NCBI RefSeq assembly: GCF_020181595.1
Contig: NZ_CP084028.1
Span: 510,867-574,866, forward strand
From: [Mycobacterium] vasticus
GTDB lineage: Bacteria; Actinomycetota; Actinomycetes; Mycobacteriales; Mycobacteriaceae
Direction: 5' to 3'
Length of the DNA: 64,000 nucleotides
Shown here: piece after piece, positions 1-64,000 of the stretch
Numbering within the stretch: position 1 is the stretch's first letter
How the letters are laid out: the number at the start of each line of letters is the position of its first letter
Made by a program: the position numbers and the translations under genes
The notes under the pieces: model-generated
Seen by the model: only the letters and a program-made list of their open reading frames with translations
Databases searched by the model: none
Told to the model about the DNA's origin: nothing

Positions 1-24
1 CCTTCTCGTTGATGGCTGGCCGGT

Positions 25-55
25 TTGTACTCGGGGTACATCCTCGTTGTAGTCT
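25..55 (+). promoter_or_regulatory. possible tRNA-Tyr promoter
   Basis: TTGTAC at 25-30 and TAGTCT (TANNNT type) at 50-55 lie shortly before the tRNA, with a 19-nt spacer that is slightly long. This is a sequence-only guess; other -10 registers (for example TGTAGT two bases upstream) are possible. Confidence 0.3.
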
Positions 56-69
56 GCTAGGCGCGATAC

Positions 70-152
70 GGCAGGTTGTCCGAGCGGCCAATGGAAGCGG
101 ACTGTAAATCCGTCGGCGAAAGCCTACACAGGTTCGAATCCTGTACCTGCCA
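70..152 (+). tRNA. tRNA-Tyr (GTA)
   Basis: The acceptor arms GGCAGGT and ACCTGCC pair at the two ends. The anticodon stem CGGA/TCCG encloses the loop CTGTAAA with anticodon GTA, so it decodes tyrosine. A long variable arm follows, as expected for the class II tRNA-Tyr of bacteria, then the T-arm with GGTTCGAATCC. The 3' CCA is not encoded: after discriminator A152 the sequence reads CCC. It decodes UAU and UAC codons. Confidence 0.95.
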
Positions 153-159
153 CCCAGAT

Positions 160-184
160 CAGGCCCCCTTTTAAAGGGGGCCTG
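160..184 (+). terminator. hairpin after tRNA-Tyr
   Basis: A perfect GC-rich inverted repeat (CAGGCCCCCTTT/AAAGGGGGCCTG around one base) starts eight bases after the tRNA. Only a weak T-run (GGTTTCT) follows, so it may act as a mycobacterial intrinsic terminator without a proper U-tract. It also lies just past the stop codon of the convergent PPOX gene and could serve both strands. Confidence 0.6.
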
Positions 185-192
185 AGTGGTTT

Positions 193-624
193 CTACAGCT
201 CGTCGGAGAAGTCCGCGGTGATCCACCGGTCGGGCCGGATCGAATAGATCACCGAGGAGTCGCCGTCGATTCCCGCAGCGAAGGCGCGGCCGCCTTCCTC
301 ACCCAGGTAGCGGATCGCGATGGCCTCGCGCTGATCGAGAGGGGCGGGACTGGCCACGTCGACGACGCTGCCCTCGACTACCACGTATTGATACGGCAGC
401 TCCTCGCGCTGCACCACCAGGGTCACCGCGCCGGCCTGCTCGATGAGCTTCGCCTTGCGGGTGCCGGCGCCGGTGTTGACCAGGATGACCCCGCCGGGGG
501 TGTAGTCGTACCAGATCGGGACGCTGGCCGGGGGACGCCCGCCGGTGGCGGCGACGGACAGGACGGCGACGTGCTTGTCGGCCAGGAACTGCTGACGTTC
601 GGCTTCGGTGAAGGGTGTGGGCAT
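193..624 (-). CDS. pyridoxamine 5'-phosphate oxidase-like (PPOX/FDOR) protein
   Basis: 143 residues beginning MPTPFTEAERQQFL. The pattern of a short N-terminal helix, then VAVLSVAATGGRPPASVPIWYDYTPGG and a strand rich in VTLVVQREELPYQYVVVEG, is typical of the split beta-barrel flavin/F420 binding fold (PPOX class). Mycobacteria have many such proteins, which reduce or oxidise small molecules with FMN or F420; the substrate cannot be read from the sequence. The start at 624 was chosen because the reading frame upstream is low-complexity arginine-rich sequence lying antisense to the kinase gene's 3' end. It is convergent with the tRNA and shares the hairpin at 160-184. Confidence 0.8.
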   Translation of the reverse strand: MPTPFTEAERQQFLADKHVAVLSVAATGGRPPASVPIWYDYTPGGVILVNTGAGTRKAKLIEQAGAVTLVVQREELPYQYVVVEGSVVDVASPAPLDQREAIAIRYLGEEGGRAFAAGIDGDSSVIYSIRPDRWITADFSDEL

Positions 625-665
625 GTGGGGTCGAACGAGTGCGGCCGGCGAGGTATTCCACCGGG

Positions 666-1997
666 CTACCAGTCCGGCGACAGTGGCTTGATCCGGGTCC
701 ACGGCGTGCAGCCGAAGCTGACGAACGTGCCGTAGGCGGCCCGCGGGTCGATCTCGACCGTCGGCGCACCGAGTGCGATCACCCGCGAACCCGACTCGAC
801 GACGCGGTCGCGTGAGTCCAGGACGGAGTAGGTGCACAAACCGCTGGGGCCGACGTCGGCCACGTAGGTGCCGTAAGGCATCGCTTGGGGGACGGCGTAG
901 GCGCCGGCGGGGATGGTCGGCCCGATGTCGGTGGCCGCCAGCCCGAGCATGGGCGACCCGCTGGGTGGAGCGGTGGTGGTGGGCGGCACGGTGGTCGGCG
1001 CCATGGCGGTCACGGTCGTCGTCTCCGGCGGTGCCACCGTGGTGATCGCCGTAGTGATCGCGGTGGTGACGGTGGTCGTGGAGGTCATCGGTGCGGCGAC
1101 CGGCGACGGCGACGGGTTCGAGTCGGTGCTGCCGATCAGGTACAGCGCCAGGAACGCCGCCGCCGACAGGCCGACGCCTTTGCGGAGCCGGCGCCGGGAC
1201 TTCCGCGGGGCCAGCGCGGCGATCGGAAGCATCGCCAGCGACCCCGCCCGCAACGCGGTGGCGAACTCGGTGCAGCTGTCGTACCGCCCGGCTGGATCCT
1301 CGGCCAGGGCCCGGGCCAGGGCTGGCTCGAGACCGGCCGGATTGAGGCGCACCGGCGGCTTGCCGGTGAGCAGGTGATAGGCGGTGGCGGCCAGTGCGTA
1401 CTGGTCGGCCCGGCCGTCCAGCGGCCCGCCGCGCAGCTGCTCGGGCGCGGCATAGAGCAGTGTGCCGACCACCATGTTCGTCGACGTCAGGCCGCTGACC
1501 TCCGCCACCCGTAAGCCGATCCCGAAGTCCGCCAAGATGATTCGGGCCTCATCCTCGTCCGGATCGGTCAGCAGGATGTTCGCCGGCTTGACGTCGCGGT
1601 GCAGCAGGCCGCGCTGGTGGGCGTAGTCCAAAGCCTCGCCGACGGCGGCGACGATCTCGACCACCAGTCCACGCGGCAGCCCGCCCCGCGTTCGGCGCAG
1701 CCGGCGAGACGCGTCGGAACCGTCGACGTGGTCCATGGCGATCCAGAGCTGGCCCTGGTACTCGCCGCGGTCGTGGACGCCGACGATGTGCGGGTGCCAC
1801 AGCGTGGCCGCCAGGTCGGCCTCGCGGTTGAACCGCTCCCGAAATGCCGGGTCGGCCGAGACCGCGGCAGGCAACACCTTCAGCGCGTCTCGGCGGGGCA
1901 GGCGGGGGTGTTCGGCCAGGTAGACCTCGCCCATGCCACCGGACCCCAGCAAACGCACGATGCGATAGCCGGCGAAGGTGGAACCCGCGGTGAGCAT
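666..1997 (-). CDS. transmembrane Ser/Thr protein kinase (PknF/PknX-like), shortened C-lobe
   Basis: 443 residues. The N-terminal eukaryotic-type kinase domain has the glycine loop GSGGMGEVY (19-27), Lys40, catalytic HRDVKPAN (Asp135) and DFG (Asp157), and a TSTNMVVGT activation segment. A basic juxtamembrane run ([10 protein letters not shown]) precedes one transmembrane segment near residues 275-292. After it come a Thr/Pro-rich linker (about 295-345) and an extracytoplasmic domain with two cysteines. The segment between LLTGKPP (211-215) and the final [16 protein letters not shown] helix is only a few residues long, while family members carry roughly 35 residues (helix G region). The active-site motifs are intact, so it is probably catalytic, but substrate docking may differ. 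It is divergent from the methyltransferase at 2100. Confidence 0.9.
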
Positions 1998-2075
1998 GTC
2001 GTGAAGCTATCGCCGACCACCGACAACGCCCATTTAACGGACGTCTAAGGTCTAAAGTCCTCTAGCGAACACAAG

Positions 2076-2094
2076 GCTGGTTAGGCTAACCTTC
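2076..2094. promoter_or_regulatory. IdeR-like iron box
   Basis: A perfect 13-bp palindrome GGTTAGGCTAACC (2079-2091) matches the core of the mycobacterial IdeR/DtxR box (TTAGGTTAGGCTAACCTAA); by hand count 14 of 19 positions agree, all mismatches being in the outer three bases. It contains TAGGCT (2082-2087), which fits a TANNNT -10 element about 12 bases before the ATG at 2100. IdeR with iron would then cover the promoter directly. Confidence 0.7.
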
Positions 2095-2099
2095 GCCGC

Positions 2100-2888
2100 A
2101 TGACACTTCCCCTGCCCGACCGCAAGACCGCTGATCTCCCCGGCCACTGGCTGTTCGCCCGGCTCGGCAAACGTGTCCTGCGGCCCGGCGGGCTCGGCCT
2201 GACCCACCGCATGCTGGCCGACGCGCAGCTGTCCGACGCCGACGTCGTCGAACTCGCCCCCGGCATGGGCCGCACCGCCAAAGAGATCCTGGCGCACGCC
2301 CCCGGCACCTACACCGGCGTCGAGGCCGACGAGAACGCCGCCGGCGTGGTCCGCACGGTGGTGGGCGAGCGCGGCAAGGTGGTCACCGGCGAGGCATCGG
2401 AGACCGGCCTGGCCGCCGACAGCGCCGACGTGGTGGTCGGTGAGGCGATGCTGACCATGCAGACCAATGCGCACAAGGCCGAGATCGCCCGCGAGGCGTT
2501 CCGGGTGCTGCGCCCCGGCGGCCGCTACGCCATTCACGAGCTCGCGCTGCAGCCCGACGACGTCGGCGAGGTGATCAAGGACGAGGTCCGCACCGCGCTG
2601 GCCCGCTCCATCAAGGTCAACGCCCGCCCGCTGACCGCCGCGGAATGGACCGAGCTGCTCACCCAGGCCGGCTTCACCGTGGAGAAGACGTCGTTCGCGC
2701 CGATGGCGCTGCTGGAGCCGCACCGGCTGATCGCCGACGAGGGCCTGCTGGGTGCACTGCGGTTCGTCTTCAACGTGCTGCGTGACTCCGACGCGCGGGC
2801 CCGCGTGCTCAACATGCGCGCCACGTTCCGCCGCCACAGCGACAACATGGCCGCCATCGAGGTCATCGCCACCAAGCCGGCGGCGTGA
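2100..2888 (+). CDS. class I SAM-dependent methyltransferase, probably iron-regulated
   Basis: 262 residues. Motif I is VVELAPGMGRTAKEIL (near residues 48-63), followed by the acidic GVEADENAA motif II, the GEAMLTMQ motif and FRVLRPGGRYAIHEL, which is the usual Methyltransf_11 layout. The substrate is not evident. The ATG lies six bases after the IdeR-like palindrome at 2076-2094, with no Shine-Dalgarno sequence visible, so a leaderless or very short leader mRNA is likely. Siderophore or haem-related methylation would fit iron control but is inference only. The DUF309-galT-galK genes follow in the same direction, 21 bases downstream. Confidence 0.85.
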   Translation: MTLPLPDRKTADLPGHWLFARLGKRVLRPGGLGLTHRMLADAQLSDADVVELAPGMGRTAKEILAHAPGTYTGVEADENAAGVVRTVVGERGKVVTGEASETGLAADSADVVVGEAMLTMQTNAHKAEIAREAFRVLRPGGRYAIHELALQPDDVGEVIKDEVRTALARSIKVNARPLTAAEWTELLTQAGFTVEKTSFAPMALLEPHRLIADEGLLGALRFVFNVLRDSDARARVLNMRATFRRHSDNMAAIEVIATKPAA

Positions 2889-2909
2889 CGCACTTGCGAT
2901 GATGGACGG

Positions 2910-3386
2910 GTGAGCACTCGCGACCGCGACGACGCGGGCCGCCCCCGCAATGCCCGCCCGCGTGATCGGCTGGGACGACCGCTGCCGCGCGGCGCCCAGG
3001 GTGGCGTGCAGGGCGTGCCCGACGACCTGGACCTGCCGCCGTCGCAGACGCTGGCCTACGCGCAGCTGCTGCTCGACGACGGGTTGGCGTTCAACGCCCA
3101 CGAGGTGCTGGAGGCCGCCTGGAAACACCGGCCCGACAACGAGCGCGACCTGTGGCAGGGCCTGGCGCAGTTGGCCGTCGGGGTCACCCACGTCCAGCGC
3201 GGCAACGTCACCGGCGCGGTGAGCCTGCTGCGCCGCGGCGCCGACCATCTGGCCGGGCTGCGTGCTCCCGCCCCGTTCGGGATCGACCTGGCCGGCCTGC
3301 TGCGTTTCGCCGCCGCTCTGGCCGACGACCTGGCCGCGGGCGTGACGATCGACCCGCAGCGCCTGTGCCCCCGGTTGGTCGTGTGA
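2910..3386 (+). CDS. DUF309 family protein
   Basis: 158 residues, GTG start. The central helix pair contains FNAHEVLEAAWK and LWQGLAQLAVGVTHVQRGN followed by GAVSLLRRGADHL, the signature of DUF309. This is a small all-helical family of unknown function with conserved His, Glu and Trp residues. The first 35 residues are basic and poorly conserved. Its stop overlaps the galT start (GTGA, 3383-3386), so it is translationally coupled to galactose metabolism genes; the link may only be operon convenience. Confidence 0.85.
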   Translation: MSTRDRDDAGRPRNARPRDRLGRPLPRGAQGGVQGVPDDLDLPPSQTLAYAQLLLDDGLAFNAHEVLEAAWKHRPDNERDLWQGLAQLAVGVTHVQRGNVTGAVSLLRRGADHLAGLRAPAPFGIDLAGLLRFAAALADDLAAGVTIDPQRLCPRLVV

Positions 3387-4411
3387 GCGGCCCGAGTCGC
3401 TGGACGCTGGCCGACGGACGTGAGCTGTTGTTCTTCAGCCTGCCCGGCCACATTCCGGCGCCGGTGGCCGACCTCCGCCCGCTGCCGCCACGTGATCCCG
3501 AGCCGTCGGAGCTGCGTTTCGACCGCGCCACCGGCCAGTGGGTGATCATCGCCGCGCAGCGCCAGGACCGCACCTATAAGCCGCCCGCCGAGGCGTGTCC
3601 GCTGTGCCCGGGTCCGACGGGTCGCAGCAGTGAGGTGCCCGCGGCCGACTACGACGTGGTGGTCTTCGAGAACCGGTTCCCCAGCCTGGCGGGGGACAAC
3701 GGCCGCTGCGAGGTGATCTGTTTCTCGCCGGATCACACCGGCTCGTTCGCCGAACTGCCGGCGGAGCACGCCCGGCTGGTGGTGCAGGCGTGGTGGCATC
3801 GCACCGCTGAGCTGTTGGCGCGCAAGGAGATCGAGCAGGTGTTCTGCTTCGAGAACCGCGGTGAGGAGATCGGGGTGACGCTGGCCCATCCGCACGGCCA
3901 GATCTACGGATATCCGTTCCTGACGCCGCGCACTGCCGCCATGCTGGCCCAAGCCCGCGAGAACCGGATCGCCCACGGCACCAACCTGTTCGCCGATCTG
4001 CTGGCCGCCGAGGTGGCCGACGGCGCCCGGATCGTAGCGCGCACCCAACTGTTCACCGCGTTCGTTCCTTACGCGGCGCGCTGGCCGGTGGAGGTGCACC
4101 TGTACCCGAATCGGCGGGTGCACAACCTGACCGAGCTGACCGAGGACGAGCTGGACGACTTCGCGGAGGTCTACCGAAATCTGTTGGGCCGCTTCGACCG
4201 GCTCTACGACGCCCCGCTGCCCTACATGGCCGCACTGCACCAGTACCGTGACGACGGTGAACAGGCCGACGGGTATTTCCACGTGGAGTTGATGTCGATT
4301 CGGCGCAGCGCCACCAAACTGAAGTATCTGGCGGCCTCGGAGTCGGCGATGGACGCCTTCATCGCCGACGTCACCCCGGAGTCCGTCGCCGCCAGGCTGC
4401 GTGCGCTGTGA
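3383..4411 (+). CDS. galT: galactose-1-phosphate uridylyltransferase
   Basis: 342 residues from the GTG that overlaps the DUF309 stop. The frame extends further upstream but that part is a shadow of DUF309. GalT transfers UMP from UDP-glucose to galactose-1-phosphate (Leloir pathway). The zinc-site motif CPLCPG and the HPHGQ active-site motif (His169 and His171, the latter the expected uridylylated nucleophile) are present, as are [10 protein letters not shown] and [10 protein letters not shown] near the C-terminus. The end overlaps galK by four bases (GTGA), so the two enzymes are coupled. Confidence 0.95.
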
Positions 4412-5481
4412 TCGCCTACTCCGCGCCGGGCCGGGTCAACCTGATCGGCGAACACACCGACTACAACGGCGGTTTCGCGTTGCCGATCGCGTTGCCGCAG
4501 CGCACCAGTGTCACCTTCGACCCCGACGACTCCGACAACCTCACCGTCGTCTCCGACCACGCCGACGGGCCGGTGCGCATCCCGCTGGACACCACACCGG
4601 GCGGGGTGACGGGCTGGGGGGCCTATGTCGCCGGGGTGGTGTGGGCGTTGCGCGACAGCGGTTTCGCGGTGTCCGGCGGAACCATGTCGATCAGCAGTGA
4701 CGTGCCGATCGGGTCGGGGCTATCGTCCTCGGCGGCGCTGGAGTGCGCGGTACTCGGGGCGCTGACGTCGGGCGTGCCGATCGACCGGATCGAGCTGGCC
4801 CGGATCGGACAGCGCGCCGAGAACGACTATGTCGGCGCCCCAACGGGTTTGCTGGATCAGCTGTCGTCACTGTTCGGGGAGGTGGCCGGCGCGATGCTGA
4901 TCGACTTCCGCGACCTCGCAGTGCACCCGGTGCCGTTCGACCCGGATGCCTCCGGGGTGGCGCTGCTGCTGTTCGACTCTGGGCAGCGGCACGGCCACGT
5001 CGACGGCGAGTACGCGGCTCGGAGGGCCTCCTGTGAGCGGGCCGCCGCCGCGCTGGGTGTGACATCACTGCGCGAGGTGCAGCACCGCGGCGTCGACGTG
5101 CTGGCGGCTATCACCGATCCGGTCGATGCGCGCCGCGCCCGCCACGTGCTGACCGAGAACGAGCGGGTGCTGGATTTCGTCGCCGCGTGCGCGGAATTGG
5201 ACTTCGCCGCGGCGGGGAAGCTGTTCACCGCGTCGCACGCCTCGATGCGCGACGACTTCGAGATCACCACCGAGCACATCGATCTGATCGCCGACGCCGC
5301 GGTGGCCGCCGGGGCGTTGGGTGCCCGGATGACCGGCGGCGGATTCGGCGGCTGTGTGATCGCCTTGGTGCCGGCCGAGCTGACGCTCAAGGTCGGCGAT
5401 GCGGTGCGTAGCGCGGTCATGCAGGCGGGTTACGACGAGCCGGACTTCAGCCGGGTGTTCGCGGCCGCCGGGGCCGGATAG
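4408..5481 (+). CDS. galK: galactokinase
   Basis: 357 residues, GTG start inside the galT stop. Galactokinase phosphorylates galactose at C1 with ATP and supplies the GalT substrate. All GHMP-kinase signatures are present: [19 protein letters not shown] near the N-terminus, the ATP loop [13 protein letters not shown], and the C-terminal [16 protein letters not shown]. Length and motif order match bacterial GalK. No galE is visible in the window. Confidence 0.95.
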
Positions 5482-5485
5482 CGTA

Positions 5486-5503
5486 GGTGTATTCTTGGTG
5501 TAT
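5486..5503 (+). promoter_or_regulatory. vapBC promoter with direct repeats
   Basis: GGTGTAT occurs at 5486-5492 and again at 5497-5503, exactly 11 bp apart (one helical turn), and TATTCT (5490-5495) fits a TANNNT -10 element. The ATG of the antitoxin is inside the second repeat, suggesting a leaderless transcript autorepressed by the VapB/VapC complex. The role is inferred from position. Confidence 0.4.
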
Positions 5504-5714
5504 GGCACGCACCAACATCGATCTCGATGATGAACTCACCGCTGAGGTGATGCGTCGCTTCGGTGTGACGACGAAGAAGGCGGCCGTGGATCTCGCCTTG
5601 CGGCGGCTGGTCGGCACCCCCCTGAGCCGTGAATTCCTGCTCGGCCTTGAGGGCATCGGCTGGGACGGTGACCTCGATGAACTACGGAGTGAATCGCCCG
5701 GCGACATCCGATGA
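5502..5714 (+). CDS. vapB: VapB-type antitoxin
   Basis: 70 residues starting [38 protein letters not shown], the DUF2191/VapB pattern: a short N-terminal ribbon-helix-helix DNA-binding region and a C-terminal toxin-binding tail ([18 protein letters not shown]). It neutralises the PIN toxin encoded next and should repress the operon. The first in-frame ATG (5502) was preferred over an upstream TTG-type extension because homologues begin with this motif. ATGA overlap (5711-5714) couples it to vapC. Confidence 0.88.
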
Positions 5715-6115
5715 TCCTGGTCGACACTTCCGCGTGGATCGAGTACTTCCGGGCCACCGGATCGATTGCAGCGCTGGAAGTGCGGCGTCTGCTCTCCGAT
5801 GAGCCGGATCAGGTGCTGACCTGCGAGCCGGTGGCGATGGAGATCTTGGCCGGGGCGACCACGGACACCAGGTACGGCAGACTCGAGCGCCTGGTCAACG
5901 GTTTGGAGTCGCTAGAAGTGGAGCCGGCACGCGACTTTCGTTCGGCCGCCGACATCTACCGTGCGGCGCGACGCTCGGGCCGGACCATCGGCAGCATCAA
6001 CGACTGCCTGATCGCCGCCATTGCGCTGCGCCGCCGCGTCCCGGTCGCGCACCGAGACGCCGACTTCGACGTCATCAGTGAGATCACCGGCCTGACGGCC
6101 ATCTCGCTGCGCTGA
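5711..6115 (+). CDS. vapC: VapC-type PIN domain toxin
   Basis: 134 residues, a single PIN domain. It begins [13 protein letters not shown] with the first metal-binding Asp, has the conserved Glu in [11 protein letters not shown], and ends with [26 protein letters not shown], carrying the remaining acidic residues. VapC proteins are Mg2+-dependent RNases that cleave tRNA or rRNA. It overlaps vapB by four bases and is convergent with the monooxygenase gene that ends at 6123. Confidence 0.92.
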
Positions 6116-6122
6116 GACGAGA

Positions 6123-7298
6123 TCAGGAGATCCGGTAGTCGGGCAGGTCGAAGTCGTCGCGCACCCCGCCGGCGAGCAGGTTGGCCAGCGGCCGAAGGTT
6201 CATCGCCCGGATCGCCACGCCGCGAAACCACAGCCCGAATCGTGTTCGGGTGGCGAAGAACCCGAGGAATTGGCGGGCCCCGGCCTGTTTGCTCTCGATG
6301 AACGGCCGCAACCGGGTTTCGTAGCGTTCGAAGGCCCGCCGGTGGTCGTCGTCGCGCAGCTCGCCGGCCAGCACGTAGGCCTCGGTGATCGCCAGGCCGG
6401 TGCCCTCGCCGCCCAGCAGTGAGATGCACCCAGCGGCGTCGCCGATCAGCAGTACCCGCCCTCGCGACCAGCGCTCCATGCGGACCTGGCTGACCACGTC
6501 GAAGTAGAGGTCTCCCGAGTCGTGAAGGCCGTCGTCGAGCGCGTCCAACATCTGCCGGCATTCCCAACCGGCATCCCCGAACTGGTTGCGCAACGCGGCT
6601 TTCGGGTCGGCGTCGACTTCGGCGGAGGGGTCGCGGTAGACGAACAGGAACATGGTGCGGTCGTCGCGCAGTGCGACCCGTGCGACCTGTCGGCCGGGCA
6701 CGGCGTAGGTGACGTAGGTCAGCTCGTCGCGGGGCCGGTAGCCGTCGACGACGCAGGCGGCGACCTTGCAGCCCAGGTAGTGCTCGAAGTCGCGGTGCGG
6801 GCCGAACACCAGCCGGCGCACGTTCGAGTGCAGGCCGTCGGCACCGATCAGCAGGTCGAAGTCGCGCGGTCCGGCGTGTGCGAACGTCAGCGCGACGCCG
6901 TCGTCGTGCTCGTCGACGGCGGTGATGGTGTCGCCGTAGATCATCTCGACGTCATCGGCGATGGTGGCGTGGATGGTGGCGGCCAGGTCCCCGCGGGGCA
7001 GGCTGGTGAAATCCTGTCCGAGCAGGTGCCGAAAGACGTTGGTGTCCAACGCTGCAACGGTGCTGCCGTCAGCGCCGACGGTCCGCACGGACTCGATCTC
7101 ATAGCCCGCTTCTAGGAGCGCTGCCTCGATGCCCATGCGGCGGGCCACGGTGTATCCGACGCCCCAGAAGTCGATCATGTAGCCGCCGGACCGGAAGGCC
7201 GGGGCCTGCTCGATCACGGTCGGGGTGTGACCGGTGCGGTGCAACCAGTGTGCGAGTGCCGTCCCGGCCACTCCTGCACCGCTGATCGCGATCCGCAT
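6123..7298 (-). CDS. FAD-dependent monooxygenase (PHBH/TetX-like)
   Basis: 391 residues, group A flavin monooxygenase. The FAD-binding GxGxxG is ISGAGVAGTALAHWLHRTGH at the N-terminus, the DG motif is DLLIGADGLHSNVRR, and the GD motif is RVLLIGDAAGCISLLGGEGTGLAITEA. Such enzymes hydroxylate aromatic or polyketide-type substrates with NAD(P)H and O2; several relatives inactivate antibiotics, but the substrate is not evident here. The gene starts four bases after the stop of the membrane protein upstream (7303-9669), so the two are probably one transcription unit. Confidence 0.9.
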   Translation of the reverse strand: MRIAISGAGVAGTALAHWLHRTGHTPTVIEQAPAFRSGGYMIDFWGVGYTVARRMGIEAALLEAGYEIESVRTVGADGSTVAALDTNVFRHLLGQDFTSLPRGDLAATIHATIADDVEMIYGDTITAVDEHDDGVALTFAHAGPRDFDLLIGADGLHSNVRRLVFGPHRDFEHYLGCKVAACVVDGYRPRDELTYVTYAVPGRQVARVALRDDRTMFLFVYRDPSAEVDADPKAALRNQFGDAGWECRQMLDALDDGLHDSGDLYFDVVSQVRMERWSRGRVLLIGDAAGCISLLGGEGTGLAITEAYVLAGELRDDDHRRAFERYETRLRPFIESKQAGARQFLGFFATRTRFGLWFRGVAIRAMNLRPLANLLAGGVRDDFDLPDYRIS

Positions 7299-7302
7299 CG
7301 GC

Positions 7303-9669
7303 TCAGATCATCTCGTTATCGGTCAGCCATCGCATCACCGGCCAGCCGATGAACACCGGCAGCCAGCAGGTCAGCACCCGGTAGAGCAGTACCGAGGGCA
7401 CCGCCAGCGCGGCGGGGACCCCGAACGCGGCCAGGCCACCGATCAGGGCGGCCTCCACGGCGCCGACCCCGCCGGGTGTCGGCGCGGCCGAGGCCAGCGT
7501 GCCGCCGACCATGGTCACCACGGTGACGGTCACAAACGACGTGTTGCCGCCGAAGGCCTCCACACTGGCCCACAACGCCAGTGCCGCACCCAAAGTGGTG
7601 CCGGCCGCACCCAGCACGATCAATGCCAGCCGCTTGGGTTCGCGGGCCAACTCGATCAGGTCGGAGGTGACTTCGGCCAGGCGGGGGCGCAACGCGGTGG
7701 TCAACCACCGGCGCAGGTTGGGCACCAGAAGCACGATGCCGGCCAGGCCCAGCGCCACACCGGCGATCAGATACAACAGGTTGGGGCTGGGTACGAAGTG
7801 CGACAGATTCGCCGAGGCCCCGGCGGCGGTGGTGAAGACGACCAGCAGGATCACGTGCACGATCACCTGCACCGACTGTTGCAGTGCCACCGCCGCGGTG
7901 GCCCGCAGGGTGCTCAGGCCGCCCTTGACCAGAAACCGGGTGCTCAACGCCAGGCCGCCGACGCCGGCCGGGGTGGTGGTGGCCGCAAAGGTGTTGGCCA
8001 CCTGCATGATCGCCAGGTTGCGGAAGCTGACCAGGCCGTTGGCGCAGGCCCACAGCGCACCGGCGGCGCCCACATAGGTCAGCGACGAGACGATCAGCCC
8101 CAGCAGCGCCCAGGACCAGTTGGCGTGCCGCAGTTGGGAAAAGAACGTCGGCACCTGACTGATGAACGGATAGGCGACGTAGACCAGACCGCCCAGCAGC
8201 GCCAACTGGATCATCTGGCTGCGGGTGAACCGGGTGATGGTCTTGGTCTGGATCTCATCGGTGTTGGTCTGGCGCTTGACCTCGTCGCGCGCGGCGGAGA
8301 TCACCGTACCGACGTCGGGCACCGCCCTGCGCAGCCGGGCCGGCATCGCCGATTTGGTGAGTCGTCGCGATGCCGCCAATACCGCTGTGCGGCCGAAGCT
8401 TCCGATCGCCGCACGCACCGCGCTGGCCGCGTCGTACAGCGACGACGTCGTCACCAACAATTGGGCGATGTCGGACTGCAGCTGGGTGACGGTGGCGCCG
8501 TACTCGGCGTTGCCGAACCCGCCGAACAGCACCGTGCCGTCGTCGACGGTCATCTCCTTGCTGCGCAGATCGCCGTGCGAGATCTGCTGATCGTGCAGGC
8601 GGGCCAACGACTCCCAGGACTTGTTCACCGGGGTATCGGCCACACAGTCGGCGATCGGGACGCCGCGGTGCGGGGTGTGGGCGTACAGCGTCCAGCCGCG
8701 ATCCAGGGAGGCGACGGCCACGGTGTCGGAGTTGGCCAGGTGCGCATCGCCGATCGCGATCGCCATCAGCGCGCGGTGCTCCACGGCGCGGTGCAGGGAG
8801 GCGTGCAGCGGCGCGGTCTCGGTGGTGCGCAACCGCAGCTTGCGCCAGAGCTGACGCAGCGCGCCCCCGCTGCGCTGGTTGGGCCCGTACAGCTCGATGA
8901 TGCCCGGGTGCTCGCCGGCGTTGGACAGCACCAGCGGGCCGGGCCCGGCCGGCCGGACGACGGTCAGTTCGGTGACGGTGCGGCCGCGCCTGGCCAGCGC
9001 GCGTACGGCGCCGTCCAGGGGCACCTCCAGCGCGGGGGTGCCGACGATCAGGACCACCAGGGCCCCGACGAACCATCCGACGGCCAGGCCGAGCAGCGAG
9101 CGGGCCGGCACGATCGCGCTGACCACGAGGTGAATCGGCACGAAGGCCAGCAGCAGCACCCACCACCAGCGTCGCCAGCGGGCCGGCAGCCATGGACCCG
9201 ACACCGTCAGCATCGCGGCGAGCATCGCGATCCAGCGCGGGTCGTCGAGGAACTGTGCCAGCGTGGTGGCCAGGCGTTCGGACAGGTCGAAATGCCAGGC
9301 GGGGGCGGCCAGCCCGTTGCTGCGAATCGACAGCGACACCACCGCCAGCAACCCGGAGACGGCGTAGGCACCCAGCAGCTTCCACTGCCGCGAGGCCACC
9401 AGGCCGATCAGGATCGCGAACGGCAACACCAGGATCGCGATGCCGTAGGCCAGATAGACCAGGTTGGCGTGGGCGGGGGAGAGCACCCCGATGATCTGGG
9501 AGATCGACCGCTCCAGAGCCACCCATTCGTAGCGGGTGACCAGGGAACTGGTGATGACGGCGGCGAGGAACAGGGCGGCCAGCAACAGGCGCAGGATGTC
9601 GTTGGTGCGTCGAGTCAGCGGCTGCAACAGGTTGCCGGTGACGGCGACGTCGCGCCCCTCAACTCGCAT
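7303..9669 (-). CDS. flippase-like membrane protein with internal degenerate kinase domain
   Basis: 788 residues from the ATG preceded by GAAAG (a GTG two codons upstream is possible). The N-terminal third has about seven hydrophobic segments (roughly residues 28-210). A soluble middle part (about 230-470) follows, then six or seven further transmembrane segments with the LPG-synthase-TM/UPF0104 flippase-like pattern (YPFISQVPTFFSQLRHANW, TTTPAGVGGLALSTRF, PTPGGVGAVEAALIGGL). The middle part resembles the catalytic lobe of aminoglycoside-phosphotransferase/protein kinases: HGDLRSKEM at 365-373 and VLFGGFGNA at 380-388. The catalytic-loop Asn and the DFG Asp are missing, so it is probably a pseudokinase. 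A role in lipid or glycan translocation is inference from the flippase-like fold. Confidence 0.8.
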   Translation of the reverse strand: MRVEGRDVAVTGNLLQPLTRRTNDILRLLLAALFLAAVITSSLVTRYEWVALERSISQIIGVLSPAHANLVYLAYGIAILVLPFAILIGLVASRQWKLLGAYAVSGLLAVVSLSIRSNGLAAPAWHFDLSERLATTLAQFLDDPRWIAMLAAMLTVSGPWLPARWRRWWWVLLLAFVPIHLVVSAIVPARSLLGLAVGWFVGALVVLIVGTPALEVPLDGAVRALARRGRTVTELTVVRPAGPGPLVLSNAGEHPGIIELYGPNQRSGGALRQLWRKLRLRTTETAPLHASLHRAVEHRALMAIAIGDAHLANSDTVAVASLDRGWTLYAHTPHRGVPIADCVADTPVNKSWESLARLHDQQISHGDLRSKEMTVDDGTVLFGGFGNAEYGATVTQLQSDIAQLLVTTSSLYDAASAVRAAIGSFGRTAVLAASRRLTKSAMPARLRRAVPDVGTVISAARDEVKRQTNTDEIQTKTITRFTRSQMIQLALLGGLVYVAYPFISQVPTFFSQLRHANWSWALLGLIVSSLTYVGAAGALWACANGLVSFRNLAIMQVANTFAATTTPAGVGGLALSTRFLVKGGLSTLRATAAVALQQSVQVIVHVILLVVFTTAAGASANLSHFVPSPNLLYLIAGVALGLAGIVLLVPNLRRWLTTALRPRLAEVTSDLIELAREPKRLALIVLGAAGTTLGAALALWASVEAFGGNTSFVTVTVVTMVGGTLASAAPTPGGVGAVEAALIGGLAAFGVPAALAVPSVLLYRVLTCWLPVFIGWPVMRWLTDNEMI

Positions 9670-9759
9670 GATCACTTTCGGTCCGACTGGTGCCGCTTCC
9701 CGACGCGGCTCGCCACAACTTAACCGGTGAGCGGGCGTGTCACGCTATTTTGTCGGCGA

Positions 9760-10632
9760 TCAGAGCGGGTAGTGCACCCCGGTCATCTTCTCCGACTCCT
9801 CCCACAGCCGGCGCCACAGCCGCTGATCCTTCGACAACGAGCTCGACGGGCACGGGCCCACCGGGCCGCGGGCCTGGTTCAGCTTCGTCGGACCCCAGTA
9901 CTTGTTGACGTCGGCGTCGGTGGTCGCGGCCAGCAGGATCGACTCGGCGGCCTGCTCGGGGGCCTGGCCGATCAGCTGCATACCGAACTTGGTGACCAGG
10001 CCGGGCAGCGACTTATCGTTGTCGAACAGCTCGGTGCCGGACACCCCGGGATGCACGCAGTAGGAGCGCAGCGGCGAGCCGGCCGCGACCAGCCGTTGCT
10101 GCAGGTCGCGGGCGAACATCAGGTTGGCCAGCTTGGACTGGGCGTAGGCCAGATTGCGCTGGTAGAACCGGTTGGAATAGTTGAGGTCGTCGATCCAGAA
10201 CTTCGGGGTCTGCTTGTGGGCGATGCTCGACACCGTCACCACCCGGTCTCCGATGCGGTCCAGCAGCAGCCCGGTCAGCGCGAAGTGGCCCAGGTGGTTG
10301 ACGCCGAACTGGGTCTCGAACCCGTCGACCGTGCGTCGCATCGGGATGTTCATGATCCCGGCGTTGTTGATCAGCACGTCGAACCCGCTCTGCTGCGCGG
10401 CGAAGTCGCGCACCGAGGCCAGGCTGCCCAGATCCAGCGCGGCCACCGTGACGTCGCCGCCGATGCCGTCGGCGATCTGCTGGGCCTTGCCGGTGTTGCG
10501 GCAGGCCATCACCACGGTGGCGCCCTTGGCGGCCAGCGTTCGGGTGACGATCTCACCGAGGCCGCCGTTGGCGCCGGTGACCACGAAGGTGCGGCCATGC
10601 TGATCGGGGGTGTCGCCGATTGTGAATGCCAT
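9760..10632 (-). CDS. short-chain dehydrogenase/reductase
   Basis: 290 residues from MAFTIGDTPDQHGRTFVVTGANGGLG; the longer frame upstream is arginine-rich and overlaps the next gene's promoter. It has the Rossmann TGANGGLG, NNAGIM, the Ser of VSSIAHK and the catalytic YAQSKLANL (YxxxK). This is the classical SDR architecture of the retinol-dehydrogenase/WWOX-like group common in mycobacteria. NAD(P)-dependent oxidoreduction of an unknown alcohol or ketone is expected. It is divergent from the ADP-ribosylhydrolase at 10769. Confidence 0.9.
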   Translation of the reverse strand: MAFTIGDTPDQHGRTFVVTGANGGLGEIVTRTLAAKGATVVMACRNTGKAQQIADGIGGDVTVAALDLGSLASVRDFAAQQSGFDVLINNAGIMNIPMRRTVDGFETQFGVNHLGHFALTGLLLDRIGDRVVTVSSIAHKQTPKFWIDDLNYSNRFYQRNLAYAQSKLANLMFARDLQQRLVAAGSPLRSYCVHPGVSGTELFDNDKSLPGLVTKFGMQLIGQAPEQAAESILLAATTDADVNKYWGPTKLNQARGPVGPCPSSSLSKDQRLWRRLWEESEKMTGVHYPL

Positions 10633-10768
10633 GTGCCAAACGCTACCGCGACGGCTGCGACGCGCCCTGTCAGACCAGCACCGCACCGCGGTCGGTGATT
10701 CGGCCAACCCTGAGCCCCGGGACTTGTCGGTACCCCCCGATAGCCTGGCGTCAACGAAAGGGGGTGCT

Positions 10769-11731
10769 GTGGAACTTTCTGCTGCACAACGTGACCGGGC
10801 TCGCGGTGCACTGCTGGCCACGGCCGCCGGTGACGCTTTGGGTGCCGGCTACGAATTCGACGGGCCCCGTGGGCCGGGTGAGCCGGTCGACATGATCGGC
10901 GGCGGGCTGGGGGCGTTCACGCCCGGGGAGTGGACCGATGACACGTCGATGGCGATCGCGATCGCCGAGGTCGCCGCCACCGGTGCTGATCTGGCTTCCG
11001 AGGCGGCACAAGACGTCGTCGTTGCCCGCTGGTTCCAGTGGTCGAAGGACGCCAAGGACATCGGCGTGCAGACCCGCGCGGTGCTGTCGGCGGCCGCCCG
11101 GCGCGGGATCGGTGCGCGCAGCGCGCGGGCGGAGTCCGAGGCGCTGCATCGCAGCTCCGGGCGCACCGCGGGCAACGGGTCGTTGATGCGCACGGCGCCG
11201 GTGGCGTTGGCCTATCTCGATGATGAGACCGGGCTGGTGGCCACCGCGCGGGTGATCAGTGAGCTCACCCACTTCGACCCGGACGCCGGGGATGCGTGCG
11301 TGTTGTGGTGCGCCGCGATCCGTCACGCCGTGCTGACCGGTGAACTCGATGCGCGAGTCGGGCTGGGCCACTTGGATGCCGAGCGCCGACAGGTGTGGGA
11401 GCAGCGTCTCGATGAGGCGGAGCAATCTGAGCCACGCGACTTTACGCACAACAACGGTTGGGTGGTCGCCGCTTTGCAGGGCGCCTGGTCGGCGATCACC
11501 ACGACGGCCGGTCCCGATCATCTGCGGTTGGCGCTGGAGGCCGGGGTGCGCGGTGGTGGTGACACCGATACCGTCGCGGCGATCGCCGGCGGCCTGCTGG
11601 GCGCGGTGTATGGGGCATCGGCGGTGCCGGCGCAGTGGCGGACGCTGCTGAGCGGCTGGCCGGGATTGGCCGCCGCTGACCTGATCGAGTTGGCCGACAA
11701 CATCATCGACCACGGCGCACCGGGGAGGTAG
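10769..11731 (+). CDS. ADP-ribosylglycohydrolase family protein (DraG/ARH-like)
   Basis: 320 residues from GTG, preceded by the purine-rich GAAAGGGGG. It removes ADP-ribose from protein, nucleic acid or small-molecule substrates in a Mg2+-dependent reaction. The metal-binding motifs are present: GEWTDDTSMAIAIAE near the N-terminus, TAGNGSLMRTAPVAL in the middle and GGDTDTVAAIAGGLLGA near the C-terminus. The N-terminal RARGALLATAAGDALGAGYEF is diagnostic of the family. The next gene starts two bases after the stop, so the two products are very probably made together. Confidence 0.92.
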   Translation: MELSAAQRDRARGALLATAAGDALGAGYEFDGPRGPGEPVDMIGGGLGAFTPGEWTDDTSMAIAIAEVAATGADLASEAAQDVVVARWFQWSKDAKDIGVQTRAVLSAAARRGIGARSARAESEALHRSSGRTAGNGSLMRTAPVALAYLDDETGLVATARVISELTHFDPDAGDACVLWCAAIRHAVLTGELDARVGLGHLDAERRQVWEQRLDEAEQSEPRDFTHNNGWVVAALQGAWSAITTTAGPDHLRLALEAGVRGGGDTDTVAAIAGGLLGAVYGASAVPAQWRTLLSGWPGLAAADLIELADNIIDHGAPGR

Positions 11732-11733
11732 GG

Positions 11734-12483
11734 ATGTCGGACTCTTATCCCGGCCCGCTCATCCTGCTCGGGGACCAGGACACGGTCGACCACCGCGCCC
11801 ACCTGGCCGACGAGGCCGCCGAGCGAGGCTGCACAATCGTCGACGCATTCGGCTTCGAGGTCGGTGAGGCCGCCGACCAAAGCGACCTGACCAAGGTCGA
11901 CGCCGTGGTGGCCGCACTGGCCCGCGCCATCACCCGCCGCGCCGACATCTGGGTGCCGCTGCCCTGCCCGGACTTCATCCGGGAGCAGCACCTGCGACGG
12001 CTCTCCCTGGTGCTGCAGCGTCACGGCGTGACCCTGCTGCTCTACCGGGAGATGTGGCGGGTGCCCACCCGCGGCGGGACCAGTGAGATCGACCAGGCGC
12101 TGCGAGCCGAGGTCAAATCGGTGGACAAGCTGGACCGGGTGGCGCTGGCCGCGGCCGGTGTCGTGAGCCTGAGTCGGGAGATCGAGGCGTCGCTGGCCAA
12201 AGCCGCTGACGTGGAAACGGTTCAGCCGCCCACGGATCACGGGGCGGCGCCAGAGCCCTCGATGCCGCCGATGCTTCCCCCGCCGTCGGTGCCGTGGACC
12301 CAGCGCAAGCGACTGGTCAAGCACTACGCCGGCTGGCTGGTGTACGGCTGCGGGGTCACCCAGGCCGCCACCGCGCGGGTGCTGAACTCGGCGGGCCAGC
12401 GCACCGCGACCGGCGCGCAGTGGAAGTCGGCCTCGGTGGCGAAGTTGCTCACCGCCGGCAATTTCGACGTCGCCCGCGGGTGA
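11734..12483 (+). CDS. unknown protein coupled to the ADP-ribosylhydrolase
   Basis: 249 residues, not recognised as a whole. The N-terminal ~150 residues look like an alpha/beta Rossmann-type domain (PLILLGDQDTVDHRAHLADEAAERG, ADIWVPLPCPDFIREQHLRRLSLVL, VTLLLYREMWR). A Pro-rich linker (about 165-190) leads to a C-terminal basic domain of about 60 residues (RKRLVKHYAGWLVYGCGVTQAATARVLN, then ATGAQWKSASVAKLL). That end resembles the DNA-binding helices of large serine recombinases, but no recombinase catalytic domain is present. It starts two bases after the ADP-ribosylhydrolase stop with a GGGAGG-like ribosome site. A regulator or partner in ADP-ribose signalling is possible but unproven. Confidence 0.75.
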   Translation: MSDSYPGPLILLGDQDTVDHRAHLADEAAERGCTIVDAFGFEVGEAADQSDLTKVDAVVAALARAITRRADIWVPLPCPDFIREQHLRRLSLVLQRHGVTLLLYREMWRVPTRGGTSEIDQALRAEVKSVDKLDRVALAAAGVVSLSREIEASLAKAADVETVQPPTDHGAAPEPSMPPMLPPPSVPWTQRKRLVKHYAGWLVYGCGVTQAATARVLNSAGQRTATGAQWKSASVAKLLTAGNFDVARG

Positions 12484-13293
12484 TCAGTCCTTGAAGTAGA
12501 CCAGCTGATGCGTGCTGGTCAGCAGTACGCCATCGCGCGACCACAGGTGTGCGCTCTGGTCGAAGTAGCCGCGGGCAAACCCGTTGGCGTGCGCGCTGGC
12601 CAGTACGAAATCGCTTCCCACGGCGTCGATCTGCTCCTGGCCGGCGTGGAAGTAGGTGGTCAGCGAGATGGTGCCGGCCGGGATGTAGCCGCCGCGGCGA
12701 AGGAACACTCGCGGATAGAAGATGTCGGAGACCGCGGCCAGCGCGGCGAAGTCCAACGGCCGTTCCAACTCGTCGCGCACCCATAGTGTGGTGGTCGACG
12801 ATTCGCTGAGCACACCGTCCTCGGGAATGGCGCCCTCGGTGAAACGCATGTCGTAGCGGTTGGCCCAGACGACGCCTTCGAAGAAGGAGCTTCTCGGGAT
12901 ATCTTCGGGCGCAATAACTTCCGGCAGCATTGCTTCGGTGTCGGCCCAGGTGTCGCGGTGCCGGCCGAACACCGCGGTGGCGGTGGTCTTGACGTCGTCG
13001 CCCTGGCGCAGCTCCAGAATCCAGTGCTGGTTGCTGCGGTTGGTGCGCGCGGCCCCCAGCGCGATGTCGAACTCGCCGTCGGCGATCGGTGCGGCGTAGT
13101 TGACCGTCAACGCCAACGGGTCGCCGATCCGGTCCGGGTGGGATTCAACGGCGCGCAGCAGCGCCGCCGCGGTGATCCCGCCGAACGGGCCCACCATGTT
13201 GGCCCACGCCGGTTCGGTGGCGCCGCGGACCAGGCCGGCGTCGAGGTGATCCAGGCGCATGGCGCGGTCGAACGGGTGCATGGTGTCAGTCAT
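12484..13293 (-). CDS. acyl-CoA thioesterase, double hotdog (TesB-like)
   Basis: 269 residues. The N-terminal hotdog carries WANMVGPFGGITAAALLRAVESHP and DPLALTVNYAAPIADGEFDI; the C-terminal hotdog carries DFAALAAVSDIFYPRVFLR, TISLTTYFHA and GFARGYFDQSAHLWSRDGVLLTSTHQLVYFK. This is the acyl-CoA thioesterase II/4HBT_3 layout. It would hydrolyse acyl-CoA to free acid and CoA in the cytoplasm. Its stop abuts the stop of the convergent gene (12483/12484) without any gap. No obvious operon partner. Confidence 0.87.
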   Translation of the reverse strand: MTDTMHPFDRAMRLDHLDAGLVRGATEPAWANMVGPFGGITAAALLRAVESHPDRIGDPLALTVNYAAPIADGEFDIALGAARTNRSNQHWILELRQGDDVKTTATAVFGRHRDTWADTEAMLPEVIAPEDIPRSSFFEGVVWANRYDMRFTEGAIPEDGVLSESSTTTLWVRDELERPLDFAALAAVSDIFYPRVFLRRGGYIPAGTISLTTYFHAGQEQIDAVGSDFVLASAHANGFARGYFDQSAHLWSRDGVLLTSTHQLVYFKD

Positions 13294-13400
13294 GGGCGTC
13301 CTTCGGATCAGCGCGGCGATATTCAGGTCACGCTATCGCGGGCTTCGGATCGGGCCGTCGCCCACGGACGGAGCCGGTGGGGAAGATACAACAATATATG

Positions 13401-13420
13401 CATGCTAATGTATGAGCATG
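13401..13420 (+). promoter_or_regulatory. candidate operator/promoter of the second TA pair
   Basis: CATGCT (13401-13406) and AGCATG (13415-13420) form an inverted repeat around an 8-nt centre, in an AT-rich stretch unusual for this window. TAATGT (13406-13411) fits TANNNT and would place a leaderless start near the ATG codons at 13412 or 13418. Autorepression by the ribbon-helix-helix antitoxin is inferred from position. Confidence 0.4.
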
Positions 13421-13669
13421 TCTCTGTTAGGGCATCGGCTGCAGATCCTGATCGACGATGAACGCCACCGCCGCATCACCGCGGCGGCACGCGAGCGTGG
13501 TGTCTCAGTGGCCACAGTGGTCCGCGAAGCCATCGACCGCGGTCTGGCCGGTCCCATCGACCGTCGCGAATCCGCTGGTCAACGTCTTCTCGATGCGCCT
13601 GACATGGACGTTCCCGAGTTGACGGCGCTCAAGCAGGAGTTGGACGCGCTGCGAGGCCGCCGCGGATGA
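13412..13669 (+). CDS. ribbon-helix-helix antitoxin (VapB-like)
   Basis: 85 residues ([45 protein letters not shown]), a CopG/Arc-type ribbon-helix-helix domain with an acidic C-terminal tail. Two in-frame ATGs (13412, 13418) are both credible; the inverted repeat at 13401-13420 overlaps them. ATGA overlap with the following PIN gene defines a type II toxin-antitoxin operon. This is a different VapB class from the one at 5502. Confidence 0.87.
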
Positions 13670-14097
13670 TCGTGCTGGATACGACGGTGCTGGTCTACGC
13701 CAAGGGAGCTGATCATCCGTTCCGGGACCCGTGTCGCGACCTGATCGCAGCAGTCGCTTCCGGACGTATAGACGCGACTACTACCCCCGAAGCGATCCAG
13801 GAGTTCGTTCACGTTCGGGCGCGCCGACGCGGCCGCAATGATGCCGCCGCACTGGGACGAAGCTATGCCGAACTGCTCGCCCCGCTGGTGACCGTCAGCG
13901 CCGACGACCTGGAGCGAGGGCTGACCATATTCGAGACGACACCGAGTGTTGGAACGTTCGACTCGGTGCTGGCTGCCGTTGCCAAATCCACCGGGGCAAC
14001 CCTGGTCTCGGCTGACGGTGCGTTCAGCGATGTTCGGGACATCAACCATGTCGTGCCTGATGCCGAGGGAATAGCCGGCTTGCTCGGCGAGCCTTGA
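13666..14097 (+). CDS. vapC: VapC-type PIN domain toxin
   Basis: 143 residues. It opens with [23 protein letters not shown] (first Asp), has [12 protein letters not shown] with the conserved Glu, and [28 protein letters not shown] with the third and fourth acidic positions. PIN-domain RNase partner of the ribbon-helix-helix protein that it overlaps by four bases. A short gap separates it from selO, which starts at 14124 in the same direction. Confidence 0.92.
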
Positions 14098-14123
14098 TTC
14101 GACCGCACCCGTAGGCTGAGCGA

Positions 14124-15560
14124 GTGCCACCTCTGGTCCTGACCGCCGACTTCGCCCGTGAGTTCCCCGAGTTGGCGGTGCGCGCGCAGGCCGAAGCCCC
14201 CCCGAACCCGCGGCTGCTGATACTCAACGAGCCGCTCGCCACCCAGCTGGGCCTAGACCCGCAGTGGCTGAAAAGCCCCGAGGGCATCGGACTACTGACC
14301 GGAACGGCGGTGCCCGACGGTGCGACCCCGGTCGCGCAGGCCTACGCCGGACACCAGTTCGGCAACTACGTTCCCGTGCTCGGTGATGGCCGGGCCTTGC
14401 TGCTCGGCGAGCTCACCGACGGCCAAAGCCAATTCGACCTGAGCCTGAAGGGTTCGGGGCGCACTTCGTTCGCCCGCGGCGGCGACGGCCTGGCCGTGGT
14501 CGGCCCGATGCTGCGCGAGTACGTGATCAGCGAGGCCATGTACGCCCTGGGCATCCCCACCACCCGCGCCCTGGCGGTCACCGCCACCGGGCGCGACGTG
14601 CAGCGGGAGACGGTGCTGCCCGGGGCGGTTCTGGCCCGGGTGGCCGCCAGCCACCTGCGGGTGGGCAGCTTCCAGTTGGTCGCCCAGCAGGCTCGCGCCA
14701 CCGGCGACCTCACGCTGCTGCGCCGGCTGGCCGATCACGCCATCGACCGCCACCACCCGCAGGCCGCCGAGGCCGAAAACCGTTACATCGCACTGTTTGC
14801 CGCGGTGGTCGAGGCTCAGGCGTCGCTGGTGGCGCGCTGGATGTTGGTCGGGTTCATCCATGGGGTGATGAACACCGACAACACCACGATCTCCGGTGAG
14901 ACCATCGACTACGGGCCGTGCGCGTTCATGGAGGCCTACGACCCGGCGACGGTGTTCAGCTCCATCGACCACGCCGGCCGCTACGCCTTCGGCAATCAGC
15001 CGCTGGTCATGCAGTGGAACCTGGCCCGGTTTGCCGAGACGTTGCTGCCGCTGTTCTCCGACGACGAGGACAAGGCCCTGACGGTGGCGATGGAGATCCT
15101 GGAAGGCTTCATGCCGCGCTACCACGGCTTCTGGTCCGACGGCATGCTGGCCAAGTTCGGGCTGGCCCGCAGCATGGAGGCCGCCGCGTTGATCGATCAG
15201 GCGCTGATGCTGCTCAAAAACAACGCCGTCGACTACACCTCGTTCTTCCGGTCATTGACCAAGGCCGCCCAGGGTGGCGCCGAAGGGCCCTTGGCGGACA
15301 ACGCCTTTGAAGAGTGGCTGCAGCGCTGGCGTGCCCAGACGCCCGACGCCGAGACGATGCAGCGGGTCAACCCGGTCTACATTCCGCGCAATCACCTGGT
15401 GGAGCAGGCGCTGACCGCGGCGATGCGCGACGATCTCGCACCGGTGCAGAAGCTGCTGGGCGTGCTCGCCGAACCGTATCGAGAGCGCGACGGCCTGGAG
15501 GACTATGCGGCGCCGGCACCCCCGGAGTTCGGGGGGTACCGCACCTTCTGCGGGACGTGA
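14124..15560 (+). CDS. selO: protein adenylyltransferase SelO (YdiU/UPF0061)
   Basis: 478 residues, GTG start; the length equals the E. coli homologue from memory. SelO is a pseudokinase-fold enzyme that binds ATP flipped and transfers AMP to Ser/Thr/Tyr of proteins. Visible signatures are [79 protein letters not shown] and [14 protein letters not shown]. The C-terminus ends TFCGT, with a Cys close to the end as in other bacterial members. It probably contributes to redox stress responses. Convergent with the methyltransferase ending at 15567. Confidence 0.93.
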
Positions 15561-15566
15561 CGCGGC

Positions 15567-16403
15567 TCAGCCGGGATTGACCGCGGTCACCACCCAGGTG
15601 CGGCCCGTGAACTTCACCACACCGTCGACCCGGTTCCGCCGCAGCTCGTCGCGCAGCTCCCCGACGACGGCGGCCCAACCGTCGTCGTCCAGCTCGGCGC
15701 GGGCCTGACGTCCGGTCGAGTTGGACAGGATCAGGCCCAAGCGCTCCTCGACGCCGTCGCTGCCGTCGACGCCGAAGTCGCAGATCCCGTCGAAGGCCGC
15801 CACGTCGACGTTGCTCCAGCCGGCGTCGTCCAGGATGGCCCGCACGCGGTCGGCATTGCCGAAGGCCAGCGGCCCTGGCGCGTCGGGATCTGGTGTGGCG
15901 GGTGGTGTTTCGAGCCGAGCGGCCAGGATATCGACGCCGGCGGTGAACATCGGGTTGTCGCCTTCGCGCCAGCACACGAACGCCAACGGGGCTCCGGGTG
16001 CAGCCGCGTCGCGGATGTTGGTGAACGCGGCAACCGGGTCGTCGAAGAACATCACCCCGAATCGCGAGATGATCCGGTCAAAGGGCTGCCCGGTCGCGGG
16101 CCGCAGGGCGATGGTCTGGGCGTCACCGAGCGACACCGTGGCCGTCGGCACCCGGCGGCGTGCCTCCTGCACCATCGGCTCGGAGATGTCGACTCCGAAC
16201 GGGATCGCCCCCAGTGCTGCCGCCCGTTGCAGCAGAGTCCCTGAGCCGCACCCGATGTCGAGTACTTGATCCCCGGCCCTCATGTCGGCCGCCCCCAGCA
16301 CCGCTTCGGCGAACGGTGCCAGTACCGCCTCGAAGATCGCCGCGTTGTCCACCCAGTCGATGCCCTGAGCCGCCCAGGACTGCTGCTGTTCCTCGTTCGC
16401 CAT
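15567..16403 (-). CDS. class I SAM-dependent methyltransferase
   Basis: 278 residues. QVLDIGCGSGTLLQRAAALGAIPFGVDISEPMV is the SAM-binding motif I/II, with FDRIISRFGVMFFDDPVAAFTNIRDAAAPGAPLAFVCWREGDNP in the second half of the Rossmann fold. The substrate is unknown. The N-terminus (MANEEQQQSWAAQGIDWVDNAAIF) lies inside the out-of-frame 3' extension of the upstream MMPL gene, so the two frames overlap by 281 bases. Confidence 0.88.
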   Translation of the reverse strand: MANEEQQQSWAAQGIDWVDNAAIFEAVLAPFAEAVLGAADMRAGDQVLDIGCGSGTLLQRAAALGAIPFGVDISEPMVQEARRRVPTATVSLGDAQTIALRPATGQPFDRIISRFGVMFFDDPVAAFTNIRDAAAPGAPLAFVCWREGDNPMFTAGVDILAARLETPPATPDPDAPGPLAFGNADRVRAILDDAGWSNVDVAAFDGICDFGVDGSDGVEERLGLILSNSTGRQARAELDDDGWAAVVGELRDELRRNRVDGVVKFTGRTWVVTAVNPG

Positions 16404-18654
16404 GACCGCCAGCGTACGGGTTGCGGTGCCGGCTGGAGGAACCGTTTTCGCTGATCGCGAATCGCTTGGCCACCCGCGCCAGCGGCGCCGGCGCCCACCA
16501 GTTCCAGTGGCCCATGAGGTGCATGAACGCCGGCACCAGCACCATCCGGACCAGTGTGGCGTCGGCCAGCACCGCCAGCGTCAGGCCGAGTCCGAGCATC
16601 CGCATGAACGACACCTGCGCGGCGATCAGCGCCGCGAACGAGATCGACATCACCAGTGCCGCAGCGGTGATCACCCGGGCGGTGCGGGCCACGCCCAACG
16701 AGACGCTCTGATCGTTGGCGGCGCGGGTGCCCGCCGACGCGAGCCAGTACTCCCGGATCCGGGACACCAGGAACACCTCGTAGTCCATCGAAAGCCCGAA
16801 GGACAGACAGAACAACAACACCGGCATGTTGGCGACCAGCGTCCCGGTGTGTGTCGTCCCGAGCCCGCCGAGGTGGCCGTCCTGAAATATCCAGACCAGC
16901 GCGCCGAATGCCGCTGACAGCGACAACACATTGAGGATCAGGGCCTTGGCCGGCATCACCACGCTGCCGGTGAGCAGGAACAGCAACCCGAAGGTGATGG
17001 CGGCGATCAGTCCCAGCACCATCGGCAGCCGGTCGGTGATGGCCTGCACACTGTCCCGGTTGATCTGCGCCAAACCCGCCAGCTGAACCGGACCGCCGCC
17101 CGGGCCCGGCACCCGGTGCAGGCTGTCGAGCTGGGTTTGGGAGCGCTGCGAGAACAGCGGTGCGGTGCTGGAGACCGTCATGAACGCACTGTCTTCGTTG
17201 ACCCCGGTGGCCGCCGAGGGCGGGCCGACCCGGGCGCCGGCAACGAAGGTACCCATCGGCGAGGACACCGATGCCACATCAGCGACCTGGGACAACTCGG
17301 CGGCGTAGCGGTTCAGCTCGTCGACGTGTACGCCGCGGATGTCGGGCAGGACGATCGGTACCGCCTGGGCGAAGTCGGCGGCGAAGTCGTAGCGCAGCGC
17401 GTCGCCGACCTGGTGCGCCGACGCCGATTTCGGCAGCACCCGGTCGTCGGGGAAGCCCCATTTCACGCCGAAGAACGGCAGCCCGACCAACACCATTACG
17501 GCGACCACCGCCAATCCGATCGGCACCGCGTGACGTATCACGAATTGCGTTGACCGGTACCAGAATCCAAGCTGGATAGGCCGCCGTACCGGCGCAGGCA
17601 GGCCGAGTAGCCGACGGGCCGGACCGCGCACGTCCAACGCATCGAGTCGGGGCCCGAGCAGCGCGATCGCCGCCGGTGTCACCACGATCGCCGCGATCGC
17701 GACGAACGTCACCGTCGCCACCCCCGCGTAGGCGAACGACTTCAGGAAGTACATCGGGAACAGCGCCATGGCCGCCATCGACAGCGCGACCGTGCACGCC
17801 GAGAACAGCACGGTGCGTCCGGCGGTGGTCATGGTCGTGATCAGCGCCCGGTCGGGGGCGGTGCCTTCGGCCAGCTCGTCGCGGTAGCGGTTGATGATCA
17901 GCAGCGTGTAGTCGATGGCCAGGGCCAGGCCCATCGCGGTGCTGAGGTTGAGCGCGAAGATGGAGACATCGGTGAACAGCGTGAGCAACCGCAACACCGC
18001 CATCGACCCCACGATCGCGAGTCCACCGAGGGCGACCGGCAGCGCAGCCGCCAGCAGACCGCCGAACACCCACACCAGCACCACAAAACTCAGCGGGATC
18101 GCGATCGACTCCATCAGCAGCAGGTCGTGCTGGTTCTGGCGATTGATCTGGGCGTAGACCATCGCGCCGCCGCCGGCCCGGACACTGACCCCGTCCCGGT
18201 CGTGGGCCAACGCGTCAGCCAGGGTGCGGGCGTGCTTCTGGGCGTCGTTCTCGCCGCCGGTGAGGTTGGCGACGATCACACCGGAGGTCCCGTCGGTGCT
18301 GATCAGCCCGGCGCCCGCCTCCGGCGGCCCCATCCAGGGCGAGGTGACGTTGAAGACCAGCGGCGAGCGCTGCAGCTGCGCGGCGATCGACTTGCCGACC
18401 GACCGGGCCGGTTCTGCTGTGACGCCACCGGGGGAGCTCACCATGATCAGCAGTTGCTGGTCGCTCTGACCGTATTCATTGGTCAACAGCCAGGTGGCTT
18501 GGGCGGACTCCGAGGCGGGGTCCTGGAAACCGCCGGCAGACAGTTTTTCGGCCACCGGGATGCCGAAGACGGCGGCCGCCACCATCAACAGGGCAGCCGA
18601 TGCGAGGATGCGTTGCGGCGCGCCGAGGGCCAGCAGAGCGATCCGGTGCAGCAC
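16123..18654 (-). CDS. MMPL/RND family transporter
   Basis: 843 residues from GTG 18654, where VLHRIALLALGAPQRILASAALLMVAAAVFGIPVAEKLSAGGFQDP matches the usual MMPL beginning and a GGAAGGCGG stretch precedes. The ATGs at 18726 and 18714 would lie within or upstream of the predicted SigL-type promoter. It has the duplicated RND topology: one transmembrane helix, an extracytoplasmic domain and 5-6 helices, repeated. The second half has FCLSFGLSMDYEVFLVSRIREYW with the conserved Asp-Tyr motif used for proton coupling. Expected role: export of a lipid or polyketide. Homologous sequence ends near 16440; the last ~105 residues are Ser/Gly/Arg-rich and run out of frame through the methyltransferase gene, suggesting a lost stop codon. 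It is divergent from the type III PKS operon. Confidence 0.85.
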   Translation of the reverse strand: MLHRIALLALGAPQRILASAALLMVAAAVFGIPVAEKLSAGGFQDPASESAQATWLLTNEYGQSDQQLLIMVSSPGGVTAEPARSVGKSIAAQLQRSPLVFNVTSPWMGPPEAGAGLISTDGTSGVIVANLTGGENDAQKHARTLADALAHDRDGVSVRAGGGAMVYAQINRQNQHDLLLMESIAIPLSFVVLVWVFGGLLAAALPVALGGLAIVGSMAVLRLLTLFTDVSIFALNLSTAMGLALAIDYTLLIINRYRDELAEGTAPDRALITTMTTAGRTVLFSACTVALSMAAMALFPMYFLKSFAYAGVATVTFVAIAAIVVTPAAIALLGPRLDALDVRGPARRLLGLPAPVRRPIQLGFWYRSTQFVIRHAVPIGLAVVAVMVLVGLPFFGVKWGFPDDRVLPKSASAHQVGDALRYDFAADFAQAVPIVLPDIRGVHVDELNRYAAELSQVADVASVSSPMGTFVAGARVGPPSAATGVNEDSAFMTVSSTAPLFSQRSQTQLDSLHRVPGPGGGPVQLAGLAQINRDSVQAITDRLPMVLGLIAAITFGLLFLLTGSVVMPAKALILNVLSLSAAFGALVWIFQDGHLGGLGTTHTGTLVANMPVLLFCLSFGLSMDYEVFLVSRIREYWLASAGTRAANDQSVSLGVARTARVITAAALVMSISFAALIAAQVSFMRMLGLGLTLAVLADATLVRMVLVPAFMHLMGHWNWWAPAPLARVAKRFAISENGSSSRHRNPYAGGHGERGTAAVLGGSGHRLGGQRGDLRGGTGTVRRSGAGGGRHEGRGSSTRHRVRLRDSAATGGSTGGDPVRSRHLRADGAGGTPPGADGHGVAR

Positions 18655-18714
18655 GCCAGCCGCCTTCCGCCGCAATGGTCGACGAGAGGTGCCCCCGGCA
18701 CCCCAGATGATCAT

Positions 18715-18742
18715 GGTACGAATCATCGGGTCACGGGGTTCA
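18715..18742 (-). promoter_or_regulatory. SigL-type promoter of the MMPL gene
   Basis: On the minus strand TGAACC (18742-18737) is followed after exactly 16 bases by CGTACC (18720-18715). It is the same -35/spacer as the other SigL-type sites in the window, with a -10 keeping CGT. The predicted start of transcription, about 18708, leaves a ~50-base leader before GTG 18654. Confidence 0.6.
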
Positions 18743-18767
18743 ATCTTGCGATCAATACCCGAAGTCT

Positions 18768-18795
18768 TGAACCTCGGCACCGGTGACTGCGTGAC
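18768..18795 (+). promoter_or_regulatory. SigL-type promoter of the type III PKS operon
   Basis: TGAACC (18768-18773), 16-base spacer, CGTGAC (18790-18795), then six bases and the ATG at 18802. A leaderless mRNA is predicted. Geometry is identical to the promoter at 25735-25762. Confidence 0.7.
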
Positions 18796-18801
18796 CTCGA
18801 C

Positions 18802-19854
18802 ATGGACACCATCACGACGAACATCCCCACCGTGGCCGCCGTGGCCGTGGAATTCCCGCCGCACCGCCACAGTCAAGGCGAGGTCATGGCAGCGCTGTCC
18901 GACTTCGCCGGACCGGAGTTCGCGCGCTTCGCCGCCAACAGCGGCGTCGCCACCCGCCAACTGGCACTGCCGCTTTCGCGTTACCCCAAGCTCAGTGGCT
19001 TCACCGAAGCCAACGACGCCTACCTCGAGGTCGCCCTGGACCTGAGTGAACGCGCACTGCAGTCCGCGCTGGATCGAGCCGGCTTGGCTCCGGCCGATGT
19101 CGACGTGGTGTTCTCGACGACGGTCACCGGCCTGGCCGTTCCGTCCCTGGAGGGCCGCCTGGTCAGCCGGATGGGGCTTCGCGCCGACGTCAAACGGATC
19201 CCGATGTTCGGCCTGGGCTGCGTCGCCGGCGCCGCGGGTCTGGCCCGGGTCCATGACTATCTGCGGGCCTTCCCGGATCAGGTGGCGGCTCTGATCGCCG
19301 TTGAACTGTGTTCGCTGACGATCCAGCGCCAAGACCTCTCAATCGGAAACCTGGTGGCCTCCAGCCTGTTCGGTGACGGCGCCGCCGCCGTTGTCGCGAC
19401 CGGGGCGGGCCGGGTGGGGTCGGGTCCAAAGGTGCTGGCGACCCGAAGCCGAACCTATCCCGACACCGAGGAGATACTCGGCTGGGACATCGGCAGTCAG
19501 GGCTTCAGCATCGTGTTGTCCGTCGAGATCGCCACCGTCGTCGAGAAGTATCTCGGCGACGACGTCCGCGATTTCCTGGCCGATCACGCACTGGTGACCG
19601 ACGACATCGCCACCTGGATCGTGCATGCCGCCGGGCCGAAGGTTATCGACGCGGTCGAAGGCGTCCTCGACCTGCCGCCGGACGCACTCGAGCGAACCCG
19701 AAACTCGTTGCGCGACCACGGCAATCTGTCCTCGGTATCGGTTCTGGACATCCTGCACGACACCGAGACACACCCGCCGAAGCCCGGATCGCTCGGCCTG
19801 ATGATCGCGATGGGGCCCGGGTTCTCCGCCGAACTCGTGTTGTTGAGTTGGTAG
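18802..19854 (+). CDS. type III polyketide synthase (chalcone/stilbene synthase family, Pks10-like)
   Basis: 350 residues. Type III PKSs extend an acyl-CoA starter with malonyl-CoA without an ACP and cyclise the product, often to alkylpyrones or alkylresorcinols. The catalytic triad is visible: Cys140 in MFGLGCVAGAAG, His275 in WIVHAAGPKV and Asn308 in RDHGNLSS; the GFGPG-like loop is MGPGFSAELVLL. The overall pattern resembles mycobacterial Pks10. It heads an operon with an ICMT-like methyltransferase and an FAD oxidoreductase, behind a SigL-type promoter. This matches the known control of pks10 and of an ICMT/oxidoreductase pair by SigL in M. tuberculosis (from memory). The ATG follows the -10 by six bases. 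Confidence 0.93.
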   Translation: MDTITTNIPTVAAVAVEFPPHRHSQGEVMAALSDFAGPEFARFAANSGVATRQLALPLSRYPKLSGFTEANDAYLEVALDLSERALQSALDRAGLAPADVDVVFSTTVTGLAVPSLEGRLVSRMGLRADVKRIPMFGLGCVAGAAGLARVHDYLRAFPDQVAALIAVELCSLTIQRQDLSIGNLVASSLFGDGAAAVVATGAGRVGSGPKVLATRSRTYPDTEEILGWDIGSQGFSIVLSVEIATVVEKYLGDDVRDFLADHALVTDDIATWIVHAAGPKVIDAVEGVLDLPPDALERTRNSLRDHGNLSSVSVLDILHDTETHPPKPGSLGLMIAMGPGFSAELVLLSW

Positions 19855-19856
19855 CG

Positions 19857-20357
19857 GTGTACTACCTGCTGATTCTGGCCGTCGGCCTCGAACGCCTGGC
19901 CGAGCTGGCGGTGGCGCACCGCAACGCGCAGTGGGCATTCGCTCATGGGGGAACCGAGTTCGGGCACCGGCACTATCCGGTGATGGTCAGCATCCACGCC
20001 GCACTGCTGCTCAACTGTGTTCTCGAGGTGGCACTGCTGGGTCGGCCCTTCCTTCCGCTGCTGGGCTGGCCGATGCTCGCCTTGGCGCTGGCAAGCCAGG
20101 GCCTTCGGTGGTGGTGCATCGCAACATTGGGCAGGCGGTGGAACACCCTGGTGATCGTGTTGCCGCAGGCGCCACTGGTGCGCCGCGGGCCGTATCGGTG
20201 GCTGCACCATCCCAACTATGTGGCCGTGGTGGTCGAGGGCTTCGCGCTGCCCCTGGTGCACACCGCATGGCTGACCGCGATCGGCTTCACCCTGGCCAAC
20301 GCCGCTGTGCTGCGGGTGCGGATCCGGGTGGAGAACGCCGCGTTGGGGTACCGGTGA
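19857..20357 (+). CDS. isoprenylcysteine carboxyl methyltransferase-like membrane protein
   Basis: 166 residues from GTG 19857, two bases after the PKS stop; a TTG at 19848 would overlap that stop. Four to five hydrophobic segments are visible. The ICMT signature RRWNTLVIVLPQAPLVRRGPYRWLHHPNYVAVVVE carries the GPYRWLHHPNY SAM-binding motif. In type III PKS operons such as the srs operon of Streptomyces (from memory), ICMT-like enzymes O-methylate the phenolic lipid product, which is the likely job here. Four-base GTGA overlap with the next gene. Confidence 0.88.
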   Translation: MYYLLILAVGLERLAELAVAHRNAQWAFAHGGTEFGHRHYPVMVSIHAALLLNCVLEVALLGRPFLPLLGWPMLALALASQGLRWWCIATLGRRWNTLVIVLPQAPLVRRGPYRWLHHPNYVAVVVEGFALPLVHTAWLTAIGFTLANAAVLRVRIRVENAALGYR

Positions 20358-21370
20358 GTGTCGTCGACGCCGACCTGCTCGTCGTGGGCGGCGGGCCGGC
20401 CGGCTTGGCTGCCGCGTTGTACGCACGCCAAAACGGGCTTTCGGTGATCGTCGCCGAACCACGTGACACCCCGATCGACAAGGCCTGCGGTGAGGGCCTG
20501 ATGCCGGGCGGGCTGGCCGCGTTGACATCGCTGGGCGTGGACCCGGCCGGTGCGCCGTTGCGCGGCATCGCCTACCTCGACGAGCATCGCCGGGTGGAAG
20601 CACCGTTTCGCGACGGGCCGGGGCGCGGGGTGCGCCGCACCACCCTTCACGCGGCACTGGCGGATCAGGCCAAGCGGCACGACGTGCGATGGATCGCCGA
20701 GCGGGTCAGCACCGTTGAGCAGGACGCCGCAGGGGTGAGCGCGGCCGGGATCCGGGCGACGTGGTTGATCGCCGCCGACGGACTGCACTCCACGGTGCGC
20801 CGCAGCCTCGGAATCCCCTGCGTCGCCGGCACTCCCCGGCGCTACGGGGTGCGATGGCACTACCGCATTCCGGCTTGGTCGGAGTTCGTCGAGGTGTACT
20901 GGTCGCGGTGGGGTGAGGCCTATGTGACGCCGGTCGAACCGGAGCTGGTGGGCGTGGCGATCCTGTCGCAGCATCGCCCCGACCTCGACTGGTTTCCCGA
21001 GTTGTCGGCCCGCGTCGCCGGTGCGCGACGCGGGCCGGCCCGCGGCTGCGGCCCGATGCGCCAGGTGGTTTCGCGCCGGGTCGACGGCCGGGTGCTGCTG
21101 GTCGGAGACGCCGCGGGCTATGAGGACGCCCTGACCGGCGAGGGCATCAGCCTGGCCGTCCGGCAGGCGTCCGCCGCCGTCGCCGCGATCACCGCCGGGA
21201 ACCCGGCCGCCTACGAGCGAGCCTGGCCGCAGATCACCCGCCGCTATCGGCTGCTCACCCGAGCGCTCGTGCTGGCAGGCGGACCGCAGCTGACCCGGCG
21301 GGCCGTGGTGCCGGCCTGCGCGCTGCTGCCAGGCGTGTTCGAGAGTGCCGTGCATCTGCTGGCGCATTGA
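20354..21370 (+). CDS. FAD-dependent oxidoreductase (geranylgeranyl reductase/hydroxylase-like)
   Basis: 338 residues from the GTG inside the ICMT stop. ADLLVVGGGPAGLAAALYARQNGLSVIVAEP is the ADP-binding fold, WLIAADGLHSTVRR the DG motif, and GRVLLVGDAAGYEDALTGEGISLAVRQ the GD motif. The PIDKACGEGLMPGGL stretch is typical of the geranylgeranyl-reductase-like flavoprotein group. It probably oxidises or hydroxylates the aromatic polyketide made by the first gene. Its last 116 bases are overlapped by the reading frame of the convergent aminotransferase. Confidence 0.88.
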   Translation: MSVVDADLLVVGGGPAGLAAALYARQNGLSVIVAEPRDTPIDKACGEGLMPGGLAALTSLGVDPAGAPLRGIAYLDEHRRVEAPFRDGPGRGVRRTTLHAALADQAKRHDVRWIAERVSTVEQDAAGVSAAGIRATWLIAADGLHSTVRRSLGIPCVAGTPRRYGVRWHYRIPAWSEFVEVYWSRWGEAYVTPVEPELVGVAILSQHRPDLDWFPELSARVAGARRGPARGCGPMRQVVSRRVDGRVLLVGDAAGYEDALTGEGISLAVRQASAAVAAITAGNPAAYERAWPQITRRYRLLTRALVLAGGPQLTRRAVVPACALLPGVFESAVHLLAH

Positions 21371-22349
21371 GTGCCCGCCCGAGGGCGGACAGCACCATCC
21401 GGGTGGACTCCCGGGATCCGATCGTGATGCGCACCGCGCCATCGGGATAGTGCCGCACCTGCAGGCCGGCGAACACGTCGCGCCACGGCCGGACACCAGC
21501 CGGCAGGTACACGAAGTTCGCCTGCGAGTCGGTGGTGGCCACGCCCGCCTCCCACAACCGGGACCGCAGGCAGCGACGTTCGGCGGTGATGGCCCCGATG
21601 CGTTGCCGCAGCTGGGCTTCGGCGCCATAGGATGCCGCCACCGCCACCAGGCAGTCGGCCGGGATGCCGAACGGCACCTGCATGTCCCACAGCGTCGCCG
21701 CCAGGTCCGGTGCGGCCAGGCCGTATCCGATCCTTAGCCCGGCCAGTCCGTAGGCCTTGGAGAAGGTGCGCAGCACAACCACATTCGGGAACCGCCGCAG
21801 CACCGCCGCAGGGTCGATGCGCTGGTTCGGCGCCACGAACTCGATGTAGGCCTCATCGAGCAGCACGACGGTATCGGCCGGTATCCGCTGCAGGAATGCG
21901 TCGACGTCGGCGAGGGGCTCCAGCGTGCCGGTCGGATTGTGCGGGCGGCACAGCACCACCACCCGGGCGTCTGCGGCGGCACGGATCATCGCGGCCAGAT
22001 CATGGCGGCCGTAGTGGTCGAGCGGGACATCGACCGTGCTCAGCCGGGCGATCCGGGCGAAGATCGGATAGCCGTCGAACGTGGGACGGCTCAGCACGAT
22101 CCGATCGCCCGGAGAAGTCAACGCGGACAGCACCTGCATGGCCACCCCGGACGCGCCGGAACCCAGCACCACACTGTCCTCGGGCACGCCGGCGTGCTGG
22201 GCCACCAACCGCCGCAGCCGGGTGGGCAGGAAGTCCGGGTATCGGTTGGCAGCACCGGCGGACCTGATCAGCGCCGCCCGCACCGCCGGCAGCGGAGCAA
22301 AGGGATTCTCGTTGAGGGACAACGCCGATGGGTCCAGCGCCGAGATCAT
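21255..22349 (-). CDS. PLP-dependent aminotransferase, histidinol-phosphate aminotransferase-like
   Basis: 364 residues from the ATG that overlaps the KAS III stop (ATGA). Fold type I aminotransferase: LSLNENPFAPLPAVR, GSGASGVAMQVL (phosphate loop), CRPHNPTG, LLDEAYIEF, and the PLP lysine Lys198 in TFSKAYGLAGLRIGYG. The pattern is HisC-like, but its place in a polyketide/fatty-acid-type operon argues for amination of an oxoacyl-derived ketone rather than histidine synthesis. The C-terminal ~39 residues (after GRALNAPADARHS) are Ala/Arg/Pro-rich and run antisense into the FAD oxidoreductase gene, so the real domain probably ends near 21370. Confidence 0.88.
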   Translation of the reverse strand: MISALDPSALSLNENPFAPLPAVRAALIRSAGAANRYPDFLPTRLRRLVAQHAGVPEDSVVLGSGASGVAMQVLSALTSPGDRIVLSRPTFDGYPIFARIARLSTVDVPLDHYGRHDLAAMIRAAADARVVVLCRPHNPTGTLEPLADVDAFLQRIPADTVVLLDEAYIEFVAPNQRIDPAAVLRRFPNVVVLRTFSKAYGLAGLRIGYGLAAPDLAATLWDMQVPFGIPADCLVAVAASYGAEAQLRQRIGAITAERRCLRSRLWEAGVATTDSQANFVYLPAGVRPWRDVFAGLQVRHYPDGAVRITIGSRESTRMVLSALGRALNAPADARHSRTRLAAARRPAPRPAGSAAVRLPARALG

Positions 22350-23368
22350 CGCTCTCGTCCGCCCCACCGGATGGCCGCCGCGCCCGCGAAGTCACCGGCG
22401 TGGGCGAACGCGGCCATCACGACCACGTCGCCGCGGTCGATCCGCTGCTCGGTGGCCGCCCGATCCAGGTTGATCGGGATCGCCGCGCCGAACAGGTTTC
22501 CGCACTCATCGAAGGTATCGACGTGGCGTGCTTCGGGCAGTTCGAGTGCTTCGCGCCAGTTGCGCAGGAAGACCCGGTTGGGCTGATTGGTGACCAGCAG
22601 GCCGATATCGGCGGGAGATAGGCCGAGCCGATGGCACAGGGCCAGCGCGACCTCGGGGACCTGCCGGTTGCCGCGAGCCAGCACCTTGGTGATCTTGTCC
22701 TCGGTGAAGCCGATGTAGGCGGAACCGAGCCCGGGCTGCCACCACTTTCGCGGCGGGTCGATGGTGTAGGTCATGTCCCCGGCGTACTGGCCGTAGGTGC
22801 GGCACACGACGTCGAGGATCGGCGATCGATCCGAGCACGTCACCAGACCCACCGCGGCACCGTCGCCGGGAACCGATGCCTGCGACTTGCCCCGCACGGC
22901 CGGTTGGTCGAAGATCTGACCGGCCGCGTTCTGGGCGATCGCGATCAGCGCGGTGCGCCCCGCGCCGGCTGTCAACAGTTGGCGGGCTACGTTGAGGCCC
23001 AACAGGAATGCCGCGCATCCGCCGTTGTGTAGGTCGAGCACCGTGGATGGGCGCATGCCCAACCGGTGGGCGATGCCGCCGCCGGAGCCGTTGAACGGAA
23101 TGTCCGGCAACTGGGTGTGGGTGATCAGAACGTCGACGCCTTCGATGACGTCGCGGCCGTGCCGTTCGATCAGTCCCTGCGCCGCCCGTTCGATCATGTC
23201 GGCCGCAGACTCGTCGGCGCCGACGTGGTGACGGAACCTGGGCGCCCGGAACATCAGGTTGTCCCGCAGCTCATCGGATTCGGCGAACTGCGCGTAGTAC
23301 TGCGCGGGAATCGGTTCGCCGGGAAGGTAACTGGAGACGTCGGTCAGGCTGATGGTGGGTTGACCCAT
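22346..23368 (-). CDS. 3-oxoacyl-ACP synthase III-like enzyme with altered active site
   Basis: 340 residues from MGQPTISLTDVSSYLPGEPIP; an upstream ATG would overlap the preceding gene. Thiolase-fold ketosynthase III: nucleophile Cys118 in LDLHNGGCAAFLLGLNVA, GDGAAVGLV, and Asn291 in FDECGNLFGAAIP. The catalytic His of the family motif HQAN is replaced: the sequence is NQPN (Asn261). Such changes occur in KAS III relatives that transfer acyl groups rather than decarboxylate malonyl-ACP, so acyl transfer or non-decarboxylative condensation is a reasonable inference. Second-last gene of the ThDP enzyme operon. Confidence 0.9.
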   Translation of the reverse strand: MGQPTISLTDVSSYLPGEPIPAQYYAQFAESDELRDNLMFRAPRFRHHVGADESAADMIERAAQGLIERHGRDVIEGVDVLITHTQLPDIPFNGSGGGIAHRLGMRPSTVLDLHNGGCAAFLLGLNVARQLLTAGAGRTALIAIAQNAAGQIFDQPAVRGKSQASVPGDGAAVGLVTCSDRSPILDVVCRTYGQYAGDMTYTIDPPRKWWQPGLGSAYIGFTEDKITKVLARGNRQVPEVALALCHRLGLSPADIGLLVTNQPNRVFLRNWREALELPEARHVDTFDECGNLFGAAIPINLDRAATEQRIDRGDVVVMAAFAHAGDFAGAAAIRWGGRER

Positions 23369-23375
23369 GATCGGC

Positions 23376-24041
23376 TCACCGCATCCAGGCCGGCGTGATC
23401 GGGAGACCATGTTGGTGGCGGTACTCCGCGATCGCGGTGAGGTTCTTCAGCTCCAGCAGGTGACCGGCGCTGAACATGTCCCAGAAATCACCCACCCACA
23501 CCGGGCGCTCGGCCGGCGCGGCCTCCGGATAGGGGTTGTGGTCGTAGAACGGGTGGTGGCAGTTGGTCCACAGCACCACCGATCCGGGCTTGTTCAGCAC
23601 CACCTGGGCGTCGACGACCCGCAGCAGGTAGATCATCCACAGATGGTGGCCCTGATCCCAGGCGCAGTGGTAATCGACTGTCCGAGAACGGCTATCGGCG
23701 ACGGTGCGGGTGTAGATCTCGGTCTGCGATCCGAGCCGGTCGTAGGCGAGCCACAGTCCGAGCTCCTTGGTGGGGGTGAAGCCGCGCAGACTGTAGGTCC
23801 ACTCTTCGAGGCACCGGGTGTCGGCCAGGTAGTCGAACAGCTCGTCGGGCGGGCAGTCGATGTAGCCGTTGACGGTGCAGTAGTCCCCGAAGACCATGTC
23901 GTGCGGGTACACCGACCGCATCATCTCCATGATGATCGGGGTGGCCACCTGCCGGGGACTGGTCTCGATGCGGACCAGACCGTCGATGGCGTCGGCCGAA
24001 CCGGTGTGGGCGGCGATATCAGCGAGTGCTGGCAGTGACAT
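23376..24041 (-). CDS. SRPBCC-superfamily protein (polyketide cyclase-like)
   Basis: 221 residues from MSLPALADIAAHTG, preceded by AGGAGGATC at good spacing. The stretch VNGYIDCPPDELFDYLADTRCLEEWTYSLRGFTP is the START/SRPBCC opening, and HHLWMIYLLRVVDAQVVLNKPGSVVLWTNCHHPFYDHNPYP is a His-rich later strand. Such helix-grip proteins bind hydrophobic ligands and include polyketide aromatases/cyclases. It overlaps the end of the ThDP gene by 23 bases and precedes the KAS III by seven, so it is in the middle of a tight operon. Exact reaction unknown; the His-rich segment might bind metal. Confidence 0.8.
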   Translation of the reverse strand: MSLPALADIAAHTGSADAIDGLVRIETSPRQVATPIIMEMMRSVYPHDMVFGDYCTVNGYIDCPPDELFDYLADTRCLEEWTYSLRGFTPTKELGLWLAYDRLGSQTEIYTRTVADSRSRTVDYHCAWDQGHHLWMIYLLRVVDAQVVLNKPGSVVLWTNCHHPFYDHNPYPEAAPAERPVWVGDFWDMFSAGHLLELKNLTAIAEYRHQHGLPITPAWMR

Positions 24042-25728
24042 GGACGTGATCCTCCTCAGGGATAGGTGGCGCGGCGCTGAGAAACGGTGCGAACGGCGGG
24101 AGTTCATCGGCGGCGCACTGCACGCCGATCACCGACGGGCCGTCGTGGGCCAGAGCGGTGCGCACCGCGGCGACGAATCCGCCGGCGTCGGTGGTGTCGA
24201 TGGCGTGCAGCCCCGGGAACATCGACGCCACACCGGCGCCGAGGTGACTGGGTGTGAACCCGTTGTAGCTGTGCAGGCCCTCGAAGAACAGCTGTTCGCG
24301 GGCCACGCACATGGCGTGAGCATTGTTGTTCAGCAACACGAACATGATCGGGAGCCGGTACTGCACCGCGGTGTGGATCTCCATGCCGTGCATGAAGAAT
24401 GCCCCGTCGCCGGCGACCACCACGGTGCGCCGGCCCCGGCCGGCCGCCATCCCGATGCCGGCGCCGAAGCTGTAGCCCATCCCGCCCATACCCAGGGCGA
24501 CCAGGAACCGGCCGTCGCGTCGCGGCGGCAGGTAGTGGATGGCCGCGGCGCCGGTGTTGCCGGCGTCGACGACGATGTCGGTCCCGTCGGGCAGTTCGCG
24601 GTCGAGGACGGCCATCGCGTCCCGGTAACGCACTCCCGGCCCGGTGCAGGGTGGGGGGCGCAGCTCCGTGCGCCCCAGGGTGTCGGGCACCCTCAGCCAC
24701 CGGGGCCGTCCGGGCCCGGACAGCGCGTCGCACAGGATCCGCAGCGATGCCCGCAGGTCGACGGTCTGCACGTGTGTGCACGGCAGATACGGTGGCGCCG
24801 AGCCGATCGACAGGGTGCGGGTCGCCCCCAGCGCCTCATCGAGCCCACCGCGTGCGGTCTGCGATAGCCGGGTACCCACCACCAGGCACAGTGCACTGCT
24901 GGCGATGGCGTCGGCGACCGTGGGGTGGCCCATCACGCCGGACACGCCCAGCGCCGACGACGAGCCGAAACCCGGTGTGCCGGAGACGTCTTTGGCGTCG
25001 GGTACGCACACCACCCTGGCTCGCAGCAGGGTGCGCAGTTGTTCGAGTTCTTCCCGGGCGTCGTCGCGGGCCACCTGTTCTCCGGCGATGATGGTGACCG
25101 GGCCGTGCGCAATGTGCAGCGCACACAGAATGGGTTGCGGGCTGCTGATGACCTGCGGCTCGGCGGCCCGGTGACCGTTGCGCGGACAGCCGCCGGTCGT
25201 GACGGTGCCCTGCTGAACGTCTTTGGGCAACAACAGCACCGCCGGACCGCCGCGGCGGGCTGCGGCGAGGGCGCGTGGCAATGCCGAGACGATGTCGTCG
25301 GGGTTGAGCACCCGTTCGCAGAACACCGACACGGTCGAGAACAGTGCTTCGGCGTTCAGTGTGCCGTTGCGGCCACTGGTGTCCTGGAAACTGCCGCGGC
25401 CGTCCATGGCATGCGGGGCCTGGCCGACCAGGGCCAGCACCGGGACGCGGCTGGTGAACGATTCACCCAGTGCCGCCACCAGATTCAACGCGCCGCCGCC
25501 CGAGGTCGCGGCCACCACCCCCAGGCCGGCGCCGCTGCGGCTGTATCCGTCGGCCATGGTGGCGGCCCCGAACTCGTGCTTGGCCAGCACCATGGTGATG
25601 TCGGGCTGGAAGTAGGCGGCGTCGAAGAGGTCTTCGATGTTCGCGCCGTCCACACCGAATATGTGGCGGACTCCGGCGGTCGTCAGTCGAGTGACAAGGT
25701 GATCGACCGCGGAATGTTTCCTGGACAT
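24019..25728 (-). CDS. thiamine diphosphate-dependent enzyme (acetolactate synthase/decarboxylase-like)
   Basis: 569 residues from MSRKHSAVDHLVTRL. Three-domain ThDP fold: N-terminal PYR domain with the cofactor-activating Glu52 in LAKHEFGAATMADGYSR, a central Rossmann domain, and the C-terminal PP domain with VVVAGDGAFFMHGMEIHTAVQ (GDG near 440) and LLNNNAHAM (metal/diphosphate motif). These enzymes make acyl-anion equivalents from 2-oxo acids, giving decarboxylation or carboligation to acyloins. It is the first gene of an operon with SRPBCC, KAS III and aminotransferase genes. The ATG follows the SigL-type -10 by six bases, so a leaderless mRNA is predicted; the longer upstream frame is therefore rejected. 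Confidence 0.9.
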   Translation of the reverse strand: MSRKHSAVDHLVTRLTTAGVRHIFGVDGANIEDLFDAAYFQPDITMVLAKHEFGAATMADGYSRSGAGLGVVAATSGGGALNLVAALGESFTSRVPVLALVGQAPHAMDGRGSFQDTSGRNGTLNAEALFSTVSVFCERVLNPDDIVSALPRALAAARRGGPAVLLLPKDVQQGTVTTGGCPRNGHRAAEPQVISSPQPILCALHIAHGPVTIIAGEQVARDDAREELEQLRTLLRARVVCVPDAKDVSGTPGFGSSSALGVSGVMGHPTVADAIASSALCLVVGTRLSQTARGGLDEALGATRTLSIGSAPPYLPCTHVQTVDLRASLRILCDALSGPGRPRWLRVPDTLGRTELRPPPCTGPGVRYRDAMAVLDRELPDGTDIVVDAGNTGAAAIHYLPPRRDGRFLVALGMGGMGYSFGAGIGMAAGRGRRTVVVAGDGAFFMHGMEIHTAVQYRLPIMFVLLNNNAHAMCVAREQLFFEGLHSYNGFTPSHLGAGVASMFPGLHAIDTTDAGGFVAAVRTALAHDGPSVIGVQCAADELPPFAPFLSAAPPIPEEDHVHVTASTR

Positions 25729-25734
25729 GCCAGT

Positions 25735-25762
25735 GACACGGCACGAAACTCCCATTGGTTCA
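25735..25762 (-). promoter_or_regulatory. SigL-type promoter overlapping the rslA stop codon
   Basis: Minus strand TGAACC (25762-25757), 16 bases, CGTGTC (25740-25735), six bases, then ATG of the ThDP gene. The first three bases of the -35 are the TGA stop codon of rslA. It should give SigL-dependent, leaderless expression of the four-gene operon in addition to read-through from sigL-rslA. Confidence 0.78.
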
Positions 25763-26446
25763 CATCGTGCGCTCCAACAGCACATTGCCGTTGTCAGCCG
25801 AAACAACTTGCACCGCAGCGATTTGATCGGTGGGCGTCGAGATGCTGCCCGCCGGCGTCGCGGTGTGGCCGGGCTGTGCCACCCAGGTCGCCAGCCGGGT
25901 CTGGCTGCCGTCACGGCCGACGACCACTAGTGCCAGGGTGTCGTGGTGGGCGGTGACCGGCGCCAGGCAGACACAGCTCAAGTCGATGACGCTGCCCCAG
26001 GGCATGCTGCTGACCGCGACGGTCGAGGCCAGTGCGGTGGTGCCCACCTGCGCCATCGGCAACCCAGTGGGCGCCGGCGGGCTCGATGGGGAACCGCCGA
26101 CACCGACCAGTACTCCGATGCCCAACACGGCGGCAGCGGCAGCGGATGCGGTCCACGTCAGCAGCCGGGTGCGGCGTCGTCGTCGCCGCACGGTGTCCAG
26201 CAGTGTCGGCAACAGTTCGTCGGATAGCGCCGCGGGTTCGGCGTCGCCGATGGCGGCCACCGTGGCGGGTTCGAGTTGGGACAGCAGCGCCGGGACGCCG
26301 CTGATCTCGCTGACCGCGGCCCGGCACGCCGGGCAGCCGGTCAGGTGGTCCTCGAACTCGCGGCGGTCGGCCGCCGACAGTGAACCCAGGACGTAGGCGG
26401 CGTCCCACATCGCGTAGCGGTGGCCGTCGTCGATCGGCGTGCTCAT
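25760..26446 (-). CDS. rslA: RslA-like zinc-associated anti-sigma factor
   Basis: 228 residues. The cytoplasmic N-terminal anti-sigma domain contains His34-x3-Cys38-x2-Cys41 (HLTGCPACRAAV), the zinc-binding signature, within MWDAAYVLGSLSAADRREFEDHL. A basic stretch (RRRRRRTRLL) precedes one transmembrane helix near residues 95-115, and an extracytoplasmic domain of ~110 residues with a CVC motif follows. In M. tuberculosis RslA binds domain 4 of SigL and releases it on oxidation (from memory). ATGA overlap with sigL. Its stop codon forms part of the next promoter. Confidence 0.9.
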   Translation of the reverse strand: MSTPIDDGHRYAMWDAAYVLGSLSAADRREFEDHLTGCPACRAAVSEISGVPALLSQLEPATVAAIGDAEPAALSDELLPTLLDTVRRRRRRTRLLTWTASAAAAAVLGIGVLVGVGGSPSSPPAPTGLPMAQVGTTALASTVAVSSMPWGSVIDLSCVCLAPVTAHHDTLALVVVGRDGSQTRLATWVAQPGHTATPAGSISTPTDQIAAVQVVSADNGNVLLERTM

Positions 26447-26976
26447 CGCGTCACTCCCATCTCCTGCAAAGCCAGGCGCAGCGCCCGCACCGCGTAGTGC
26501 AGGCGAGATTTCACCGTTCCCTCGGCGATGTCGAGGTCGTCGGCGATCTGGCCGGTGGTCCAGCCACGGTAGTAGGCCCGTTCGATCACGGCCCGGTGTT
26601 CGGTCGACAGTTGGGTCATCGCCTCGGCGATCAGCATCCGATCCAGTGCGCCGTCCACCTCGTCGCGGGTGGGCTGCTCTGGTGCGGTGGTCTCGTCGAA
26701 TGAGCTGACGACGTTGCGGAAGCGGGCGCTGCGCCGCTCGTCGATGATCATGTTGCGCGCGACGGTGCACAGCCAGGCCCGCGGTGAGCGCTCGGTGTCG
26801 CTGGTGACCTCCGGGTGCTGCCAGGCCCGCAGCAGCGTCTCCTGGACGACGTCTTCGGCGCGGGCCCGGTCGCCGGTCAGACGCATCGCGTAGCGCCACA
26901 GCATGGCGGCATGCTCGTCGTAGAGCGTCCGCATCAACGCGGCTTCCTGGTCCGGCGGGACACCGAATCGAGGCAC
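26443..26976 (-). CDS. sigL: ECF sigma factor SigL
   Basis: 177 residues from GTG 26976. An upstream GTG at 26985 would lie directly on the AAGGAGG ribosome site (26991-26985), whereas 26976 is spaced by eight bases and gives the same length as M. tuberculosis SigL. Domain 2 is LYDEHAAMLWRYAMRLTGDRARAEDVVQETLLRAWQHPE with ARNMIIDERRSARF; domain 4 is LSTEHRAVIERAYYRGWTTGQIADDLDIAEGTVKSRLHYAVRALRLALQEMG. It forms an overlapping pair with rslA and has its own SigL-type promoter, so it should autoregulate. Its targets in the window appear to be the neighbouring polyketide and dioxygenase operons. Confidence 0.93.
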   Translation of the reverse strand: MPRFGVPPDQEAALMRTLYDEHAAMLWRYAMRLTGDRARAEDVVQETLLRAWQHPEVTSDTERSPRAWLCTVARNMIIDERRSARFRNVVSSFDETTAPEQPTRDEVDGALDRMLIAEAMTQLSTEHRAVIERAYYRGWTTGQIADDLDIAEGTVKSRLHYAVRALRLALQEMGVTR

Positions 26977-26997
26977 GCAGATCACCTCCTTCCTAGT

Positions 26998-27025
26998 GAC
27001 ACGGGGTGCGCACCCGTCGGGTTCA
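26998..27025 (-). promoter_or_regulatory. SigL-type promoter of sigL-rslA
   Basis: Minus strand TGAACC (27025-27020), 16 bases, CGTGTC (27003-26998). The predicted transcription start at ~26991 falls on the first base of AAGGAGG, giving a leader that consists of little more than the ribosome-binding site. Confidence 0.78.
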
Positions 27026-27051
27026 TGCGCGCAGCCGCGTGTTCGTGACGA

Positions 27052-28602
27052 TCAGTCGGCGATCCAGTTCCCGTGGAATCCGTGCGGCACGCGCTGCGGC
27101 AGCCGCACCCGGGCGACCGGTTTCGCGTCGAAGTGGGCGGCGTCGATGATCACCAGGTCGCTGCCATCGCGCACCGGGTCGTAGACGTAGGTCAGATACC
27201 AGCCGGCCGATTCGTCGGCCTGCCCCCGGGCCGGCGCGAACACCGCCTCACCGGGGGTGCCGGACAGGCCGTTGAGGCCGAACCGGTGCACCTCGGCGCT
27301 ACCCCGCGCCAGGTCGTAGCGCAGCAGGCTGTTGTTGGTGACGGTGACGGCATAGCGGGCGTCGGCGCCGATCAGCCGGTCGTCGACGCGGGGGAACTCG
27401 ACGTGCCGGTCGTCGAGCTGGACCTGTTCGACGGTGCCGGTCGCGAGGTTGATCGTCCAGCGCCACAAGGCGGCATCGGTCTCGAAATCACTGTTGTGGC
27501 GCCACATCTCCGGGTAGCGGACCACCTGCAGCACTATCGCGTCGCCGTGTTGAGATGGTGCGTCGAAGGCGTTGGCGATGTGGAAGACGTAGCAGGGGTC
27601 GACGTCGAACCAGTGCACCGGGCCGTACGGGTCGTCGCGGCGCAGCACCCCCAGTCGGGCGCCGTAGTCGTCGTCCCAGCGGAACGGCAGGTCACGGTCG
27701 TAGCGTCCGGTGAGCGCGACCTCCAGGTTGAACACCAGTGGCAGATCCAGGAATACGACATGCTCGGTGGTCAACGCGAAGTCGTGCATCAGCGTCATGC
27801 CGGGCACGTCGATGGGCCTCCGGATGGTCAGCTCGCCGTCGGCGGTCGCCCGGTAGTAGTTGACGTGCGGATCGAGGATGTCGCCGAGGCCGAAGAAGTG
27901 CAGCTCGCCGGTGGTGGGGCAGATCTTGGGGTGCGCGGACATGGAATCGGATAGTTTCCCGGCGAAGTCGTAGACGCCCAACGTCTTGAGGTCGGTGGTG
28001 ATCTCGTACGGCAGTGAGGATTCCATCAACGCCAAGGTCTTGCCGGCGTGGCGGATCACGTGGGTGTTGGCGACGCTGGCATGCAGGTTGCGGCTGCCGT
28101 CGTCGTTGAACAGCTCCGGTGGGCGCCCGAAGCTCTCGGTGCGCACCCAGCGGTTGCGGTACCAGGCCGCCCGCCCGTTCTCCAGCCGCACCCCGTGGAC
28201 CATTCCGTCGCCGGTGCACCAGTGTCCGCCCGCGGCACGGGGATTGGGCCCGTTGCGCAGATACCAGCCGTTCAGTTCGGCTGGGATGTGTCCCTCGACG
28301 GGCAGATCGAATGCGGTGAGTTCGTCGGGTACCGGGGCATAGTTGCCGGTGCGGAAGATCGGAAAGACCGTCTCCGGGGGCTGGATCACCGGGGCAGCGG
28401 ATCGCGGGTGAGCGGTGGCGGCGGCGTCGTCGTGATCCACCAGCGACAGCAGTGCCGGCAGCCCCGACAGTTCGTTGACCGCGTCCCGGCAGGACAGGCA
28501 CCCGGTGAGGTGCGCCTCGAACTCGCGATGGTCGGACTCCGACAGCGACCCCAGGACGTAGGCGGCATCCCACAGGGCGTACTCGTGGCGGGAGGTGGTC
28601 AT
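27052..28602 (-). CDS. anti-sigma (RslA-like) domain fused to carotenoid cleavage dioxygenase
   Basis: 516 residues in one uninterrupted frame from the ATG overlapping the sigma4 gene stop. Residues 1-58 (EYALWDAAYVLGSLSESDHREFEAHLTGCLSCRDAV) are an RslA-type anti-sigma domain with zinc ligands His31, Cys35 and Cys38, nearly collinear with RslA encoded just downstream. No transmembrane helix follows. From about residue 78 to the end is a full carotenoid oxygenase (RPE65/CCD family) with the four iron-binding histidines: His224 (SAHPK), His273 (MHDF), His341 (FHIAN) and His510 (GFHGNW). CCDs cleave carotenoid or related conjugated double bonds with O2. The fusion is predicted soluble and cytoplasmic. 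It could sense or make an apocarotenoid and pass that state to a sigma domain, or be a fusion by deletion that keeps only the enzyme; both are inference. Confidence 0.9.
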   Translation of the reverse strand: MTTSRHEYALWDAAYVLGSLSESDHREFEAHLTGCLSCRDAVNELSGLPALLSLVDHDDAAATAHPRSAAPVIQPPETVFPIFRTGNYAPVPDELTAFDLPVEGHIPAELNGWYLRNGPNPRAAGGHWCTGDGMVHGVRLENGRAAWYRNRWVRTESFGRPPELFNDDGSRNLHASVANTHVIRHAGKTLALMESSLPYEITTDLKTLGVYDFAGKLSDSMSAHPKICPTTGELHFFGLGDILDPHVNYYRATADGELTIRRPIDVPGMTLMHDFALTTEHVVFLDLPLVFNLEVALTGRYDRDLPFRWDDDYGARLGVLRRDDPYGPVHWFDVDPCYVFHIANAFDAPSQHGDAIVLQVVRYPEMWRHNSDFETDAALWRWTINLATGTVEQVQLDDRHVEFPRVDDRLIGADARYAVTVTNNSLLRYDLARGSAEVHRFGLNGLSGTPGEAVFAPARGQADESAGWYLTYVYDPVRDGSDLVIIDAAHFDAKPVARVRLPQRVPHGFHGNWIAD

Positions 28603-28874
28603 GGCGCCAGTCCCATGTCTCGCAGGGTCTGCTGGAGGGCGTGCAACGCGTAGTGCAGCTGGGCCTTCACGCTGGCTTCGGCGATGCCCAGGTCGGCGGC
28701 GATCTGCCCGGTGGTCCAGCCGTGGTGGTAGGCGCGGCGCAGTAGCCCCTGGTTGTCGGGGGACAGTTGCGCCAAGGCGTCGTTGACCAGGATGCGGGCG
28801 GAATCGTGACCCATCGCGGCCGCGGTCTGACCGCGGTCGAATATCCACCTGTTGCTGGTTTCGTCGAAACCCAT
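28599..28874 (-). CDS. orphan sigma domain 4 protein (ECF, SigL-like)
   Basis: 91 residues from ATG 28874, preceded by GGGAGG at seven bases. Residues ~32-88 (LAQLSPDNQGLLRRAYHHGWTTGQIAADLGIAEASVKAQLHYALHALQQTLRDMG) align directly with SigL domain 4, including the helix-turn-helix that should read the -35 element. There is no domain 2, no linker and no -10 recognition part; the first ~30 residues are not sigma-like. It overlaps the anti-sigma-dioxygenase gene by ATGA, as sigL overlaps rslA. It could bind the anti-sigma domain of the fusion, titrate RslA away from SigL, or sit on TGAACC sites as a decoy. It is not simply a decayed gene fragment, since start, ribosome site and promoter are intact. 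Confidence 0.85.
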   Translation of the reverse strand: MGFDETSNRWIFDRGQTAAAMGHDSARILVNDALAQLSPDNQGLLRRAYHHGWTTGQIAADLGIAEASVKAQLHYALHALQQTLRDMGLAP

Positions 28875-28893
28875 AGACCAGCCTCCCGGAAGT

Positions 28894-28921
28894 GACACGA
28901 CACGGCGGGGCGTTCGGTTCA
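28894..28921 (-). promoter_or_regulatory. SigL-type promoter of the sigma4/anti-sigma-dioxygenase operon
   Basis: Minus strand TGAACC (28921-28916), 16 bases, CGTGTC (28899-28894). The predicted start at ~28887 coincides with the GGGAGG ribosome site, the same minimal-leader arrangement as for sigL. This supports descent of the operon from a sigL-rslA duplicate and its continued control by SigL. Confidence 0.78.
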
Positions 28922-28999
28922 CGTCAGGTCGAAGGTGATTCCAGTGTGTCGCGGGTGGGCCGGCGATGCCAGGGTTTGACGAAAGGTTTGACGGTTCCG

Positions 29000-29785
29000 C
29001 TAATTCGCAGCGTCCGGCCCGGTGGTGACCAGCGTCAGCTCCCAGGCGGCCAGCCACGGCTTGATCAACTGTGCGACGGAGTACTTGTGGGGGCCATCGC
29101 ATTTCGGTTCGGAGTAGTCGCCGTTGGACACCGCGATGAAAATCCCGACGGCTTCGGCGGTGCCGTCGGGCAGAACCCGGTAGGTGGGGCCGCCGGAGTC
29201 CCCGCAGATGCCGGTGGTGGCGAAGCGGACCTTGTTCGCCTCGGCGGCGACCACCGGCCCGCACAGCGCCCCGCCGCTGCGAATCCCGAGATGGCACAGG
29301 GTCTCTCCGACCTCGACGTGCTCGGCCAGTCCCGTCAGCGGGTGTCCGTCGACCTCGGAGGTCAGCGCGATCCTGCCGGGGTGATCGAGGGTGATCAGCC
29401 CGATGTCGAAGTCGTTCCAGTCCGAGCCGTCGTTGACGCTTTCGGTGAAGGTGCCCACCACCGGGTACTTGTAGAGCCCGCCGTGGTGCACCGCCACCTG
29501 GCCCGGCCCGCCGCCGGTGTTGCAGTGCCCGGCGGTGAGAAGCCCGGGCCGGCCGTCCTTGGTGCGCACCAGAAAACCCGCGGTGCAGGCGACGTTGTCC
29601 GAGCCGTCCGCGGGGCTGACGTTGATGCCGATCCCGGGGCCCAGGGCGTGGGCGGTCGGGGTGGGGATGGGATGGCGCAGCGGGTGGGTGTGGTTGACCC
29701 AGATCGCGCTGCCGAGGATCGCGATGAAGACGACGACGGTGATGATGCGGCCCGCCAGGGTCTTGAGCGAGCGCTTCGGCGGCAC
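29000..29785 (-). CDS. trypsin-like serine protease, membrane-anchored or secreted
   Basis: 261 residues. An N-terminal basic stretch and one hydrophobic segment (about 13-30, IITVVVFIAILGSAIWV) form a signal anchor. The chymotrypsin-fold triad is visible: His87 in LLTAGHC, Asp127 in NDFDIGLITL and Ser197 in CGDSGGP, with Cys67/Cys88 and Cys164/Cys175 likely disulphides. It should act outside the cytoplasmic membrane; substrate unknown. Its tandem paralogue (29796-30590) is 10 bases upstream and shares most of the sequence pattern, pointing to a local duplication. Confidence 0.9.
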   Translation of the reverse strand: MPPKRSLKTLAGRIITVVVFIAILGSAIWVNHTHPLRHPIPTPTAHALGPGIGINVSPADGSDNVACTAGFLVRTKDGRPGLLTAGHCNTGGGPGQVAVHHGGLYKYPVVGTFTESVNDGSDWNDFDIGLITLDHPGRIALTSEVDGHPLTGLAEHVEVGETLCHLGIRSGGALCGPVVAAEANKVRFATTGICGDSGGPTYRVLPDGTAEAVGIFIAVSNGDYSEPKCDGPHKYSVAQLIKPWLAAWELTLVTTGPDAAN

Positions 29786-29795
29786 GGAGCTGACT

Positions 29796-30590
29796 CTACT
29801 GTTCCTGACCCGGGCGGTCCGTCGTCACCAGTGTCAGGTCCCAGGCGCGCAGCCATGGCTTGATCATCTGGGCGATCGAATACTCGTGGACCTCATCGCA
29901 TGTCGGCTCGGAATGGTCGCCGTTGGATACCTCGATGTAGATGCCGACGGCTTCGGCGGCCCCGTCGGGACGGAGTCGGTAGACCGGCCCGCCGGAGTCT
30001 CCGCACTGCCCGGTCGCCGCGAACCGCACTTTGTTCTGGTCGGCATAAGCCACCGGCCCGCACACCGTCGTATCGCTGCGAATGCCGAAGTGGCAGAGAA
30101 TATCCCCCTGTTCGACTTGCTCGGCGAGGCCGACCAGCGGGTGGCCGTCCACGTCCGGAGTCAGCTCGATACCGTCGATGCCCTTGTGCTCCAGGGTGAT
30201 CAGCCCGATGTCGAAGTCGGTCCACTGGTTGCCGCCATGCACGCTCTCGACGAACCGGCCGACCTCCGGATACACGTACAGCCCGCCGTGGTGGATGGTG
30301 ACGGTCCCGTCGGTACCCGGCTCATTGCAATGTCCGGCCGAGAGCAGCCCGGGCTGGCCGTCGGCGGTGTGCACCAGGAAGCCCGCCGTGCAACTGATCC
30401 CGTTGGTGCCGTTCGGTCGGGTGATGTCGATGCCGATACCCGGGCCGATCGCGTGCGCTGCTGGCATCGGGATGTTCTGGCGTCCCGGGTGGGTGTGGTC
30501 CACCCAGAGCGCGGCGGTGACGATCGCAACGATGACGGCGCCGCCGGCGACCTTGCCGGTCAGGGCTTTGAAGACTCTTCGCAGGGCAAT
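29796..30590 (-). CDS. trypsin-like serine protease, tandem paralogue, probable ATT start
   Basis: The frame is open from a TAA at 30602-30600. No ATG, GTG or TTG occurs until GTG 30503, but a start there would delete the membrane anchor. Upstream codons read RRVFKALTGKVAGGAVIVAIVTAALW, which aligns with the anchor of the sister protein (KRSLKTLAGRIITVVVFIAILGSAIW). The aligned start is ATT at 30590 (or CTG two codons later), giving 264 residues against 261 in the sister. His (SAGHC), Asp (TDFDIGLITL) and Ser (CGDSGGP) are all present, so the protease should be active outside the membrane. A plain GTG start at 30503 (235 residues, no anchor) is the alternative. Confidence 0.78.
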   Translation of the reverse strand: MALRRVFKALTGKVAGGAVIVAIVTAALWVDHTHPGRQNIPMPAAHAIGPGIGIDITRPNGTNGISCTAGFLVHTADGQPGLLSAGHCNEPGTDGTVTIHHGGLYVYPEVGRFVESVHGGNQWTDFDIGLITLEHKGIDGIELTPDVDGHPLVGLAEQVEQGDILCHFGIRSDTTVCGPVAYADQNKVRFAATGQCGDSGGPVYRLRPDGAAEAVGIYIEVSNGDHSEPTCDEVHEYSIAQMIKPWLRAWDLTLVTTDRPGQEQ

Positions 30591-30689
30591 ATCCCGACTT
30601 TACCGTGGGGTGCGGGTCTTGTTGCCGGGCCTACCGGGGGTTTTCGGCGCACAATGGATGCAGGGGAAATCTCTACGGAGGTGTGAACG

Positions 30690-31157
30690 ATGAGTACCGC
30701 GAATCGATCCCAAACCACCACCCGGACGTTCGCTCGGGTGATCGGGCCGTTTCTGGCCATCATGATGGCGACCGCTGCCGCGCGTGCCCCGGAGCTGTGG
30801 CCGCAGGTCGCGAGTTGGTCCGGCGACACGCTGTGGACCTGGTCTGTGGGGGCGTTCACGCTGATCGCCGGCCTGGTGGTGATCGCGCTGCACCCGTACT
30901 GGCGTGGTGTCGCCGCGTTCAGCATCTCCGGGCTCGGCTGGCTGACCGCTGTGAAGGGGGCGATGCTGGTGGCGTTCCCGACGGTGTTGTTATCCGCGCC
31001 CGCCGACACCATGGGGTCCATCTGGGTGTTCCGGATTGTCTACGTCGCGCTTGCGCTGCTGGGGCTGTACCTGACGTACATCGGGTGGGCGCCCGGGGAT
31101 CATGGGCATGCGGCGCCGGAGGGGAAAGCGGAGGGGGTTTTGCGCCGGGCGGCGTGA
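30690..31157 (+). CDS. small integral membrane protein
   Basis: 155 residues with a good GGAGG site eight bases before the ATG. Four hydrophobic stretches (about 18-33, 51-67, 74-97 and 108-125) suggest a four-helix membrane protein with a short charged C-terminal tail (GDHGHAAPEGKAEG). No recognisable family motif or catalytic residues are evident. It is divergent from the protease pair; there is no operon partner, because the HNH fragment downstream is on the other strand. Confidence 0.75.
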   Translation: MSTANRSQTTTRTFARVIGPFLAIMMATAAARAPELWPQVASWSGDTLWTWSVGAFTLIAGLVVIALHPYWRGVAAFSISGLGWLTAVKGAMLVAFPTVLLSAPADTMGSIWVFRIVYVALALLGLYLTYIGWAPGDHGHAAPEGKAEGVLRRAA

Positions 31158-31261
31158 GGGGGCTGTAGCCGTCGGATAGCTGTGTCGGACGCCGCTCGGT
31201 GGCCTCGCTGTCGAGGCCCAACCGGGTGACGCCAACCGTGCTGAATTGCGCGGCAGGATGA

Positions 31262-31711
31262 TTAGCCAGTGGCTTTGAACTCATCGAAGCGTTCTGCGAG
31301 TCGTTCCTTGGCGGGTCTGTCCACTCGTCGTTTCGGAAGGGTCAATCCCCTGCCGTCCATCTCTTGGAGACCGTGACGGAGCATCGGCCCATCGATTTCA
31401 TCCATCAGCTCGCGGTTGATTCGAACCACATAGTCCGGGGAGATACCTAGCAAGTTCGTATCGTAGGCGGCGTGGTGGATTTTGCAGAGGCTGAGTCCGT
31501 TTACGACTGACGGGACACCGTGAGGCTTGTCGTCGCCGATAATGTGGGCGGCGTCGAGAAGCTTGCCGTGTTTGAGAGCGCAGACAGTGCATTGTTGCTG
31601 GTAGGCGAGCATGATCCGCCCGCGAAATTCAGGTTGATGCAATCTTTGCCTCACGGCTCGTTCGGCATAAACTCGCTCAATTGGCTTGAGGTGGAGCGGA
31701 GTTGCGTCCAA
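31262..31711 (-). pseudogene. HNH endonuclease, 5' end cut off by an IS element
   Basis: The frame encodes ~149 residues with a complete HNH core: CTVCALKHGKLLDAAHIIGDDKPHGVPSVVNGLSLCKIHHAAYD, as in restriction-like HNH nucleases with paired Cys and the central H-N-H. Proteins with this domain usually carry a long N-terminal part. Here the first possible start (a TTG at 31711) is directly beside the left end of the IS256-family element, and no continuation of the frame is visible beyond the right end (33121 onward). I take it as a truncated gene, though a short protein could still be made. Confidence 0.7.
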
Positions 31712-31712
31712 G

Positions 31713-33120
31713 GGCGTGGTGTACGGGCTGGTAGGCCTGGTGGGCGTGTCATAGCCCGATAGGGGGCGGTCATCGCGTGATTCTTCGAAACGACCGGCAA
31801 AGTCACTCGAAGGAGAACAACGCGATGACCAACGACCACCTTATCGACGCCGAGCAGCTGTTGGCTGATCAACTCGCGGCTGCCAGTCCCGATCTGCTGC
31901 GCGGGCTGCTGTCGACGTTCGTTCACGCTCTGATGGCCGCCGAGGCCGACGCCATCTGCGGGGCGGGCTACCGCCAGCGCAGCGACGAACGGTCCAACAG
32001 CCGCAACGGGCACCGGCACCGGGACTTCGACACCCGGGTCGGCACCATCGACGTGGGCATCCCCAAGTTGCGCCAGGGCAGCTATTTCCCGGACTGGCTG
32101 CTGGAGCGCCGCAAACGTGCCGAACGTGCGCTCACCTCGGTGGTCGCGACCTGCTACTTGCTCGGAGTATCCACCCGAAGAATGGAACGATTGGTCGAAT
32201 CCCTTGGCGTAACACGGCTTTCCAAGTCGCAGGTGTCGATCATGGCCCAAGAACTCGACGAGCAGGTGGAGGCATTCCGCACCCGACCGCTAGACGCCGG
32301 CCCGTACACGTTCGTCGCTGCCGATGCGCTGGTGCTCAAGGTCCGCGAAGCCGGCCGCGTGGTCGGCGTGCACACCCTGATCGCCACCGGGATCAACGCC
32401 GAGGGCTACCGCGAGATCCTCGGTGTTCAGGTCAGCACCGCCGAAGACGGCGCGGGCTGGCTGGCGTTCTTCCGCGATCTCGTGGCCCGCGGCCTGTCCG
32501 GGGTGGCTTTGGTGACCAGCGATGCCCACGCCGGTCTAGTTGCCGCGATCGGCGCCACGCTGCCCGGAGCGGCCTGGCAGCGCTGCAGAACCCACTACGC
32601 GGTCAACCTGATGGCGACAACTCCGAAGCCATCCTGGCCATGGGTACGCACTCTGTTGCACTCCATCTACGACCAACCTGATGCGGAATCAGTTGTTGCC
32701 CAATGTGATCGCGTGCTCGATGCACTGACCGAAAAGCTCCCTCACGTCGCTGAGCATCTCGATGCAGCCCGCGCGGACCTGCTGGCGTTCACCGCATTCC
32801 CCAAGCAGATCTGGCGCCAGATCTGGTCCAACAATCCCCAAGAACGCCTCAACAAAGAGATCCGGCGCCGCACCGACGTCGTGGGCATCTTCCCCGACCG
32901 CGGAAGCGTCATCCGTCTCGTCGGGGCAGTCCTGGCCGAACAACACGACGAATGGATCGAAGGTCGACGCTACCTCGGTCTCGACGTCCTCACCCGCGCC
33001 CGAGCGGGCCTCGCCAGCACCGAACAGTCCGGCCACCAGCAAACGCCGACCACACCGGCCCTAACCGCCTAAACTGCCACCCGAAGGATCACGCGATCAC
33101 GCGACTCCTTACACCACGCC
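31713..33120 (+). mobile_element. IS256-family insertion sequence
   Basis: A full-length transposase gene is flanked by the inverted termini GGCGTGGTGTA (31713-31723) and TACACCACGCC (33110-33120), 11 bp perfect with weaker similarity further in (for example shared CGCGTGATnCTTCG-like sequence, 31785-31795 and the complement of 33080-33096). I see no 8-9 bp target duplication at the borders, so the element may have recombined or the true ends may be a few bases away. It is inserted at the 5' side of the HNH gene. Confidence 0.8.
31825..33072 (+). CDS. IS256-family transposase
   Basis: 415 residues from ATG 31825 with GAAGGAG upstream. It has the DDE catalytic layout of the Transposase_mut family: Asp in YTFVAADALVLKVRE, Asp in VALVTSDAHAGLVAAIG, and Glu in WSNNPQERLNKEIRRRTDVVGIFPD. 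An N-terminal region with RNGHRHRDFDTRVGTIDVGIPKLRQGSYFPDWLLERRKRAERAL precedes it. The C-helix WxxC-like WQRCRTHYAVNLM is intact. The gene looks complete and the element therefore potentially active. Confidence 0.95.
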   Translation: MTNDHLIDAEQLLADQLAAASPDLLRGLLSTFVHALMAAEADAICGAGYRQRSDERSNSRNGHRHRDFDTRVGTIDVGIPKLRQGSYFPDWLLERRKRAERALTSVVATCYLLGVSTRRMERLVESLGVTRLSKSQVSIMAQELDEQVEAFRTRPLDAGPYTFVAADALVLKVREAGRVVGVHTLIATGINAEGYREILGVQVSTAEDGAGWLAFFRDLVARGLSGVALVTSDAHAGLVAAIGATLPGAAWQRCRTHYAVNLMATTPKPSWPWVRTLLHSIYDQPDAESVVAQCDRVLDALTEKLPHVAEHLDAARADLLAFTAFPKQIWRQIWSNNPQERLNKEIRRRTDVVGIFPDRGSVIRLVGAVLAEQHDEWIEGRRYLGLDVLTRARAGLASTEQSGHQQTPTTPALTA

Positions 33121-33550
33121 ACTGGGCATGACCCGTTCCTGACAGCCCGTTTAAAGCCTGTCATCACTGGTCAAGTGCCTTTTAGCTGCAGAACAATCTC
33201 ATCGAGGGGCGCGGGGTACTCAGCCCGTCGGAACGGCGCGTCGCACCCGTCGGTCCGGGGCGCGGGACCTCAACCGAGACAGGTCTGTATCCGCGATCAC
33301 GTACCGGTCACCACCCGTGGCGTAGCTCATCGAGCTGAGATTGTCACAGGGTCCGGCAAGGTTTGCGGCACCGCCACACAGCTTCCGCAAATTCGGGAGC
33401 CACCCCACCGATCGGGCAACTCAGCGTCAGTTTCCGGGTACTTGGCCTGGATACGGCGGCCGGCATTGATCTATGTGGGTCTCGATGTGGTGGCGAACGG
33501 CCATAGCTGCGAAGACGAGGTGGGGTGGGCGGTACTTCTGCATTCCGTGT
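33121..33550. other. 430-base stretch without a supported gene
   Basis: Between the IS right end and the methyltransferase there is no frame with convincing codon bias or a recognised motif. Open frames exist on both strands, but their translations are Arg/Ser/Pro-rich and start inside the region. It may hold remnants of the sequence displaced when the IS and the adjacent lower-GC genes arrived. Confidence 0.5.
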
Positions 33551-34309
33551 TCAACCCACGCGTAAAAGATCAACACCTAACACTTGATGAACTTCGTACC
33601 CCCACGGACTGTCAACTCCCGTGAGCCGCAGAACTTCGTCGAACCACTCCTTCTGAGCAGTACGCGACACGGCCGCATACAATTTCGAGGGGGTGATGCA
33701 AAATGGGAATATAATGCCTGATGCCGCAGCCTCCCAAATGGCTGCAGAAACGCCCGGCGTATGCGGTGAACGATAGTCGTCCAAAGCTATTACCGCATTT
33801 TTGACACTGCAATTAACCGCCGTACGGATATCGTCGCGAACGCACTTATACGCGTGGGATCCGTCAATATGAATGAAGCGGCAGCTCTGACGGCCAACGC
33901 GATCTTCGAGTTGCGCAGAAGGGCAGACTTCAACGACCGGCCGACGGGCGTGGAACCTATCGTAATTATTGTAAAAGGAATCGATGGTCAAGCCCGAATA
34001 GGCGTTCATTCCCTCTGCAGGCAGGTCAAAATTATCGGGACTCAGGCCGAACAGATCGCAGACCACTAAATTTTCGTCACCCCGTAAGCCGTACGCCAGC
34101 AGTATCGCGCTCTTTCCCTGATATGCGCCGACTTCGAGGACGTCTCCCCTGATATCGTTCTCCAACTGGCAGTTCAGTACAAAATCAAAGAGTCGAACGT
34201 CCTGCGGATAGAACCATCCCGGAATCGTGTCCAGCGCCTGCGTGAAAACTTCGGCTCCAGGCAGCAGCAAGGGTATTGTCTGCTGCGCACCGCCGGCTGG
34301 AAATCCCAT
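33551..34309 (-). CDS. methyltransferase (Methyltransf_24/CmcI-like), horizontally acquired
   Basis: 252 residues from MGFPAGGAQQTIPLLLPGAEVF; the longer frame has no support. The SAM-binding part reads DIRGDVLEVGAYQGKSAILLAYGLRGDENLVVCDLFG, followed by SCRFIHIDGSHAYKCVRDDIRTAVNCSVKNAVIALDDYRSPHTPGV. This DGSHxYxxVxxDI pattern is typical of macrocin O-methyltransferase/CmcI-like sugar or small-molecule methyltransferases with a metal site. The stretch has clearly more A/T (for example AATGGGAATATAATG near 33703) than the surroundings, a sign of transfer. It lies with TPR/glycosyltransferase genes on the same strand, so glycan or glycolipid methylation is a fair inference. Confidence 0.82.
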   Translation of the reverse strand: MGFPAGGAQQTIPLLLPGAEVFTQALDTIPGWFYPQDVRLFDFVLNCQLENDIRGDVLEVGAYQGKSAILLAYGLRGDENLVVCDLFGLSPDNFDLPAEGMNAYSGLTIDSFYNNYDRFHARRPVVEVCPSAQLEDRVGRQSCRFIHIDGSHAYKCVRDDIRTAVNCSVKNAVIALDDYRSPHTPGVSAAIWEAAASGIIFPFCITPSKLYAAVSRTAQKEWFDEVLRLTGVDSPWGYEVHQVLGVDLLRVG

Positions 34310-34401
34310 GACAGCAGAGTACACAGTTGCGGGAGTCAGGGATGACGCATACGCCGCACACTTCGGACGCGCAGCAGGGTCGGGTACCCCGGTCGCAATA
34401 A

Positions 34402-35613
34402 CTACGCGGGCGGTGCAGAAATTTGAACACTGCACAGCACCTCATCGAGAGTGGCGGTACACCAGCCCACTCGGCCCAGCTCCCCCACGACATCAGCATG
34501 CGCGACGGTCGCGGCGGTGGCCTGATCCAGACGGGTCGTGTCGAACATCGCCGGCCCCATCGAGATTGCGCCGGAGCGCAGATAACGCCCCGTGCCGGCA
34601 CTCCGGCGCACCATGGGCTCGGGCGCGCACTCGCCGATCAACTCAGTCGCGTCGCCGACATTGACACCGACCTGAAAAACCTGCGGTTCGGCCTGCAGAA
34701 CCGACCTCAGCCGGCCCATCAGATGATCCGGTGCAAAGAATTGCCACCCACGGCCCAGGTGCAACCAGAACCTGCCCGGGACCCGTCCACGAAGCTCCCG
34801 AAGTTGGTCGCCCGGCGCACTGTACGGGTCGGCATCAATGACATCGACGAATCGGTATCGGTCGCGCAGCATCCGACGATCAGCGCCCGACAGACCGGTA
34901 TCGAGAACAAGGAACCGCTCGACGAGCGCGAGGTCCTGGCAGCAGTTCAGGAACGAGTTCAAGGTGCGCTCCAGCGCGGCACGATCCGCGTCGGCGATGA
35001 CGGTGACCGTCACATCGGCCCCGAATCCACCGATGGTGAGGTCAGCGAGCAGCCCCTGCGGGTAGGCCGACGCGGCCTCCAGCATGACCGGAACCTCGAG
35101 GTCGCGGTTCTTTGCGATTCGCTGTCGATCCGGCTCGGGGAGATCCGGTAACGCTATGAGCTTTCTGCACAGGTCAAAAGCCTCTGCCTTCTTGCCGATC
35201 CACGCCGCGCACACGGCGAGTTCATCCATCGCACGCCAGTGGTCCAGCGCATCATCGACGGCCAGATGGTCGTGCTCAGGACGCGAGATCATGGCCGCTC
35301 GACGTGCGAAAAGGTAGCCGAGGTGGTAGCTGCCGGCGCTGCGGTAGCGGCGTGCAATCGCATGTAGCGGCTCGGCCCGGCTCGGTAGCTCCGTCCAGGC
35401 CCGAAGGTAGGCGTCTTGAACCTGGGGCCAGGGCTCAGCGAGCTTGTGCATGGAGGCGGCCAGCCGGTACTTCGCAAGGAAGAGCTCCTCGCCGCTACCG
35501 CCCATCTCAACCCGTCGTGCGTACCACTTTCGCGCGTTGGCGAAGTCGCCGAACTCAAAGTAGCTCTGCGCCCAGCCGAAGGCGGTTTCGGCGTTCACGG
35601 TCTGGCGATGCAC
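34402..35613 (-). CDS. TPR-type protein, truncated paralogue of the upstream glycosyltransferase
   Basis: 403 residues. It aligns along its whole length with residues ~215-602 of the upstream gene product: ETAFGWAQSYFEFGDFANARKWYARRVEMGG against NVRATFYLARSYFDLGDYDNARKWFARRVELGG, WPQVQDAYLRAW in both, and RQRIAKNRDxxVP in both. It ends TATLDEVLCSVQ, also shared. The N-terminal GT-A glycosyltransferase domain is absent, so it keeps only the TPR-like helical repeat and the C-terminal domain. It could be a partner or regulator of the full-length enzyme, or a recombination leftover. Its start overlaps the end of the upstream gene by 19 bases. Confidence 0.78.
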   Translation of the reverse strand: MHRQTVNAETAFGWAQSYFEFGDFANARKWYARRVEMGGSGEELFLAKYRLAASMHKLAEPWPQVQDAYLRAWTELPSRAEPLHAIARRYRSAGSYHLGYLFARRAAMISRPEHDHLAVDDALDHWRAMDELAVCAAWIGKKAEAFDLCRKLIALPDLPEPDRQRIAKNRDLEVPVMLEAASAYPQGLLADLTIGGFGADVTVTVIADADRAALERTLNSFLNCCQDLALVERFLVLDTGLSGADRRMLRDRYRFVDVIDADPYSAPGDQLRELRGRVPGRFWLHLGRGWQFFAPDHLMGRLRSVLQAEPQVFQVGVNVGDATELIGECAPEPMVRRSAGTGRYLRSGAISMGPAMFDTTRLDQATAATVAHADVVGELGRVGWCTATLDEVLCSVQISAPPA

Positions 35614-37403
35614 AGCACCTCGTCCAGCGTCGCTGTCTGCAGGCCACCGCGTCCGACCTGATGTCGTAGCCGAGCGATCGGATCCGGGTCATCGACGTCA
35701 ATGCCGTTCAGCCGATCCATATCGAACATCGCCGGACCGGCGGTGATCGCATCGCCCAGCGCGTAACGTCCCCCGTCGGGTGTTCGCCGCACGGCGTCCT
35801 CGGGAGCGCACTTCCAAAGGCGGTCCGTGGCGTCGGCGAGATTGATCCCGACCTGCATCACGCCCGGCTCGGCATCGAGCACAGCGGCGAGCCGACTCAG
35901 GTACCGCTCCGGTGCGAAGAATCGCCAACCCGCTCCGAGGTGCAGCCAGAGCCGGCCGTGGATCTGGCCGCTGAGCCGGCCACGTTCGGTTATCCCCTCA
36001 CCCGCGGCCGGCTCGATGAACTCGATGAAGGGGTAGCGACCGGCAAGAACGGCACGGTCCGCTGCCGATATTCCGGCGGGCAGAACCAGGAACTGCCGGA
36101 TCCGGTTCAGATCAAGGCAGCAGCTCAGGAACGAATTGAGGCTCTGCTCGGTCGCTAAACGATCCGGCCCCGCGATCAGGCTCACGGTGACATCACCTGC
36201 ACGGGTTGCCAGTTGTCGTACCCGCTCACCGGAATACGCCGACGCTGTCTCAAGCAGTGCAGGAACCGAGAAGTCACGATTCTTTGCGATCCGCTGACGC
36301 TGTTCGTCGGGGACATCCGGCACCGCGATCAGTTCGCGACACAGCGTCATGGCCTCGGAATGATCACCCAGCTGGGATGCGCAGATCGCCTGTTCGTCAC
36401 GGGCCCGCCATAGGTGGAGGCTTGCGTCGACGAAAAGTATGTCGTCTTCCGGCAGTGGAATCTGAGCTGCGCATTCTGCGAACAGATGGCCAAGCCGGTA
36501 TTGCTCCTCGAGACGGTATTTGCGTGCGATCTCGACCAGTGCCTCGCCGCGGTTCGGTCGGAACGCCCATGCGCGCAGATAGGCATCCTGCACGTCGGGC
36601 CAGGGCATATCGGACCGTGCCATCGCCTGGGCGATCTGAAGCATTGAGTAATAGATCTCCTCAACCCAGCCGCCCAATTCGACTCGCCGCGCGAACCACT
36701 TGCGCGCGTTGTCGTAATCCCCCAGATCAAAGTAACTCCGCGCAAGATAGAATGTTGCCCGGACATTTTCAGGGTTACGCTCGACTTCGTTGAGCAGCAG
36801 GTCTCGGTCTTGCGTAAATTTCTCACCGGAGATGTTGCGGAAACTCGTATGACGATCTTCAATCAGGTGGTCTCCGCCTAGATTGCCGGTCACCCAACTG
36901 GACGGGGCATCAACATATTCATGCGTGACGCCCTCATAACGGATCTGCAGGCCATCGCGAAATAACACCGGATACCAGTAGATGTGGCCGCCACGGCGCC
37001 CATGCCTCATCCGGTAGATCTCGTCGGTGAGATGGCTGAAAGCCGGCGTCCCGGACAGCACGTCATCGGCATCGTTCACCCAGATGTAGTCCGCGTACCC
37101 CTGGGCGAGTGCCACCGCTTCGGTTCGGTTGTGGCCGAAATTCACCCACGGTCGCTCATGCAGCACCCCGGGAATGCCGAGTTCAGCCATGTGGCTGGTG
37201 ATGAGTTCCTGCGTCCCGTCGTCGGAGCCGGTGTCGACGATCACCCAGGTACTGATATACGGGGCAACGGAATCCAACACTTCACGAACGACGTGCGCCT
37301 CATTGCGCACGATCATGCTCAGACAGATCGTCGGCTGTGTACTCTGCACGTTCGGCACCGGGGCTTCGAGGCGTTGGCGGCTACCAGCGAAATCCGACAA
37401 CAT
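35595..37403 (-). CDS. family 2 glycosyltransferase with TPR-like C-terminal region
   Basis: 602 residues. The N-terminal GT-A domain has ICLSMIVRNEAHVVREVLDSVAPYISTWVIVDTGSDDGTQELI and the metal-binding ADYIWVNDADDVLSG (DxD-type), then HIYWYPVLFRDGLQIRYEGVTHEYVD, a common GT2/TPR layout. From about 205 there are helical TPR-like units, and the last ~200 residues form a further domain of unknown role. It probably transfers a sugar to a protein or lipid acceptor in the cytoplasm; donor and acceptor cannot be read. It is followed in the same direction by its truncated copy and the transferred methyltransferase, forming a small surface-glycan-like island beside the IS. Confidence 0.85.
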   Translation of the reverse strand: MLSDFAGSRQRLEAPVPNVQSTQPTICLSMIVRNEAHVVREVLDSVAPYISTWVIVDTGSDDGTQELITSHMAELGIPGVLHERPWVNFGHNRTEAVALAQGYADYIWVNDADDVLSGTPAFSHLTDEIYRMRHGRRGGHIYWYPVLFRDGLQIRYEGVTHEYVDAPSSWVTGNLGGDHLIEDRHTSFRNISGEKFTQDRDLLLNEVERNPENVRATFYLARSYFDLGDYDNARKWFARRVELGGWVEEIYYSMLQIAQAMARSDMPWPDVQDAYLRAWAFRPNRGEALVEIARKYRLEEQYRLGHLFAECAAQIPLPEDDILFVDASLHLWRARDEQAICASQLGDHSEAMTLCRELIAVPDVPDEQRQRIAKNRDFSVPALLETASAYSGERVRQLATRAGDVTVSLIAGPDRLATEQSLNSFLSCCLDLNRIRQFLVLPAGISAADRAVLAGRYPFIEFIEPAAGEGITERGRLSGQIHGRLWLHLGAGWRFFAPERYLSRLAAVLDAEPGVMQVGINLADATDRLWKCAPEDAVRRTPDGGRYALGDAITAGPAMFDMDRLNGIDVDDPDPIARLRHQVGRGGLQTATLDEVLCIARP

Positions 37404-37772
37404 CGCCGTCTTGGGTCACTCCGCCGCGACCATGGCCATTCACCTGACGGCTCCTCCAGTTCGGTATCACAGCTCCTGAGCGCCGCTGTGTTCCAGGTGA
37501 GCCTAATGAGGTGCATTTTTCGGGTCAAGGATTCCGGTAGGCAACACGTGAGGTCACCGGGGCACCGCCCGACACCGGGCCGCCGCTGGGAACTGTCCGC
37601 CCAGCTCACCGGGGTGCAATTTCCGCTCTGAGGTGCCGATGCGCTAGCCTGACCAGGCGTCACGGCGAGGGCGGCCACCCGATACGGCCGCCGTTATCGG
37701 CGAGGACCTTCCTAGATGGTTGTCGCGATCTGGCCGTGCCTCATGCACGCCGTAGCAACCGTAGGAGTAACG
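37404..37772. other. divergent intergenic region upstream of rplY
   Basis: 369 bases between the start of the glycosyltransferase gene and rplY, which point away from each other. It must hold promoters for both, but I cannot pick a convincing -10/-35. Open frames here are poor (Arg/Ser-rich, no family motif). It marks the border between the acquired island and the conserved rplY-pth block. Confidence 0.5.
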
Positions 37773-38411
37773 ATGGCCAAGGCCCCGACCACCAACCAGC
37801 TGACCGTTTCGGTGCGTTCCGAGACCGGCAAGGGCGCGTCGCGCCGGGCCCGCCGTGACGGCAAGGTCCCCGCGGTTCTCTACGGCCACGGCACCGACCC
37901 GCAGCACCTGGCGCTGCCGGCCCACGACTTCGCGGCCGTGCTGCGTAACTCCGGCACCAACGCGGTGCTGGTCCTCGACATCGAGGGCAAGGAGCAGCTG
38001 GCGCTGACCAAGGCGCTCGACATCCACCCGATCCGTCGCACCATCCAGCACGCCGACCTGCTCGTGGTCAAGCGCGGCGAGAAGGTCATCGTCGAGGTCA
38101 ACGTCGTCCTCGAGGGTGAGGCCTTCTCCGGCACGCTGGTCACCCAGGACGCCACCGCGGTGGAGATCGAGGCCGAGGCGCTGTCGATTCCCGAGCAGCT
38201 GACCATCTCGATCGAGGGCGCCGAGGCCGGCACCCAGTTCACCGCCGGCAGCCTCGAGCTGCCCAAGGGCGTCACGCTGATCTCGGACCCGGAGATGCTG
38301 CTGGTCAACGTGGTGGAGCCCCGGGCCGAAGAGGAGTCGGAGGAGGCCGAAGAGGCCGCTGCGGAGGCCGGCGGCGAGGCCGCCGAGGCCGCACCCGCCG
38401 AGGCCGAGTAG
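37773..38411 (+). CDS. rplY: 50S ribosomal protein L25/general stress protein Ctc
   Basis: 212 residues from [40 protein letters not shown], with GGAGTAA before the ATG; the frame upstream is not conserved. It has an N-terminal L25 domain binding 5S rRNA, then the TL5/Ctc beta domain, and a Glu/Ala-rich tail (residues ~185-212) typical of actinobacterial members. It precedes pth by 12 bases, the arrangement known from M. tuberculosis (Rv1015c-Rv1014c). Confidence 0.96.
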
Positions 38412-38423
38412 GCCGAGCACCGC

Positions 38424-39008
38424 GTGGCCGAGTCACCGCCGATACTGGTGGTCGGCCTGGGCAACCCGGGCCCGACATACGCCCGCACCCGGCACAACGT
38501 GGGCTTCATGGTCGCCGACCTGCTCGCGCAGCGGATCGGGTCGGCGTTCAAGCTGCACAAGAAGTCCGGCGCCGACGTGGCCACCGGGCGCCTGAGCGGG
38601 CGCTCGGTGGTGCTGGCGCGTCCGCGCTGCTACATGAACGAGTCCGGCCGCCAGGTCGGGCCGCTGGCCAAGTTCTACTCGGTGCCGACGGCCGGTGTGG
38701 TGGTGATCCACGACGACCTGGACCTGGACTTCGGCCGAATCCGGCTCAAACAGGGCGGTGGCGAAGGCGGTCACAACGGCCTGCGGTCAATCGCAACAGT
38801 GTTGGGCAGCAAGGACTTTCAGCGCGTTCGGTTTGGGATCGGCCGACCGCCCGGGCGTCAGGACCCGGCGGCGTTCGTGCTGCAGGCGTTCGGATCACGC
38901 GAGCGTGACGAGTTGCCGACCATCTGCGAGCAGGCCGCCGACGCCACCGAGTTGCTGATCGAGTTGGGGCTGGAGCCCGCGCAGAACGTCGTGCACACCT
39001 GGGATTGA
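38424..39008 (+). CDS. pth: peptidyl-tRNA hydrolase
   Basis: 194 residues, GTG start. Pth frees tRNA from prematurely released peptidyl-tRNA. Conserved features are [27 protein letters not shown] (catalytic His in TRHNVG), [50 protein letters not shown] and [20 protein letters not shown]. Length is normal. It is co-transcribed with rplY and convergent with the pks16-like gene. Confidence 0.96.
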
Positions 39009-39102
39009 TCCGACTGTCTCCGGTTGGCGTGCGCGTTTGTACAGTCCCGCACGGCGTTTCGCGTGCAAACACGAACGCTCGCGGGAGAGGGCCGGGAAAG
39101 AG

Positions 39103-40737
39103 CTACGTGACCAGGGCGACGGAGTTGGCCCGGCGCAGCTTGCCCGACGGCGTCTTGGGGATGGTTCCCGGCCCGAGCACCACCACGTTGCGGGGCCGCA
39201 TGTCGACCTCGGTGACGACCTCGTGCGCCACCTGGTGCTCGATCCGGCGCACCTCGGCGGGGTCTTTCCAGTCGTTGGACTCCACCGCGACGGCGAACGT
39301 CTCGCGGGAGTGCCCGGCGTCCAGGCGCACCGCCACCGCACAACCCGGCCGCACCCCTTCCACGCGGCCCGCCGCACGTTCGATGTCGGTGGGGTAGATG
39401 TTGCGGCCACCCATGATGATGACGTCCTTGACCCGGCCGCACACCACGATGTGACCGTTCTCCATCTGGTAGCCCAGGTCACCGGTGTCGTACCAGCCGT
39501 GCTCGTCCTGGGCAGGCAAGAAACCCGCCACCGTGAGATAGCCCGACGTCACCGACTCGCCGCGCAGCTGGATGACGCCGACCCCGCGCGGCGGCAGCAC
39601 GTTGCCGTCGTCGTCGACGATCCGGCCCTCGATGCCCTCCAGCAGCGGCCCCAGCGAGGCCAGCCGGCGGGTGTTGCCGCGGGTGGCGGGGACGGCCTGC
39701 CGCAGCGCGGCCAGCAGGTCGGCGTCCACCTCGTCGACGGACAGGCCGGTCTCCACCGGGGTGAAGGCCGTCGCCAGCACCGTCTCGGCCATCCCGTAGA
39801 CCGGCATGATTGATTCGGGCTTGAGGCCGAACGGCCGGCCCGCATCGATCAGATCCTCGACGTCGTTGGGCTCGACCGGCTCGGCGCCCGACATGGTGAT
39901 CCGCAGCGTGGACAGGTCGAACTGTCCGGGCTGGGCCTGCCTGCGCAGCCGCTTGGCGAACAGCGCGTAGGCGAAGTTCGGGCCGCAGATGAAGGTGCCC
40001 TTGTATTTGTCGACCAGCTTCGCCCACAGCAGCGTGTCGCGTAGGAAGTCCATCGGGGTGATCTTGACCAGCTCGGCGCCGAAATACATCGGCGTGGTGA
40101 GGAAGCCGACCATGCCCATGTCGTGGAAGCACGGCAGCCAACTGATCATGACGTCTTTTTCGATGTCGTACTTCGCCCCGACGAACATTGCTTCGAGGTT
40201 CGCGTAGATGTTGCCGTGGGTGATCAGCACCGCCTTGGGCGAGCCGGTCGATCCCGACGTCAGCTGCATCAGCGCCAGATCGTCCTCGCCGGCCTCCACC
40301 GGGTCGATCGGCTCATGAGCCAGCAGGTCGGCGACGGTCAGGACCTTCAGGCCCTTTTCCTGCAGCACCGGCATCGCAGCCATGAACGGCTCCGAGATGA
40401 TGACGGCCTTGGCGTCGATCATGTCGACGACGGTCATGGTGTCTTTTGCCCAGGCAACCAGGTCGGTGCGCGGAGTGGGCTGGTGCAGCATGGTCAGGCT
40501 GGCGGCGCGCATCCACAGGGCTTGGGCGGACGGTGCGATCTCCACCGGGGCGCCGGCCAACACGCCCACCGCGTCGCCGTGGCCGATTCCTGCGGCGGCC
40601 AGCCCGCCTGCGATGCGGCGGGCGCGCTCGTGCACCTCGCCCCAGGTGTGCCGGACAGGCTCGTGCGGCTCACCTGTGACCATGCCCTTGGAGGACTCGC
40701 GGGCACTGCGGAACATCTTGTCGGTAAACCTGCTCAC
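39103..40737 (-). CDS. pks16: acyl-CoA/acyl-AMP ligase, Pks16-like
   Basis: 544 residues, the same length as M. tuberculosis Pks16 (Rv1013), which sits at the same place. ANL superfamily: [24 protein letters not shown] is the P-loop, [40 protein letters not shown] the core A8 region, and [16 protein letters not shown] the C-terminal lysine motif. The FAAL-like layout ([23 protein letters not shown]) suggests activation of a fatty acid to acyl-adenylate or CoA ester. Despite the historical name it is not a polyketide synthase. The stop is 94 bases from the convergent pth. Confidence 0.9.
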
Positions 40738-40928
40738 GACGGCCTCCTAGCCGGCACCGGTACTGTCCATACGGGCTGAGTTTTCATGTTCCACCTGCTG
40801 TGGACCACTTCGCGAGAGGCGCGCGCGCACAATACGGCGGCGGTTGCATCTCGATACGGCAATGTGCGCCCACCGAGACCGGCGAGCGTCTGGTTGACGT
40901 GAAAGTCCTGACCACAATTAGTCACCGC

Positions 40929-40945
40929 GGAGTATCTTAAACTCC
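40929..40945. promoter_or_regulatory. imperfect palindrome between ispE and pks16
   Basis: GGAGTATCTTAAACTCC, with GGAGT/ACTCC arms of five bases around an AT-rich centre, in a 250-base gap upstream of the pks16-like gene. It could be an operator for that gene or part of an ispE terminator. I see no gene in the gap, which in M. tuberculosis holds the small Rv1012. Confidence 0.3.
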
Positions 40946-40988
40946 TCTTAATCGGCGAGCAAATCTTCCGGCCGGATTGGGGTCGCGG

Positions 40989-41951
40989 TCACACCCCGGT
41001 TGCCGACGGCGGCGCCACCCGGGCGCCGTAGACCGGGCCACTGGCCACCCGCACCGCCCGTCCGGCACCGGCCGCGGCCAGCTCGACGGCCACGTCGGCA
41101 GCCGAGGCCGCCGACCCGCACAGGAACGCGCACGTCGGCCCCGACCCGGACACCACCCCGGCCAGCGCACCCGCCTCCACCCCGGCCCGCAGCGTGCGCC
41201 GCAGCGCCGGATTCAAGCTGACGGCCGCCGCCTGCAGGTCATTGCCGAGCAGTCCGGCCAGGCGTTGCGGATCGCCGGCGGCCAGCGCCGCCAGCACCGG
41301 CTCGGGGTCACCCAACTCGGGCATGGTGCGGCCGGTCTCGCGCAGCCGGTCCAGTTCGGCGAAGACCGCCGGGGTGGCCAGGCCGGCGTCGGCGAACGCC
41401 AACACCCAGTGGAACGTCTCGCGGGTCAGCACCGTCGCCAGTTCCTCACCGCGGCCGGTGCCCAACGCGGTTCCGCCGTGCAGGCTGAACGGCACGTCAC
41501 TGCCCAGCCGGGCGGCCAACGTGTGCAGATCACGCCGCGGCACACCGAGTTCCCAGAGCACGTTCATGCCGACCAGCACCGCCGCGGCGTCGGCACTGCC
41601 ACCGGCCATGCCGCCGGCCACCGGAATGGACTTGTCGATGGTGATGGCCACGTCCGGGGCCCGCCCGACGTGCTCGGCCAACAGCTCGGCGGCCTGCCAG
41701 GCCAGGTTGCGCTCATCGGTGGGCAGCACGTCGGCGCCCTCACCGGTGATCTGCAGCGACAGCACGTCGGCGTCGCGCACGGTCACCTCGTCGACCAGCG
41801 ACACCGCGTGAAAGACGGTCGTCAGTTCGTGGTACCCGTCGTCTCGGCGGTCACCAACGGCCAGGTACAGGTTCAGCTTGCCCGGCGCCCGCACGGTGAC
41901 CGTCCCGGTCGGGGACCACTCGGTGGCGGCACTTCCATCGGATGCGGTCAC
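40989..41951 (-). CDS. ispE: 4-diphosphocytidyl-2-C-methyl-D-erythritol kinase
   Basis: 320 residues. It phosphorylates CDP-ME in the MEP isoprenoid pathway, supplying precursors for menaquinone, carotenoids and decaprenyl phosphate. GHMP kinase motifs: [47 protein letters not shown] (ATP loop) and [15 protein letters not shown] near the C-terminus. The GTG start matches the usual N-terminus length for mycobacteria. In M. tuberculosis ispE directly follows ksgA; here the PE-PPE and kinase genes lie between. Confidence 0.95.
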
Positions 41952-41986
41952 GCCGATGAGACTAACGGCTCCGTCCGGTGAACGGC

Positions 41987-43462
41987 TTAGCTGAACAGGT
42001 CCGAGAAGTCCGCCTGGATCGAGCTGAACGCGTTCATCATGACCTCGAGCTCGAAGCCGGCCGCCATGGTGACCAGCCCCGTGCCGGCCGCCAGCGGCAG
42101 GCCGAACGCGTTGATCAGGTCACCGGAGGCGAGTTCCTGGGCGAATATCGTCGCGGCATAGGACGGCAGCGTGGTGAACACCGCGTTGAGGAGGTCGGCG
42201 GTCGGCAGCAGCGTGCTGTACAAGGTCGCCGACGCGCTTGTCAGCGTGTTGATGATGTCGGTCAGGCTCGGCATGACGAAAGCCGCGCCGTCACCCAGGC
42301 CGATACCGAACAGGTCCGCCGCGCTGCCGGACGACAGGTTCTGCAGGTCCGCGACGAAGTCGGTCCAGCCCTGCTGAGCGCCGTTAACCAGGGCGGTGAA
42401 CACATCCTGCGGGTTGACGTCCGGGAACAACCCGATCGGTGTGGCCAGGTTCGCCGGCCCCTGGTCCCAGCCGTGCTCGATGTCGCCGTAGCCGAGGTTC
42501 ACGATCACCTTCAGGGCCGGCTGCAGCAGGTCGGCGATCGCATTGCCGAATCCGTTGCCGCGCAGCGGCATCAGCAGCGGCAGGTCCTCGGTGGGGATCA
42601 TGAAGTACTGGGTGTTGCCGGTGTAGTCGTCGCTGACCGGCAGCGTGATGGCCGTCGCCAGCTGCTCGTCGGTCAGCGTCGGGTACTTGCCGTGGATGTA
42701 CATGATGCCCATGAAGGCGTTGATGTCCGACAACAGATTCAGCGAGTACTTCGGGAAGTCGGCGAAGCCGTCGTACTCCCGGGTGTAGATCGCGGTGTCC
42801 CACGGTGTGTCGGCCGGGGTGGCGCCGCTGAACGTGACCCCGAGACTGGGCAGGGTCAGCTCCGGCAGGTTCGGGTTGATGCTCGGCAGGTCGAAACGGG
42901 ACAGCAGGCCGCCGTTGGGGTTGCTGGGGCTGCCCAGCATCACGAAGGACAGCTGGTCGGCGGTGGGCCGCTCGGCCTCGGGCAGGCTCAGCAGCTGCTC
43001 GATCTCCAGGCCATTGATGATGCCGCTCTGCGAATAGCCCAGTACCACAAGGTTATTGCCGGCAGCGGTCTCTTCCATGATCTTCTGGTGCAGGATCGAC
43101 ACACCCTGGTCCAGCGAGGTGTCCAGCGGCAAGGACTTCACACCGGTCAGCGGATAGAGGCCCTCCGGGGTGAACAGTCCGTTGGTGACGTCCACCGGGA
43201 AGGTGGGCTGGCCCGCGAATTTGGGTGTCGCGGGGTCGAGGAACCGGTCGGTGAGGGCGGCCAGGTAGCTCGGTGGCGGGATGGGCAGGCCACTGCCGCC
43301 CATGATCCACGACTCGGTGTCGAGCAGCGTGGCCTGCGCGACGACGGACTTCGCGGTGGCGGCCAGGCTCGGCGTCACCGCGGGCACGACGCCCAGCGCG
43401 ACGATCCCGGCCATTACCAAAGGCACCGAGCCCAGCGACTTGCGAGTGGACAGAGTGGTCAC
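41987..43462 (-). CDS. secreted PE-PPE domain alpha/beta hydrolase
   Basis: 491 residues from GTG 43462, with GGGAGG five bases upstream; the frame further upstream lacks a ribosome site. A signal peptide of ~35 residues ([31 protein letters not shown]) precedes the PE-PPE (DUF2235-like serine hydrolase) domain with nucleophile motif [18 protein letters not shown] and [19 protein letters not shown]. There is no PE or PPE N-terminal module. Related proteins act as esterases or acyltransferases on cell-envelope trehalose or glycopeptidolipid esters (from memory). It lies between ispE and a divergent kinase, an insertion compared with the M. tuberculosis order. Confidence 0.88.
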
Positions 43463-43596
43463 AGCGACCTCCCGAAATTTGACGTATCGGTTGATTATCA
43501 CTCCGCGCCAGCGAAATGTCATCGATTTTTGACCATTCAATCATGTTTCTCTCAGTATTCGGCCATGGTGTCGATGCAAGCAATAACCTGGCGGAT

Positions 43597-44394
43597 ATGG
43601 GCGCGAGCTTCGGCGGCTACCTGATAACGCGCGAAGTCGGGCGCGGCGGGTCGGCCGTCGTCTACCAGGCCCAGTCCCCCGAGGGCGGCCAGTGCCCACC
43701 GGTGGCGCTGAAAGTCCTCGACGAGCAGCACCGCACCGCGGCCTGGCAGACCCGGCTGGGCCGTGAGTTCGAGATCGCAGCCACGCTCGACCACCCGGGC
43801 ATCGTCGGCATGTACCGGCATGGACCGTTCTGGCTGGCCATGCAGTTCCTCGGCGGTGGCCCGCTGACTCGGCTGCAGGCCACCGGGGACCGGCTTGCCG
43901 CCCTGGCCCAGATCGCCACCGCTCTGGACTACGCGCACCACCGCGGAATCGTGCACTGCGACGTCAAACCCACCAACATCCTGCTGCCGCAGGACTTCCC
44001 GCACTCCGGAGCGGTGCTGACCGACTTCGGCAGTGCCCACGCCGTCGTCGACGACGTGCACAGGCGCCAGCCCGACCCCGAGGTGTCCCTGCCCTACACG
44101 GCGCCGGAGATCCTGCTCGGCAAGGCCCCGTCGGCGGCCACCGACGAGTACGCGCTGGCCTGCACCGCAGTGGAATTGTTCACCGGGGCACCACCGTTCG
44201 TGGCCGATGACGCGGCCGAACTGGTGGATGCCCACCTGCGGCACCTACCGCCGCCGCTGCCGAACACATTCGGCGCGGCGACGCGCACCGTCGACCTGGT
44301 GGTGGAACGAGCCATGGCCAAGTACCCGGCCAGGCGCTACGACTCCTGCACCGAGTTCGTCACGGAGCTGTCCCGGGCGATCGCGTCTGGTTGA
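43597..44394 (+). CDS. soluble Ser/Thr protein kinase
   Basis: 265 residues from MGASFGGYLITREVGRGGSAVVYQA; an ATG further upstream (43516) would add a segment without similarity. Kinase motifs: glycine loop GRGGSAVVY, Lys39 in VALKVL, HCDVKPTNILL with Asp122 (Cys replacing the usual Arg of HRD), DFG Asp143 and YTAPEILLGK. The non-RD catalytic loop implies it does not need activation-loop phosphorylation. There is no transmembrane helix or sensor domain, unlike most mycobacterial Pkns. Divergent from the PE-PPE gene and convergent with ksgA, only five bases apart. Confidence 0.88.
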   Translation: MGASFGGYLITREVGRGGSAVVYQAQSPEGGQCPPVALKVLDEQHRTAAWQTRLGREFEIAATLDHPGIVGMYRHGPFWLAMQFLGGGPLTRLQATGDRLAALAQIATALDYAHHRGIVHCDVKPTNILLPQDFPHSGAVLTDFGSAHAVVDDVHRRQPDPEVSLPYTAPEILLGKAPSAATDEYALACTAVELFTGAPPFVADDAAELVDAHLRHLPPPLPNTFGAATRTVDLVVERAMAKYPARRYDSCTEFVTELSRAIASG

Positions 44395-44399
44395 TACGG

Positions 44400-46483
<2,084 letters not shown>

Positions 46484-47323
46484 TCAGGACAATCCGTACA
46501 CCCGCCGGGCGTTGCGGCTCGTGACCTGCGCCAGCTCGGCTGCCGACTCCCCCAGCAGCTCGGCCAGTGCCCTGACAGTGTATGGCAGGCAGTACGGCTC
46601 GTTGGGTGCGCCGCGGTAGGGGTGCGGGGTCAGAAACGGCGCGTCGGTCTCCACCAGCAGCTGCTCACGTGGGATCGTGGGCGCCGCTTCGCGCAGGTCA
46701 CGCGCGTTTTTGAAGCTGACCGTGCCGGACAGGCTCAGGATCCAGCCGGCGTCGGTGCAGGTGTGAGCCATCTCGGGGCCGGAGGAGAAGCAGTGGAAGA
46801 TCACCGTCTCGGGGGCGCCTTCGGCACGCAGTACGTCCAGGACGGCGGCGTCGGCGTCGCGGTTGTGGATCATCAACGGCTTGCCGGTGCGCTTGGCCAG
46901 GTCGATGTGCCAGGCGAAGGCCTCGCGCTGGATCTCCGGGTCGGCGCAGCCCTCCAGCCGGCCCGGCCAGTACAGATCCAGCCCGGTCTCCCCGATCGCC
47001 ACCACCCGGGGATGGGTGGCCAGTGCTTCGATCTCGATGCGCGCGGCCTCGGTCAGGGTGCCGGCGCGAGTGGGGTGCAGCGCCACGGCGGCATACACCC
47101 GGTCGTCGGCGTCGGCGGCCCGGGTCACCCAGCGCGCCGACTCCAGATCGTCGGCGATGGTCACCGCCGCCTGGACGCCGACGGCGGCCGCCCGGTCCAT
47201 GATCGCGCGCACCGATGCGGCGTCGGTGGCACCGCAGGCGTCGAGGTGGGTGTGGGCGTCGACCAGCGGCGTCAGCGGCTCCGGGGCGGGCGGCGGAGTT
47301 TTGGCTGATCGTTTCGAGCTCAC
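46484..47323 (-). CDS. tatD: TatD-family metal-dependent DNase
   Basis: 279 residues from GTG (VSSKRSAKTPPP); a much longer frame upstream is antisense to metG and rejected. TIM-barrel amidohydrolase: LVDAHTHLD (HxH), VAIGETGLDLYW (Glu), KPLMIHNRDAD (His), TVIFHCFSS (His) and LLVETDAPFLTPHPYRG (Asp). TatD enzymes are 3'-5' exonucleases acting on DNA/RNA in repair or degradation. It is divergent from metG, 24 bases apart, and upstream of rpfB. Confidence 0.94.
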   Translation of the reverse strand: MSSKRSAKTPPPAPEPLTPLVDAHTHLDACGATDAASVRAIMDRAAAVGVQAAVTIADDLESARWVTRAADADDRVYAAVALHPTRAGTLTEAARIEIEALATHPRVVAIGETGLDLYWPGRLEGCADPEIQREAFAWHIDLAKRTGKPLMIHNRDADAAVLDVLRAEGAPETVIFHCFSSGPEMAHTCTDAGWILSLSGTVSFKNARDLREAAPTIPREQLLVETDAPFLTPHPYRGAPNEPYCLPYTVRALAELLGESAAELAQVTSRNARRVYGLS

Positions 47324-47347
47324 CCGCACACAATAAGGTGGCGAGTG

Positions 47348-48898
47348 ATGAGAAAAACGCAGCCTTTCTATGTCACCACCGCGATCACCTACCCCAACGG
47401 TGACCCGCACATCGGGCATGCCTACGAGTACATCGCCACCGACGCGATCGCCCGGTTCCACCGGCTCGACGGATTCGACGTGCGGTACCTGACCGGCACC
47501 GACGAGCACGGGCTGAAGATGGCCGAAACCGCGGCCGCCCAGGGTATGGCGACCGCGGAGCTGGCGCGGCGCAACTCCGACGTGTTCGAGGCGCTGCAGC
47601 GCAAGCTCAACATCTCTTTCGACCGGTTCATCCGGACCACCGACGCCGATCACCTGGAGGCGTCCAAGGCGATCTGGCAGCGCATGGTCGACGCCGGTGA
47701 TATCTACCTGGATGCCTACTCCGGCTGGTACTCGGTGCGCGACGAGCGGTTCTTCACCGAGGGCGAGACCCGGCTGATCGACGACGGGACGCGGGTGGCC
47801 GCCGAGACCGGGGCGCCGGTCACCTGGACCGAGGAGCAGACCTTCTTCTTCCGGTTGTCGGCCTACGCTGAGCGGCTGCTGGCGCACTACGCGGCGAACC
47901 CGGACTTCATCGCCCCCGATGTGCGCCGCAACGAGGTGGTCAGCTTCGTCTCCGGCGGGCTGCGGGACCTGTCGATCTCGCGGACCTCGTTCGACTGGGG
48001 GGTGCCGGTGCCGGGCAACCCCGACCACGTCATGTACGTCTGGGTGGACGCGCTGACGAACTACCTGACCGGGGTCGGCTATCCCGACACCGACTCCGAG
48101 CAGTTCCGCCGCTACTGGCCCGCCGATCTGCACATGATCGGCAAGGACATCATCCGATTCCACACCGTGTACTGGCCGGCGTTTCTGATGTCGGCGGGAA
48201 TCGATTTGCCGCGCAAGGTTTTTGCGCACGGCTTTCTGCTCAACAGTGGCGAGAAGATGAGCAAGTCGGTGGGCAACGTCATCGACCCGGTGGAGTTCGT
48301 CGACAAGTACGGCGTGGACCAGGTGCGTTATTTCCTGCTGCGCGAGATCCCGTTCGGCCAGGACGGCAGCATCTCCGACGAGGCGATGATCGGCCGCGTC
48401 AACGCCGACCTGGCCAACGAGCTGGGCAACCTGGCGCAGCGGTCCCTGTCGATGGTGGCCAAGAACCTCGACGGGGTGGTGCCCGAGCCCGTCTCGGCGA
48501 CTCCCGACGGCGACGAGCTGTTGGCGCTGGCCGACGGACTCATGGACAAGATGCGCGAGGCGTTCGGCAACCAGGCCATGCACCAGGGCCTGGAGGCGAT
48601 CTGGGCGATGCTGGGCGCGGCCAACCGGTACTTCTCCGCCAACGAGCCGTGGAAGCTGGCCAAGAGCGAGTCGGCGGCCGATCAGGCCCGCTTCGGCACG
48701 GTTCTCTACACCACCTGCGAGGTGGTGCGGATCGCGGCGCTGCTGGTGCAGCCGGTGATGCCCGAATCGGCGGGCAAGCTGCTGGACCTGCTGGGCCAGA
48801 CCAGCGAGCAGCGGATGTTCACCGCGGTGTCGCAGCGCCTGACGCCGGGGTTGACGCTGCCGGCGCCGTCCGGGGTGTTCCCGCGCTACCAGGCGTAA
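47348..48898 (+). CDS. metG: methionyl-tRNA synthetase
   Basis: 516 residues from ATG 47348 (a GTG immediately before is possible). Class I synthetase with HIGH (21-24) in YPNGDPHIGHAYEYIATDAIARF and KMSKS in GFLLNSGEKMSKSVGN, WVDALTNYLTGVGYP, and an all-helical anticodon domain ending in FPRYQA. The short form without the dimerisation domain and without the zinc-knuckle CxxC pair is the type found in mycobacteria. Charges tRNA-Met. Confidence 0.96.
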   Translation: MRKTQPFYVTTAITYPNGDPHIGHAYEYIATDAIARFHRLDGFDVRYLTGTDEHGLKMAETAAAQGMATAELARRNSDVFEALQRKLNISFDRFIRTTDADHLEASKAIWQRMVDAGDIYLDAYSGWYSVRDERFFTEGETRLIDDGTRVAAETGAPVTWTEEQTFFFRLSAYAERLLAHYAANPDFIAPDVRRNEVVSFVSGGLRDLSISRTSFDWGVPVPGNPDHVMYVWVDALTNYLTGVGYPDTDSEQFRRYWPADLHMIGKDIIRFHTVYWPAFLMSAGIDLPRKVFAHGFLLNSGEKMSKSVGNVIDPVEFVDKYGVDQVRYFLLREIPFGQDGSISDEAMIGRVNADLANELGNLAQRSLSMVAKNLDGVVPEPVSATPDGDELLALADGLMDKMREAFGNQAMHQGLEAIWAMLGAANRYFSANEPWKLAKSESAADQARFGTVLYTTCEVVRIAALLVQPVMPESAGKLLDLLGQTSEQRMFTAVSQRLTPGLTLPAPSGVFPRYQA

Positions 48899-48931
48899 TG
48901 AGATCCGGGCCCGTGATGCGGGTCACAAACT

Positions 48932-48959
48932 GTCACGTTTCGGGGGGCCGCGGTGTCTT
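48932..48959 (+). promoter_or_regulatory. ECF41/SigJ-type promoter candidate
   Basis: GTCACG (48932-48937), 16-base spacer, TGTCTT (48954-48959) resembles the SigJ/ECF41 promoter (GTCACA-N16-CGTC type, from memory) and lies 33 bases before the oxidoreductase-sigma gene pair. A second GTCACA occurs at 48922-48927. ECF41 genes usually control their own neighbouring enzyme gene. Confidence 0.45.
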
Positions 48960-48992
48960 GAGGGCATAACCGTCCACAGACAGGAGCCCCTC

Positions 48993-50156
48993 ATGAACCG
49001 CACTCGCGTCGTCGTCCTCGGCGGCGGCTACGCCGGAACCATGGCCGCCAACCGCCTGCTGGCCGGCCCCGACATCGACGTCACCGTGGTCAACCCGCGT
49101 CCGGCGTTCGTCGAACGGATCCGGTTGCACCAGCACGTGGCCGGCAGCTATCGGGCCGACCGCAGCTTCAGCGACGTGCTCGGCGACGGCATCCGGCTGA
49201 TCGTCGACACCGCCGAGGCGATCGACGCCGCCGACCGCCGCGTCCAGCTGGCCTCAGGCACCACGCTGCGCTACGACTACCTCATCTACGCCGTCGGCAG
49301 CACCGGCGCGATCAGCAGCGAAGTTCCCGGCGCCGCTGAATTCGCCTACTCCATCAGTGAATTCGAGGCCGCGCAGCGCTTGGTGGCGCGGCTCGACGAA
49401 CTGCCGGAGCAGGCACCGGTGACCGTGGTCGGCGGCGGGCTGACCGGTATCGAGGCCGCCTCCGAACTGGCAGCACACGGCCGCACCGTCACCCTGGTCT
49501 GCGGCGGCACCCTGGGCCCCTCGCTGAACGACGGCGGGCGCCGCTCGGTGGCCAAGGCACTGGGCAAGCTGGGCGTGCAGGTGCTCGAGCAGGCCGCGGT
49601 CGCCGCGGTGCGCGCCGACGAGGTGGTGCTCTGGGATGCCCGGGTGCTGCCCAGTGCGCTGACCGTGTGGACGGCGGGCTTCGGCGTCCCCGACCTGGCC
49701 GCGGCCAGTGGGCTGGCCACCGACCCGCTGGGCCGGCTGGTCACCGACGACACCCTGACCAGCGTCGACAATCCGTGGATCGTGGCGGCCGGTGACTCGG
49801 TGGCGCCGTCGGGCCGGCCGCTGCGGATGAGCTGCCAGGCGGCGATCCCGCTGGGCGCCCAGGCCGCCGACACCGTGCTGGCCCGCCTCGCGGGCACCGC
49901 GCCGGCCGCGCTGGATCAGGCGTTCACCGGGCAGTGCATCAGCCTGGGCCGCGGCTTCGGCACCGTCCAGCTGGCCCGCCGCGACGACACCCCGGTCCGC
50001 GCGTTCATCGGCGGGCGGCTGGCCGCGAAGGTCAAGGAGGCGATCTGCAGGGCCACCGTCTGGGGCATTCGCCGTGAGGGCACCAAGCCCGGCTCGTACC
50101 GTTGGCTCAAGGGCGGCATTCGGGTGGAGGCGACCGAACAGGAGGCGGCGGTGTGA
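48993..50156 (+). CDS. NAD(P)/FAD-dependent oxidoreductase (NDH-2-like)
   Basis: 387 residues. Two dinucleotide-binding folds: VVVLGGGYAGTMAANRLL (FAD) and VTVVGGGLTGIEAASELAAHGRTVTLV (NAD(P)H), with the FAD-end motif NPWIVAAGDSVAPSGRPLRMSCQAAIPLGAQAA. The general pattern is that of pyridine nucleotide-disulphide/NDH-2-like flavoproteins; no redox CxxxxC is visible and no C-terminal membrane helix is evident. It is translationally coupled (four-base overlap) to an ECF41 sigma factor, whose usual partner is an oxidoreductase, carboxymuconolactone decarboxylase or epimerase gene. Confidence 0.9.
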   Translation: MNRTRVVVLGGGYAGTMAANRLLAGPDIDVTVVNPRPAFVERIRLHQHVAGSYRADRSFSDVLGDGIRLIVDTAEAIDAADRRVQLASGTTLRYDYLIYAVGSTGAISSEVPGAAEFAYSISEFEAAQRLVARLDELPEQAPVTVVGGGLTGIEAASELAAHGRTVTLVCGGTLGPSLNDGGRRSVAKALGKLGVQVLEQAAVAAVRADEVVLWDARVLPSALTVWTAGFGVPDLAAASGLATDPLGRLVTDDTLTSVDNPWIVAAGDSVAPSGRPLRMSCQAAIPLGAQAADTVLARLAGTAPAALDQAFTGQCISLGRGFGTVQLARRDDTPVRAFIGGRLAAKVKEAICRATVWGIRREGTKPGSYRWLKGGIRVEATEQEAAV

Positions 50157-51061
50157 GCGACGCTGGAACCGCTGCATCGGCCCAACGGTTCACCGAACTG
50201 CGGCCACTGCTGTTCACCATCGCCTACGAGATCCTGGGCTCGGCAACCGAATCCGACGACGTGCTGCAGGACAGCTATCTGCGGTGGGCGGAAGTAGACC
50301 CGTGCACGGTTCGAGACGCCAAGTCCTATCTGGCTCAGCTGGTCACCCGCCAGGCGCTCAACGCGCTGCGGGCGGGTGCCCGGCGGCGCGAGGAGTACGT
50401 CGGTCCGTGGCTGCCCGAGCCGCTGCTGCTCACCGAGCAGGACCCGTCCGATGACGTCGTGCTGGCCGAATCGGTGTCGATGGCGATGCTGGTGGTGCTG
50501 GAGACGCTGAGCCCCGACGAGCGCGCGGTGTTCGTACTGCGCGAGGTGTTCGGGTTCGACTACGACGAGATCGGCGCCGCGGTGGGTAAGTCGACCCCGG
50601 CCGCGCGCCAGGTGGCGCACCGGGCCCGCGGGCACGTCCAGGCCCGGCGGCCGCGCTTCACCGCGGTGGACCGGGCCGAGAATGAGCGGATCACCGCCGA
50701 GTTCATGATCGCGGCGGCCGGCGGCGACATCACCAAGGTGCTCTCGATGCTGTCGCCGGATGTGGTCTGGACCGCTGACAGCAACGGCAAGGCCACCGCG
50801 GCGCGCCGTCCGATCGTCGGCGCCGACAAGGTCGGCCGGTCGATCATCGGGCTGCTGCGCATCGGGGCCGGGCAACCCGACGTCCGGGTGGAGATGGCGA
50901 CGTGCAACTCCGCCCCGGCGCTACTGCTCTACACCGCCGACCGGCTCGAAGGCGTGTTCACCGTCGAGATCATCGACGGGCTGATCACCAACTTCTACGC
51001 GATGCGCAACCCGGACAAGCTGGCGGCGCTGACGGCCGCCCGGGAGATCACCCGCAACTGA
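50153..51061 (+). CDS. ECF41-family sigma factor (SigJ-like) with SnoaL-like C-terminal domain
   Basis: 302 residues from GTG inside the preceding stop. Domain 2: FTELRPLLFTIAYEILGSATESDDVLQDSYLRWAEVD; linker with WLPEPLL; domain 4: LSPDERAVFVLREVFGFDYDEIGAAVGKSTPAARQVAHRARGHV. A C-terminal NTF2/SnoaL-like domain of ~110 residues follows, ending with the ECF41 signature NPDKL (MRNPDKLAAL); the DGGGK motif appears as DSNGK. In this family the C-terminal extension acts in place of a separate anti-sigma factor. Likely targets are its own operon promoter at 48932-48959. Confidence 0.9.
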   Translation: MSDAGTAASAQRFTELRPLLFTIAYEILGSATESDDVLQDSYLRWAEVDPCTVRDAKSYLAQLVTRQALNALRAGARRREEYVGPWLPEPLLLTEQDPSDDVVLAESVSMAMLVVLETLSPDERAVFVLREVFGFDYDEIGAAVGKSTPAARQVAHRARGHVQARRPRFTAVDRAENERITAEFMIAAAGGDITKVLSMLSPDVVWTADSNGKATAARRPIVGADKVGRSIIGLLRIGAGQPDVRVEMATCNSAPALLLYTADRLEGVFTVEIIDGLITNFYAMRNPDKLAALTAAREITRN

Positions 51062-51082
51062 GATGTCTGACAAGCTAGTGCG

Positions 51083-52333
51083 ATGCGGATCGAGCGGCTC
51101 GGCGACCTGGGGGCGGCCCCGGGCGTGCTGCGCGCGGTCGGCGACGCCACCGCCCGGCGCGGGTTGCCGCCGCCGGCCGCGCTGACCGGCGACTGGTTCC
51201 GCGCCCGGGCGGTGATCGCCCCGAGCGTGGCCGTCGAACCGGTCGAGGCGGCCGCGGTGTTCGACGTCCCCGAGGCTCCCGCTGAGACACCGTCGGACGC
51301 GGTGGGCGGCGGCTGGATCGGCTACCTGTCCTACCCCGACGCCGGCGCCGACGGCCGCGACGCTCCGGTTCCCGTGGCCGCCGGCGGCTGGACCGACTGC
51401 GTGCTGCGCCAGGACGACGGAGGTCAGTGGTGGTTCGAGAGCCTGTCCGGCGCGCCCATGCCGGGCTGGCTGTCCGAGGCGCTGGCGACGCCGGGGCCGG
51501 TGCGCGGCTGCCGCGTCTACTGGGAGACCCCGGATCGGCAGGCGCACCGCGCCGGGGTGCTGGCCTGCCTGGAGGCGATCCGGGCCGGTGAGGTGTATCA
51601 GGCTTGCGTGTGCACCCGGTTCACCGGCACCGTCGTCGGCGCCCCGCTGGACTTCTTCGCCGACGCGGTGGCCCGCACCGGCCCGGCCCGGGCGGCCTAC
51701 CTCGCCGGCGACTGGGGCGCGGTGGCGTCGCTGTCCCCGGAGCTGTTCCTGCGCCGCCGCGCCGGCGTGGTGACGTCCAGCCCGATCAAGGGCACCCTGC
51801 CGTCCGATGCCCGCCCGTCGGCGCTGCGCGCGTCGGCCAAGGACGTCGCGGAGAACATCATGATCGTCGACCTGGTGCGCAATGATCTGGGCCGCGTGGC
51901 CATCACCGGCACCGTCACGGTCCCCGAACTGCTGGCGGTGCGCCCGGCACCCGGCGTGTGGCATCTGGTGTCGACGGTGTCGGCCCGGGTGCCCGCCCAG
52001 TTGAGCATCCCCGCCCTGGTCGACGCCGCCTTCCCGCCCGCATCGGTGACCGGAACTCCCAAACACCGCGCCCGCCAGCTGCTTTCGCAGTGGGAGCCGC
52101 ACCGGCGCGGAATCTACTGCGGCACCATCGGATTGGCGTCTCCGGTGGCCGGCTGCGAACTCAACGTGGCGATCCGCACCGTGGAGTTCGACGCCGACGG
52201 CGGCGCGGTACTCGGGGTGGGCGGCGGGATCACCGCGGACTCCGACGTCGACGCCGAATGGCAGGAGTGCCTGCACAAGGCCGCGCCCATCGTCGCCACG
52301 GATCAGTCGCGGGAGCGCAGCACCGCGTCGTAG
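51083..52333 (+). CDS. pabB: aminodeoxychorismate synthase component I
   Basis: 416 residues. Chorismate-binding enzyme of the anthranilate synthase/PabB family: AGEVYQACVCTRFTG, LSPELFLRRRAGVVTSSPIKGTLP (PIKGT with the catalytic Lys), DVAENIMIVDLVRNDLGRVA, SVTGTPKHRARQLL and GIYCGTIGLASP. It forms 4-amino-4-deoxychorismate for folate. Position matches M. tuberculosis Rv1005c next to rsmI. The last residues (SRERSTAS) are encoded by the first copy of a 26-bp repeat also present at the rsmI 3' end. Confidence 0.94.
   Translation: MRIERLGDLGAAPGVLRAVGDATARRGLPPPAALTGDWFRARAVIAPSVAVEPVEAAAVFDVPEAPAETPSDAVGGGWIGYLSYPDAGADGRDAPVPVAAGGWTDCVLRQDDGGQWWFESLSGAPMPGWLSEALATPGPVRGCRVYWETPDRQAHRAGVLACLEAIRAGEVYQACVCTRFTGTVVGAPLDFFADAVARTGPARAAYLAGDWGAVASLSPELFLRRRAGVVTSSPIKGTLPSDARPSALRASAKDVAENIMIVDLVRNDLGRVAITGTVTVPELLAVRPAPGVWHLVSTVSARVPAQLSIPALVDAAFPPASVTGTPKHRARQLLSQWEPHRRGIYCGTIGLASPVAGCELNVAIRTVEFDADGGAVLGVGGGITADSDVDAEWQECLHKAAPIVATDQSRERSTAS
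52308..52333 (+). repeat. 26-bp direct repeat, copy 1
   Basis: A perfect 26-bp match to 54115-54140, beginning CGCGGGAGCGCAGC and ending in the pabB stop TAG. Together the copies bracket the tetR-DUF2236 module. Confidence 0.9.
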
Positions 52334-52337
52334 GGAG

Positions 52338-52943
52338 CTACCGGGCGTCGGCGCGCGCCGGGCGAAGCGCCGCCAGCGCCAGCGGCAGAAGGTGTTGGCG
52401 CGCATAGTGTTCTGCGTCGTCGCGGCTTTGCAGGGGTTCATGTATCCGCTGGGTGAGCACCAGTGAGTGGGTCAGGCGAACGAAGATCTCGGCCAGCCAG
52501 CGCGGGTCGTCGACAGCGACACCGCCGTGTCGGGCGGTGTTGGCGATGTGTTCGGCGAGATAGCTTGTCGCGAGTTCCAGCGCCGGGCCTGCGCCGGTGG
52601 TCAGAGCCGGAAGGACGGCTTCGGGGTCGGTGTCCAGCGTGCGGCTCAGCATCGGATGGGTGCGGACCCGCCAGTAGATGCCGGTGAACCCGGCCACGAA
52701 TCGGTCTTCGTAGCTGTCCAGTGCGGCCACCTCGTCGTCGACGGCGGCGAAGATCCCGTCGGCGATCTGGCCCAGCACGGCCGCCAGCAGCTCCTTCTTG
52801 GTCGGCCAACGCCGGTAGACGGTCATGTGCGACACCCCGGCCCGTCGGGCTATCTCCTCCATGGAGGCGCGCCGCACACCGAAATCGAGGATCGCCGCCA
52901 AGGCGGCGTCCAATATGCGCTCGCCGGTCTCATCGACTGGCAT
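52338..52943 (-). CDS. TetR-family transcriptional regulator
   Basis: 201 residues from MPVDETGERILDAALAAILDFGVRRASMEEIARRAGVSHMTVYRRWPTKKELLAAVL, a standard N-terminal TetR helix-turn-helix; the longer frame upstream is not coding. The C-terminal ligand domain is helical with YWRVRTHPMLSRTL and FVRLTHSLVL. It is divergent from the DUF2236 oxygenase gene and most probably represses it through the palindrome at 52988-53014. The ligand is unknown. Confidence 0.9.
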   Translation of the reverse strand: MPVDETGERILDAALAAILDFGVRRASMEEIARRAGVSHMTVYRRWPTKKELLAAVLGQIADGIFAAVDDEVAALDSYEDRFVAGFTGIYWRVRTHPMLSRTLDTDPEAVLPALTTGAGPALELATSYLAEHIANTARHGGVAVDDPRWLAEIFVRLTHSLVLTQRIHEPLQSRDDAEHYARQHLLPLALAALRPARADAR

Positions 52944-52987
52944 GACGTGATCCTTCCACAGCGATGCTTCCCAACCCGACGTGATGA

Positions 52988-53014
52988 TGTTAGCGTTTTT
53001 ATAACTTACTAACA
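52988..53014. promoter_or_regulatory. TetR operator candidate
   Basis: TGTTAG (52988-52993) and CTAACA (53009-53014) flank a centre with GTTTTTATAAC, a long AT-rich inverted repeat between the divergent tetR and DUF2236 genes. It also overlaps the likely -10 of the DUF2236 gene. Confidence 0.65.
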
Positions 53015-53028
53015 CCCTGGAGGTTGCG

Positions 53029-54108
53029 GTGACGGAACTGTTGTCCCATGACGATCCCCCGACCGGCCCGGCACACGATGACGGTCTCTCCCTGCTCCGC
53101 GGCGACGGCCTACGGCCCCGGGTGATGGCGGATTTCCGCAGGCATCTGGGCAGCGTGCTCAACGGGGTGTTCGGCGGGGTGCTGTTCGACGAGGTGGCCA
53201 TGCTGCCGATCGCGGCGTCGGTGGATCACACCGGCCGATTCCGCGACAACTTCACCGACCGAGCGCTGCGCAGCGGGTTCAGCGGGCAGGCGATCCTGGC
53301 CGGCGCCGAGCAGCGCAAGAAGCACGCCCAATGGCTGATCAGCCAGCACCGCAGCGTGCGCGGCACCGGAGTCGGCGAGTACGACGGGGTCCGCTACAGC
53401 GCCCTGGACCCCGACCTGTGGCTGTGGATCATCGCCAGCGCGGTGCACGCGATGATCGTGTCGTATCCGGTGTGCAGCGGAACCACCTTGCGCCCCAAGG
53501 AAATCGAGGCGGGATATCAATACCTGCGCCATCTGGTCAGCGACCTGGAGCTGCCCAGCAAGCGGGGCAGGCTGCCGGAGACCTACGACGAGTTCAACGC
53601 CTACTACGACCAGACGGTGGCAACCGGGTTGGCCGCCAACGGTTTTCTGCGCGGCCAGTTCGCCACGCTGACCCGGTTACCGCTGCCCACCCTACTGCTG
53701 CCGGCGTGGCTTCGCCCCGCACTCACCCCGCCGTGGCTGCTGGTTCGGCCGCTGATCGGGCGCGTCATTCAGGTCTGCTCGGCCAAGACCATGCACCCCG
53801 ATGTGCTGGCGATGATCGGATTCGACCTCAAACGCCAACACGACTGGGAGTTCGCGGTCTACTCGCGCCTGCTCCAGTTGGCCTGGCTGCTGTTGCCGGA
53901 CCGGCTGCTGCTCGAACCGATCCACTACAACCGGGTGCGTCTGGACACCCTGCGTGAACAACTCGACGGCTCGGCTCGCTCCCTGGCCCGCTACGAGCGG
54001 GCGGCGAAGCGTCTGCAGCGTCAGAACGCCTGGCTGGCCGACTTCTACGACAGCTACGGCCTGGACTCGTTCGCGGTGCCTGCGAGTCGGGGCTGCCCCT
54101 TCGGGTGA
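53029..54108 (+). CDS. DUF2236 oxygenase (MpaB/latex-clearing protein family)
   Basis: 359 residues from GTG with CTGGAGG upstream. The ER/B/F-type haem-b oxygenase domain (DUF2236) is seen in GGVLFDEVAMLPIAASVDHTGRFRDNFTDRALRSGFSGQAIL, RYSALDPDLWLWIIASAVHAMIVSYPV, and a proximal-His-like VHAMI stretch. Family members include rubber oxygenase Lcp and fungal MpaB, which oxidatively cleave isoprenoid chains; a lipid or terpenoid substrate is therefore plausible. Regulated by the divergent TetR gene and part of the inserted module between the 26-bp repeats. Confidence 0.85.
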   Translation: MTELLSHDDPPTGPAHDDGLSLLRGDGLRPRVMADFRRHLGSVLNGVFGGVLFDEVAMLPIAASVDHTGRFRDNFTDRALRSGFSGQAILAGAEQRKKHAQWLISQHRSVRGTGVGEYDGVRYSALDPDLWLWIIASAVHAMIVSYPVCSGTTLRPKEIEAGYQYLRHLVSDLELPSKRGRLPETYDEFNAYYDQTVATGLAANGFLRGQFATLTRLPLPTLLLPAWLRPALTPPWLLVRPLIGRVIQVCSAKTMHPDVLAMIGFDLKRQHDWEFAVYSRLLQLAWLLLPDRLLLEPIHYNRVRLDTLREQLDGSARSLARYERAAKRLQRQNAWLADFYDSYGLDSFAVPASRGCPFG

Positions 54109-54109
54109 A

Positions 54110-54946
54110 TCACCCGCGGGAGCGCAGCACCGCGTCGTAGAGCTCGCGGCGCGACACCGCACCCGGCGTCTCGGCGATCACCTGCGCGCAGGCGTCCTTG
54201 ACCCGCATCCCCTCACCGGCCAGCCGGTTCACCGCCGAGACCAGCGTCGCCAGGTCAGCGCGCGGCGTCGCCCCGGCCAACACCACGGTGATCTCCCCCA
54301 GCACCCCGTCGACCGCCCAGTCGGCCAGTTCGGCCAGCGTGCCGCGCAGCACCTCCTCGTGGGTCTTGGTCAGCTCCCGGCAGACCACCGCCCGCCGGTC
54401 GCCGCCGAGTTCGTCGACCGCGTCGCGCAGGCAGTCGGCCAGCCGCCGCGGCGACTCGAAGAACACACACGTGCGCCGTTCATCGGCCAGCGATGCCAGC
54501 CAGGCCCGCCGCGCCGCGGACTTGCGCGGCGCGAACCCCTCGAAGCAGAACCGCTCCGAGGCCAGCCCGGACACCGCCAGCGCCGTCGTCACCGCCGAGG
54601 GGCCGGGCAGACAGCTGACCGGCAGCCCGGCCTCGGCGCAGGCGACCACCAGGCGGTATCCCGGATCGCTGATCAGCGGCATCCCCGCGTCGCTGACGAC
54701 CAGTACGGTGGCCCCGGCCCCGATCTCGGCAACCAGCGCCGGCACCCGCGCCGCCTCGTTGGCGTCGAACAGGCTGACCACCCGCCCGCCGATCTGCACC
54801 CCGAGCGCTTTGGCCAGGGTGCGTACCCGCCGGGTGTCCTCGGCGGCCACCACGTCGGCGGTGCCCAGCGCGGCGACCAGCCGCGGCGAGGCGTCGTCGG
54901 GCCGACCCAACGGGGTCGCACCCAGCAGCAATCGGCCATCGGACAT
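54110..54946 (-). CDS. rsmI: 16S rRNA (cytidine1402-2'-O)-methyltransferase
   Basis: 278 residues. Class III (tetrapyrrole-methylase fold) methyltransferase: GRLLLGATPLGRPDDASPRLVAAL, VVAAEDTRRVRTLAKALG, VLVVSDAGMPLISDPGYRLVVACAEAGLPVSCLPGPSAVTTALAVSGL and FCFEGFAPRKSAARRAWL. It 2'-O-methylates C1402 of 16S rRNA together with RsmH activity. Its 3' end carries the second 26-bp repeat copy (encoding YDAVLRSRG). Divergent from pmt, 24 bases apart, as in M. tuberculosis (Rv1003/Rv1002c). Confidence 0.95.
   Translation of the reverse strand: MSDGRLLLGATPLGRPDDASPRLVAALGTADVVAAEDTRRVRTLAKALGVQIGGRVVSLFDANEAARVPALVAEIGAGATVLVVSDAGMPLISDPGYRLVVACAEAGLPVSCLPGPSAVTTALAVSGLASERFCFEGFAPRKSAARRAWLASLADERRTCVFFESPRRLADCLRDAVDELGGDRRAVVCRELTKTHEEVLRGTLAELADWAVDGVLGEITVVLAGATPRADLATLVSAVNRLAGEGMRVKDACAQVIAETPGAVSRRELYDAVLRSRG
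54115..54140 (+). repeat. 26-bp direct repeat, copy 2
   Basis: Perfect copy of 52308-52333, located in the last codons of rsmI on the opposite strand. Since it is coding here on the minus strand and forms the pabB tail in the other copy, pabB and rsmI 3' ends probably once overlapped. Confidence 0.9.
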
Positions 54947-54970
54947 GGCGCACAGCCTACGATCGTCTGC

Positions 54971-56530
54971 GTGAGCGCCCCGACTGCAGCCGCACCCGCG
55001 GCCGTCCCGGAGCGCACCTCGCCGATGATCAGCCCGGGACTGCTGGTGCCGGTGGCCGACTTCGGGCCCACCGACCGCGCCCGCGGCTGGGGAGTAACGG
55101 CATCGGTCACCCTGCTGGCCGCCGTCACCCGATTCACCAACCTCTACGCCCCGACCGACGCCGGCACCCCGATCTTCGACGAGAAGCACTACGCGCCGCA
55201 GGCCTGGCAGATGCTGCACAACCACGGCGTCGAGGACAACCCCGGCTACGGCCTGGTGGTGCACCCGCCGGTGGGCAAGCAGCTGATCGCCATCGGTGAA
55301 GCGCTGTTCGGCTACAACGGGCTGGGCTGGCGGTTCACCAGCGCGCTGCTCGGGGTGCTCGCGATAGCCCTGTTGGTGCGCATCGTGCGGCGGATGACCC
55401 GCTCGACGCTGGCCGGCGGCATAGCCGGGCTGCTGCTGGTGGGCGACGGGGTCAGCTTCGTGGCGGCGCGCACCGCGCTGCTGGACGGGTTCCTGACGTT
55501 CTTCGTGGTCGCGGCGTTCGGGGCGCTGATCGTCGACCGCGATCAGGTACGGATGCGGATGCACACCGTGCTGATCGACGGCCGCAGCGGCGCAACGCCA
55601 TGGGGCCCGCGGCTGGGGGTGCGCTGGTGGCGCTTCGGCGCCGGGGTGCTGCTCGGACTGGCCTGCGCCACCAAGTGGTCGGGGCTGTACTTCGTGGTGT
55701 TCTTCGGCGCGATGTCGTTGGCGTTCGACGTGGCCGCGCGTCGGCAGTACCGGGTGCGGCGGCCGTGGCTGGGAACGCTGCGCCGCGACGTCGGCGCAGG
55801 CGCCTACGTCTTCGCGCTCATTCCGTTCGGGGTGTATCTGGCGTCGTATGCGATGTGGTTCGCCTCCGAGACCGGCGTGGACCGCCACGAGGAGGGCCAG
55901 TCGATCGGGATGACGAGCCGCTTCCCGGTGCCCGACGCGCTGCGCTCGCTGTGGCACTACACCTACCAGGCGTATCACTTCCATTCCGGGCTGACCAATG
56001 CCGCGGGCAACCACCACCCGTGGGAATCCAAGCCGTGGGCCTGGCCGATGTCACTGCGCCCGGTCCTGTACGCGATCGACCAGCACGACGTCCCCGGCTG
56101 CGGCCCGCAGTCCTGCATCAAGGCGGTGATGCTGGTGGGGACGCCGGCGATGTGGTGGCTGGCGGTGCCGGTGCTGGGCTACGCGCTGTGGCGCAGTCTG
56201 GTGCGCCACGACTGGCGGTACGCCGCGGCACTGGTCGGCTACTGCGCCGGGTGGCTGCCGTGGTTCGCCGACATCGGCCGGCAGATGTACTTCTTCTATG
56301 CGGTGCCCATGGCGCCGTTCCTGGCGATGCTGCTCGCGTTGATCTGCAGCGACATCGTTGAGCAGGGGCGCGCCCGCACCGAGGAGCGCTGGACACTCGG
56401 GCTGATCGCGGTGAGCTGCTACGTGGCGGCGGTGCTGACCAACTTCGCCTGGCTGTACCCGGTGCTGACCGGGCTGTCCATCTCGCCGGCGACCTGGAAC
56501 ATGGAGATCTGGTTGCCCAGCTGGTCCTAG
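54971..56530 (+). CDS. pmt: polyprenyl-phosphate-mannose-protein O-mannosyltransferase
   Basis: 519 residues, GTG start. Integral membrane GT39 enzyme with about 11 transmembrane helices and the catalytic acidic motif in the first loop (TPIFDEKHYAPQAWQML). VGDGVSFVAARTALLDGFLTFFVVAAFGALIVDRDQ and GLACATKWSGLYFVVFFGAMSLAFD match the PMT family. It transfers mannose from polyprenyl-phosphate mannose to Ser/Thr of exported proteins during Sec secretion. Corresponds to Rv1002c. Confidence 0.95.
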   Translation: MSAPTAAAPAAVPERTSPMISPGLLVPVADFGPTDRARGWGVTASVTLLAAVTRFTNLYAPTDAGTPIFDEKHYAPQAWQMLHNHGVEDNPGYGLVVHPPVGKQLIAIGEALFGYNGLGWRFTSALLGVLAIALLVRIVRRMTRSTLAGGIAGLLLVGDGVSFVAARTALLDGFLTFFVVAAFGALIVDRDQVRMRMHTVLIDGRSGATPWGPRLGVRWWRFGAGVLLGLACATKWSGLYFVVFFGAMSLAFDVAARRQYRVRRPWLGTLRRDVGAGAYVFALIPFGVYLASYAMWFASETGVDRHEEGQSIGMTSRFPVPDALRSLWHYTYQAYHFHSGLTNAAGNHHPWESKPWAWPMSLRPVLYAIDQHDVPGCGPQSCIKAVMLVGTPAMWWLAVPVLGYALWRSLVRHDWRYAAALVGYCAGWLPWFADIGRQMYFFYAVPMAPFLAMLLALICSDIVEQGRARTEERWTLGLIAVSCYVAAVLTNFAWLYPVLTGLSISPATWNMEIWLPSWS

Positions 56531-56570
56531 ATCACCGTGAATCGAACTGGTGTGCGATACGCTGGCTGCT

Positions 56571-57167
56571 GTGGCGATACCGGTGCAGGAGTCACTGTTC
56601 GCATTGAGCGACCGGCGACAGCTCAGCGAGGGCGCCTGGCTCGACGTCCGGCCGGGCTGGCTGGCTGACGGCACCGAACTGGTCAACGAACTCCAAACCG
56701 CCGTCCCGTGGCGCGCGGAGCGCCGCCGGATGTATGACCGGGTGCTCGATGTGCCCCGGTTGGTGAGCTTCCACGACCTGGCCGTGGATGCGGCGCCGCA
56801 CCCGGCGGTCGCCAGACTGCGCCGCCGGCTCAACGACATCTACGCCGGGGAACTCGGCGAGCCGTTCACCACGGTCGGGCTGTGTCTGTACCGCGACGGC
56901 GCCGACAGTGTGGCCTGGCACGGCGACACCCTGGGCCGGGGTGCCAGACAGGACACCATCATCGCGATCGTCAGCGTCGGCGCCACCCGCACCTTCGCGC
57001 TGCGGCCACGCGGGGGCGGTCCGGCACTGCGACTGCCCCAGCGGCACGGCGACCTGGTGGTGATGGGCGGCTCCTGCCAACGGACCTGGGAGCACGCGAT
57101 TCCGAAGACGGCCACCCCCACCGGGCCGCGGATCAGTATCCAGTTCCGGCCCCGCGGTGTGCGGTAA
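56571..57167 (+). CDS. AlkB-like 2-oxoglutarate/Fe(II) dioxygenase
   Basis: 198 residues from GTG 56571 (VAIPVQESLFALSDRRQL); GTGs at 56550 and 56580 are alternatives. The jelly-roll dioxygenase has the iron triad His117-x-Asp119 in WHGDTLGRG and His175 in WEHAIPK, and the 2OG-binding Arg pair in PRISIQFR (Arg187, Arg193). AlkB proteins oxidatively remove alkyl lesions from nucleic acid bases. The position next to pmt matches Rv1000c. Confidence 0.9.
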   Translation: MAIPVQESLFALSDRRQLSEGAWLDVRPGWLADGTELVNELQTAVPWRAERRRMYDRVLDVPRLVSFHDLAVDAAPHPAVARLRRRLNDIYAGELGEPFTTVGLCLYRDGADSVAWHGDTLGRGARQDTIIAIVSVGATRTFALRPRGGGPALRLPQRHGDLVVMGGSCQRTWEHAIPKTATPTGPRISIQFRPRGVR

Positions 57168-57180
57168 CCCCCGTACGGCG

Positions 57181-57834
57181 TTAGCCCCGTACGGCGTTGA
57201 CCGCGGCCACCAGCAGGTCCCGGGCCCGCTGAGTGTCCACCGGCACGACGGGCTTGTTCGGCACCACCAGCGGGTTGGCGGTGACCAGCACCTGGTACGA
57301 ACCGAAATAGGCCGAGTAGTTGTAGATCTCGCCGAACTGGGTCTTGCCGCCGTTCGTGGTCTGAACGACGCGGTGCACCCCCATGGTCTGCACCCCGTTG
57401 ATGCGCGGCACCTCCACCGATTCGATCAGGCCGCGCATCTGGCCCCCGGCGAATCCGATCCGGCGACAGGTGCGTCCCGGCTCGCTGACCGGCACCGGCT
57501 CGGAGGTCTCCAGCGCGATGGTGATGAAGCGGTTGCCGGCGCCCTCGGCGGCCACGGCCGCCATGTTGCCCTGCATGCCCGGCGGCAACTGCTGGCTGAT
57601 CGCGAACTTCGAGCAGTCCGGCGGGTCGAAGGTCAGCCCGGCCGGCAGCGCGGTGCCCGCCAGCAGCTTGGGGTCGATCCCGGTGGGCGCGATGTCCTTG
57701 ACCTTGAAGTCGTCGCCGAAGGAGGACTTGACGTCGGACACCTTGGCGATGTCGGCGGTCGCGTCGTGCCCGGAACCGCAGGCGGCGAGCATCCCGACAC
57801 AGCCGATCACCAGCACCGCACGCAAGTTCAACAT
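57181..57834 (-). CDS. lipoprotein (DUF5642-like)
   Basis: 217 residues from MLNLRAVLVIGCVGMLAACGSGHD: a lipoprotein signal peptide with lipobox LAAC, Cys19 being the acylated residue. The mature part has SSFGDDFKVKDIAPTGIDPKLLAGTALPAGLTFDPPDCSKF and GRTCRRIGFAGGQMRGLIESVEVPRINGVQTMGVHRV, a pattern seen in small mycobacterial sensor-like lipoproteins. It should be anchored on the outer face of the membrane. Function unknown. Convergent with the AlkB gene; it lies downstream of the acetyltransferase gene in the same direction. Confidence 0.85.
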   Translation of the reverse strand: MLNLRAVLVIGCVGMLAACGSGHDATADIAKVSDVKSSFGDDFKVKDIAPTGIDPKLLAGTALPAGLTFDPPDCSKFAISQQLPPGMQGNMAAVAAEGAGNRFITIALETSEPVPVSEPGRTCRRIGFAGGQMRGLIESVEVPRINGVQTMGVHRVVQTTNGGKTQFGEIYNYSAYFGSYQVLVTANPLVVPNKPVVPVDTQRARDLLVAAVNAVRG

Positions 57835-57876
57835 CGCAGACAATTTACCCAATGCGGCCCGATGGCCGGCCAGCGG

Positions 57877-58896
<1,020 letters not shown>

Positions 58897-58964
58897 TCAC
58901 CCATGGACCGTTTCGCCTTTGTTCGCCAATCAAGGCTAACCGGTGCGCTCAAGCCGGTAATGAT

Positions 58965-58980
58965 TTAACAGCGTTGTAAC
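58965..58980 (+). promoter_or_regulatory. GlnR-like box upstream of gdhA
   Basis: TTAAC-N6-GTAAC fits the mycobacterial GlnR pattern (nTnAC-N6-GnAAC), 80 bases before gdhA. GlnR control of NADP-glutamate dehydrogenase would be consistent with nitrogen regulation in M. smegmatis. Only one site is visible and the motif is short. Confidence 0.4.
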
Positions 58981-59029
58981 CACACCGATTCGGCGTTACC
59001 GATTAGGACAGCTACCCTGTGGCCGCTGA

Positions 59030-60409
<1,380 letters not shown>

Positions 60410-60420
60410 CGCTTCACCCT

Positions 60421-60484
60421 CGTTGACTCTGCGGCTACCAGGGGAGTGCTCTCGCACTTTTGCCGGGTAGCCGCAGAGTCAACG
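60421..60484. repeat. 19-bp perfect inverted repeat with nested hairpin
   Basis: CGTTGACTCTGCGGCTACC (60421-60439) is perfectly complementary to 60466-60484. The 26-base loop contains its own AGTGC-TCTC-GCACT hairpin (60445-60458) followed by TTTT. It starts 11 bases after the gdhA stop, so it may work as a terminator, but its length and nested form look more like a repetitive palindromic element. Confidence 0.8.
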
Positions 60485-60508
60485 TCGTTTCGACGTACCA
60501 TCGCCGGT

Positions 60509-60838
60509 ATGAGTTGGATTCTGCGCACCGGCGCCTCCCTCGGCGTCGCCGCCCTGACACTCCTCGGCAGCGCAACCGCCCACGCCGACGACGCCAGCTA
60601 CATCGCCGCCCTGGACTCCCAGGGCGTGTTCCGCTCCGGCCCGCCCAACGCGCGACTGTCTGCCGGGCACCGGTTCTGCAGCCAGTTGCGCAGCGGCCAG
60701 AGCCCCGATGAGGTCGCCGACAGTTTCGTGCGCCGGCCGTCGTTCGGCGGGCCCTCGATGGTCGACGACCTGACGGTCAATCTGCGCCCGGTGATCAACA
60801 TCGCCCAGCACGAGCTGTGCCCTGACACGTTGGGCTGA
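60509..60838 (+). CDS. DUF732 secreted protein
   Basis: 109 residues from MSWILRTGASLGVAALTLLGSATAHADDASYIAALDSQGV. A Sec signal peptide with likely cleavage after AHA is followed by the DUF732 core (LSAGHRFCSQLRSGQSPDEVADSF, then NIAQHELCPDTLG) with two cysteines that probably form a disulphide. This small mycobacterial family is exported and of unknown function. It lies just after the inverted repeat. Confidence 0.9.
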   Translation: MSWILRTGASLGVAALTLLGSATAHADDASYIAALDSQGVFRSGPPNARLSAGHRFCSQLRSGQSPDEVADSFVRRPSFGGPSMVDDLTVNLRPVINIAQHELCPDTLG

Positions 60839-60910
60839 TCTGTCGGACGGGCCAAATACTGTCCCAAACATGAACACTCGAATGGCCCGCGAGCACGCGC
60901 AACAACCCTT

Positions 60911-60934
60911 GTATATAACGTAGAAGTTATATAC
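60911..60934. promoter_or_regulatory. operator of the higBA-type pair
   Basis: GTATATAAC (60911-60919) and GTTATATAC (60926-60934) are perfect inverted 9-mers around a 6-base centre, five bases before the toxin ATG. Very AT-rich against the GC-rich background, and placed to be bound by the HTH antitoxin for autorepression. The -10 element is probably inside it. Confidence 0.7.
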
Positions 60935-60938
60935 GCTC

Positions 60939-61286
60939 ATGGCTTGGGATGTGATCCTCCTAGAGGAAGTGGACGAGTGGTTTTGCACGCTCGACTCGGA
61001 TACTGGTTCAACGGTCGCTGGTGCCATCGACTACCTGGAGGCGAACGGACCGGCGACCGGGAGACCGATGGTGGACACGGTCAAGGGGTCCAAGCTCCAT
61101 CACCTGAAGGAGCTGCGGCCCTCGGGTACCAGCATCCGAATCTTGTTCATCTTCGATCCGGCGCGTCGTGCCGTGTTGCTGCTCGCCGGCGACAAGGCCG
61201 GCCGATGGAAGAAGTGGTACGACGACAACATCCCAGTCGCCGAGGTGCGATACCAGCGGTGGGTGAGGGAATCAGGCGGTGAATGA
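60939..61286 (+). CDS. HigB/RelE-family toxin (DUF891-type)
   Basis: 115 residues. It begins MAWDVILLEEVDEWFCTLD and contains MVDTVKGSKLHHLKELRP, SIRILFIFDPARRAVLLLAGDKAGRWKKWYDDNIPVAE, the phage-derived Gp49-like/HigB pattern (RelE superfamily mRNA interferase). In this class the toxin gene precedes the antitoxin gene. Overlaps the antitoxin start by four bases. The palindrome directly upstream supports an intact autoregulated module. Confidence 0.9.
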   Translation: MAWDVILLEEVDEWFCTLDSDTGSTVAGAIDYLEANGPATGRPMVDTVKGSKLHHLKELRPSGTSIRILFIFDPARRAVLLLAGDKAGRWKKWYDDNIPVAEVRYQRWVRESGGE

Positions 61287-61612
61287 CGATGGCCCGGAAC
61301 TGGCGTGAAGTGCGCGCGGAGGCTGTCGCTGCGGGACGTATCGACCCCCAGCGCGCCGCCGCTGCGCATAAGGAAGCCGAGGAGGCGGTGCAAGCTCACC
61401 GCCTTGCCGAAGTACGCCGCAGGCGCGGCATGGTGCGTCAGAGCGATATCGCCAGCCTGATGGGGGTGTCGCAGGCGCGAGTATCCAAGCTCGAACGCGG
61501 CGACCTGTCACACACTGAGCTCGGAACACTCCAGTCCTACGTGGCCGCCTTGGGCGGCGAATTGTCGATAACGGTGTCTTTCGGGTCTGAGCGCATCGAG
61601 CTGACCGGCTGA
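61283..61612 (+). CDS. XRE-family antitoxin (HigA-like)
   Basis: 109 residues with a long N-terminal helix (VRAEAVAAGRIDPQRAAAAHKEAEEAVQAHRLAEVRRRRG) and a C-terminal Cro/C1-type helix-turn-helix (VRQSDIASLMGVSQARVSKLERGDLSHTELGTLQSYVAALGGEL). Neutralises the RelE-like toxin and represses the operon through the upstream palindrome. Start at the ATG inside the toxin stop (ATGA); a second ATG two codons later is possible. Confidence 0.9.
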   Translation: MTMARNWREVRAEAVAAGRIDPQRAAAAHKEAEEAVQAHRLAEVRRRRGMVRQSDIASLMGVSQARVSKLERGDLSHTELGTLQSYVAALGGELSITVSFGSERIELTG

Positions 61613-61629
61613 CATCCGAATGCCGGAAT

Positions 61630-62079
61630 CTATCCGGCTGCGCGTTCGGCTGCGACCACCAGCTTGCGTGCCAGCGTCCCGAGTACCACTCGCAGCATCA
61701 GCCAGTAGCCCACGCCCACTGCGCGCCAACGGGTCTCGTACCGGCCGCGCCAGGTGACCAGGGTGCCGCCGGCGTCCTCATCGAACACAACCTCGGCCTG
61801 ATAATCCTGCAACGGCCCGTCGGTGAGCATGGTGTAGCCGTGCCTGCGGCCGGGTTCGTAAATGGTGATCATTTCCCGGTACGGCCATCTGCGCGTTCCT
61901 ACCGCCCGGATCGCGCCCACCCCGACGCCACCGTCCGGGTCCAGACACTCCCATGCCGAGTACGGGATCAACGGTGCGGCCCACTGCGACCAGTGAGCGC
62001 CGTCGGCGACAAGCGCGAACAGGGTCCGCGGTGACGCCACAGTGCGGCGATGGATGACGTACTCGTATCGGCGGGTCAT
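61630..62079 (-). CDS. SRPBCC-family protein
   Basis: 149 residues from MTRRYEYVIHRRTVASPRTLFALVADGAHWSQWAAPLIPYSAWE, the START-like polyketide cyclase/dehydrase 2 pattern with a terminal hydrophobic helix. The last 25 residues include a possible membrane-associated stretch (VGYWLMLRVVLGTLA). Ligand and function unknown. It is divergent from the TetR gene at 62119 and shares the operator at 62090-62112. Confidence 0.8.
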   Translation of the reverse strand: MTRRYEYVIHRRTVASPRTLFALVADGAHWSQWAAPLIPYSAWECLDPDGGVGVGAIRAVGTRRWPYREMITIYEPGRRHGYTMLTDGPLQDYQAEVVFDEDAGGTLVTWRGRYETRWRAVGVGYWLMLRVVLGTLARKLVVAAERAAG

Positions 62080-62089
62080 CGCCGAAACA

Positions 62090-62112
62090 ATAACAGAACG
62101 GCGTTCTATTAT
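62090..62112. promoter_or_regulatory. TetR operator candidate
   Basis: ATAACAGAACG-G-CGTTCTATTAT, a near-perfect 23-bp palindrome (10 of 11 positions pair) between the divergent SRPBCC and tetR genes. The AGAACGnCGTTCT core is a typical TetR-type site; the regulator probably represses both directions. Confidence 0.75.
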
Positions 62113-62118
62113 CGACGG

Positions 62119-62733
62119 ATGGCGAATTCTGCTGCCCCACTTCCGTTCGCCCGCGCCCGTAGCGCGGCGCAGCGCCAGGACCGGCTGTCTCAATTGACCG
62201 CCGTGACGCGTGAGCTGCTGAGCGACATCCGAGCGGCAACGCTGACGTTGGGCGACGTGGCGGCGGCCGCCGGAATGGCCAAGTCAGGGATCCTGCGCTA
62301 CTGCGGCTCACGCGAGGCGCTGCTGCTGCGGGCGATGCATGAGGAGCACCTGGATTGGATCGACGCGCTCGCCGGCGAGCTTGCCCGCAGTGCACCCGCG
62401 GCTGCTCTGGCCCGCACCCTGGCGGCGCGGCCGGTGCTGTGCGACCTGATCGCGGCCTCGCCCGTGCTCATCGGCCGGCTCGGCCCCGACGAGATGCGGG
62501 TTCTGGCGGCTCAGGCGAACGACGCGCAGCGGCGACTAGGGGCGGCGCTGCGGCCGGGGATGCCGCTAATCGGGGATCAGCTGCCCGCGCTGACGGCGGC
62601 GGTGCACGCGTTTGTCGGCACCACCTGGGCGTGGACGAATCCGGATGCGGCGCAGCCGATGGTGACCGACTTCGAGACGACGGTCCTACGGTTGCTGCAG
62701 ATCTTCATCTCCGGGCTGCACGCCACCGGCTGA
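62119..62733 (+). CDS. TetR-family transcriptional regulator
   Basis: 204 residues from MANSAAPLPFARARSAAQRQDRLSQL. The DNA-binding domain is ATLTLGDVAAAAGMAKSGILRYCGSREALLLRAMHEEHLDWI, with a canonical TetR HTH; the C-terminal part is an Ala-rich helical ligand domain. It faces the SRPBCC gene across a 23-bp palindrome, so autorepression plus control of that gene is expected. Its last 48 bases overlap the convergent EcsC-like gene. Confidence 0.9.
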   Translation: MANSAAPLPFARARSAAQRQDRLSQLTAVTRELLSDIRAATLTLGDVAAAAGMAKSGILRYCGSREALLLRAMHEEHLDWIDALAGELARSAPAAALARTLAARPVLCDLIAASPVLIGRLGPDEMRVLAAQANDAQRRLGAALRPGMPLIGDQLPALTAAVHAFVGTTWAWTNPDAAQPMVTDFETTVLRLLQIFISGLHATG

Positions 62734-63762
62734 CCAGCCGTCAGACTCCGCCAGTTCCGCGTCGAGCACCTCGTCGATCAGCGGGATGTCGATGACGTCG
62801 TCGGAAGCCACGACCGGCGCCCACTGCGCGGCGTCCAGGTCGTGCTTCTCGGTGAGGAACCGCAGCCGGTAGGCGTGCTGAGCCCGCTCGAACGTCCGGT
62901 GCGCGATGCGGGCATTGAGGCCGCCGTTGACCACCGCACCGAGCACCGGAACAGCCTGCGCCAGTTTGCGTTTCGCGAGGCGAAAGCCCAGCGCGGTGGA
63001 TACCTGCTGAATCACGTTAGCCGCCTGGCGCTGTTCGAGGTGCTGCCAGCTTTCCCGGCGCATCATCTGCTGGGTCAGCCGCGACAGCGACGCCAGCGCG
63101 GCGGCCTTCTCTGCGGAGTTCCCTGCGACGGAATAGGCGATCACCCCGGTGGCGAACGCCTGCTCGTCCGGCTCGCGGACGTCGTAACCGTAGTGCGCCG
63201 CAACCAAAGCCACGATGCGGCCCATCCCGACCATGACCGCGGTGACGTCGGCGACCACCGCCGAAGCCGCTACCGTCAGGGTGGTGCCGCCGCTGACCGT
63301 GCTCGACACCGCCGCACTCGTGACCGCCAGCGATGACGCCGCGCCCTCGGCCACCGCCAGCGCGATGTAGCGCTCCTTGCGGCGAGGTACCGAACCGTCG
63401 CAGTGCCTCAGGTCGAGCCGACGGACATCGTCGTAGGACCCCACGGTGATGCCCTCGTCGGCGAACATCGCAAACACGTTGGCCGGCTTGACCGAATTGA
63501 GTCCCCGTTCGACCAGCACCGTGTGCAGGGTTTCCAGCGCCTTGGTGGTGAGCTGATCCAGCTTGCCGATGGCGGCGGTGGCACCCGGGACCTGCTCGAT
63601 GCCAGAGCGGAGTTGGGTGACCACCTGCTGGGCGCGGCCCAGGAGGCCCTGACTCAGACTCTCGAACGGCCCCGGAGGCTGCGTCGTGGTGGCCGCGTCC
63701 ACCAGGGCATCCCAGGCCCTGCGTTCGTAGCCGGACATGCCGGGCTGGATAGTCTGGGCCAC
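62686..63762 (-). CDS. EcsC-family protein
   Basis: 358 residues from GTG (VAQTIQPGMSGYERRAWDALVDAATTTQ). EcsC-type features are YERRAWDAL at the start, the long Ala/Val-rich hydrophobic middle (LAVAEGAASSLAVTSAAVSSTVSGGTTLTVAASAVVADVTAVMVGMGRIVALVAAHYGYD), and the C-terminal ALGFRLAKRKLAQAVPVLGAVVNGGLNARIAHRTFERAQHAYR. EcsC is encoded beside an ABC transporter in Bacillus, but stand-alone members like this one have no known function. The middle may associate with the membrane. The frame extends upstream without similarity. Confidence 0.85.
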   Translation of the reverse strand: MAQTIQPGMSGYERRAWDALVDAATTTQPPGPFESLSQGLLGRAQQVVTQLRSGIEQVPGATAAIGKLDQLTTKALETLHTVLVERGLNSVKPANVFAMFADEGITVGSYDDVRRLDLRHCDGSVPRRKERYIALAVAEGAASSLAVTSAAVSSTVSGGTTLTVAASAVVADVTAVMVGMGRIVALVAAHYGYDVREPDEQAFATGVIAYSVAGNSAEKAAALASLSRLTQQMMRRESWQHLEQRQAANVIQQVSTALGFRLAKRKLAQAVPVLGAVVNGGLNARIAHRTFERAQHAYRLRFLTEKHDLDAAQWAPVVASDDVIDIPLIDEVLDAELAESDGWSAGGVQPGDEDLQQP

Positions 63763-63927
63763 AAGCGAAATGCTACCGGCGCGGGGCAGCGCCGGCGGCC
63801 TGCTCCGCGGCCAACCGCGCTTGTTTGGCCGCCGCCGACATGGCACGCGACGGATCCGCAACAACCGCAAGAACATGGCTCGGTGAGGTGCGTCGGCAAC
63901 GTACGACCTGATCAATGCCACTGACCG

Positions 63928-63970
63928 CGCTCACTGAAATTCCCCACTGACGCTCATCGAAAATCCCCAC
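63928..63970 (-). repeat. tandem 20-bp repeats resembling IS21-family terminal repeats
   Basis: CGCTCACTGAAATTCCCCAC (63928-63947) and CGCTCATCGAAAATCCCCAC (63951-63970) agree at 17 of 20 positions with a 23-bp period. Read on the minus strand this is GTGGGGAwTTTCnnTGAGCG, which I recall as the multiple terminal repeats at the ends of actinobacterial IS21-like (istAB) elements. The element itself would extend beyond the window. Apart from these repeats, the bases from 63763 to the window edge hold only a short minus-strand frame (63773-63970) that I cannot support as a gene. Confidence 0.55.
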
Positions 63971-64000
63971 CCGTGTGGCTCCGCCGAGAAGGGCGGGCCG

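Follow-up and report, generated by a model that had tools for sequence, protein, structure and literature searches.

Anti-sigma factors usually carry sensors, whereas in the 64,000-nucleotide stretch of DNA analysed here (the window; coordinates count from its first base) an anti-sigma domain (ASD) bears a complete enzyme, a carotenoid cleavage dioxygenase (CCD), and parallel lineages have trimmed the sigma partner down to what the ASD grips. The question raised by this locus is how such a pair arose and what it might do. Living species form a natural series in which region 2 of the sigma partner is complete, degraded or deleted, and this series allows one to ask which part of a sigma/anti-sigma pair does what and whether the state of the metabolic enzyme is signalled to an ECF sigma factor. 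The features of the locus are listed in Table 1.

Table 1. Features of the sigma-4/fusion locus and of the adjoining genes (positions in the window)
Feature	Position	Strand	Evidence
SigL-type promoter TGAACC-N16-CGTGTC, upstream of the sigma-4/fusion pair	28894..28921	-	exact pattern match
GGGAGG, likely ribosome binding site (sigma-4 gene)	28882..28887	-	sequence reading
Sigma region 4-only gene, 91 aa	28599..28874	-	Pfam, 3hug_A match, pN/pS
ATGA overlap, sigma-4 stop/fusion start	28599..28602	-	NTGA in 29/29 loci
ASD-CCD fusion gene, 516 aa	27052..28602	-	frame, Pfam, structure matches, conservation
RslA-like zinc anti-sigma domain (ASD), residues 1-57	28432..28602	-	zf-HC2 and 3hug_B matches
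Variable linker, residues 58-81	28360..28431	-	low identity, low pLDDT
CCD domain, residues 82-516, with H224, H273, H341 and H510	27055..28359	-	RPE65, CCD structures, conservation
SigL-type promoter upstream of sigL	26998..27025	-	exact pattern match
Complete sigL, start uncertain	26443..26985	-	NCBIfam NF007227, 276.5 bits, above cut-off
rslA, ASD and hydrophobic membrane stretch (read by eye)	25760..26446	-	Pfam and sequence
SigL-type promoter upstream of the biosynthetic operon	25735..25762	-	exact pattern match
Thiamine-diphosphate enzyme, start uncertain	24019..25728	-	family search, query frame 24019-25737
243-aa protein without Pfam or NCBIfam family	23376..24107	-	family search
KAS III-like enzyme	22346..23410	-	family search
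HisC-like aminotransferase	21255..22367	-	family search

The original prediction had described the second gene as one continuous frame that joins an RslA-like zinc anti-sigma domain to a full dioxygenase with four iron histidines, and the sequence searches agree with it on each count. The frame of 516 codons contains no internal stop. Pfam zf-HC2 matched residues 14-39 (26.9 bits, cut-off 22.2) and RPE65 residues 88-514 (378.7 bits, cut-off 27), residues 3-66 resemble the crystallised ASD of RslA (3hug_B, E 4.2e-21), and the CCD part also matches solved CCD structures. A protein search returned 7896 matches, the best 120 of which (query included) are all 516-583 residues long; in 120/120 of these listed proteins H31, C35 and C38 as well as H224, H273, H341 and H510 are conserved, and the HXXXCXXC motif of the RslA-type ZAS domain is present in every one. 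The zinc ligands of RslA are given as His25, His50, Cys54 and Cys57 (PMC2877774); on reading by eye, H6 of the fusion aligns with His25, the fourth ligand, and a histidine stands there in 104 of the 120. A structure model, used solely for domain limits (mean pLDDT 71.9, moderate), predicts ASD helices at residues 4-16, 22-34 and 36-45 followed by CCD strands, with residues 50-72 at pLDDT below 50. The resulting limits lie near those first proposed and refine them to about 1-57 (ASD), 58-81 (linker) and 82-516 (CCD). Pairwise identity among the fusions averages 77% in the CCD, 67% in the ASD and 33% in the linker (residues 58-76). The membrane helix and the outer domain of RslA are gone, as had been noted, and the fusion of the window also lacks the fourth ASD helix of RslA.

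The first gene had been said to encode sigma domain 4 only, which the searches confirmed: Pfam Sigma70_r4 matched the 91-residue protein (34.1 bits) and Sigma70_r2 did not, so that the combination of regions 2 and 4 by which an ECF factor is recognised is absent. The protein resembles the region 4 chain of SigL (3hug_A, E 1.9e-19), and the solved relatives listed for it number two, SigL region 4 (3HUG) and SigL in RNA polymerase complexes. As both products match chains of 3hug, the view of the locus as a minimal sigma-4/ASD pair attached to an enzyme stands.

The same arrangement was found in other genomes. The fusion was detected in 19 of the 297 genus genomes searched, its own genome and 18 others, which score at least 788 bits and whose frames start with the ASD; all 13 lower-scoring loci that were read (L020-L030, L049 and L050) hold a standalone CCD without the ASD motif. 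Neither an ASD motif nor a sigL or rslA match was present beside standalone CCDs in the fetched stretches of the 21 loci read (the standalone loci L024 and L070 hold the same protein). In a collection of named genomes, 20 of the 34 returned loci carry the fusion, which thus occurs in Mycolicibacter sinensis, heraklionensis, longobardus, arupensis, engbaekii, kumamotonensis and icosiumassiliensis and also in Mycobacterium celatum, kyorinense and fragae. Outside the genus (58 of 61 family genomes), where the fusion was judged by the start of the match, no match listed starts before query residue 49. A frameshift, an assembly error or a one-strain artefact is ruled out by the many independent genomes with an intact fusion. 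For the comparisons below, a set of 29 loci was assembled from the window, the 20 loci of the named collection and 8 further ones, after loci judged to come from the same genome had been dropped.

In 29/29 of these loci the sigma gene lies directly upstream of the fusion with an NTGA overlap (28 ATGA, one GTGA). The order sigma, fusion, sigL, rslA is identical in all 18 other genus genomes fetched for the order check, and the arrangement is therefore beyond chance. Judged by its sequence, the sigma-4/fusion pair arose as a tandem copy of the directly adjoining downstream genes sigL-rslA and has since diverged. The original description of the pair as an altered copy of sigL-rslA thus holds; its sigma-4-only form turned out to be a derived state, since 8 of the 29 loci retain region 2 in the partner, in degraded form in three.

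To follow this history, the sigma partners were graded by their Pfam region 2 scores. Region 2 is good in 5/29 partners (66-67 bits, compared with 70.7 for SigL of the window), weak or degraded in 3/29 (34-50 bits) and absent in 19/29; in the remaining two (M. heraklionensis 1211594.5 and G174) the gene is cut off by the contig edge, and both were counted as truncated along with their close relatives, giving 21 in total. In the four loci of the M. celatum group, the sigma gene reads as region 4 preceded by a stub of the N-terminus, and in the clade of the window (17 loci) the N-termini of the sigma-4 genes differ. All 29 fusions fall on one side of a branch that separates them from 7 standalone CCDs (support 100/98). 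On the tree of the CCD core alone, a change between the complete and the truncated state of the partner has to be placed twice, and a single truncated clade was rejected by the AU test (p 0.0039), for which the groups were defined from the sigma genes, though after an earlier tree had been seen. The same grouping was recovered in the SigL tree, from which SigL of M. arupensis was excluded: the celatum and kumamotonensis groups join at 95/91 and the others at 98/97. An in-frame stop interrupts region 2 of sigL in the assembly of M. arupensis DSM 44942 (L059, about 5689-6230), where both genes of the sigma-4/fusion pair are intact. The eight region-2-bearing sigma-1 proteins separate from 28 SigL proteins at 99/96. 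No sigL match was found beside four outgroup anti-sigma loci, so the sigma tree shows the split of the two groups and no root. As the CCD tree contains two changes and regain is unlikely, region 2 was lost at least twice. Comparison of the loci shows that the partner was originally a complete ECF sigma factor and that the losses left region 4, the ASD and the overlap of the genes in place.

In known complexes, ASD helix 1 binds sigma region 4 and helix 4 binds region 2 (PMC7406223). Helix 4 was recognised by eye in 3 of the 29 fusions and in RslA at 25 of the 28 loci read (M. kyorinense is absent from the RslA rows), and all three fusions that have it stand beside a partner still carrying region 2. 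It should be noted that the two losses are not strictly in step, since helix 4 is also missing from the fusions of the five other loci whose partner has region 2. A motif search found a helix-4-like motif in 55 of the 120 listed proteins, a list that does not extend to their partner genes.

We then considered what has been kept in the truncated partner, hereafter the remnant. Over 8 disjoint pairs, pN/pS was 0.33 (0.21-0.47) in the remnant after the loss of region 2 and 0.16 in SigL region 4; within the fusion it was 0.23 (ASD), 0.58 (linker) and 0.17 (CCD). The remnant is thus under real constraint, though a relaxed one, with twice the value of SigL region 4. The Ser-Arg of the recognition helix is kept in 5/5 complete partners, 2/3 degraded ones, 1/4 of the celatum group and 0/17 of the window's clade. 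By contrast, a leucine is aligned in 29/29 sigma partners at the position that, mapped through RpoE numbering, would match the predicted ASD contact. Sigma-4 is about 50% identical to SigL region 4 in the remnant loci and 74% identical where the partner is complete, whereas helix 1 of the fusion's ASD remains on average 87% identical to that of RslA from the same genome (17 remnant loci). M. kyorinense is missing from these identity comparisons with SigL and RslA, which have 28 rows.

The expression signals were also compared. We take TGAACC to be the SigL -35 consensus. The pattern TGAACC-N16-CGTRTY has three exact matches in the window, against 0.00 in shuffled sequences, and these stand upstream of the pair, of sigL and of the biosynthetic operon. 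The whole genome contains five exact sites (none for a reversed control), including one upstream of an ABC-transporter-like gene, identified by eye, and one upstream of a flavin monooxygenase. In 16 other genomes the strict pattern occurs 1-7 times each and the reversed control 0-3 times, which makes single SigL-type sites away from the locus unreliable. A looser pattern (TGAACN, spacer of 15-18, CGT) was found upstream of the pair in 27/27 loci with upstream sequence, with a 16-base spacer in 26, and upstream of sigL in 27/29 (the exceptions are M. fragae and MYC123). Among the 27 pair sites, 24 read TGAACC, 20 have CGTG and 7 have CGTA, the A of the latter occupying the position at which SigL is most base-specific (PMC6372665). 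The pair's own SigL-type promoter did not figure in the original prediction. Control of the pair by SigL itself is what we infer from these sites. A separate stretch of the genome at 3430.8-3433.4 kb (L093:10815-13370), beside genes reading as secY, adk and map, has a SigL-type promoter followed by genes for a flavin monooxygenase, a DUF4389 protein and a methyltransferase; in M. tuberculosis it is sigL-rslA that stands beside secY, adk and map.

How could such a pair work? The two-gene mycobacterial operon, behind its SigL-type promoter, would produce a soluble RslA-type zinc ASD joined to a CCD-type iron dioxygenase, the CCD taking the place of the membrane and outer parts of RslA, and the translationally coupled upstream gene would make the binding partner of the ASD. 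The remnant, probably no longer a transcription factor, would dock on the ASD during synthesis of the enzyme, as SigL region 4 does on RslA. Less certainly, an uncapped ASD-CCD might hold SigL and a capped one might not. Uncapping could follow zinc loss or oxidation, as in RslA, or depend on the state of the CCD with respect to iron, oxygen or substrate, and the module would then act as a feedback loop linking SigL output to the state of the enzyme. In view of the gene coupling, the conserved ligands and the selection, the remnant most likely serves to dock on the ASD, and the free linker between two conserved flanking domains also supports this. The match of both products to the two chains of the solved RslA/SigL complex, the SigL-type promoters and the leucine kept through at least two losses of region 2 speak for the same explanation. 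That the ASD-CCD could hold SigL as well is suggested by helix 1, which has stayed close to that of RslA while sigma-4 drifted.

Studies of RslA (PMC2877774) provide the framework for these proposals: RslA occludes the promoter and polymerase faces of SigL region 4, the loss of zinc weakens RslA-SigL binding about eightfold, and co-expressed RslA and SigL region 4 copurified, whereas SigL region 4 alone did not bind RslA in plasmon resonance. The copurification speaks for docking. Besides the plasmon resonance result, three findings count against docking and feedback, namely the doubled pN/pS of the remnant, the A at the most specific base in 7/27 pair promoters and the loss of helix 4 in five loci with region 2. 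A docking pair combined with a SigL feedback module is nevertheless, from the sequence comparisons, the best explanation in our judgement, with the chances for and against it evenly balanced; feedback on SigL is its preferred and still unproved reading. Tentatively, and against somewhat longer chances, a sigma/anti-sigma pair may have become a protein switch on an enzyme at least twice, with the region-4 ligand setting the state of the dioxygenase and the enzyme reporting its iron, oxygen or substrate state to SigL.

Several other explanations use the same observations. Sigma-4 may be a docking subunit only, stabilising or allosterically tuning the CCD through the ASD with no contact to SigL or RslA; strict gene coupling, joint conservation and the drift of sigma-4 to about 50% identity with SigL region 4 (74% in complete partners) would fit, but the near identity of ASD helix 1 with that of RslA and the retained SigL-type promoter speak against it, and we consider this reading doubtful. 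It is also conceivable that the remnant mimics a sigma factor, titrating RslA and so freeing SigL in a positive feedback, with the ASD-CCD limiting the amount of remnant. The precedent is PhyR of the PhyR/NepR/EcfG system, in which a sigma-like domain, degenerate in its promoter and core regions and without transcription functions, titrates an anti-sigma factor (PMC8103513); a similar action through anti-sigma binding may be supposed for the remnant, and the loss of region 2 and of Ser-Arg in the window's clade is compatible with it. The remnant differs from PhyR in having no receiver domain, in its ASD partner being an enzyme and in keeping region 4 alone. Moreover, the overlapping gene brings an ASD of its own, expected to cap the remnant, and titration of RslA is in our view improbable. 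If the sigma gene were a decaying leftover, serving merely as a translated leader for the fusion and accompanied by a vestigial ASD, the repeated decay of region 2 would be explained, and the gene overlap could maintain the open frame. Purifying selection on the remnant (pN/pS at most 0.47 at its upper bound) and on the ASD, together with the zinc motif in all 120 listed proteins, argues against it, and decay is a little more improbable still.

The suggestion that the enzyme is placed at TGAACC sites, which had been part of the original prediction, did not survive the comparison. Descent of sigma-4 from a SigL-like region 4 speaks for it, but the recognition-helix Ser-Arg is gone in 17/17 loci of the window's clade, and RslA sterically blocks promoter binding by sigma-4 (PMC2877774); since the promoter-binding face is the one that RslA occludes, ASD and DNA should exclude each other on sigma-4, and such targeting is barely credible. 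Nor do we give any higher probability to a split sigma factor, in which the remnant would act with a separate region-2 protein. SigO with RsoA sets the precedent and, like the remnant, includes a stand-alone region 4 protein (PMC8103513), but the remnant of the window has lost the DNA-reading Ser-Arg, and none of the 11 Pfam region 2 matches in the genome is a region-2-only protein (8 have a Pfam region 4, one is SigL and two end in a region-4-like segment), a search that a too-diverged partner would escape.

The preferred reading, docking with feedback on SigL, was set against known systems. With SigL/RslA (3HUG) the pair of the window shares an ASD with HXXXCXXC, sigma region 4 and the SigL-type promoter; it differs in that its sigma protein has no region 2 and its anti-sigma protein lacks helix 4, the membrane helix and the outer domain and bears a CCD. 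ChrR of Rhodobacter, whose partner is RpoE, is a soluble zinc ASD followed by a cupin-like sensor (PMC8999054). A soluble zinc ASD preceding a folded, metal-binding domain is likewise seen in the fusion, and ChrR/RpoE is the closest architecture to the ancestral state; the CCD replaces the cupin and the sigma partner of the window is reduced to region 4. Judged by genes alone, a ChrR-like arrangement, with a soluble ZAS and folded domain beside a complete sigma factor, exists in 5 of the 29 loci. On the enzyme side, the mycobacterial CCD Rv0654 (MtCCO) shares its family and four iron histidines with the fusion (PMC5133782), whereas the CCD of the window is joined to an ASD and scores below the cut-off of the NCBIfam model given below. 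Among the matches listed in literature searches, for which most subscription journals lay beyond reach, we found neither an ASD joined to a CCD nor a region-4-only partner of an anti-sigma enzyme, in line with the original remark that no described system of this form was known to its author. That literature includes PMC7406223, PMC8999054, PMC5819568 and PMC9861118, with no ASD-CCD paper listed, and the terms carotenoid and dioxygenase have no occurrence in the main text of the anti-sigma classification PMC7406223. The derived sigma-4-only state may go beyond known systems.

The substrate of the enzyme bears on the proposed coupling of carotenoid cleavage to SigL. No member of the phytoene synthase family was found in 17 fusion genomes out of 19, that of the window among them, so that an endogenous carotenoid substrate is doubtful there; the other two fusion genomes and one of four other genomes do have the family. 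An endogenous carotenoid pathway was accordingly rejected as the partner of the enzyme. The best NCBIfam model for the CCD is 8'-apo-carotenoid 13,14-cleaving dioxygenase (397.5 bits, below the cut-off of 675), and the genome encodes at least two further CCDs. CCDs are iron enzymes. SigL of M. tuberculosis is needed for growth at low iron (PMC10449499), and a link between this role and the iron dependence of the CCD is speculative. Downstream of rslA, the operon at 21255-25762 (minus strand), behind its SigL-type promoter, looks like a small uncharacterised biosynthetic cluster; its first start codon (about 25728) is very near the promoter, and the transcript may therefore be leaderless. Its thiamine-diphosphate enzyme weakly matches a ScyA-related model, and it is a guess that the operon, with this enzyme and the aminotransferase, might supply the CCD substrate.

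Just upstream of the pair lie two chymotrypsin-like serine protease genes (29000-29785 and 29796-30503, minus strand); both products have an N-terminal hydrophobic stretch by eye, and the first weakly matches the Rv1815 family. Where the upstream sequence is available, a relative precedes the sigma-4 gene in 15/15 loci of the window's clade and in 0/12 others, with the AGHC motif in 14 and GDSGG in 10 of the 15. These serine proteases are candidates for the site-1 protease acting on RslA-type anti-sigma factors, an enzyme that PMC10449499 describes as unknown. Further along the window, a transposase-like frame of 431 residues, identified by reading, occupies 31777-33072 on the plus strand, and at about 50189 on the same strand there is another ECF sigma gene, whose product combines regions 2 and 4 with a long C-terminal extension.
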